IMG/VR virus record: IMGVR_UViG_3300031515_000002 | Coordinates: 1 to 28,402 of that record | Length of the DNA: 28,402 nucleotides | From: a virus | Direction: 5' to 3' (one strand) | In this document: piece after piece, positions 1-28,402 of the stretch | Layout: each line of letters opens with the position of its first letter | Position numbering within the stretch: position 1 is the stretch's first letter | The notes under the pieces: model-generated | What the model saw: the letters and a program-made list of their open reading frames with translations, nothing else | Databases searched by the model: none | Told to the model about the DNA's origin: nothing | Made by a program: the position numbers and the translations under genes

Positions 1-71
1 TGGCAAAAAATGTTAAAACATCTAACTCTACTAAATCTATTTCAACCTCAAAACCATTTTCTTTATAAATA
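1..71. repeat. Terminal direct repeat, left copy (circular join)
   Basis: These 71 bases are identical to 28332-28402. A gene on the minus strand reads in frame across the join, so the repeat is most simply the overlap left when a circular or circularly permuted genome is written as a linear contig. A 71-base overlap would also match an assembler k-mer length. It is not evidence of a biological long terminal repeat. Confidence 0.9.
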
Positions 72-319
72 TTAAAAATAAATAAATCAGCATCCTGTTC
101 TTGAAATTTTATTTTTCTTCTTTCTACTTTATCTTGATTCACCTTTTCTATAAACAACTTTTTGATCTTTTCTTTATCTAATTCTTTTACTCTTTCTTTT
201 AACTTAAAAAAAAGTTTTTCTCTTTTTGTCTTTGGTGTTTCAACTACTTGCTTTGGTTCTGCCTCCTTTTCTCTTTGCCTTGCCTCAAATATTTCTTTTA
301 ACGATTGAAAATCACCCAT
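1..319 (-). CDS. Replication-operon protein, N-terminal part (continues across join)
   Basis: The ATG at 319 overlaps the TGA of the upstream initiator gene (ATGGGTGA). The reading frame runs off the left edge and, once the contig is closed into a circle, continues to a stop at 28276, giving about 124 residues. The N-terminus carries SLKEIFEARQREK, nearly the same as the C-terminal SLREIYEARQREK of the preceding initiator. Residues 20-75 are highly charged and probably helical; the C-terminal part is more hydrophobic with beta-like stretches. I do not recognise the family. Its place as third gene behind the initiator suggests a replication accessory role such as helicase loading or recruitment, but that is inference from position only. 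Confidence 0.8.
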   Translation of the reverse strand, partial: MGDFQSLKEIFEARQREKEAEPKQVVETPKTKREKLFFKLKERVKELDKEKIKKLFIEKVNQDKVERRKIKFQEQDADLFIFNIYKENGFEVEIDLVELDVLTFFA

Positions 320-1085
320 TTTGCCCACCTCCTTTCTCTCTTTGTCGTGCTTCATATATTTCTCTTAATGAAACACCGGTTTTTTCAATTGTTAATCTTT
401 GCGGTCTTCTTTTAAAATCTCTCTCTAAAGCATTTCTTAAAAACGCCTTATAGTTTTTATACCTTTTTCCGTGTGCTTGGCAGTAGTTATAAAGCTGTTC
501 AGCTTTCCTTATAATTTCTTCTTTTGACGCTTGATAGATGGAGTAGAATTCGTATAAGTCTTCTTGTGGAATTTTAATTAAATAATTGATGGAGGTATAC
601 TCTCTCTCTAATATATATATATTCCTTTCATTCTTATCATTCTTATCATTCTTGTTTGTTGTTAGTTGTTTGTTAGTTGTTTGTTGATTGTTTGTTACTT
701 TGCTTGTTAGTTTGCTTGTTAGTTTTTTCTCTTCACTTTGATATTGGTCGTAATTGACAATCTGAATTATACTAAACTTGTTTGTTGATTTGATTGTTAT
801 TGTGTTTGTTGATTTTAGGATAGTGAGGGCAGTGCGGATTGATTGGATTGATATACCAGTCTCTTCTGAAAGTTTGTTCAATCCAGTTATAAATTCACCT
901 CTTTTAATTGTTATTTCTTTTCCGTTCCAAAAAAATTTATTTTCTTGATGATTTGCTTTAATTAAAAGATGAATAAATAAATGGACAACGGTGCTTCTTT
1001 TGTAATACCAAGAGGTATTTATAATTTTTCTATGTAGTTTTATCCAACCATTATCGGGTTGTGGATTTTTTTTCTGTTCTTCCAT
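312..1085 (-). CDS. DnaD/O-like phage replication initiator protein
   Basis: A 257-residue protein with the layout of phage DnaD-type initiators. Residues 14-113 look like the winged-helix domain common in these proteins (WIKLHRKI, then LFIHLLIKANHQ, RGEFITG, SEETGISIQSIRTAL, and a beta wing ending SIIQIVNYDQYQ). Residues 118-155 form a low-complexity S/T/N/Q/K linker encoded by short direct repeats, and 165-225 form a helical domain ending NYKAFLRNALERDF, typical of DnaD-like C-terminal domains. Such proteins bind the origin and recruit the replicative helicase. The start at 1085 has an AATATG-like context, and the first 35 bp overlap the upstream gene. No polymerase or helicase gene was found, so host replication machinery is presumably used. 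Confidence 0.8.
   Translation of the reverse strand: MEEQKKNPQPDNGWIKLHRKIINTSWYYKRSTVVHLFIHLLIKANHQENKFFWNGKEITIKRGEFITGLNKLSEETGISIQSIRTALTILKSTNTITIKSTNKFSIIQIVNYDQYQSEEKKLTSKLTSKVTNNQQTTNKQLTTNKNDKNDKNERNIYILEREYTSINYLIKIPQEDLYEFYSIYQASKEEIIRKAEQLYNYCQAHGKRYKNYKAFLRNALERDFKRRPQRLTIEKTGVSLREIYEARQREKGGGQNG
609..735. repeat. Iteron-like direct repeats inside initiator gene; possible origin
   Basis: On the plus strand this stretch contains an alternating AT run (about 609-622), two copies of ATTCTTATC, several copies of TTGTTTGTTAG-like units and two adjacent TTTGCTTGTTAG units. The encoded protein linker is low complexity. An AT-rich run beside short direct repeats in the linker of an initiator gene resembles the lambda O gene, where the origin iterons lie inside the gene. 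Origin function is inferred; a simple low-complexity linker is the alternative. Confidence 0.45.
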
Positions 1086-1287
1086 ATTCGGTTGATTTTA
1101 AATAATAATAAAGGTCTAAAACCAATTGTTCATATATTGCAATAATTTCGTCTAATCTTCCTTCATTAATAGCCCGTTGAAGTGGTAGTTTATTATTTAT
1201 TTGGTTAAAAGTTAATGAAGTGTCTGATATTTTATTAAGAATGGATTTTAAGATTTTTGCTTTTGCTTCTTTTTGAAGTTCTCCCAT
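1051..1287 (-). CDS. Small hypothetical protein heading the replication operon
   Basis: A 78-residue charged protein, first gene behind the promoter at 1315-1343. It is predicted mostly helical (residues 1-65) and ends in a basic segment (GRTEKKSTTR). The start codon is in an AATATGGG context and the gene overlaps the initiator by 35 bp, which implies coupled translation. I recognise no motif. Being first in the early replication transcript it could be a regulator or a replication accessory, but nothing in the sequence decides that. Confidence 0.65.
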   Translation of the reverse strand: MGELQKEAKAKILKSILNKISDTSLTFNQINNKLPLQRAINEGRLDEIIAIYEQLVLDLYYYLKSTEYGRTEKKSTTR

Positions 1288-1314
1288 ATTTATTATTCAA
1301 TTGTTAATTAAATC

Positions 1315-1343
1315 ACTATATCACAAATTACTCCATTTGTCAA
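1315..1343 (-). promoter_or_regulatory. Promoter of the replication operon
   Basis: On the minus strand TTGACA (1343-1338), a 17-bp spacer and TATAGT (1320-1315). The predicted start lies about 20-25 bases before the ATG at 1287. The downstream AT-rich sequence resembles that of the promoters at 2106 and 28240. Confidence 0.8.
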
Positions 1344-1414
1344 GCAAATCTGTAGCGGGCCTCTTTTTTTAATGAATAGTAACACTTTTTTTATTTTTTG
1401 TTACTTTCAAAATT

Positions 1415-1439
1415 TTTCGTATATAAATTGTATACGAAA
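1415..1439. promoter_or_regulatory. Palindrome, possible operator
   Basis: Perfect inverted repeat TTTCGTATA, 7-base spacer, TATACGAAA, in the leader region between two replication-operon promoters. The 9-base half-site TTTCGTATA recurs at 11037-11045 overlapping the -10 box of the promoter at 11019. A dimeric repressor site is the simplest reading. No U-run follows, so it is not an intrinsic terminator. Confidence 0.45.
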
Positions 1440-1540
1440 TTGCTTCCTTTTTTATCCCTCCCTGCCTTTTTCAGACAGGGCCGAGCAGGGATAAAGAAGA
1501 AAACAATTACTCGTCGCACCCCAGCGAGCGGTGATGTTTT
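1440..1540 (-). ncRNA. Hairpin-rich leader or small RNA before the replication operon
   Basis: This ORF-less stretch is visibly richer in GC than its surroundings and lies directly downstream of a minus-strand promoter (1542-1570). It contains a long stem (1451-1459 with 1487-1495) enclosing a CCCTG/CAGGG stem, and a smaller hairpin around 1511-1534. Neither ends in a clear U-run, so it is either a separate processed RNA or a long structured 5' leader of the operon starting at 1287. Function is unknown. Confidence 0.4.
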
Positions 1541-1541
1541 A

Positions 1542-1570
1542 ACTATACCAAACTTTTTTATTTTTTTCAA
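1542..1570 (-). promoter_or_regulatory. Distal minus-strand promoter
   Basis: On the minus strand TTGAAA (1570-1565), a 17-bp spacer and TATAGT (1547-1542). It would start a transcript near 1535 that covers the hairpin region and can continue into the gene at 1287, making it a second, distal promoter for the replication operon. Confidence 0.6.
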
Positions 1571-1587
1571 TTAAAAAACAAAAAACA

Positions 1588-1622
1588 CCCAAAAAAAGCG
1601 CTCCCGTTATGGGAGCGCCTTT
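1588..1622 (-). terminator. Intrinsic terminator of the pentapeptide gene
   Basis: An 8-bp GC-rich stem (GCGCTCCC with GGGAGCGC, 5-base loop) lies just past the stop at 1625. On the minus strand it is followed by a run of seven T. The plus strand also has a T-rich trail after the stem, so it could act weakly in both directions. Confidence 0.85.
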
Positions 1623-1624
1623 GT

Positions 1625-2050
1625 TTAAGGGGCTGAAAATCTAATACCCAGCCCCCTTATAAATTCTTTTTCTTGTTTATAATTCAATCTTATTCCGAAA
1701 AAGTTCGCCCCCCTGAGGTTTGCACCCCAGAGGTCTGCATGAGTTAGGTCTGCTTCCTCAAGGTTGGCTTCCCTAAGGTCAGCGACCTTAAGGTTGGCCA
1801 ACCTTAGGATTGCCCCTCGAAGGTTGGCTCGCCAGAAGCAGGCCCCTTCGAGGTTTGTGAAAATAAGTTTAGCCCCTTCGAGGTTGGCCAAAGTGAAATC
1901 CATCCCCCGAAGGTCTAAACCGCTTAAGTCGACCCCTCGGAGGTCTGCCCCCCGAAGGTCGACAAATTCTAAGTCCATATTGCGGAGGTCTTCCTCCCGC
2001 AGATCTAGACCTCTCCAATCGAACTTACTCATGAATTTGTTTTTTTTCAT
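1625..2050 (-). CDS. Pentapeptide-repeat protein
   Basis: The 141-residue protein is mostly tandem A(D/N)Lxx pentapeptides from about residue 15 to 118 (for example LRGADLRGVDLSGLDLRG and LREANLEEADLTHADLWG), which fold as a right-handed quadrilateral beta-helix. Some family members mimic DNA and inhibit or protect gyrase, but many have unknown roles, and nothing here specifies a target. It is a single gene with its own promoter and terminator. Its codons and base composition are clearly more GC-rich than the flanking genes, suggesting transfer or repeat expansion. The start at 2050 has an ATATG context; the Met at residue 7 is an alternative. Confidence 0.9.
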   Translation of the reverse strand: MKKNKFMSKFDWRGLDLREEDLRNMDLEFVDLRGADLRGVDLSGLDLRGMDFTLANLEGAKLIFTNLEGACFWRANLRGAILRLANLKVADLREANLEEADLTHADLWGANLRGANFFGIRLNYKQEKEFIRGLGIRFSAP

Positions 2051-2081
2051 ATTTTTTTAATTTTAACTTATAACTAATTTA

Positions 2082-2111
2082 ATTATAAACACATCTTATC
2101 TAATTTGTCAA
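2082..2111 (-). promoter_or_regulatory. Promoter of the pentapeptide gene
   Basis: On the minus strand TTGACA (2111-2106), an 18-bp spacer and TATAAT (2087-2082). The sequence from the preceding CCCC through to the start codon closely matches the early promoter at 28217-28245, so the two are probably copies and co-regulated. Confidence 0.8.
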
Positions 2112-2157
2112 GGGGTATTTTATTTATATTTTTACAATGGGCTAAAATTAAATAAAG

Positions 2158-2186
2158 TTGAAAAAAAAGAGATTTTATGCTTTAAT
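2158..2186 (+). promoter_or_regulatory. Promoter for the first rightward genes
   Basis: TTGAAA, a 17-bp spacer and TTTAAT with an upstream TG (extended -10). The -10 box ends 8 bases before the ATG at 2195, so the transcript would be leaderless or nearly so. Confidence 0.6.
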
Positions 2187-2194
2187 AAATTAAA

Positions 2195-2467
2195 ATGAAA
2201 ATAGATTTTAATTCGCCATTTGGACTTAGCACAGAAATGAAGGAATTTTATGAGAAAAGAGCAAAAATTAAATTAAAAGAAATTTTAAAAGAAAGTATTT
2301 CTAAAAAAATCCTCGAAGCCTTCGATTCAATCATAGAGGAAATGGCGGAAGAAATTTTAAAAAAATATGATATTAAATGGTTTCTTCAATATAATTCAGA
2401 AAACAAAGAAGACGGCTATTTAGTAGCAAAATTTGTTGCTAAAAATAAAGATGAAAGGTTATTATAA
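2195..2467 (+). CDS. Hypothetical charged helical protein
   Basis: A 90-residue protein, first gene of the rightward region. It is rich in Lys and Glu, with predicted long amphipathic helices at residues 12-58 and a short beta-like end. No recognised motif. It overlaps the zinc-finger gene that follows and lies two genes before the small terminase, so it may be an early-late switch or packaging accessory; this is positional inference only. Confidence 0.65.
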   Translation: MKIDFNSPFGLSTEMKEFYEKRAKIKLKEILKESISKKILEAFDSIIEEMAEEILKKYDIKWFLQYNSENKEDGYLVAKFVAKNKDERLL

Positions 2468-2756
2468 AAGAAAACTCCTAAAATATATTTCAACGAAATG
2501 TTTTTATTGTTCTAAAAAATTCAAAAATAAAAAAGCTCTCTCAATTCATCAAACAAAATGCTTTACTAAATTTTTTTATCAGGCAAAAATAGTTTTTATA
2601 AAGCGTAAATATTTAAATGAATTTTTAAAGATTTTTGAAGAAATACTTATCCCCGCCTCACATTATTCTTCAGAAGAATTAAAATTTTCCCATAAAGGAG
2701 AAATTGGATTTTTGAAAGGTATGAGGATTGTAGTGGAAGAAATTTTTTTTTCTTGA
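2451..2756 (+). CDS. C2HC zinc-finger protein
   Basis: From the ATG at 2451 the protein has 101 residues. Residues 17-37 form a zinc-finger pattern C-x2-C-x12-H-x3-C (CFYCSKKF then ALSIHQTKC) in a very basic N-terminal half, consistent with DNA or RNA binding. The C-terminal half is helical and unrecognised. An upstream TTG at 2433 would add six residues, but ATG is preferred. The gene overlaps its upstream neighbour by 17 bp. Its TGA stop lies inside the TTGACA box of the next promoter. Confidence 0.65.
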   Translation: MKGYYKRKLLKYISTKCFYCSKKFKNKKALSIHQTKCFTKFFYQAKIVFIKRKYLNEFLKIFEEILIPASHYSSEELKFSHKGEIGFLKGMRIVVEEIFFS

Positions 2757-2781
2757 CAACTACGATATACTTTGTTATAGT
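2753..2781 (+). promoter_or_regulatory. Promoter of the terminase gene cluster
   Basis: TTGACA, a 17-bp spacer and TATAGT. The -10 box ends 7 bases before the ATG at 2789, predicting a leaderless mRNA. The upstream gene's stop codon is within the -35 hexamer. Confidence 0.8.
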
Positions 2782-2788
2782 TTTTTAT

Positions 2789-2968
2789 ATGATGCTCTCT
2801 TTTATTGCCGAAATCAAAGAAGTAAAACAGCAAAAGTTGGTTTCTCTTGATAATCAATACTCCATTAAACTTATAACCGATGATAGTAAAATATTAGATT
2901 TAGGAAAACTGCCACCAGATACTTTAGTAAAAGTTAATATTGACATATATGACGAAGGAAGAAATTAA
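2789..2968 (+). CDS. Small hypothetical protein before terminase
   Basis: A 59-residue protein starting MMLSFIAEI. An in-frame TTG at 2753 would lie inside the promoter, so the ATG at 2789 (or 2792), right at the predicted transcript start, is chosen. The middle is beta-like (KLVSLDNQYSIKLI, then LVKVNIDIYD). It overlaps the small terminase gene by 20 bp. No family recognised. Confidence 0.6.
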   Translation: MMLSFIAEIKEVKQQKLVSLDNQYSIKLITDDSKILDLGKLPPDTLVKVNIDIYDEGRN

Positions 2969-3329
2969 AAATCTACCAAAACCAGTAAAGGAAGCTATCG
3001 CCCACGCCTACAAAGAATTAGGTTTTTCTATTCGTAAAATTGCCGAAATAATGGGAATAGATAAAGATACTGTATTGCGTTATCAGAAAAAAGAATTAAA
3101 TGAAGAGTGGGGACAATTTGCGGATGCGATAAAAAAAATTTACCTTGAACAAGACTTTGAATTAGCCCAACTTGCCTATAAAAAAATGAAGGAAAAGATT
3201 GGAAAAGCAAAATTTTTTGAGTTAGTTGGACTCTATAAAACTGTAAGAGAATTACAAAAACCTCAAACCCCGCTTGTAGTCAATCAAACTATTTTCACCC
3301 AACTCAAACAAAAATATGGCGAGCTTTAA
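2949..3329 (+). CDS. Terminase small subunit (likely)
   Basis: A 126-residue protein with an N-terminal helix-turn-helix (about residues 9-50: VKEAIAHAYKELGFSIRKIAEIMGIDKDTVLRYQ), followed by helices and a C-terminal tail. HTH plus oligomerising helices immediately upstream of the large terminase is the usual arrangement for the small subunit, which recognises phage DNA and starts packaging. The ATG at 2949 in a TATATG context is preferred to the TTG at 2940. It overlaps the large subunit gene by 14 bp. Confidence 0.75.
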   Translation: MTKEEIKNLPKPVKEAIAHAYKELGFSIRKIAEIMGIDKDTVLRYQKKELNEEWGQFADAIKKIYLEQDFELAQLAYKKMKEKIGKAKFFELVGLYKTVRELQKPQTPLVVNQTIFTQLKQKYGEL

Positions 3330-4149
3330 AGAAAAAGCACACATATATGTAAACTTCATCAAAGACAATTTTATGATTGTCGCAAAAGATGGGACGGTTA
3401 AAAGATTTTATGAGGAAAAAAATCACTGGAGAATACAAGAAGATTTCATTTTAAACAAAGCCACAGGACGTGATGTTGTTTTAAAACCAAGACAGTTAGG
3501 ATTTTCCTCAATAATTCTTGCTATTTTCACAACAGACTTTCTTCTCAAAGACAACTCATACTCTATGGTTATAGCTGATAAATCAGACAATGCTGAAGAT
3601 TTATTAGCAAGAGTGAAGTTTTACATAAAGTCATTTAAGGAAATAAACCAAGTAAAATTGGATTTAAAATACAACTCAAAGTATGAGCTTTATAATGAAG
3701 CAATAAACTCAACCTATAAAATAGGAACAGCAGAGAATAAAGAGGTTGGAAGAAGCAAAAGTCTTACAGGACTTCATTTATCAGAATTTTCCTTCTACCA
3801 AGACCCAGAAGCAATCTTGCGCTCTGCTTTACAGGCAGTAGTCCCAGATGGAAAAATATTTATCGAGACAACAGCCAACGGCTTCAATTTTTTCAAAACA
3901 TTTTGGGAGGAGTGTAAAAGAGGGGAGCGACCATTTAACCCTTTGTTTTATAAAGCCTCTGATTTTTATTCTCAAGACTTTTTAAATCAAAAAAAACTTG
4001 AATTAAAAGAGTTTTTTTCTCAAGAATACCCCGAAACAGACATTGAGGCGTTTATCTCAAGCGGACAAAACTATTTTGACAAGCAAGCGCTAAAATGGTA
4101 TTTGGAAAACTTTAAAGAGCCAATTAAAAATGATTTAAACTATGTTTAA
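3316..4149 (+). CDS. terL: Terminase large subunit, ATPase half
   Basis: A 277-residue ATPase motor domain. Walker A-type motif KPRQLGFSS at residues 57-65, Walker B-like GLHLSEF with the likely catalytic Glu at 157, and the coupling motif TTANG at 185-189. It powers DNA translocation into the prohead. The protein ends where the nuclease domain would normally begin, and that domain is encoded by the next gene, which overlaps by 8 bases (ATGTTTAA). The two together give about 498 residues, a normal length for one large terminase. Reinitiation at the overlapping ATG is the simplest way both halves are made. Confidence 0.9.
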   Translation: MASFKEKAHIYVNFIKDNFMIVAKDGTVKRFYEEKNHWRIQEDFILNKATGRDVVLKPRQLGFSSIILAIFTTDFLLKDNSYSMVIADKSDNAEDLLARVKFYIKSFKEINQVKLDLKYNSKYELYNEAINSTYKIGTAENKEVGRSKSLTGLHLSEFSFYQDPEAILRSALQAVVPDGKIFIETTANGFNFFKTFWEECKRGERPFNPLFYKASDFYSQDFLNQKKLELKEFFSQEYPETDIEAFISSGQNYFDKQALKWYLENFKEPIKNDLNYV

Positions 4150-4807
4150 ACAATACCGACCGATAGAGCGGGGTGAGTTTATAGTCGTTGGTGTTGATAC
4201 CGCTGCTGGTGGCGGTGATTATACTGCTGCCCAGTTTCTTTCAAAAACAAAGTTAGATGTTCCTTTAGTTTATCACTCACCAATAATAACAACCGAATTT
4301 ACTAATCTTTTAGTTCCAGTTTTAGAAAAAATATATGACAAAACAGGAATAAAGCCAGTGGTTTCGTATGAAAGAAACAACGGTGGTGCTTTTGAGATGG
4401 ATAGGCTTTTGGCAATGAATAGATTTAATAAATATGACCTATTCAAGATGCCTACATTTGGACGAGAAGATCCACCAGAGGCAGTTCAATACGGCTGGTC
4501 AACCTCATCATCAACAAGACCAAAGATGCTTCAAGATTTAAAGCAGGCGATTGATAAAAAAGTCATAAGAATTTATGACAAAGAGACTATAAACGAGTTG
4601 TATTCATTTGTTGTTGTTCAAACCTCCTCCTTTTGGAAAGCGCAGGCGGATAAGGGAGCAAAAGATGATTTGGTTATGGCGTTGGCTATTTCATACCAAG
4701 TCTCTTTATTTGCCAAAGAACCAGTTTCAGAAAAGAAAGCACAGGAATATTTTGAGCACTTGGAAGATTTACATAAAAAGTTATTTGACGAGCAGGGATT
4801 TTATTAA
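4142..4807 (+). CDS. Terminase large subunit, nuclease half
   Basis: A 221-residue RNase H-fold nuclease domain of a large terminase. First acidic residue in VVGVDTAAGGGDYTAA (Asp19), second near YERNNGG (Glu77), third in KGAKDDLVMALA (Asp175/176). These bind two metals and cut concatemeric DNA during packaging. It is encoded separately from the ATPase half and in a different frame (+1 relative). If both are made as separate chains, the terminase would be a two-chain motor. Confidence 0.9.
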   Translation: MFKQYRPIERGEFIVVGVDTAAGGGDYTAAQFLSKTKLDVPLVYHSPIITTEFTNLLVPVLEKIYDKTGIKPVVSYERNNGGAFEMDRLLAMNRFNKYDLFKMPTFGREDPPEAVQYGWSTSSSTRPKMLQDLKQAIDKKVIRIYDKETINELYSFVVVQTSSFWKAQADKGAKDDLVMALAISYQVSLFAKEPVSEKKAQEYFEHLEDLHKKLFDEQGFY

Positions 4808-4808
4808 T

Positions 4809-5156
4809 ATGGACGACAAAATTTTTGAAATTTTAAAAAACGTCCCAGTTGAAACAAAAAAGTTTATCCTTGATTTATTAGCCATATCATATGGGGTAGA
4901 GTATGGAGTATTCAACTTAAAGCTCAATATCCATCGAAAATCCATAAAGAAAGCAGAGTTTAAAGGATGGAAAACAATTACATACGGAAAATCGGAAGAA
5001 GACCAGCAAAGGGCAATAAAAGACTTGGCAGAGAAAATAGCAACAGCCAAAAAAAACAAACAAAACTGCAAACTTCATTTTTTAGTTGACTTAAAAGGAG
5101 GTTATATTACAGGAATTTACTGGGATAGTTTTTATGAAAAAATATATTCCCCTTGA
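4809..5156 (+). CDS. Hypothetical protein between terminase and portal
   Basis: A 115-residue protein, starting one base after the terminase stop in an AATATG context. The first half is helical and includes LDLLAISYGVEYGVF; the second is basic with a C-terminal beta-like segment ending DLKGGYITGIYWDSFY. No recognised family. Its TGA stop is embedded in the TTGACA of the portal promoter, so it closes the terminase transcript unit. Confidence 0.7.
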   Translation: MDDKIFEILKNVPVETKKFILDLLAISYGVEYGVFNLKLNIHRKSIKKAEFKGWKTITYGKSEEDQQRAIKDLAEKIATAKKNKQNCKLHFLVDLKGGYITGIYWDSFYEKIYSP

Positions 5157-5181
5157 CAAGTAAAAAATGTTTTGATACATT
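5153..5181 (+). promoter_or_regulatory. Promoter of the portal leader
   Basis: TTGACA, a 17-bp spacer and TACATT. The predicted start is near 5188, giving a leader of about 65 nt that ends in a terminator immediately before the portal gene. Confidence 0.75.
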
Positions 5182-5187
5182 TTTATT

Positions 5188-5251
5188 AGGTTAGGTGTAG
5201 TCTTTGTGACTACACCCCGCACCACGCACAACTAAAAGCGTGGTTTTTTTT
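5188..5251 (+). terminator. Attenuator-like leader with intrinsic terminator before portal
   Basis: Hairpin 1 has a 9-bp stem (5194-5202 with 5208-5216). Hairpin 2 pairs ACCACGC (5221-5227) with GCGTGGT (5238-5244) and runs straight into eight T, a classic intrinsic terminator. The portal ATG follows the U-run by only four bases. Transcription from the promoter at 5153 must read through it to express the portal, so this is either an antitermination-controlled leader or the 3' end of a small RNA. Confidence 0.8.
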
Positions 5252-5255
5252 GTAT

Positions 5256-7019
5256 ATGGACACCGAGAAACTCATAAAACAATTTGAAATCGACAGACAG
5301 GCTTACTCCAAAATATTTTCTTCATTTGATGAAAAAGAAAGGTTTTTGAAAAATGAAATAGTCGATAGTGGTAAAGAAATTTTAAAATCACAAGTGTTAG
5401 ACCAAACTTTAATGACGGCTTTAATAAGACGAGCCAATCAAGTGATGGCAAAGATGCCAACTGGTGCGGTTAGGGTTTTGTCAAAAGAGGATAAAGGAAA
5501 AGGAATTTTTTTAAACTTAATTTTAGACCACTATATTATTCCCAATGCCAACTCACAGGCTGATATTTACACAAAATTTTGGTTGATGGAGTTTTTATCG
5601 CTAATTTATGGGAAAATAGATGTTTTAGTTGACTGGGTGGTAAAAGAAGAATACACGGGACCAGACTTTTTCTTAATCCCACCAAAGTTAGGGATACCTG
5701 AACCTGGCGTTATTTCAGTTAATGATATGTCTCGTTATTTTGTTATATCATACGTTTCAGAAGATTTTTTAAAAAGAAGAAAAGGATTAAAATTTTGGAA
5801 AAACATTGATAAAGTCCTTGAAGAAGGAAAAAAGAATAAAACAGATGAGAGAGAAACGTCAACATTAAAAGAAAGAGAAGACAGTGATTTATACAAAGAC
5901 CAGTATGAGTTAATTACTTTGTATACCCCAAAACGCTGGATTACTTTTTCAAGACAAGCAAAAGTTATATTGAGAGACATAGACAACCCCCATCAAAATA
6001 AAAAACTGCCAATTGTCTCAAAGGTGTGTTATCCCACTCTTGATAGTTATTTTGGAATTTCGGAATATGACAGAAACATCAGCCAGCAAAAAGCACTAAA
6101 CTCAACTATTAACCTATCGTTGGATGCCTTAAAAAAACATCTTTATCCTCCAACTAAAATTTACCCAACAGACGTTCATATGCCATCTTTTTCTTTATCA
6201 CCTGGTGCAGTATGGGTTTTGAAAAATCCTAATCCAAACGCCATCGTTCAAGAGCATTTCTCACCAGCCCCGCTTCAAACCTTTAACGCTTTATATGGAG
6301 TTTTAAAAGGAGCACTGCTTTCTTCTCTTGGCACAACTGACACAACTATTTCTTCCTCAATCGAACCAGCACAGGGAAAAACACCAGAGGCTTTGCGAAT
6401 GCAACAGATGTTTATATCCTTAAACACTTCATTTGATAGAAAGATGCTGGAGCAAGCAATTACTGAGATTTACGATAGGTTTTTAGACCTTTTGACCCAC
6501 AAACAAGAGGCTGATATTGAGTTTGATATTTTTGGTGATGAGTTTAAGATGATAAAAAAAAATTATCCTGATATTTTAGAGTTGTATGAAAGCAAAGAAG
6601 GTGGAAAAATTAGGATTAAAAACAAAGATATTAAAAACTTATCAGTTAAATTCTTTATCGACGCATCATCGACAATGAAACAGGATGAGGTGGTTGAAAA
6701 TCAAAACCTAACTTCTATTTTAGGATTTTTCCTAAGACTGCCTGGCTTTTTAGAGCAAGTAGCCCAACAGGGGAAGGCCAGGTATGGTTCAGTTGAGATT
6801 GATTTTGCCGAGTTTGTAAAAAGATTGATTCAAACAGCAGGAATTGAAGAATATGATAAAATTATAAAAGAAGTACCAAAAGAAATACTTTCGCAACCAC
6901 AAGAGGCAATCTCACAACCCTCGCAACAAATTGAAAATTTACAATTTGAAGAAAATCCTTTAGTTGCTAATTTACCAGAAGACCAAAAAAGATTGTTTTA
7001 TGAAGTTATTGCAAGATAA
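5256..7019 (+). CDS. Portal protein (head-tail connector)
   Basis: A 587-residue protein following terminase and preceding scaffold and capsid, the usual place for the portal. The length and segments such as LIYGKIDVLVDWVVKEEY, then GVISVNDMSRYFVI, and a long central region with ALNSTINLSLDALKK and TPEALRMQQMFI agree with podovirus-type portals. It forms the dodecameric channel through which DNA is packed and ejected. The C-terminus is Gln/Pro rich (IQTAGIEEYDK, then SQPSQQIENLQ). The ATG at 5256 (TATATG) is preferred to an upstream TTG inside the terminator's end. The fold call rests on size, context and general resemblance. Confidence 0.8.
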   Translation: MDTEKLIKQFEIDRQAYSKIFSSFDEKERFLKNEIVDSGKEILKSQVLDQTLMTALIRRANQVMAKMPTGAVRVLSKEDKGKGIFLNLILDHYIIPNANSQADIYTKFWLMEFLSLIYGKIDVLVDWVVKEEYTGPDFFLIPPKLGIPEPGVISVNDMSRYFVISYVSEDFLKRRKGLKFWKNIDKVLEEGKKNKTDERETSTLKEREDSDLYKDQYELITLYTPKRWITFSRQAKVILRDIDNPHQNKKLPIVSKVCYPTLDSYFGISEYDRNISQQKALNSTINLSLDALKKHLYPPTKIYPTDVHMPSFSLSPGAVWVLKNPNPNAIVQEHFSPAPLQTFNALYGVLKGALLSSLGTTDTTISSSIEPAQGKTPEALRMQQMFISLNTSFDRKMLEQAITEIYDRFLDLLTHKQEADIEFDIFGDEFKMIKKNYPDILELYESKEGGKIRIKNKDIKNLSVKFFIDASSTMKQDEVVENQNLTSILGFFLRLPGFLEQVAQQGKARYGSVEIDFAEFVKRLIQTAGIEEYDKIIKEVPKEILSQPQEAISQPSQQIENLQFEENPLVANLPEDQKRLFYEVIAR

Positions 7020-7021
7020 AT

Positions 7022-7405
7022 ATGCTAAAAGGGCAACAGGCAGTACCACCGGTGGCAACTTGGACGGTTGCTGATTTTATTAATAAGGTAAAAGACGCAA
7101 GTTATGAGGAAGTGGTTGAAAAAGCGGAAAAAGAAGATGAAGAGGTATTAAATTTGCTTGGTAATAAGAGTTTTGAAAAGTTTAAAGAGCTGGTTGAAAA
7201 AAGAATAGAGTTTTTGAAAAATTTGGTTGACCCAGAAAGCAAAACATCTTTGGTTGATATTAATGATACGCCAGACAGGATTGGAATGAAGTATTTAATA
7301 ATCTCATTTGCTATTTATCAACTAAGACAAATGATAAATTTACCAGAAACAATAAATGAAGCCAAAAAAGCAGGAGGAAAAATTGGAGAATTGGGAAACG
7401 ATTAA
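7022..7405 (+). CDS. Hypothetical acidic helical protein
   Basis: A 127-residue protein starting two bases after the portal stop. It is strongly helical and acidic (YEEVVEKAEKEDEEV, then FEKFKELVEKRIEFLKNLV). No recognised motif. It lies between portal and scaffold, so a head morphogenesis role is likely but unproven. Confidence 0.65.
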   Translation: MLKGQQAVPPVATWTVADFINKVKDASYEEVVEKAEKEDEEVLNLLGNKSFEKFKELVEKRIEFLKNLVDPESKTSLVDINDTPDRIGMKYLIISFAIYQLRQMINLPETINEAKKAGGKIGELGND

Positions 7406-7607
7406 AGAGTTTGATTTAGATGAGATAAGAGCGGAGGCTAAAAAACAGGCGCTTTTAAAACATCGGTGGGTTCAAAAAGGAATATGGCTTGTGTGTAAAA
7501 GCTGTAAATTTAGACACGGCTTTTATGTTGGGATAAATAAAGTGTTAGTGGGGGTTGATGAAGAGGGAAACCCAATTTTAAAGGACAAAAAAGAAGTCTT
7601 TAAATAA
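7356..7607 (+). CDS. Small CxxC protein between portal and scaffold
   Basis: An 83-residue protein containing VCKSCKFRHGFYVG, a CxxC pair followed by a His that could bind zinc. The ATG at 7356 gives a 50-bp overlap with the preceding gene; a TTG at 7383 behind AGGAGG would be an alternative start with a better ribosome site. The stop codon lies in the loop of the terminator that follows. Function unknown. Confidence 0.6.
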   Translation: MKPKKQEEKLENWETIKEFDLDEIRAEAKKQALLKHRWVQKGIWLVCKSCKFRHGFYVGINKVLVGVDEEGNPILKDKKEVFK

Positions 7608-7622
7608 TAAAGACTTTTTTCT
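7594..7622 (+). terminator. Intrinsic terminator upstream of scaffold gene
   Basis: A 9-bp stem (AAGTCTTTA 7594-7602 with TAAAGACTT 7608-7616) followed by six T. The preceding gene's stop codon is in the loop. It separates the portal segment from the scaffold-capsid segment and would lower or end read-through. Confidence 0.75.
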
Positions 7623-7669
7623 TGTTCTTTAAAAGAACAAGGGAGCGGCCGACCAATCCTTAAATGGTC
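7621..7669 (+). promoter_or_regulatory. Palindrome and hairpin in the scaffold leader
   Basis: CTTGTTCTTT and AAAGAACAAG (7621-7641) form a 10-bp-arm palindrome with a single central base, followed by a GACCA/TGGTC hairpin (7651-7669). I found no convincing promoter here. The palindrome could be an operator, a processing site or a stem that protects the downstream mRNA. Confidence 0.4.
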
Positions 7670-7694
7670 AGTTAAAAATTAAAACTTAAAACAT

Positions 7695-8531
7695 ATGGCA
7701 GACGAAGAAAAAAAGGTGGAAGAGGTTGCCACCACCTCCTCGCCAGAGGAAACAAAAAAACCTCAAGTTGAAACCGAAACACAATCGAAAAAAGAAGAAA
7801 CATTACAAGAACCTTTACAAAAAGAGGGTGAAGAAGTCGAACCAAAGAAATCAAGACTGGAAAAAAGAGTGGAAGATTTAGAAAAGAAAAAGCAAGGGAT
7901 TGAAAGTCTTTTGGAGGTTTTAAATCAAAAAAGAAAAGAAAGCGAGTTAGTCCAAAGAGCGGAAATTCCACCAGAGTTTTTGCAAGAAGAAAATCCGCAA
8001 GTGCCACCGATTTTACAACCAGGTGAGACAGAGATATCACCTGATGAGCTTGAGCAAAGAATTGCTTTAAGAGAGCAGGCTTTGCGAGAGCAGATTAAAA
8101 ACGAGGTAAGGAAGGAGTTGGAAATGAGGCAAAAGAGGCAAGAGTATGTTCAAGCAATGCAGTCTCATCTTGACGAGTTGGAAGAAGTAAAAAAACTTCC
8201 AATGATGGAAGATGAGGATTTTGCCAATGAAGTAAAAGAGTTATACGAAAAAAACAGCTTTATTTTAGGTCTAGATGGACAAAAAGTCTTTATTGGAGCA
8301 GTTAGACCAAAAGAAGCGTATGAGTTGGTAAAGCAAAAGTTTGAAAGATTAAAACAAAAGTTATCGGGCCAGGTGGCACAAAGATTAACTGACCAAATTA
8401 GCAGTTCGGCAGTTTCACCCTCGCTGCAACCACAAGAGCAGGAGGTTCCCATAGAGGAATTGAGAAAAAATCTTTGGGAAAATCCTGGCAAAGTGGCATC
8501 CATCCTTGAAAAAAAGCTAATTAAAAGTTAA
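7695..8531 (+). CDS. Scaffolding protein (likely)
   Basis: A 278-residue, highly charged protein directly before the capsid gene. Residues 1-55 are Glu/Lys/Pro/Thr rich and probably disordered. Residues 55-85 and 130-175 look like coiled coils (SRLEKRVEDLEKKKQGIESL, then ALREQALREQIKNEVRKELE). The C-terminus is a short helix-rich segment (VPIEELRKNLWENPGKVASI). Composition, length and place are those of phage scaffolding proteins, which guide capsid assembly and then leave. It ends in a repeat AAAAGTTAAAAGTT. Confidence 0.8.
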   Translation: MADEEKKVEEVATTSSPEETKKPQVETETQSKKEETLQEPLQKEGEEVEPKKSRLEKRVEDLEKKKQGIESLLEVLNQKRKESELVQRAEIPPEFLQEENPQVPPILQPGETEISPDELEQRIALREQALREQIKNEVRKELEMRQKRQEYVQAMQSHLDELEEVKKLPMMEDEDFANEVKELYEKNSFILGLDGQKVFIGAVRPKEAYELVKQKFERLKQKLSGQVAQRLTDQISSSAVSPSLQPQEQEVPIEELRKNLWENPGKVASILEKKLIKS

Positions 8532-8562
8532 AAGTTTCAAGGAAAGGGGGTGAAAAAATAAT

Positions 8563-9474
8563 ATGGCAGTTCAGACAACCTCAACGCTACCTGGAGAGAT
8601 AATGACGTATTATGAAAGTAAATTTTTAGAAAGAGGTAAATACGAGCTTTTACATGGTGAGGGAGCTCAGAAAAACACCCACCCAAAAGGGAAGGGTAAA
8701 ACGATTCAGTGGAACAGATACGCTCCTTTACCACCAGCAACGACACCGCTTACTGAAGGAAACAACCCAGCAGAGGTTAACATTAGCTCAACGCAAGTGA
8801 CTGCTACTTTACAAGAGTATGGAAGCTCTATAAAAATCAGTAAACTTTTGAAATTAACCTCTGTTGATGAGGACGCAGTTGAAAAGATTGAACTTCTTGG
8901 GCAGAATATGGGCGAAACCATTGATACTTTAGATAGGGAGGCTTTATTTACTGGAGCAACCGTGCAGTTGGCTGGCGGCAAAACCAGTTTGTCTAATATT
9001 ACCGCTTCTGATATCTTAACAGTTAATGAAGTAAAAAAAGCTGTTAGAACCCTTAAAACAAACAAAGCTATAAAGCACCCAGATGGATTCTTCATTGGTA
9101 AAATTGGGCCAGCCACCGAGTTTGATTTAACAGGCGATACAACTTGGGTAAATGCTGCAACATACTCCGATGTAAAAAAACTTTACAGAGGAGAGGTGGG
9201 TGCTTTGCATGGGGTAAGATTTGTAAACGTAACTAACCAGAAATCTGAAAACTCAACCGTGGTTGTTTACTCCAACTTTATCCACGGTGCTTTTGCTTTT
9301 GCTAAATATAATTTGGCTGGAGACGTGCCAAAGCTTTACATCAAAACCCCAAACGAGCACGACACCTCAAACGCAGCTGATAGATACTCGGTTATCTCCT
9401 GGGCTGGTTCTTACGTTGCTAAGGTTTTGATTTCTGAGTGGGTTATAAACGTTAAAACAGCCGCATCAGCATAA
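8563..9474 (+). CDS. Major capsid protein, N4-gp56-like HK97 fold
   Basis: A 303-residue protein resembling the N4-gp56 family of major capsid proteins: TMTYYES-type N-terminal helix, then KGKGKTIQWNRYAPLPPATTPLTEGNNP, VTATLQEYGSSIKISKL, and a C-terminal HK97-like domain ending SVISWAGSYVAKVLI. It forms the icosahedral shell. A strong ribosome site (AAGGAAAGGGGGTG) lies upstream, unlike most genes here, in keeping with high expression. A stable stem-loop follows the gene. Confidence 0.88.
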   Translation: MAVQTTSTLPGEIMTYYESKFLERGKYELLHGEGAQKNTHPKGKGKTIQWNRYAPLPPATTPLTEGNNPAEVNISSTQVTATLQEYGSSIKISKLLKLTSVDEDAVEKIELLGQNMGETIDTLDREALFTGATVQLAGGKTSLSNITASDILTVNEVKKAVRTLKTNKAIKHPDGFFIGKIGPATEFDLTGDTTWVNAATYSDVKKLYRGEVGALHGVRFVNVTNQKSENSTVVVYSNFIHGAFAFAKYNLAGDVPKLYIKTPNEHDTSNAADRYSVISWAGSYVAKVLISEWVINVKTAASA

Positions 9475-9486
9475 GATTTTGCCAGT

Positions 9487-9510
9487 TGGAGGGTAGTTTT
9501 CTACCCTCCA
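9487..9510 (+). other. Stable stem-loop after the capsid gene
   Basis: Ten-bp perfect stem TGGAGGGTAG/CTACCCTCCA with a TTTT loop, 12 bases after the capsid stop. No U-run follows, so it is more likely an mRNA stabilising or processing element than a terminator; it could raise capsid mRNA above downstream genes. Confidence 0.65.
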
Positions 9511-9523
9511 GAAGCAAATTCTT

Positions 9524-9853
9524 ATGAGAAAAACAACTAGAGATTTAGATTTAGCCTCTCTTGAAAAGGGGGTTTCAAAAGCAAAAACAACGGAAGGAAA
9601 AATTCATAGAAAAGCGATACTGGAGGCAGTATATGAGCAAATGAAAGACCCGTTTTTAGAGAGAATGAGGGTTGCTTTAATTGATGCCTTAAAAAGAAAA
9701 GATATGATAAAATTTAAAGAGATTGAAAGAAAGGTAAAAGAATATGCTCGCTCAAGACATTTTATTGAAAATCAAATTAAAGCAAGGGCAAGGATTTCGA
9801 AAAAAGAAGCAGATTTGTTTGTTAGAAAGGAGGTGATACCATATGGAGAATAA
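9524..9853 (+). CDS. Hypothetical basic helical protein
   Basis: A 109-residue basic, helical protein (RVALIDALKRKDMIKFKEIERKVK). No motif recognised. It follows the capsid and overlaps the next gene by 11 bp. A head protein or decoration role is possible from position only. Confidence 0.65.
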   Translation: MRKTTRDLDLASLEKGVSKAKTTEGKIHRKAILEAVYEQMKDPFLERMRVALIDALKRKDMIKFKEIERKVKEYARSRHFIENQIKARARISKKEADLFVRKEVIPYGE

Positions 9854-10163
9854 AAAACAGGAAGAAAAAAAGGCTTTAACTTTAAATGAGGCAATAATGA
9901 AAGTAAATGAAATAATGATTTCAAGACCAGCGCTTTTAAATATTTCACTTACCGAAGAAGGAGGGGCCCATACATATAAATGGGCTGAAAATGATAAAGA
10001 GGCAAAGAAAAAAAGAAATGAAATAAGAGAGGTATTAAAAGAAGCTTGGCAAAATGGGGCTTTAAATTATCAAATGATTGCTGATAAATTAAGAGTGGAT
10101 GTTTTATCAATCCAGGCCTTAATTGATGAAGATTTTTTATTTAATTATCCGCATCTAAAATAA
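9843..10163 (+). CDS. Hypothetical protein with strong ribosome site
   Basis: A 106-residue protein. Its start is preceded by AGAAAGGAGGTGAT (about 9825-9838), an almost perfect complement of the usual 16S 3' end, spaced 5 bases before ATG. The C-terminal 45 residues may hold a small HTH-like fold (NYQMIADKLRVDVLSIQALI). It ends the head-gene segment just before the ORF-less region. Function unknown. Confidence 0.7.
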   Translation: MENKKQEEKKALTLNEAIMKVNEIMISRPALLNISLTEEGGAHTYKWAENDKEAKKKRNEIREVLKEAWQNGALNYQMIADKLRVDVLSIQALIDEDFLFNYPHLK

Positions 10164-10170
10164 TTGATTC

Positions 10171-10199
10171 TTGATTTTTATAATTATTTTTGCTATTAT
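10171..10199 (+). promoter_or_regulatory. Promoter of the ORF-less 10.2-10.6 kb transcript
   Basis: TTGATT, a 17-bp spacer and TATTAT. The predicted start is near 10206, just before the relatively GC-rich ORF-less region, supporting it as a plus-strand transcription unit. Confidence 0.65.
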
Positions 10200-10205
10200 T
10201 TTTTT

Positions 10206-10612
10206 GATTACGATTTTTTTAATTTGAAAAGTGTGGCAGCGGAGGTACTCCCAGCCTTTCCGTTTCCCTTAGTAATAAGGTTTGCGAATAAAAACGGCTT
10301 AACAATTGGGAGGGCGACCGAGACTCATCCAGACGCAAGATGAAAAGTAAAAATACTTTTGAATAAGTGAAAAACCCAAGCACACTCCTCGTGCCAGGAA
10401 ACAGAGGAGAGATGGGGTAGCGATAGGGAGAAATAAGGTAGGATTGTAGGGAGGTGTCAACAACCTGCTTGCGGAGGATAGATCGAGGGAAGCCAAGGGC
10501 GTCAAGCAACGGGAGAGTAGAGTAAGAGGGGGAAGGGGGAGGCATAATATACACGTCGTTTAATGTAAAATTGAGGCTAATTTTAACATCATTTTACGAC
10601 GTTATATTAAAA
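10206..10612 (+). ncRNA. Candidate large structured non-coding RNA
   Basis: About 400 nt without a credible reading frame, visibly richer in GC than neighbours and behind its own promoter. Local stems seen by eye: GGAG/CTCC at 10241-10251; CTCCCA (10249-10254) with TGGGAG (10307-10312) enclosing CCGTTT/AAACGG and CCTTA/TAAGG; TCATC/GATGA near 10324-10342; AAAAGTA/TACTTTT at 10343-10360; CTCCTC/GAGGAG near 10385-10410; AGGT/ACCT near 10451. The 3' part is purine rich and ends in a long interrupted inverted repeat (10547-10612). Size and phage setting recall large ornate RNAs such as GOLLD or ROOL, but I cannot assign it to either. A shorter frame on the minus strand (10219-10554) has an unlikely composition. 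Confidence 0.6.
10546..10612. repeat. Long interrupted inverted repeat between convergent units
   Basis: TAATATA, ACGTCGT and GTAAAAT are matched in reverse order by ATTTTAC, ACGACGT and TATATTA across about 66 bp. It lies between the end of the candidate RNA and the stop of the convergent RNase H-like gene. It may close the RNA's 3' domain or end transcription from both sides, though no U-run of normal length is present on either strand. Confidence 0.65.
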
Positions 10613-10615
10613 TAA

Positions 10616-10990
10616 TTAAGTAGCCCAAAGTTTTTCACGAGGACACCATTTTACTTCTATTTGATACTCTTTTACCAGTCTTTTAATAATTAAAGCAGTC
10701 AGTCTCAATCTTTCCTCTTTCACTTTATAATTTTCCATAGCAATTCCAACCATAAGTTTACTATCCGAATAAATTGTTTTTATTCCTTTTTTATATGCCT
10801 CAACAACAGCAACAAACAAAGCAAATAGTTCAGCCTCATTATTAGTATTATCATCACTATCAAGGGAAAGTATTATTCTTTCATTTGGAGAAAAGTTAAT
10901 TTTAGCTGTTGCTCTTCCACGAGGATGCCCAACTTTAAAAAAGAAAGGATTAGTAATTAAACTACCATCGCAGTGTATTGCTTTTTCCAC
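10616..10990 (-). CDS. RNase H-like protein, copy A
   Basis: A 124-residue type I RNase H-like domain. Acidic motifs: CDGS near the start, NNEAEL in the middle, YSDSKL after it. The usual last Asp (in a N-x-x-A-D type ending) is absent: the protein stops at REKLWAT. Type I RNases H cut RNA in RNA-DNA hybrids, and the last Asp is the least essential. Start: GTG at 10990, because alignment with the paralogue at 26314 begins there and it lies 6 bases after the -10 box; an ATG at 11029 would include the promoter. It is the only minus-strand gene in the structural region and faces the candidate RNA. Confidence 0.8.
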   Translation of the reverse strand: MEKAIHCDGSLITNPFFFKVGHPRGRATAKINFSPNERIILSLDSDDNTNNEAELFALFVAVVEAYKKGIKTIYSDSKLMVGIAMENYKVKEERLRLTALIIKRLVKEYQIEVKWCPREKLWAT

Positions 10991-10996
10991 TCTATA

Positions 10997-11025
10997 AGCA
11001 TACCATAAAAAAATCCCCTTGACAA
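10997..11025 (-). promoter_or_regulatory. Promoter of RNase H-like copy A
   Basis: On the minus strand TTGTCA (11025-11020), a 17-bp spacer and TATGCT (11002-10997). The -35 box overlaps that of the opposite promoter, so the two back-to-back promoters should compete. The mRNA would be leaderless at the GTG. Confidence 0.55.
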
Positions 11026-11047
11026 CCATAAGTTATTTTCGTATATT
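11019..11047 (+). promoter_or_regulatory. Promoter of the third structural segment
   Basis: TTGACA, a 17-bp spacer and TATATT. Half-site TTTCGTATA (also in the palindrome at 1415) overlaps the -10 box. Predicted start near 11054. Confidence 0.8.
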
Positions 11048-11053
11048 TATATA

Positions 11054-11123
11054 TAGGTTTTCCTTTTCAAAAGGCAACCAAAAAGCAGGCAAGTTATTGT
11101 CTGTTTGAGGTTGCCTTTTTTTT
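11054..11123 (+). terminator. Attenuator-like leader with competing hairpins
   Basis: AGGCAACC (11072-11079) pairs with GGTTGCCT (11109-11116) to make a terminator stem running into eight T, with CAGGCAA/TTGTCTG inside. The same AGGCAACC can instead be held by GGTT and CCTTTT of 11056-11067 in an upstream hairpin (CCTTTT/AAAAGG plus GGTT/AACC). The two structures exclude each other, which is the layout of a transcription attenuator or riboswitch-like control. Confidence 0.75.
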
Positions 11124-11143
11124 ATGAGTTTTACTTTAAAAAT

Positions 11144-11332
11144 ATGGTAAAAAAAATGAAACCAAAAGGTAAAAGAGGTTTAGCAATGGTTAAGAAACTG
11201 GGTAGAAATTACAAAACAGGAATGTTTGAAAAAATAGCCAAAAAAGCCGCCAAAAAATATCGTTCAAAAAAAGTGGGAGAGAAAGTTGCGGCAGCGGTTT
11301 TTTGGAAAAAAGCAAAAAAAAAGAATTGCTAA
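11144..11332 (+). CDS. Small very basic protein
   Basis: A 62-residue protein with about a third Lys and Arg (KKMKPKGKRG, then KAAKKYRSKKVGEKV, AVFWKKAKKK). The ATG at 11144 (AATATG) is chosen; frames from 11105 would start inside the terminator. Such composition suits binding to DNA or RNA, perhaps a packaged internal protein. It heads the segment that encodes the two large internal virion proteins. Confidence 0.7.
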   Translation: MVKKMKPKGKRGLAMVKKLGRNYKTGMFEKIAKKAAKKYRSKKVGEKVAAAVFWKKAKKKNC

Positions 11333-11373
11333 AAGTTTATAAAGTTATAAGTTTGATATAGTTTGATTTTGAT

Positions 11374-11556
11374 ATGGAAGATAAAGAAAAAAAAGAGCTA
11401 AAAGGGAAGGCGCTAATTATGGAGGCTTTAACTTCCTCCATAGCCTTTTACCGAACGCTTGAAAGAGCTTTTTTTCAAGAAAAAAGCAAAAAAATAGCAA
11501 ACAGAATAGGCTTTCTTAAAATCGCAATAAAAGAATTGGAAAAATTAAAAGAGTAA
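11374..11556 (+). CDS. Small hypothetical helical protein
   Basis: A 60-residue protein, helical and charged (LIMEALTSSIAFYRTLERAF, then RIGFLKIAIKELEKLKE). The start is in a GATATGG context. No family recognised; between the basic protein and the virion protein genes, probably co-transcribed. Confidence 0.65.
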   Translation: MEDKEKKELKGKALIMEALTSSIAFYRTLERAFFQEKSKKIANRIGFLKIAIKELEKLKE

Positions 11557-11571
11557 AATTTTTGCTAAAAA

Positions 11572-12951
11572 ATGAAAAAACTTTTTCTAATTTTAATTAT
11601 TAGTTTTTTATTGTTTAAAAATAATACTATGCCATTATTCAACATTCATCCTGGTGCTTGGGGAATTGGAAGTTTTAGACTGCCAGATTTTGGCATTACT
11701 GAAAAGATATCGGATGTTTCAAATCAAGTTAGAACTGGACAAGGCGGTTCTGATTTAATTCCAAATTTACCAACCCCAGGCAATTATAACTATAATCCAA
11801 CTTTAAATAAAGCATTTGACCCTAATTTAACCCCACAGCAATTTGTAAATTTATTTTCTCAACCACAACCAACCAGCCAATTAAAACAGACTACTCAATC
11901 AACCACCCAATCAAAACCAACCACTCAAAAAACAACAACCACCCAACCAACCAACACAAGTGGAAACACAGGTGGTGGAGGCGGTGGTGGTGGAGCAAGA
12001 GGAATAACCGCATCAGAAGCTTTGGCAAAAGGTTGGGATGTAAATAATTTACCCCCTGGTTATTATTTAATAAGAGAAGGTGCGGGTGGAGGAGGGGATG
12101 ATTATGCCAACCGAATTCGCTCCAATATTGAAAGTGGATTTAATCAGTATTTAGCTTATCTTGATAGACTTTCTGGTTTTATCCCTCAAATGCGACAGGA
12201 ACAGGAAGGATATATTGGTCAACAGTTTGAAAGTATGCTTAATCAGTTAGGAACCGAAAAACAAGCAGCTGAACAACAACTTCAAACTTATAGACAAGAT
12301 GTTGAAGCAAGAAAACAAGCGGGTTTGGAAGAAATTGCTCAAAACTTAAGAAATTTAATAAAGGCAACTGGTATGCAGCTTGGGGCGATGGGGGCTGGTT
12401 CTTCATCCGCCGCCCAAGTTATTGCCCCTTATGCTTTAGCCAAACAAGGCTCAAGAGCACAAGCACAAATAATTAAAGGAGCTAATGAACAGTTGGCAGA
12501 ACTTGATAGAAAAATGATAGATGTTCAAAAAACATATGACACTCAAAAACCACAGATAGAGCAATGGAGAGCAGAAAAAATGGCAGAGATTGGTAGAATT
12601 TACAACGACCTTAAATTTCAAATAGAACAAGCAAAAGCAAAAGCTCCGATTGACAAAATGAATGCTTTAAATAATCTCGATTACGCCTTGCTACAAAATG
12701 CTTTACAAATGGCAGACTACTATGAGAAAACAGCCAATCAGCATATAATGTGGCTTGATCAATGGGTTAGGGATAGAATTTCTCAATTACAAAATTTTAA
12801 AATTCAGCTATCCCAGTCAGCAAGCTTTAATCCAGTAGAGTTAACCTATGATGCTTTGCGAGGATTGCAAGGACAGCCTCAAGCCTCATACGAATTTTAT
12901 AATCCAGTTTTAATCCAGCAAATTAGAAAAAGATTGGGATTAGCTCAATAA
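11572..12951 (+). CDS. Probable internal virion / DNA-ejection protein
   Basis: A 459-residue protein. If started at the first ATG it has a signal-peptide-like N-terminus (KKLFLILIISFLLF) before MPLFNIHPGAWGIGS at residue 20, which could be the real start (11629). Residues 95-145 are Gln/Thr rich, followed by a Gly run. From about residue 175 the protein is a long Gln/Ala-rich helical region (FESMLNQLGTEKQAAEQQLQ) with LGAMGAGSSSAAQVIAPYAL, typical of podovirus internal proteins ejected with the DNA. The gene just before the 1167-residue protein fits that role. The identification is by composition and place. Confidence 0.65.
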   Translation: MKKLFLILIISFLLFKNNTMPLFNIHPGAWGIGSFRLPDFGITEKISDVSNQVRTGQGGSDLIPNLPTPGNYNYNPTLNKAFDPNLTPQQFVNLFSQPQPTSQLKQTTQSTTQSKPTTQKTTTTQPTNTSGNTGGGGGGGGARGITASEALAKGWDVNNLPPGYYLIREGAGGGGDDYANRIRSNIESGFNQYLAYLDRLSGFIPQMRQEQEGYIGQQFESMLNQLGTEKQAAEQQLQTYRQDVEARKQAGLEEIAQNLRNLIKATGMQLGAMGAGSSSAAQVIAPYALAKQGSRAQAQIIKGANEQLAELDRKMIDVQKTYDTQKPQIEQWRAEKMAEIGRIYNDLKFQIEQAKAKAPIDKMNALNNLDYALLQNALQMADYYEKTANQHIMWLDQWVRDRISQLQNFKIQLSQSASFNPVELTYDALRGLQGQPQASYEFYNPVLIQQIRKRLGLAQ

Positions 12952-12961
12952 AAAAATAAAT

Positions 12962-15900
12962 ATGGACGAGCTAATAAAAAGGCTAAAAAAAGCCATTTCT
13001 GATTTTAAAGCCAAATTTACTGATGATGAGGGATTTTTTCAGCAAGGAAAACCAACATTACAGCCGATAAAACAAGCAATAACAAACTGGGCATCACAGC
13101 CTCAAAATTATCAGCTGGCTAATACTTTGACTAATATTCCACAGGCTATAAATACAGGCTTGTCTAATATAAAAACCAATATCGAAATGATTGCTAATCC
13201 CCAAACAAGAACGGATTGGTTTAGGGGTTTTACACCGCAAATACCACAGCAAATTAGCCAGCCGATATCAAATTTAAAACAAAATATTTCTTTGCTATCA
13301 AACCCGCAAACAAGAGAAACATTTTTGAAAGGATTTACTCCGAATATCTCACCAGAAATAACACAACCAATTCAAAGAACAGTAGACTTTTTAACTAATA
13401 AAAACTACGCTGATGCTTTGCTTAAAAATGCCACGCCTAAAAATCCTATTTTAAAATGGTTTTATAATCAGTTTATTTACAATCCAGAGGAAAAACAACT
13501 TTTTCCAACTGGTCTTATTGCTAACCTTAATGAATTAGCAAAAGCGGAGGAAGATTTTAAAAAAGGAAAAATATCAAAAAAAGAATTGGAAGATATAAGA
13601 TTTAAAGCATACTCCAGTCCAGTTTTTGCTTTAACAACACCGCTAAAGCCAGTTGAAAAAGAAAACTTAAGAATGGTATCACAAGCAGTCAAACAAGGTC
13701 GTATTACAGCCGAGGAAGGACAGGCAATCTTGGAGGAATTAGCAAAACAGGGGAAAGAGGTTAAGATAAAAGGACAAACCACTCCCCCACCCAAAACTTC
13801 ACCAGTAGGGGAGAGTAGGGGAGAGGTGGGAAAAATTAAAATAAAAAGCGCAACAAAGCCACAAACAGATGAGTTTTTAAAGGGATTGGAAGATGATATG
13901 AAAAAACTTCAAAGTGAGCCACCAAAACCACCCCCACCTCCTGAACCTTTAAATTTAGGACAAGGGGGAGTAGGCGATAAAGCAAATATTAACGTGGCTT
14001 TAAATCTTGATAGATTTAAACAAAGGCTTATTCAAGCCCTAAACAACATCAACGCCGCAAAAACAGAAGGAATAAAGATAGGGTTAAAATTTAAGGATTT
14101 ACCAAAAGATATATCACCAGAAGATGCGATTAAGTTTATTGAAAACCCAAAAAACGCTCCAAAAAAATTAGAACCATATTTAAAAGAAGTAAGAGAGGTT
14201 TATGACCAACTATATAACCTAGCCCAAAAAGAAGGGATTGATATGAACTATGTAAAAAACTACTTAACCCATATTTGGGACAGACCACAAGAGGAAGTTG
14301 CTCAACTTTATAAACAGTTTAAAACCAAGTTTAAATTTGCCAATGAAAGAGTTTTGCCAACGTATGAGGAAGGGATAAAAATGGGACTTAAACCAAAATA
14401 CACTCACCCAGCTCAAATTATTGCTGATTATACATCGAAACTAAAACAAACAATTGAGAAAATAAGGCTTTTGAGGGATTTGGAAAAAGAAGGCTTTTTG
14501 GTGGCAAAAAAAATTCCTGGCTTTGAACCAATAACCGTTTCGGGAATTGAGCCAAAACCAAAAATTATTGGGGAAAATAAAATAAGAGAAGGAGTGTATT
14601 ATGCTCCACCTGAAGTAGCCGCAGTTTTAAGGCGAGCCTTTGGCGAGCAAGGACCAAGACCTTTTTCTTTATTAGCAAAAATAATGTCTATATGGCAGGA
14701 TATAAAGTTATCCGGTGGTATACCAGGAACGCCATTAAACGCTTGGACCTTTGGGCAGGTGATAAAAGAGTTAATGGCGGGAAGACCTATTCATGCCTTA
14801 AAAGCAGTCTTGTACTCAATGAAAAAGGAATGGGCTAACAGATATTTTCAAAAGAATATAGATAATATTTTAGCAATGCAAAAAAGAGGAATAGAGTTAT
14901 CAACCTCATTAAGTTTAGAAGAACTTACTGGAGTAAGAAATATAGGGGAGATTTTTAAAAAAGAAGGAATAGGTGGTGTGTGGCACGCTTTGGTTAATGA
15001 CCCAACCTTCAAAAGATTTGCCCCAATACTTCAAATTGATTTTTTTTCAAGAATGAGAAGGGAGTTAATTAAAAAAGGCTATAATGAAGAGTTGGCCGCC
15101 GATATTGCTGCAAAAGCAACTAAAAACTTTTATGGGGTAGTTGATTATGGGGTAAAGGTTTTAAGAGATAAAAACGTAGAGGATTTAATAACAACTGTTT
15201 TTCTTGCACCAAAACATAGAGAAACGGTTTTAAATTTTATGATAAACAATATCAAAGCCTTAAAAAACCCATTATCTCCAGAAAATATCTACAACACTCG
15301 TTTTATCATTGGTACAGTTTTAACTTATTTAGCATACGATAAGTTAAATAGAATGTTAAATGGAAGAGGATTAGCCGAAAATCCGCCAGGGACAGAGGAT
15401 AAACTTTTAATCCCAGTTTCAAAAATAACAGGAAATGAAAATGATAAGACGGTAATTGGTATTCCAATTGGACCAAGTGTTTTGACTTTACCAAGAGCAG
15501 GGGTAAGAGCGGTTTTGAGATTGGCAAAAGGAGACGTAAAAGGAGCGGTTGGGGATGTTGTTTCAACTGCCGCTTCTATTGGATTAAAAACTATTGGTGA
15601 TATTGCGATGAACTCTGATTATTTTGGAAAACCTATTTATGATGAAGGGGATGATTTACCAACTGCTACTAAAAAAATAGCCCAATATTTATTTACCCAA
15701 ACCCAGCATCCTTACATAGCAGAAATTCTTGACCCAAGAAATCAAAATGACCCAGTCTATCAAAGACTTTCAAGAGCAATGGAGCTTCCTTTACGGTTTT
15801 ATACCGAAAAATCATTAAATGCCAGATACTTTTTTCAATTTCAAAATGAAGTATTAAAAGAACTTAACGCAAAAGAAAAAGCAGCCTATAACTCAATCCC

Positions 15901-16465
15901 AAAAATAGATGAGAAAGACCCTCAAGACCCAAACAGACGGATTTTAAAATATCAAATTTATTTAACCTATCCTAAAGTTTTTAAAGCCAAGCAGGCAATT
16001 GAAATAGCAATGGCTCAAAAATTAAACAAAGAAATAGACCCGTTATATTTAGTTGATTATGAGACGGCTAAAAAATATATGCGGTATGAGACATTACCTG
16101 AGGGCTCACCCGAAAGAAGAGCAATGACCAATGTTTTTCCAGAACTAAAAGTTTTATTTGAAAAAAGAGGGGAGTATTTTAAAAGAAACCCAATACAAGA
16201 GGATGGACAAAAGTTAGCAATGACTATGCCTCAACCATCAGAAAGTGTTAAAAAGAAAATGGAGGAAAAAAACTGGAGTGATCCTGAAGTAAAAGACTAC
16301 TTAAATGCTTTAAGAGAGTGGCAAAATACTCAAAGAATAAAGTTGGGACTTCCATCCCTTGACCAGTATGGCAATATTGAGGGAACAAAGGGCTTTTTCT
16401 TTGGTGGTGGAAAAACAAAAAAAATAAGAATATCACTTAAACCACCAAAAACAAAAAAAATATGA
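12962..16465 (+). CDS. Large internal virion / polyvalent protein (1167 aa)
   Basis: The largest gene. Residues 60-150 hold two related segments (NPQTRTDWFRGFTPQIPQQI and NPQTRETFLKGFTPNISPEI). A Pro-rich part near 285-330 precedes a long helical region with DIKLSGGIPGTPLNAWTFGQ and VLYSMKKEWANRYFQKN, patterns seen in large phage polyvalent or ejection proteins. No lytic transglycosylase motif was seen. The end is Lys rich (KTKKIRISLKPPKTKKI) and stops at TGA. Beyond it the same frame stays open for 39 codons with the same Lys-rich pattern, ending at TAA (16583-16585). Either TGA is sometimes read through or the stop is recent. Confidence 0.7.
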   Translation: MDELIKRLKKAISDFKAKFTDDEGFFQQGKPTLQPIKQAITNWASQPQNYQLANTLTNIPQAINTGLSNIKTNIEMIANPQTRTDWFRGFTPQIPQQISQPISNLKQNISLLSNPQTRETFLKGFTPNISPEITQPIQRTVDFLTNKNYADALLKNATPKNPILKWFYNQFIYNPEEKQLFPTGLIANLNELAKAEEDFKKGKISKKELEDIRFKAYSSPVFALTTPLKPVEKENLRMVSQAVKQGRITAEEGQAILEELAKQGKEVKIKGQTTPPPKTSPVGESRGEVGKIKIKSATKPQTDEFLKGLEDDMKKLQSEPPKPPPPPEPLNLGQGGVGDKANINVALNLDRFKQRLIQALNNINAAKTEGIKIGLKFKDLPKDISPEDAIKFIENPKNAPKKLEPYLKEVREVYDQLYNLAQKEGIDMNYVKNYLTHIWDRPQEEVAQLYKQFKTKFKFANERVLPTYEEGIKMGLKPKYTHPAQIIADYTSKLKQTIEKIRLLRDLEKEGFLVAKKIPGFEPITVSGIEPKPKIIGENKIREGVYYAPPEVAAVLRRAFGEQGPRPFSLLAKIMSIWQDIKLSGGIPGTPLNAWTFGQVIKELMAGRPIHALKAVLYSMKKEWANRYFQKNIDNILAMQKRGIELSTSLSLEELTGVRNIGEIFKKEGIGGVWHALVNDPTFKRFAPILQIDFFSRMRRELIKKGYNEELAADIAAKATKNFYGVVDYGVKVLRDKNVEDLITTVFLAPKHRETVLNFMINNIKALKNPLSPENIYNTRFIIGTVLTYLAYDKLNRMLNGRGLAENPPGTEDKLLIPVSKITGNENDKTVIGIPIGPSVLTLPRAGVRAVLRLAKGDVKGAVGDVVSTAASIGLKTIGDIAMNSDYFGKPIYDEGDDLPTATKKIAQYLFTQTQHPYIAEILDPRNQNDPVYQRLSRAMELPLRFYTEKSLNARYFFQFQNEVLKELNAKEKAAYNSIPKIDEKDPQDPNRRILKYQIYLTYPKVFKAKQAIEIAMAQKLNKEIDPLYLVDYETAKKYMRYETLPEGSPERRAMTNVFPELKVLFEKRGEYFKRNPIQEDGQKLAMTMPQPSESVKKKMEEKNWSDPEVKDYLNALREWQNTQRIKLGLPSLDQYGNIEGTKGFFFGGGKTKKIRISLKPPKTKKI

Positions 16466-16585
16466 ATCAGACCAAAGACGGTTAAAATATCAAAGATTAA
16501 AGTTAGCCCAAAAATAGCCAAGATAAGTTTAAAAAATATTAAAAGCAAGGTAAAGAAGCCAAAAATAAAAATATTGACAAGTTAA
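16466..16585 (+). other. In-frame Lys-rich extension after TGA
   Basis: The frame after the TGA reads IRPKTVKISKIKVSPKI and then more of the same, resembling the segment before the stop. TGA is a stop elsewhere in this genome (for example at 312, 2756, 5156, 17356), so global recoding is unlikely. The frame ends at TAA between the -35 and -10 boxes of the next promoter. Confidence 0.55.
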
Positions 16586-16602
16586 AAAAAGAAGTGTATT
16601 AT
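16574..16602 (+). promoter_or_regulatory. Promoter of the tail segment
   Basis: TTGACA, a 17-bp spacer and TATTAT; predicted start near 16609, followed by a two-hairpin leader ending in a terminator. Confidence 0.85.
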
Positions 16603-16608
16603 TTTATT

Positions 16609-16671
16609 AAAAGTTAGTCTTTCCCGTAATAAACGGGAGGTAGACAGGAGATAAGTTCTCCTGTTTTTTTT
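16609..16671 (+). terminator. Attenuator-like leader with intrinsic terminator before tail genes
   Basis: Hairpin 1 pairs GTCT and CCCGT with ACGGG and AGAC (16617-16645). The terminator pairs ACAGGAGA (16644-16651) with TCTCCTGT (16657-16664) and runs into eight T. The two overlap by two bases. The ATG at 16676 follows the U-run by four bases, and GTTTTTTTTGTATATG is shared with the portal leader. Confidence 0.8.
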
Positions 16672-16675
16672 GTAT

Positions 16676-17356
16676 ATGACACTATCCGAAATCTTAAAAA
16701 AAATCCATCTTTTATACGAGGGGGACATTGATTACCCGGCCGAGGGGACTGAGGATTATGAGTTAAGAAAAGGACTGGTAAATGCAGCAATAGATGTTTG
16801 GGAGCAAGAAAACGTTAGGTGGAGAGAGTTATTTAAAAACTTATCTGATGCAACAGATGGAGATAAAACAGCAACTTCTTCTACCACAACTTATTCAGTG
16901 CCGTCCGATTATCGCTTTATCTCATCTTTTTTATATATTCAAGATGCAGATGGGAATAAAACTTACTATGTTTATAAAAGACCAGACGATGTGATAAAAA
17001 TAGATAAATTAAATAGTTCTTCTAAATTCTTTTATGAGACAGGCGGCGGCTTATCTAAAAAAATTAATATTGTTAATCCAGTAAACGGAACCATTCACTA
17101 CTCTTACTACAAAAAAGCCAAAAAACTATCAAACCCAAATGACGTTGCCGAGATGTTAAACCCTGATTTTATTGTTTATTGGGTTTTAGCGCAATTATAT
17201 GAGCAGGATTTGCGAAATGACAAAGTGGCTCAATATCAAGCCTTAGCCAAGCAGGCTTTAGATTATATGATTATTGAAAATGAGACAAAACCATTCAATC
17301 AAAGTTATAATTTAGCCGAGCTTGATTACGAAGGCGGCTTTGTTTTTGGGCGATGA
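16676..17356 (+). CDS. Head-tail connector / tail adaptor protein (likely)
   Basis: A 226-residue protein. The N-terminal helical part (LRKGLVNAAIDVWEQENVRW) is followed by TTTYSVPSDYRFISSFLY, a beta-rich middle with NPVNGTIHYSYYKKA, and a helical end (PDFIVYWVLAQLYEQD). This pattern is common in podovirus adaptor or gatekeeper proteins encoded before the tail nozzle. They join portal and nozzle. The ATG at 16676 is preferred to a TTG at 16670; it overlaps the next gene as ATGA. Confidence 0.7.
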   Translation: MTLSEILKKIHLLYEGDIDYPAEGTEDYELRKGLVNAAIDVWEQENVRWRELFKNLSDATDGDKTATSSTTTYSVPSDYRFISSFLYIQDADGNKTYYVYKRPDDVIKIDKLNSSSKFFYETGGGLSKKINIVNPVNGTIHYSYYKKAKKLSNPNDVAEMLNPDFIVYWVLAQLYEQDLRNDKVAQYQALAKQALDYMIIENETKPFNQSYNLAELDYEGGFVFGR

Positions 17357-19332
17357 TAGTTTCAAAACCTCAACAGACAAATATTAAAACTTGGTCAATT
17401 AAAATTGACAACTTTAGGGGTGGCTCAAACACCCTTATAAATCCTGGACGTTTAAAACCTATTTTTTCACCTGATATTAGAAATCTTTATCAAGTGCAAG
17501 ATGGGATTTGGAAGACAAGACCAGGAAGAGCATATTATGGACAACCAATCCCAGGAGCAGCTAATATAGACGGAGCAACCGAATTTGACAACGGAGGAAC
17601 AAGAGAAATTATTGCTATTGCTTCAGATGGCTATGCCTACAAATCAACCGATGGTGGGAATTGGACAAAAATTTCAAACACTATTACTTTTACTCCAGGA
17701 AAAAAATATTACTTTGCTCAAATTGGTGGAAAACTTTTTATAGGAAACAGTTGTGAAAGACTAACCGTATATGATGGAAATACTCTTACACGATACAACC
17801 CATTACCCGACCCAACCTCTGCCCCAACTGGGACACGGGTAGGATTGACCTCAGGCGCATATAACAATTATTATAGAATTGTTGCGATAAACAGAATTGG
17901 AAATACTAATCCTTCACCATCGGTAAATGTCACAACTAATAAACATAGAGATAATTGGGACACCTCAAATTATGTTGCTTTATCTTGGACGGCTATACCT
18001 GGGGCTAATGGTTATCTAATATACTGGGGACAATTTAATGAAGAAGAGGTTTTAATCGCAGAAACAACAAACACTAATTTTAACGACTACGGAAACGTCA
18101 CCTATCCTGCCAACATTTATGTTGAGACACCGGATGATAACACAACTGGTGGACCAAAATTAGGCTCTTTGGAAATCTCGCAAAACAGACTTTGGGGAAC
18201 AGGCGACCCTGATAATGAGTATCGAGTATATGCAACAGGAACTGGACAATATTTTACTAATCCAGCGTTTTCCCCTTTTTATGGCGGGGTTTGGATTGAT
18301 TTAGAGTTGGGTGGGAAAAATAAACCAGTTGCCGTTGCCCATTACAGAACTGGTAAAGGAGACCCAATTATTACCGTTTTATGTAGGTCGGCTGATGGAA
18401 ACGGAACAATTTTTCAAGTTGACTTAACAACGGTGACAATTGGGGATGAGACAGCCGTTGTCCCTGCTGCCTATAAACTGGTTGGGGCGGTTGGGGCAGA
18501 CGGGGCAAAATCAGTGGTAAAAGTTTTAGATAACATCTTTTTTGCCAATAAAAAGGGAATTTTTGCTTTAAGAAATAAACAACAGATGTTTAATGTTTTG
18601 TCAAATGATGATATGACAGCTCCCATAAGAAATCAGTATGAGAACATCCCTTCTCAATATGTAGAAAATATCGTTGGATATTACAATCCACCAAGAATAT
18701 ATTTTTCAATTCCCACAGGCTCAAATGAGTATAAAATTGCTATTTTTGATATGGAAAGAAACAACTGGACTTGGTATTGGGATTTTGGGGCAAAAGACTT
18801 TTTTGAGTACACCGATAGTAGCGGGGTTACCCACTTTTTGATAGTTCCACCAACGGGAAACCGTTTAGTTGAGTTGTCAGAAAGTTATACTTCTGATTTT
18901 GGCAGTTATTTTTACCAACTTTACACCTCCCCTCTTATTCCCATTGACAAAGACTATAGAGTTATTGCTAAAATAAAAGAGGTAATATTAGAGTTAGGAA
19001 GCTTTAGAGGCGGGCTAACTATTGAGGTGGTTGGAGTTACGAAAAACGGACAAATATTAACGCTTGCTTCAGCCACCGTCTCCTCAACTTTAGGCACGTC
19101 TGGTTGGGGGGATGACTTTTTTTCAGATACGCTTTTCTCCGATACCAACGATACTCCATCTGTATTTGTAGCCGATGTTATTAAAAAATATTTAAAAGTA
19201 AATAAAAAGCTATATGCCTTGCAAATTAAAATTTACTCAACCACAGCAAATACTGTTTTTGAGTTATTAGGTTTGCAGGCTTGGGGATTTGCGATGTTGA
19301 AACGCAGTCCTTCAAGCTGGAAAATTAATTAA
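17353..19332 (+). CDS. Tail nozzle / hub protein with beta-propeller features
   Basis: A 659-residue beta-rich protein. It starts WSIKIDNFRGGSNTLINPGRL, seen in podovirus tail nozzle proteins (T7 gp12 or P22 gp10 type), followed by propeller-like blades (REIIAIASDGYAYKSTDGGN, then GKLFIGNSCERLTVYDGN). An Fn3-like insert lies at about 155-255 (YYRIVAINRIGNTNPSP, WTAIPGANGYLIYWG). Later blades include DNIFFANKKGIFALR and YKIAIFDMERNNWTWYW. It forms the tail tube end and may contact the host. The start overlaps the previous stop (ATGA). Confidence 0.72.
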   Translation: MIVSKPQQTNIKTWSIKIDNFRGGSNTLINPGRLKPIFSPDIRNLYQVQDGIWKTRPGRAYYGQPIPGAANIDGATEFDNGGTREIIAIASDGYAYKSTDGGNWTKISNTITFTPGKKYYFAQIGGKLFIGNSCERLTVYDGNTLTRYNPLPDPTSAPTGTRVGLTSGAYNNYYRIVAINRIGNTNPSPSVNVTTNKHRDNWDTSNYVALSWTAIPGANGYLIYWGQFNEEEVLIAETTNTNFNDYGNVTYPANIYVETPDDNTTGGPKLGSLEISQNRLWGTGDPDNEYRVYATGTGQYFTNPAFSPFYGGVWIDLELGGKNKPVAVAHYRTGKGDPIITVLCRSADGNGTIFQVDLTTVTIGDETAVVPAAYKLVGAVGADGAKSVVKVLDNIFFANKKGIFALRNKQQMFNVLSNDDMTAPIRNQYENIPSQYVENIVGYYNPPRIYFSIPTGSNEYKIAIFDMERNNWTWYWDFGAKDFFEYTDSSGVTHFLIVPPTGNRLVELSESYTSDFGSYFYQLYTSPLIPIDKDYRVIAKIKEVILELGSFRGGLTIEVVGVTKNGQILTLASATVSSTLGTSGWGDDFFSDTLFSDTNDTPSVFVADVIKKYLKVNKKLYALQIKIYSTTANTVFELLGLQAWGFAMLKRSPSSWKIN

Positions 19333-19349
19333 AAGTTTAATTTAAAAAT

Positions 19350-20522
19350 ATGGGACTATACAAAGCAAAAGAGGTTTGGACAGGAACACTAGCATCATCG
19401 ATCCCTGATGCGACAACTACCTCTTTTACCTTAACCTCATCATCAGGGCTGACAAACGGTGAAACTTATGTTTTTACAATTGATAGAGTAGATGTAAATG
19501 GCACAAAAACACCAAATAAAAAAGAAGTAATTATCGGTACTGTTTCTGGTTCAAATGTAATAGACTGCATAAGAGGGGTTGAAGGAACAGCACAGGCTCA
19601 CTCGGCTGGGGCGATTGTTGAAATTCTTTTTACCGCAAAACATTGGAATGATTTTATTGAAAGTTTCAAAGCCCAACACCGAGAAGACGGCACTCACTCC
19701 AAAATTCAAGGACTTGATAACAATCAGGCTATTACTCAAAAAGACAATAATGGAACGGAAAGAAGTATCGCAAAAATAAATGCCTCTAATATTTTAGAGA
19801 TTGGTGATAGTAATTTAGCAGGACAACAGTTTAATACCCCGCTTGTAAATAACACAGCAATTAAACAAAAAGACAGTGATGGGACGGAAAGAAGCATCAT
19901 AAAATTAAATGCTTCTAATATTTTAGAAATTGGTAATAGTAATTTAGCAAATGTAAAAATTATTTCACCAACAGGTAGTGGATTTACAGGGGTTGATAAT
20001 TATCCAACGATAGTAGATTTAACCAATGCCACCTCCGATTATGATTTACAAATTGGTCAAAAAGCAATAATTAATTTTTCAAACAATACTTCAAAGCCAT
20101 TAAGAATAGCAACAGCTAATGGGAGGATTTATAAAATGTATTTAAATGTTTCTAATGATTTTTCAAATTCTGGAGCGGATGGTAGTGTTTTTTTACAACC
20201 AAATAACAATACATATACAAACTCTTTTTATAATACTGCGATATATAGAAACAGTTCTGGGCTGTTCAGTAGTTATCAAGCAACCTTTAATAGTTTTAGA
20301 CTTGGTTATGGTTTTATTTTTAATGAAATTCATATTCAAAATTTTACAACGGCTAAATTATTAAAATTAACAATTTTAGGCTGGGGTTATTTAACACATT
20401 TTCCTTTATTAGAAATATCTGTTTCTGCTTGGAACGATACAACTACCGCCTGGACATCTTTGGGGACTTTGTCTTTTCCATCATCAACCAGTGGTAAGGT
20501 AATAGTTGAGAGATTGGCTTAA
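19350..20522 (+). CDS. Tail fibre / receptor-binding protein
   Basis: A 390-residue protein. The N-terminal 100 residues (VWTGTLASSIPDATTTSFTL, IRGVEGTAQAHSAGAIVEI) look like a virion attachment domain followed by a helical LFTAKHWNDFIESF. Two tandem copies of about 43 residues follow (QKDNNGTERSIAKINASNIL and QKDSDGTERSIIKLNASNIL), then a beta-rich C-terminal half likely to bind the host surface. The end (PSSTSGKVIVERLA) runs two bases before the endolysin gene. Position behind the nozzle supports the call. Confidence 0.7.
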   Translation: MGLYKAKEVWTGTLASSIPDATTTSFTLTSSSGLTNGETYVFTIDRVDVNGTKTPNKKEVIIGTVSGSNVIDCIRGVEGTAQAHSAGAIVEILFTAKHWNDFIESFKAQHREDGTHSKIQGLDNNQAITQKDNNGTERSIAKINASNILEIGDSNLAGQQFNTPLVNNTAIKQKDSDGTERSIIKLNASNILEIGNSNLANVKIISPTGSGFTGVDNYPTIVDLTNATSDYDLQIGQKAIINFSNNTSKPLRIATANGRIYKMYLNVSNDFSNSGADGSVFLQPNNNTYTNSFYNTAIYRNSSGLFSSYQATFNSFRLGYGFIFNEIHIQNFTTAKLLKLTILGWGYLTHFPLLEISVSAWNDTTTAWTSLGTLSFPSSTSGKVIVERLA

Positions 20523-20523
20523 T

Positions 20524-21459
20524 ATGGAACAAAAACTAAAAGATTTTATAAACAAATGGATAAATAAGGGTGGCGTTGGCAACACGCCACAAAACAAAGG
20601 GCAGTGTGTTGGATTGGTTAATGTCTGGGTAAGTGAATTAGGTTTAGACCATATTTGGGGAAATGCCAAAGACTTGTGGAAAAACTATAACCCTAAACAG
20701 TTTGACTTTGTTTTAAATACTGCCGATGCTTATCCTTTAGCAGGTGATATTGTTGTTTGGAATGAGAAAATGGGTGGGGGGTATGGACACACAGCTGTCG
20801 CCACCGGTGTTCACAAGACAGAGGGAAAATCAACTGATTGGTTTGAGGCTTTTTCTCAAAACGACCCGTTTGGCTCTCCTTGTGTCTTAAAAAAATACTC
20901 ATATAAAAACGTTATTGGCTTTATCAGACCCAAAAAAGAGTTGGTGAAATTAAATGATTATTATTTAGGAATTGATTTAAAGAACAAGGAAAGTGTTAAG
21001 GTATGCGTTGAGATGTGGCATAGGGTAGTTGTAAAAAAAGAGTTTATTGAAAAAAAAGAAGTTGAAAATAACTATGTCTTAAAATCAGAATACCAAAACT
21101 TACAAAATCAATTATCTCAAAAAGATGAGACAATTAAAAATTTAAACCAACAGATTAAAGATTTAAATGCAAAAAACACACTTATTAATGACGAAAATAG
21201 AAGGCTTCAAGACCAATTAAAAGATTGTCAGACCAAACTAAATGAAATCGATGAGACTTTTAGCAGTAATCAAGAAAAATTGATAACATTAACTCAAGAG
21301 TATAACCAACTAAAACTTGACTATGAGAATGCTAAAAGAGATTGGGGATTGAAAGAAATTAACTATCAAAAACAAATCAAAACTTTACAGACGAAATATG
21401 ATGCGACTAAATCAAACATTAAAAAGTTGTTAATTGATTATATTTTTGGGAAAAAATAG
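20524..21459 (+). CDS. CHAP-domain endolysin with coiled-coil tail
   Basis: A 311-residue protein. Residues 5-135 form a CHAP amidase/endopeptidase domain: catalytic Cys28 in KGQCVGLV, His89 in GGGYGHTAVA, and a following acidic/polar residue in WFEAFSQND. It cuts peptidoglycan peptide links. Residues 175-300 are a long coiled coil (NQLSQKDETIKNLNQQIKDL) rather than a usual wall-binding domain; the end is basic and hydrophobic. It has no signal peptide. It heads the lysis cassette. A virion role is an alternative. Confidence 0.85.
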   Translation: MEQKLKDFINKWINKGGVGNTPQNKGQCVGLVNVWVSELGLDHIWGNAKDLWKNYNPKQFDFVLNTADAYPLAGDIVVWNEKMGGGYGHTAVATGVHKTEGKSTDWFEAFSQNDPFGSPCVLKKYSYKNVIGFIRPKKELVKLNDYYLGIDLKNKESVKVCVEMWHRVVVKKEFIEKKEVENNYVLKSEYQNLQNQLSQKDETIKNLNQQIKDLNAKNTLINDENRRLQDQLKDCQTKLNEIDETFSSNQEKLITLTQEYNQLKLDYENAKRDWGLKEINYQKQIKTLQTKYDATKSNIKKLLIDYIFGKK

Positions 21460-21460
21460 T

Positions 21461-21727
21461 ATGACAAAAACAAATAAACTACCACCATATTTTCAAGAAT
21501 ATTTAGACGAGCGTTTTAAACGCCTTGAAGATAATGTGAATGAAATTAAAGAATTGTTAAAAGGAGATGGTAGTGAAGGGTTGGTTGAAAAGGTTGAAAA
21601 ACACGATAAATGGATTGAGGGTTTTGAGGTAAAGATGGGGATGGTTGCTACTATTTTAGGAACTGTTTTTGCTTTAGCCTTTTCTCTTGTTAAAGATATT
21701 ATCACTAATATATTTAAGTTTAGATAA
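21461..21727 (+). CDS. XhlA-like holin accessory protein
   Basis: An 88-residue protein with a charged coil (EYLDERFKRLEDNVNEIKEL, then LVEKVEKHDKWIEGFE) followed by one membrane segment (GMVATILGTVFALAFSLV). This coil-plus-TM layout is that of XhlA-type accessory lysis proteins beside endolysins. It starts one base after the endolysin stop. Confidence 0.7.
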   Translation: MTKTNKLPPYFQEYLDERFKRLEDNVNEIKELLKGDGSEGLVEKVEKHDKWIEGFEVKMGMVATILGTVFALAFSLVKDIITNIFKFR

Positions 21728-21729
21728 CT

Positions 21730-21876
21730 ATGATTACAGGAATAAAAGAGAATAAAAAATTTGGATTTTGGGTTGTTTATAAAAACTATAACAAACACGG
21801 ATTAACTGATGTAAGAGAATACTTTACTAACAAAAATGACGCTGAAAAAAGGCTTTTAGAGTTAAAAGTTAAATAA
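21730..21876 (+). CDS. 48-residue hypothetical protein
   Basis: A small gene read directly from the sequence: starts MITGIKENKKFGFWVVYKNY and ends RLLELKVK. It fits tightly between two lysis genes with only 2 and 5 bases between. The fold looks like a small beta-hairpin plus helix, as in short AP2-like or integrase N-terminal DNA-binding domains, but identity is uncertain. Confidence 0.65.
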   Translation: MITGIKENKKFGFWVVYKNYNKHGLTDVREYFTNKNDAEKRLLELKVK

Positions 21877-21881
21877 AAAAT

Positions 21882-22115
21882 ATGAAAAAATCACCAATTT
21901 TGGAAGCCATAAAAGAAGCAGGACGATATTCCGTTTTTATGGCAATATCAGTTTTTGTTTCAATCCTATCTCAAAAGTTAGCAAATATGCCACAAAACGA
22001 TACAATGATTGTGTTTTTGACTTTGGCTTTAAGAGTAGTGGATAAATATTTACACGAAAACAATAAAGAAAAAAGAGATGAAGAAATAAAACCATCAGGG
22101 TTATTGCCATTTTAA
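21882..22115 (+). CDS. Holin-like membrane protein
   Basis: A 77-residue protein with an N-terminal charged helix (LEAIKEAGRYSV), a membrane segment (FMAISVFVSILSQKLA), a second moderately hydrophobic segment (MIVFLTLALRVVDKYL) and a charged tail. Size, two-segment topology and place by the endolysin fit a small holin forming the lysis pore. Confidence 0.65.
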   Translation: MKKSPILEAIKEAGRYSVFMAISVFVSILSQKLANMPQNDTMIVFLTLALRVVDKYLHENNKEKRDEEIKPSGLLPF

Positions 22116-22121
22116 ATTTTT

Positions 22122-22430
22122 ATGTCAGAAAGATTTAAGCCAAAATTACCTTTAAAAGAAATTACTACTTTTGCCCTTTCTTCTCTTGCTTTATATAGTA
22201 TTTCTTTATTAGCCTTCCCAAAGGAATTAAAAAAACGAGTAAGAGAAGAACAAAAAGGGGTTTGTGCTGATTGTGGAGAAAAGCCAAAAAAATTAGAAAT
22301 TCATCATATAATACCTCAAAGTATGGGAGGACCAGATACAAGAGACAACGCCGTTGGTTTATGCCCAGACTGCCACGACAAATGGGATGAGTTAGCAAAA
22401 CAAGGAAAGTTTTTTAAAAAGAAAAAATAA
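22122..22430 (+). CDS. HNH endonuclease-like protein with N-terminal hydrophobic segment
   Basis: A 102-residue protein. Residues 48-85 form an HNH domain: CADCG, HHIIPQSMGG, Asn76, CPDCH (Cys48, Cys51, Cys81, Cys84 for zinc; His61/62 and His85 catalytic). HNH nucleases often assist terminases or home. Before it lies a hydrophobic stretch (TFALSSLALYSISLLAF, 16-32) that could span a membrane, unusual for this class. Starts 6 bases after the holin-like gene. Confidence 0.8.
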   Translation: MSERFKPKLPLKEITTFALSSLALYSISLLAFPKELKKRVREEQKGVCADCGEKPKKLEIHHIIPQSMGGPDTRDNAVGLCPDCHDKWDELAKQGKFFKKKK

Positions 22431-22433
22431 TCT

Positions 22434-22904
22434 ATGGAAAAATATCGACCAAAAATTTTAGAACCACCAAAAGAAAAACCAACGAGGTTGAATGAACTTC
22501 AAGCGTATCAAAGGGTCTTTGAAAAAATGCTTTATGAAGAAGAGACGCCGGATGTTGGAAAAAGGTTTTTGAGGCTTTTGGCTGAAGTTCACGAACTTCA
22601 AGAATTTAAATCAATTCCAAATCTCAAAGAAGAACTTGAAACAAACGCACCTTTAAGACAAGCAATAGCAGGTGAAATAGTTGATGTTTTAATTTTGGGG
22701 ATTAATGTTTTAGACCATTTAGGTTTTGATGCAGAAAACAAGATTTTAGAAAAGATGAATATTAACTTTTCAAAATACAACGCTTATAGATTAAATTATT
22801 GGTTAAGTCAAGGATTGTCAAGAGAAGAAGCAATAAAAAGATTGAAAGAAGAGTGGAATGAGGCTTTTTCAAAAGATGAGTATGGGAATACTGTTTTTAA
22901 ATAA
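22434..22904 (+). CDS. MazG-like NTP pyrophosphohydrolase
   Basis: A 156-residue all-helical protein with the metal-binding pairs of the MazG/dUTPase superfamily: ExxE in LLAEVHELQEF (Glu51, Glu54) and ExxD in AGEIVDVLILG (Glu81, Asp84), then a KMNINFSKY segment. Family members hydrolyse NTPs or dNTPs to monophosphates, and phage MazG may lower alarmones or trim odd nucleotides. It lies at the end of the late region between HNH and zinc-ribbon genes. Confidence 0.75.
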   Translation: MEKYRPKILEPPKEKPTRLNELQAYQRVFEKMLYEEETPDVGKRFLRLLAEVHELQEFKSIPNLKEELETNAPLRQAIAGEIVDVLILGINVLDHLGFDAENKILEKMNINFSKYNAYRLNYWLSQGLSREEAIKRLKEEWNEAFSKDEYGNTVFK

Positions 22905-22930
22905 GATTAAAAGTTAAAAACTAAAAAAAA

Positions 22931-23155
22931 ATGAAAAAAAACAATAACACCGACCGCTACTGCCCATATTGTCGTCAAAAGGAGGTTGTTTTTAAGAAAG
23001 TTTATAAAGTTGGAGATGTTTTGCTTCGCTCCCCCAATCAATTTTATCTTTGTCAAAACCCCAACTGTGTTTTTTACATTCCAATAAAAACCCATAAACT
23101 CAATAAATCTTTATTTGATAGAGATTTTTATTATGTTAAATCAAGCCTGTGGTAA
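22931..23155 (+). CDS. Zinc-ribbon small protein
   Basis: A 74-residue protein with two Cys pairs (Cys11 and Cys14 in YCPYC, Cys41 and Cys46 in CQNPNC) as in a zinc ribbon. The rest is beta-like and basic. The start follows an A/T leader TTAAAAGTTAAAA. It overlaps the next gene by 7 bp. Role unknown; similar ribbons occur at 27834 and 23329. Confidence 0.75.
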   Translation: MKKNNNTDRYCPYCRQKEVVFKKVYKVGDVLLRSPNQFYLCQNPNCVFYIPIKTHKLNKSLFDRDFYYVKSSLW

Positions 23156-23334
23156 AATGGGAAAACATTTTAAGCAGAGAGGGTGTAATGAAGATTTTAA
23201 GAATTAGTCCAGCCACCTATAAACGCTGGCTCAAAGATGGGTTTTTAGCAAAGATTAAAAGAAAAGTAGGAAATAGATTTTTGTTTGATAAAGAGGAGTT
23301 GTTAAAAGAGATTGAGAAAATGCCTGAATTATAA
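23149..23334 (+). CDS. Excisionase/MerR-type HTH protein
   Basis: A 61-residue protein. Residues 8-55 form a winged HTH of the Xis/MerR type (REGVMKILRISPATYKRWLK, then GNRFLFDKEELLKEI). Start: GTG at 23149, overlapping the previous TAA; an internal ATG would cut the HTH. It is the last plus-strand gene and converges on the minus-strand operon, the two stops sharing TTATAA. Likely a DNA-binding regulator. Confidence 0.7.
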   Translation: MVKWENILSREGVMKILRISPATYKRWLKDGFLAKIKRKVGNRFLFDKEELLKEIEKMPEL

Positions 23335-23586
23335 CTTTTTATTTTTAAAATACTCATCGCTTATTCTTTTTTGTAAAATTTTTAAATTTATTAAATACCT
23401 ATTTCTTATTATTTGGCTTGTATGTATATCATTCCCATCTTCTGAGCAAGGATGCAATGAGCCAAATAAAAACTTATTTATTTGAACAATTTGACCACAA
23501 CGACTACAAACATTATATTCTTTTTTTCTTTTTTTTATAAATATGAAAATTGTTAAAATGGTTAAAAAAATAACTAAAATTAACAT
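23329..23586 (-). CDS. Membrane-anchored zinc-ribbon protein
   Basis: An 85-residue protein. Residues 1-17 are a strong membrane segment (MLILVIFLTILTIFIFI), followed by KKRKK and a zinc-binding-like set (Cys27, Cys30, Cys47, His45/55: VCSRCG then HPCSEDGNDIH). Orientation is probably cytoplasmic for the ribbon by the positive-inside rule. Last gene of the early operon. Function unknown. Confidence 0.65.
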   Translation of the reverse strand: MLILVIFLTILTIFIFIKKRKKEYNVCSRCGQIVQINKFLFGSLHPCSEDGNDIHTSQIIRNRYLINLKILQKRISDEYFKNKKL

Positions 23587-23602
23587 ATATTTTTACATAA
23601 AC

Positions 23603-24028
23603 TTATAACTCCTCCGTATCCTTCCAAATTACTCTTTGCCCATCTATTGCCTGTGTCTTCCACTTTGAATATGGCTCTTCATTAACATCAGCCAAATAAT
23701 ACTCTCTAATTAACGGCTTCCAAATATACTTTTTTCCACCTCTTTTTACTTTTAACTTTCGCCAAGCAAATAAATAGGCGGGTTGGTCGGTGTCAAGCCA
23801 GTAATTTAGAATTGGATTTTCAACCATCTTTTTATGATGTTTTTGAAAATTATCCATAGTAGTTGCTTGAATACCGCAGACAGAGTGTCGAAAGACAGCA
23901 ATCATATCAAAAAGATTAAAGAGGTCAACTGACTTTTTTGAGTATTTATTCCAAAACTCTACATTGCCAACGATAGCTCCTAAATCTTTTAAATAATCCC
24001 TTGTTTTTTGTTTGATGTTTGTTTTCAT
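23603..24028 (-). CDS. Putative PD-(D/E)XK-like nuclease (VRR-NUC/Hjr type)
   Basis: A 141-residue protein. The segment VDLFNLFDMIAVFRHSVCGIQATTMDNF has the order Asp, 10-20 residues, I-Q-x-T seen in small phage resolvase-like nucleases of this superfamily, followed by WLDTDQPAYLFAWRK. The usual Lys of the ExK motif is not obvious, which lowers confidence. It ends in a basic segment. It is preceded by a stem-loop directly before its start. Confidence 0.5.
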   Translation of the reverse strand: MKTNIKQKTRDYLKDLGAIVGNVEFWNKYSKKSVDLFNLFDMIAVFRHSVCGIQATTMDNFQKHHKKMVENPILNYWLDTDQPAYLFAWRKLKVKRGGKKYIWKPLIREYYLADVNEEPYSKWKTQAIDGQRVIWKDTEEL

Positions 24029-24033
24029 ATTTT

Positions 24034-24057
24034 TCAGTCTCTATTACAATAGAAACT
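24034..24057 (-). promoter_or_regulatory. Stem-loop at the start of the nuclease-like gene
   Basis: CAGTTTCTATT and AATAGAGACTG pair (11 bp with one wobble) and end five bases before the ATATG start at 24028. It could hide or expose the start codon, or end an upstream RNA. Confidence 0.5.
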
Positions 24058-24076
24058 GAATTAACTTTCAATTCCT

Positions 24077-24085
24077 ATTATAACA
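24077..24085 (-). promoter_or_regulatory. Possible extended -10 promoter after the tRNA-like RNA
   Basis: On the minus strand TGTTATAAT lies at the tRNA-like 3' end, an extended -10 box. No good -35 (only TTCGAG at 18 bp). It could start a short transcript for the gene at 24028. Confidence 0.35.
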
Positions 24086-24086
24086 G

Positions 24087-24208
24087 TGGCTCTTGGGAGG
24101 CTCGAACTCCCATCTTCCCCTTCTTTTCTCCTGCTGTTGGGATTAGAGACCCGTCATCAGCAGATGACGGTTTTGGGGAAATGTTTCCACCAGCAACACC
24201 AAAGAGCC
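24087..24208 (-). tRNA. tRNA-like RNA with oversized anticodon loop
   Basis: 122 nt on the minus strand. GGCTCTT pairs perfectly with AAGAGCC (acceptor, 7 bp, discriminator A, no CCA encoded). D arm GTGT/ACAT has a loop containing GG. T arm GGGAG/CTCCC has loop TTCGAGC. Between D and T arms TCCCC pairs with GGGGA as an anticodon stem, but the loop is about 54 nt instead of 7 and holds a hairpin (CCGTCATC/GATGACGG) and GGGTCTCTAATCCC. No U33-anticodon order is clear at the loop edges, so the decoding identity is unknown; a CTA triplet in the inner loop is a weak candidate. It may be an intron-bearing, degenerate or specialised tRNA-like RNA. Confidence 0.5.
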
Positions 24209-24214
24209 TTAAAA

Positions 24215-24298
24215 CTAAAAAAACCTTGTATTTCTTAAAATTAATAATGTTGCTATTGCTCCGATTAAAAACCAAAGCATTTTTTCAAGTGGTGTCAT
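24215..24298 (-). CDS. 27-residue membrane microprotein (candidate)
   Basis: Short frame MTPLEKMLWFLIGAIATLLI, then LRNTRFF, with a single membrane segment and a basic end. It starts 18 bases after the preceding stop and ends seven bases before the tRNA-like RNA. Size means coding is uncertain; the hydrophobic pattern and clean fit support it. Confidence 0.4.
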   Translation of the reverse strand: MTPLEKMLWFLIGAIATLLILRNTRFF

Positions 24299-24316
24299 AG
24301 TTTGACTTATAACAAG

Positions 24317-24577
24317 TTATTTATTGTTTTTAACTTTTAACTTATTTTCTCCTCTCCTCAATTTATTTCTAATGAAGGTGGGAATATTTAACCAATCCCC
24401 TTCATTTACCACCATCACTTTTCTGGGTGGATACTTAGTTTTTGCATACCCTTTTCTTTCAACCTCAAAACTAACTTTTTTCCACTTAAAAGGAAAGCCT
24501 TCTTTTATAAGGCGGTATATCACTTTTGGATGAAGATTGTATTTTTTAGCCAGTTGTGGGACAGTTAAGTATGTCAT
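24317..24577 (-). CDS. Small HTH DNA-binding protein
   Basis: An 86-residue basic protein. Residues 1-32 form an excisionase/MerR-like HTH (YLTVPQLAKKYNLHPKVIYR), then a wing and basic tail (YPPRKVMVVNEGDW, then RNKLRRGENKLKVK). It overlaps the nuclease gene by 4 bp in an ATATG context. Likely an early or recombination regulator. Confidence 0.75.
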   Translation of the reverse strand: MTYLTVPQLAKKYNLHPKVIYRLIKEGFPFKWKKVSFEVERKGYAKTKYPPRKVMVVNEGDWLNIPTFIRNKLRRGENKLKVKNNK

Positions 24578-25110
24578 ATTATTTTCTTCTCCTTAAAAAA
24601 CTTATAAATCTCATATCCTAAACCATCAATAAAATCCCTTGCTTCATCAATCATCTCATTATAAAACCACTTCATTGCCCAGTCGGTGTTTACCCCGTCA
24701 TAATGAATAACGTATATCTTTTCCACTGGTAGTTTTTGAGATTGACAAAGTAAGGTATAGATTGATAATTGGGAACTGGATAAGTAAGAAACGGATGGGA
24801 TTTTACCAGTCTTTAACTCATATATCACCCCTTCATCATAAACATCTATCACTCCAACTAAATCCCACAACTCGTTATATTCTATTTGTATTTTTAACTC
24901 CGATTTTGGATTTTTTAACTTTAATCCCCCAAACTCTTTTGACAACTTATTTAAAGTTTTAACCACATCCTCATTTTCTTTATGTTTCTCTTTTCCAAAC
25001 TCTATTTCTTTGCTTACAATCTCTTTTAATCCAAGATAATAATTTACGGCATCATCTACTCTACCCCGTCGCCAAAAGTCCAAAAGTGTATATGACAACC
25101 TTAACTTCAT
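24574..25110 (-). CDS. Cas4/RecB-like PD-(D/E)XK exonuclease
   Basis: A 178-residue nuclease with motif order of the RecB/Cas4-like PD-(D/E)XK group: His43 (KEKHK), Asp89 (LVGVIDVYD), Glu98 and Lys100 (YELKTGK), Gln114 and Tyr118 (QLSIYTLL). It cleaves or resects DNA. No Fe-S Cys cluster is evident. With the ERF protein two genes upstream it makes a two-component recombination system in which the exonuclease exposes ssDNA for annealing. Confidence 0.85.
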   Translation of the reverse strand: MKLRLSYTLLDFWRRGRVDDAVNYYLGLKEIVSKEIEFGKEKHKENEDVVKTLNKLSKEFGGLKLKNPKSELKIQIEYNELWDLVGVIDVYDEGVIYELKTGKIPSVSYLSSSQLSIYTLLCQSQKLPVEKIYVIHYDGVNTDWAMKWFYNEMIDEARDFIDGLGYEIYKFFKEKKII

Positions 25111-25547
25111 ACTTTTTCTTCCAAACTTTTAACCTCGTCTTTTAATCTCAAAGACAAACTTTTTTCCCTTTCTTTAGCAACTACTCCTTCTGGCAACTCT
25201 CCGTATTCTTTGACATAGTTGTCAATCGCTTCCGTGTCTGGTTTTTCGTAAACCACTATTCTATAAAACCCTTGTGCTTTTTGTGGGTCTTGAATTTCGT
25301 ATTTTGCCCCGTGATAAGAGTAAATTGCTTTTACCATTCTTCCCTCAACCCCCTTAAAGTTGGGTAAAATACTTTCCCCTGCTTGTTTTATTTGCTCTTT
25401 TACCCTTTCAATTGCCTCATCTATTTTCTTTTTAATCTTTAATAACTTTACCAACTCCTCTTCTGCTTCTTTTTTAAAAACTAATTTACCTCCCTCTTCT
25501 GCTAATTTTGAAATCTCGTCTGGATAAATAACTATTTGATTTGTCAT
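25107..25547 (-). CDS. Hypothetical coiled protein of recombination cassette
   Basis: A 146-residue protein overlapping both neighbours by 4 bp, between ERF and the exonuclease. Residues 25-60 form a coiled coil (LVKLLKIKKKIDEAIERVKE); 60-115 are beta-like (MVKAIYSYHGAKYEIQD, GFYRIVVYEKPDT). The placement resembles Gp157-like or nuclease-modulator genes seen between annealing protein and nuclease, but I do not identify the family. Confidence 0.75.
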   Translation of the reverse strand: MTNQIVIYPDEISKLAEEGGKLVFKKEAEEELVKLLKIKKKIDEAIERVKEQIKQAGESILPNFKGVEGRMVKAIYSYHGAKYEIQDPQKAQGFYRIVVYEKPDTEAIDNYVKEYGELPEGVVAKEREKSLSLRLKDEVKSLEEKV

Positions 25548-26284
25548 TTTTTCTTTAAAGCAACTGTTAATATGTCTGATGCTTGCTTCATAGTTAAGTT
25601 ATCTACATTTCCTTTAAAATCTATTTTTTTTGCTTTTATTAACTCTCTAATTGCATGTTTTTGTTTTTCAGTTGCCGGCTGGGTTTCTTTTGCTAATTTA
25701 TCAAATTCAGCAATTTTTCTTTTTTCAGCATTTGTATAAGTTGGTTTGACCGAGATAGCATCATCATCCTCATCTGCCGTCATTATTCCAAAAGCATTAC
25801 AAAAAGCATACCTTTTTGCAAATGTTAAAGCAGAGGCATATTTTTGTGGTTCAGACATATATCCTTCTTTGTCAATCCCAACCTCAAATGAAGATTGTTC
25901 ACTATGTCCTTCAATATGTCTTACAATACAAATTGCTTTTACTCTATCTCCTATAACCTCGCTGTTTATTTGATAAGAAAAATTATGTTTTTTAATTAGA
26001 TCTTTAACTTGTAATACTATATCTTCAAGAGGTGCGTATGTGTATCTAAGAGTGCCATCTTTGTTTCTAACTTGTCTTGTTTTTTTAATTGGTGGCAACT
26101 CACTTTGAAGTTCTGCCATTTCTCTAAAAAACTCACTTTTTGCCCACTCTTCTTTTAATTCTTTTCTCATAGCCAATAATCTTTCCATCGTTCCAACATC
26201 TACTTTTGCGTTAATGGCTTTTTCGATTAAAGCCTCAGGTGAAAAAGCCAAGCCTGTTTTTGTGATGCTTTTATTATCTGCCAT
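25544..26284 (-). CDS. erf: ERF-family single-strand annealing protein
   Basis: A 246-residue protein with ERF hallmarks: YAPLEDIV (84-90), RHIEGHSEQSSF (122-133), SALTFAKRYAFCNAFGI (151-167) and an acidic DEDDD (171-175) after TA. The C-terminus is Lys rich with KAIRELIK-type helices. ERF proteins coat and anneal ssDNA in phage recombination and genome circularisation. Placed with a Cas4/RecB-like nuclease. The start is in an AATATGG context after a TTAAAAGTTAAAA-type leader. Confidence 0.92.
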   Translation of the reverse strand: MADNKSITKTGLAFSPEALIEKAINAKVDVGTMERLLAMRKELKEEWAKSEFFREMAELQSELPPIKKTRQVRNKDGTLRYTYAPLEDIVLQVKDLIKKHNFSYQINSEVIGDRVKAICIVRHIEGHSEQSSFEVGIDKEGYMSEPQKYASALTFAKRYAFCNAFGIMTADEDDDAISVKPTYTNAEKRKIAEFDKLAKETQPATEKQKHAIRELIKAKKIDFKGNVDNLTMKQASDILTVALKKK

Positions 26285-26313
26285 ATTATTTATTTCTAAC
26301 TTTTAACTTTTAA

Positions 26314-26679
26314 TTAGGTTGATAAATTTTCTTCTCTTCTAATCCAAACTAAATCAATCTTATAATGTTTAATTAAAGATCTTAAAATCAAAATAGATAA
26401 CTTTAATCTTTCTTCTTTTATATTCCAATCTTTTAAAATTGAATTTATAACGAATTGACTGTCTGATTTTATTATTTTTTTATTTGTTCTTATTGCTTCG
26501 CAAATAGCGACAAACAAAGCAAAAATTTCTGCTTCTTGCGAAGTGTTTTGGTTTGAGTTAAGATAAAGTTCAAGTCTTTCATTTTTTGAATGATTTACTT
26601 TGGCTACTGCTTGTCCTCTTGCTAAAAATTGATTTATATTTATCAATCCCCCATCACAAAAAATTTCATTTTTTTGCAT
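26314..26679 (-). CDS. RNase H-like protein, copy B
   Basis: 121 residues from the ATG at 26679 (AATATG); an upstream ATG at 26694 overlaps the preceding gene. It shares CDGG, QEAEI, KSDSQFV and LKLSILILRSLIKHYKIDL with copy A, and stops at REENLST, so the normal final Asp is again replaced, at the same place. The paralogy to 10616-10990 is clear by eye. It may process replication primers, or be an inhibitor or RNA-binding derivative. In the early operon between ERF and transglycosylase. Confidence 0.82.
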   Translation of the reverse strand: MQKNEIFCDGGLININQFLARGQAVAKVNHSKNERLELYLNSNQNTSQEAEIFALFVAICEAIRTNKKIIKSDSQFVINSILKDWNIKEERLKLSILILRSLIKHYKIDLVWIRREENLST

Positions 26680-26680
26680 A

Positions 26681-27277
26681 TTATTTGTTTTCAAAATAAC
26701 TATTAATCAATTTTTCTGCTTCTTTTAAATATGCTTTGTATACTCCAGTGGAGTATACAACCCAAGGATTAAATCCTTGCTCTTTATATATTTGATAAGC
26801 CACTTTTACGTTGTCGAAGCAGTCATCCCATTTACCACCGAACTTATCAAACCTCCATTGGTGTAAAGGAAGGTGAATTTGCATTAAACCATAGTCATTT
26901 GTTTTTGATACTCTTTGACAATTCAACCCGCTTTCTGCCATTGCAATGGCATAGGCGGTTATATCTTTGCCAAAGTAAATATATATTGCCTCAAGTTCAG
27001 GTCGAAACTCTTTTCGGTTCTCAACCCTATGTTGGGATGCCAAAATTTGCCCAAATTTTGCCTTTTCCTGCGATTTTTTTGTTGGTTGCCTATAGGGATA
27101 GCCTTCGTTTCTTTTTATGATTGGAGATTGGAATTTAATTATAATCGGAGTTTGAATTGTATAATTAGTCCAAAACTTATAATTTAGATATTCAAAAAGA
27201 AGAAAAAGAATTAAGAAGATTAAAATTTTGGTTTTTAAATTTAATCCTTTTTTTTCAAAATTAATTTTTTTTATCAT
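26681..27277 (-). CDS. Membrane-anchored lytic transglycosylase (SLT-like)
   Basis: A 198-residue protein. Residues 14-32 are a membrane or signal segment (TKILIFLILFLLFEYLNY); 105-185 form a lysozyme-like SLT domain: catalytic Glu115 (AIAMAESGLNC), NDYGLMQIH (127-135), and DNVKVAYQIYKEQGFNPW. It would cleave glycan strands outside the membrane. Phage SLT domains are mostly in tail or internal virion proteins; this one is in the early, minus-strand operon next to the anti-CRISPR, so a lysis or entry role is less clear. Confidence 0.8.
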   Translation of the reverse strand: MIKKINFEKKGLNLKTKILIFLILFLLFEYLNYKFWTNYTIQTPIIIKFQSPIIKRNEGYPYRQPTKKSQEKAKFGQILASQHRVENRKEFRPELEAIYIYFGKDITAYAIAMAESGLNCQRVSKTNDYGLMQIHLPLHQWRFDKFGGKWDDCFDNVKVAYQIYKEQGFNPWVVYSTGVYKAYLKEAEKLINSYFENK

Positions 27278-27280
27278 ATA

Positions 27281-27814
27281 TTAAGCAGTCCTTTGGATAA
27301 AAAATATATCCAGAGGAATTTTTAATAACTCTTCTTTGCTTAAAATTTTACCTTCAGGAAGTCTTTCCCTTGGCACAAAAGCCAAGGCTTTGTCTCCAAT
27401 TTCAAAAAATATTTGAATACGATTAACTTCTACTTTAACACCCAATAAGCCACTTATCATTTCCGCCGTTGCTTGATGGCCAACGGCTGATATAAATTTT
27501 TTTGGAATAAAAAATTTTGCTGTTTCCAGGTCTATTTTTTTTATGAAGAAATTAGCGTTTTCCCCTTTGAAAGGGGTAATCAGAGAGTTTAAGATGAAGA
27601 AGTTTTTAGAAGAAGAAATTTTGTCAAAGAAGAAGGTAAGTTGACCTCTTGCTCCATCTAAAACCTCTTTCAATTTTTTATCAAATTCTTCTTCGCTTTT
27701 AAATTTGAAAATTTCTAATAATTTATCTTCAACTTCTATTCTAAACAAACTTCTCACGATCTCTTCTCCCAAATCGTTAAATGTTAAGAATTTTTTTATG
27801 AAAAATTTTTTCAT
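27281..27814 (-). CDS. DUF1874/AcrIII-1-type ring nuclease anti-CRISPR with N-terminal extension
   Basis: 177 residues from the ATG at 27814 (ATATG). Residues 72-177 match the DUF1874 family of AcrIII-1 viral ring nucleases: FFILNSLITP (Ser77), FISAVGHQATAEMISGLLGV (His113), VNRIQ (Arg132), RLPEG (Arg151, Glu154). As I recall the SIRV1 gp29 active-site residues (S11, H47, R66, R85, E88), the spacing is identical. Such enzymes cut cyclic tetra-adenylate and so shut off type III CRISPR signalling. Residues 1-71 (DLGEEIVRSLFRIEVEDKLL, then EEFDKKLKEVLDGARG) are a charged helical extension I do not recognise; family members are usually about 110 residues. Upstream start codons at 27916 overlap the zinc-ribbon gene. 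Confidence 0.88.
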   Translation of the reverse strand: MKKFFIKKFLTFNDLGEEIVRSLFRIEVEDKLLEIFKFKSEEEFDKKLKEVLDGARGQLTFFFDKISSSKNFFILNSLITPFKGENANFFIKKIDLETAKFFIPKKFISAVGHQATAEMISGLLGVKVEVNRIQIFFEIGDKALAFVPRERLPEGKILSKEELLKIPLDIFFIQRTA

Positions 27815-27833
27815 ATTTTTTAAAAAATTAAAT

Positions 27834-28010
27834 TTATAACTCTGGTTCAGGTTCGTAATCATTGTCTTCTTCGTAATAATTACAAGTTGGTGAAACACAT
27901 TCCCAAAACCAAGCACTACCCTCTTGACCTTGCTGAATATTTCTTTGAAATTCTAACTCCATATAGCTTCCGCATTTTGGACAGACTTTTGGTAAATGTT
28001 GAACTGACAT
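27834..28010 (-). CDS. 58-residue zinc-ribbon protein
   Basis: A short gene read directly: starts MSVQHLPKVCPKCGSY and ends in an acidic tail (EEDNDYEPEPEL). Four Cys (10, 13, 38, 43: CPKCG, then CVSPTC) form a zinc ribbon of the kind also seen at 22931. It starts one base after the preceding stop and lies 19 bases before the ring nuclease gene. The acidic end could contact host proteins or polymerase; this is speculation. Confidence 0.75.
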   Translation of the reverse strand: MSVQHLPKVCPKCGSYMELEFQRNIQQGQEGSAWFWECVSPTCNYYEEDNDYEPEPEL

Positions 28011-28011
28011 A

Positions 28012-28188
28012 TTATTTTTCAGAAAAACTTTTAATAAATTTATCTAATTCTTCATCTATCAGTTCAACGATAGTAATTACCTTATTTTTTTCTTCAGACG
28101 GAAGGTTTTTCCCAATTGATAACAATTCGCCAAGAAGATAATAAATTTTTGTTTGTAAAAGGTTTAGTTTTATGTCTAATGATCGCAT
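28012..28188 (-). CDS. First gene of the early operon, 58-residue helical protein
   Basis: A short gene read directly: starts MRSLDIKLNLLQTKIYYLLG and ends IDEELDKFIKSFSEK. It is helical and mixed charge, with no known motif. It starts about 22 bases after the predicted transcript start and is followed after one base by the zinc-ribbon gene. Confidence 0.65.
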   Translation of the reverse strand: MRSLDIKLNLLQTKIYYLLGELLSIGKNLPSEEKNKVITIVELIDEELDKFIKSFSEK

Positions 28189-28216
28189 ATTTTTTATTTA
28201 ACTTTTAACTAATTTC

Positions 28217-28245
28217 ATTATTACACATTTTATACAATTTGTCAA
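28217..28245 (-). promoter_or_regulatory. Early operon promoter
   Basis: On the minus strand TTGACA (28245-28240), a 17-bp spacer and AATAAT (28222-28217). The extended sequence strongly resembles the promoter at 2082-2111, including CCCC before the -35 and the A/T-rich leader to the start codon. Confidence 0.75.
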
Positions 28246-28275
28246 GGGGTTTTTAATATTTGTTGTTTTAATCTT

Positions 28276-28402
28276 TTATCTTATTCTTCTAATAAAAACT
28301 TTATTATTTACATTATCAAAAACAAAAATGTTGGCAAAAAATGTTAAAACATCTAACTCTACTAAATCTATTTCAACCTCAAAACCATTTTCTTTATAAA
28401 TA
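28276..28402 (-). CDS. Replication-operon protein, C-terminal part (continues from position 1)
   Basis: The C-terminal continuation of the gene that starts at 319. In a circle the frame goes from 1 to 28331 and ends at TAA (28278-28276); the last residues read NVNNKVFIRRIR. Bases 28332-28402 repeat the left end. No terminator follows before the promoter at 28240, so the replication operon may read into the early operon. Confidence 0.8.
   Translation of the reverse strand, partial: IYKENGFEVEIDLVELDVLTFFANIFVFDNVNNKVFIRRIR
28332..28402. repeat. Terminal direct repeat, right copy
   Basis: Exact copy of bases 1-71, showing circular closure of the contig. Confidence 0.9.

Follow-up and report, generated by a model that had tools for sequence, protein, structure and literature searches.

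A conserved noncoding phage RNA outside Rfam, linked to a convergent RNase HI-like gene and carrying a G-rich tract with a predicted stable RNA:DNA hybrid

The window, by which we mean the whole stretch of DNA analysed here, is a 28.4-kb virus record (28,402 nucleotides), and the RNA locus lies within its head-gene region, in an interval bounded by the gene of a 106-aa protein (ending at 10163) and an RNase H-like gene on the opposite strand (stop codon at 10616). A first-pass annotation of the sequence had proposed a structured RNA over all of 10164–10615; an RNA gene is confirmed at about 10206–10612, and the first 40 bases are the promoter. That promoter, TTGATT-17-TATTAT, is present as had been described, at 10171–10199 (+), with an extended −10 element (TGC before TATTAT). 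Its position is kept in the aligned homologous loci L005 and L006 and lost in a third, G001, where the 68 nt upstream of the RNA have no visible promoter. Downstream lies a noncoding RNA gene of about 400 nt (10206–10612, +; transcript ends inferred), which has homologues, is not coding and matches nothing in Rfam. Its higher GC content was confirmed: the transcribed part has 43% GC and the 3′ half (10425–10546) 54%, against 33.5% for the contig. The long inverted repeat reported near the 3′ end was also found, with ACGTCGT (10553–10559) facing ACGACGT (10596–10602) and GTAAAAT/ATTTTAC inside, which gives a long-loop hairpin ACGUCGU...ACGACGU (10553–10602, +) between the two convergent genes. 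There is good support for reading 10206–10612 as a conserved noncoding RNA gene that lies in the late operon, is driven by a promoter of its own and matches no Rfam family.

The RNA promoter has a CTTGAC/T motif in common with other promoters of the phage, and CTCTTGAC-type −35 boxes also stand upstream of other operons in these phages. Within the window, the promoters at 11019–11047 (+), 5150, 2114 (−) and 28248 (−) have a common extended −35 motif, CYCTTGACAA, which can serve as a marker for transcription units.

The first reading had seen no plausible gene in the interval, and the homologues bear this out. The sole long frame, on the minus strand (10219–10554), has 111 open codons in the window and stays partly open in L005, where compensating indels displace it, and it is interrupted in L006 and G001. 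Variable columns of the alignment fall about equally in each phase (26/24/29), with no 3-base period. The minus-strand frame was therefore rejected, and the proposed check for a protein frame conserved in homologues yielded none.

Homologues were collected by searching IMG/VR with the major capsid protein (MCP) and with the RNase H, which led to L005 (3300036768_001101), L006 (3300005573_000408) and L019/L030, the contig called G001 here (3300005573_000194). With the window, this makes four phage contigs that carry the RNA at 85–97% identity, and in each the same RNase H gene comes next. The alignment contains blocks invariant over at least 26 nt, among them about 10288–10335 (from the 3′ side of helix P3, described below, to GACGC) and GTGAAAAACCCAAGCACACTCCTCGTGCCAGGAAACAGAGGAGAGATGGGG, to which the sole exception is one inserted A in L005; the stretch 10340–10370 is variable. 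Between L006 and G001, 2.8% of RNA sites differ compared with 21% of RNase H third codon positions, and between the window and G001 the figures are 12.8% and 27%. The RNA thus changes more slowly than the third positions of its neighbour. This is consistent with selection acting on it, though part of its low divergence could stem from the RNA having recombined separately.

Wider searches added no further copies. Neither blastn against phages and plasmids nor a conserved-word pattern scan of genome contigs found a homologue, and exact-pattern scans of IMG/VR with four conserved words returned, apart from chance matches, just these three other contigs. Short chance matches were all that blastn found in genomes from the phyla of two MCP-relative hosts (35 genomes for one, 287 for the other). 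A profile scan for the RNase H gave no additional carriers, and a covariance model of the 5′ domain (R1) run over 337 kb of relatives recovered the four known copies only. A match in L009 (E 0.013) sits in a terminase gene and was set aside as chance.

The RNA and the convergent RNase H gene have common borders in all four contigs. In G001 and L006, homology begins at a T8-GATTACGA border, covers RNA and RNase H alike and stops at a CTTGA border. G001 resembles the window in TerL (90% identity), the ERF annealing protein (77%) and a nuclease-like gene (91%), but its portal protein is only 26% identical and its MCP is unrelated, so the module sits there in a different structural cassette. The RNA and RNase H gene are a two-gene module that mosaic phages pass on in one piece. 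The G001 major capsid gene (L030:1058–2365, +) has an HNH endonuclease domain inserted in frame (PHROG 1328 and HNH families).

Relatives without the RNA fall into two kinds. L004, a close relative of the window, has neither RNA nor RNase H, and G005, another relative, is without the module. L007, also a close relative, lacks the RNA and retains the RNase H and the −35 region of the RNA promoter; a sequence of about 390 bp (L007:9430–9815, −, equivalent to G004:12200–12590, +) takes the exact place of the RNA, from the T run to the stop codon of RNase H. This replacement has a perfect TTGACA-17-TATAAT promoter (12/12 of the sigma-70 consensus) on the other strand and a 3′ hairpin, and is in tandem with RNase H rather than convergent. 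It folds no more stably than expected by chance (z −0.3), and it has no homologue among the loci compared. It was also considered as a diverged inverted homologue of the RNA; local and global alignments were not significant beyond a G tract, which in L007 and G004 reads G6AG7 on the transcript strand.

The earlier description of many nested stems holds weakly beyond chance. Folded as a single sequence, the RNA has z −2.8 on the plus strand (better than 99 of 100 shuffles) and −4.2 on the minus strand (better than 100 of 100), but the alignment fold is close to its column-shuffled controls (z −1.2 plus, −1.8 minus). Helices of at least 6 bp shared in the alignment number 37 against 18 ± 6 in shuffles, and those containing a covarying pair 5 against 0.8, in counts where helices overlap and low-complexity tracts inflate the 6-bp class. 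Compensatory pairs amount to 1 of 27 in these four close sequences, and 0 of 80 in the alifold structure. A fold is likely but unproven.

The longest invariant blocks lie in a 5′ structured domain (10230–10417, +). Its candidate closing helix P1 (AGUGUG 10230–10235/CACACU 10381–10386) is invariant, as are the candidate helix P2 (CUCCCA/UGGGAG, 10248–10253 and 10307–10312) and, enclosed by it, the candidate helix P3 (CCGUUU/AAACGG, 10260–10265 and 10292–10297). Hairpin P4 (CCUUA GUAA UAAGG, 10267–10280) holds the compensatory change: three homologues have CCUUG ACAA CAAGG, the closing A-U becoming G-C, and shuffled alignments gave at least one local stem of this kind in 9.5% of trials. Reading the alignment directly, we also found a fast-evolving hairpin, AAAAGUA AAAA UACUUUU (10343–10360, +), which in L005 appears as AAGUGU..ACAUUU with the register shifted. 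The invariant stretch GCAC-A-CUCCUC-GUGC-CAGGAAACA-GAGGAG (10380–10409, +) could form an H-type pseudoknot as an alternative to P1.

The 3′ part of the RNA has a different character. Positions 10425–10545 (+) form a purine-rich (75%), G-rich (43%) tract whose predicted RNA:DNA hybrid is the best of the contig on either strand, within which G5-AA-G5 (10528–10539, +) is the only such tract in the contig; in the carrier RNAs the polypurine tract ends in G5–6 A(1–2) G5. Every one of the five RNase H-bearing contigs contains the pattern G5+ A(1–2) G5+ a single time (at most 0.02 expected), a uniqueness that is descriptive, the pattern having been chosen after the sequences were seen. It always lies in the RNA or in the replacement transcript of L007, and is absent from G005, which has no RNase H, and from G006. 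The stronger evidence is that it recurs across five contigs, including one where the sequence is non-homologous. We also scanned for hybrid advantage as nearest-neighbour RNA:DNA minus DNA:DNA energies, with values after the published tables. In each of the four carriers the best 60-nt stretch genome-wide, on either strand, lies within the RNA; over lengths of 120 and 200 nt the RNA ranks first in three carriers and second in one. The L007 replacement is third-best at 60 nt and poor or unremarkable at 120–200 nt. The locus thus combines, by prediction, a promoter-driven transcript, a G-rich tract and a stable RNA:DNA hybrid, as in ColE1- and CSBII-type systems.

The RNase HI-like gene (10616–10990, −) has a GTG start that aligns with the ATG of its homologues, in a frame open to 11029, and a promoter TTGTCA-17-TATGCT at 10997–11025 (−; TATACT in L006). 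The protein matches Pfam RNase_H (1e-7), PHROG_531 and, as an AlphaFold model (pLDDT 83), an RNase HI in the PDB (1.7e-8); the motifs CDG, AE and SDS are invariant in the alignment, so that both the fold and the D, E, D residues are present. The usual C-terminal Asp motif of RNase HI would lie past the ends of these proteins: all aligned copies end at PREKLWAT, and the fourth catalytic Asp, of the C-terminal helix, is absent. Because the proteins end before this motif, their activity is uncertain. A second RNase HI-like gene in the window (26314–26694, −) is 45% identical to that of the module, adjoins the ERF annealing gene and likewise lacks the motif, ending at RREENLST.

Three features that the first-pass annotation had not included, namely the linked convergent RNase H, the mosaic-phage module and the G5AG5 polypurine 3′ half, suggest an R-loop mechanism. 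From the computed RNA gene, its conservation and linkage, the uniqueness of the tract, the hybrid stability and the mosaic presence, we infer R-loop formation, RNase H action and priming, as follows. The promoter would drive a noncoding RNA of about 400 nt whose 5′ half folds (P1–P4, possibly with the pseudoknot) and whose 3′ half is the G-rich polypurine tract facing the convergent RNase HI-like gene. On transcription through the tract, the RNA would stay hybridised to its own template. In this R-loop, which may include a G-quadruplex, the hybrid would be trimmed or recognised by the RNase H of the module. The RNA 3′ end could then prime DNA synthesis immediately ahead of the AT-rich hairpin region, giving an accessory transcript-primed origin like those of ColE1 RNA II, T4 oriF or mitochondrial LSP-CSBII.

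We regard such an R-loop-forming transcript, handled by RNase H or used as a primer, as the leading mechanism, and hold it tentatively. In its favour are the same RNA and RNase H pair in four contigs, a G tract found once per genome, the best 60-nt hybrid of each genome, and the non-homologous L007/G004 replacement that also carries G6AG7; its parts are all visible, as promoter, 5′ RNA, G tract, AT-rich hairpin and RNase HI-like gene. Against an origin, the phage has a DnaD-like loader gene, so that another initiation system is already present, as well as the second RNase HI gene, and relatives exist without the module. Moreover, G001 shows no upstream promoter, the hybrid strength in L007 is local only, and the presence of RNase H without the RNA in L007 may mean that the linkage is hitchhiking. 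The more specific proposal of a mobile, self-contained R-loop origin, whose RNA can be replaced by an unrelated one keeping only the G tract, is rather doubtful.

Precedents for such a mechanism exist (PMC6317783, PMC3016281). ColE1 RNA II has an essential guanine-rich stretch and is processed by RNase H, and mitochondrial LSP-CSBII likewise involves RNase H processing (PMC6317783). The phage module resembles the former in its structured 5′ RNA, downstream guanine-rich stretch and RNase H, but differs in being phage-borne, in its own linked RNase H gene and unrelated sequence, and in that no RNA I-type antisense is seen and priming is a prediction. ColE1 RNA II is about 550 nt long, the phage RNA about 400. 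The likeness to LSP-CSBII and RNase H1 lies in a promoter followed by a G-run/A/G-run tract, as human CSBII also has, with a predicted stable R-loop; the phage tract, however, is about 320 nt from its promoter, compared with about 120 for CSBII, and belongs to a bacterial phage with a long conserved folded RNA upstream. T4 oriF and oriG depend on an AT-rich element for unwinding but on no particular RNA sequence, whereas the phage RNA is strongly conserved and G-rich, and T4 RNase H belongs to a different protein family than the RNase HI-like protein of the module.

Equally plausible is a trans-acting structured RNA like GOLLD or ROOL, an accessory "moron", scaffold, or ribosome- or protein-binding RNA to which RNase H is a mere neighbour. 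No function is known for the phage RNAs GOLLD and ROOL (PMC12286853), and a likeness to them had been proposed at the outset. What survives of that proposal is a new long phage RNA that is noncoding, has its own promoter in a late operon and is absent from Rfam; its invariant blocks, the compensatory pair in P4 and the loop-variable hairpins agree with a trans-acting role. The "ornate" character is conjectural. At the gathering threshold, Rfam cmscan gave no matches over the whole window, hence none to GOLLD, ROOL, ARRPOF, OLE, HEARO or group I and II introns; at E up to 10, 10100–10700 gave chance matches to other families only, and the homologous loci likewise gave nothing. By eye, RNase P, tmRNA and introns had no support. 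ARAGORN found no tRNA in the window, unlike the frequent tRNA neighbourhood of GOLLD and ROOL; the RNA, at about 400 nt, is smaller than these, and its fold has one compensatory pair in four close sequences and a stability barely above shuffled alignments. A trans-acting role also leaves the G tract and the RNase H linkage unexplained. The R-loop or primer function and the trans-acting RNA each take about one third of the weight, the rest going to DNA-element or regulatory roles.

It is unlikely that the locus is a conserved DNA element for replication, packaging or recombination, or a strong convergent terminator, with a transcript without function. The palindrome between convergent genes, the G tract and the AT-rich flank agree with this, and double-strand-symmetric evidence cannot separate DNA from RNA function. 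L004 and L007, both close relatives, do however manage without the element, which is hence no essential pac, cos or ori; a conserved promoter of its own reads across the region, and conservation spans 400 nt with hairpin-like variation and no iterons found. A cis-regulatory transcript or read-through antisense to RNase H has a still smaller chance: the genes are convergent and the hairpin region is only a few bases from the RNase H stop codon, but the invariant blocks are distant from RNase H and outside its coding frame, and the L007 replacement is in tandem with it. A decayed or hidden protein gene, for which the partly shared open minus frame speaks, is highly improbable given its disruption in homologues, the missing codon periodicity and an RNA that diverges less than RNase H third positions.

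The locus adds a family of phage noncoding RNA not in Rfam, tied to a specific enzyme. Should the R-loop reading be true, the module would be an origin that can be transferred together with the enzyme processing it, comparable in bacteria to mitochondrial CSBII and RNase H1; if false, what remains is an accessory RNA travelling between mosaic phages in company with an RNase H gene. As to hosts, relatives of the MCP are found in a contig of a Vermiphilus MAG (71%) and in another MAG whose phylum-mates mostly have 0.5–1.1 Mb genomes, both weak leads.

Elsewhere in these phages, L004 (6706–9042), L006 (8338–10674) and L005 (8338–9420) hold what appears by eye to be a glycosyltransferase/methyltransferase-like cassette; the window is without it, and its 106-aa gene leads straight to the RNA. 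A second local GC-rich island in the window is the gene of a pentapeptide-repeat protein (1625–2050, −).
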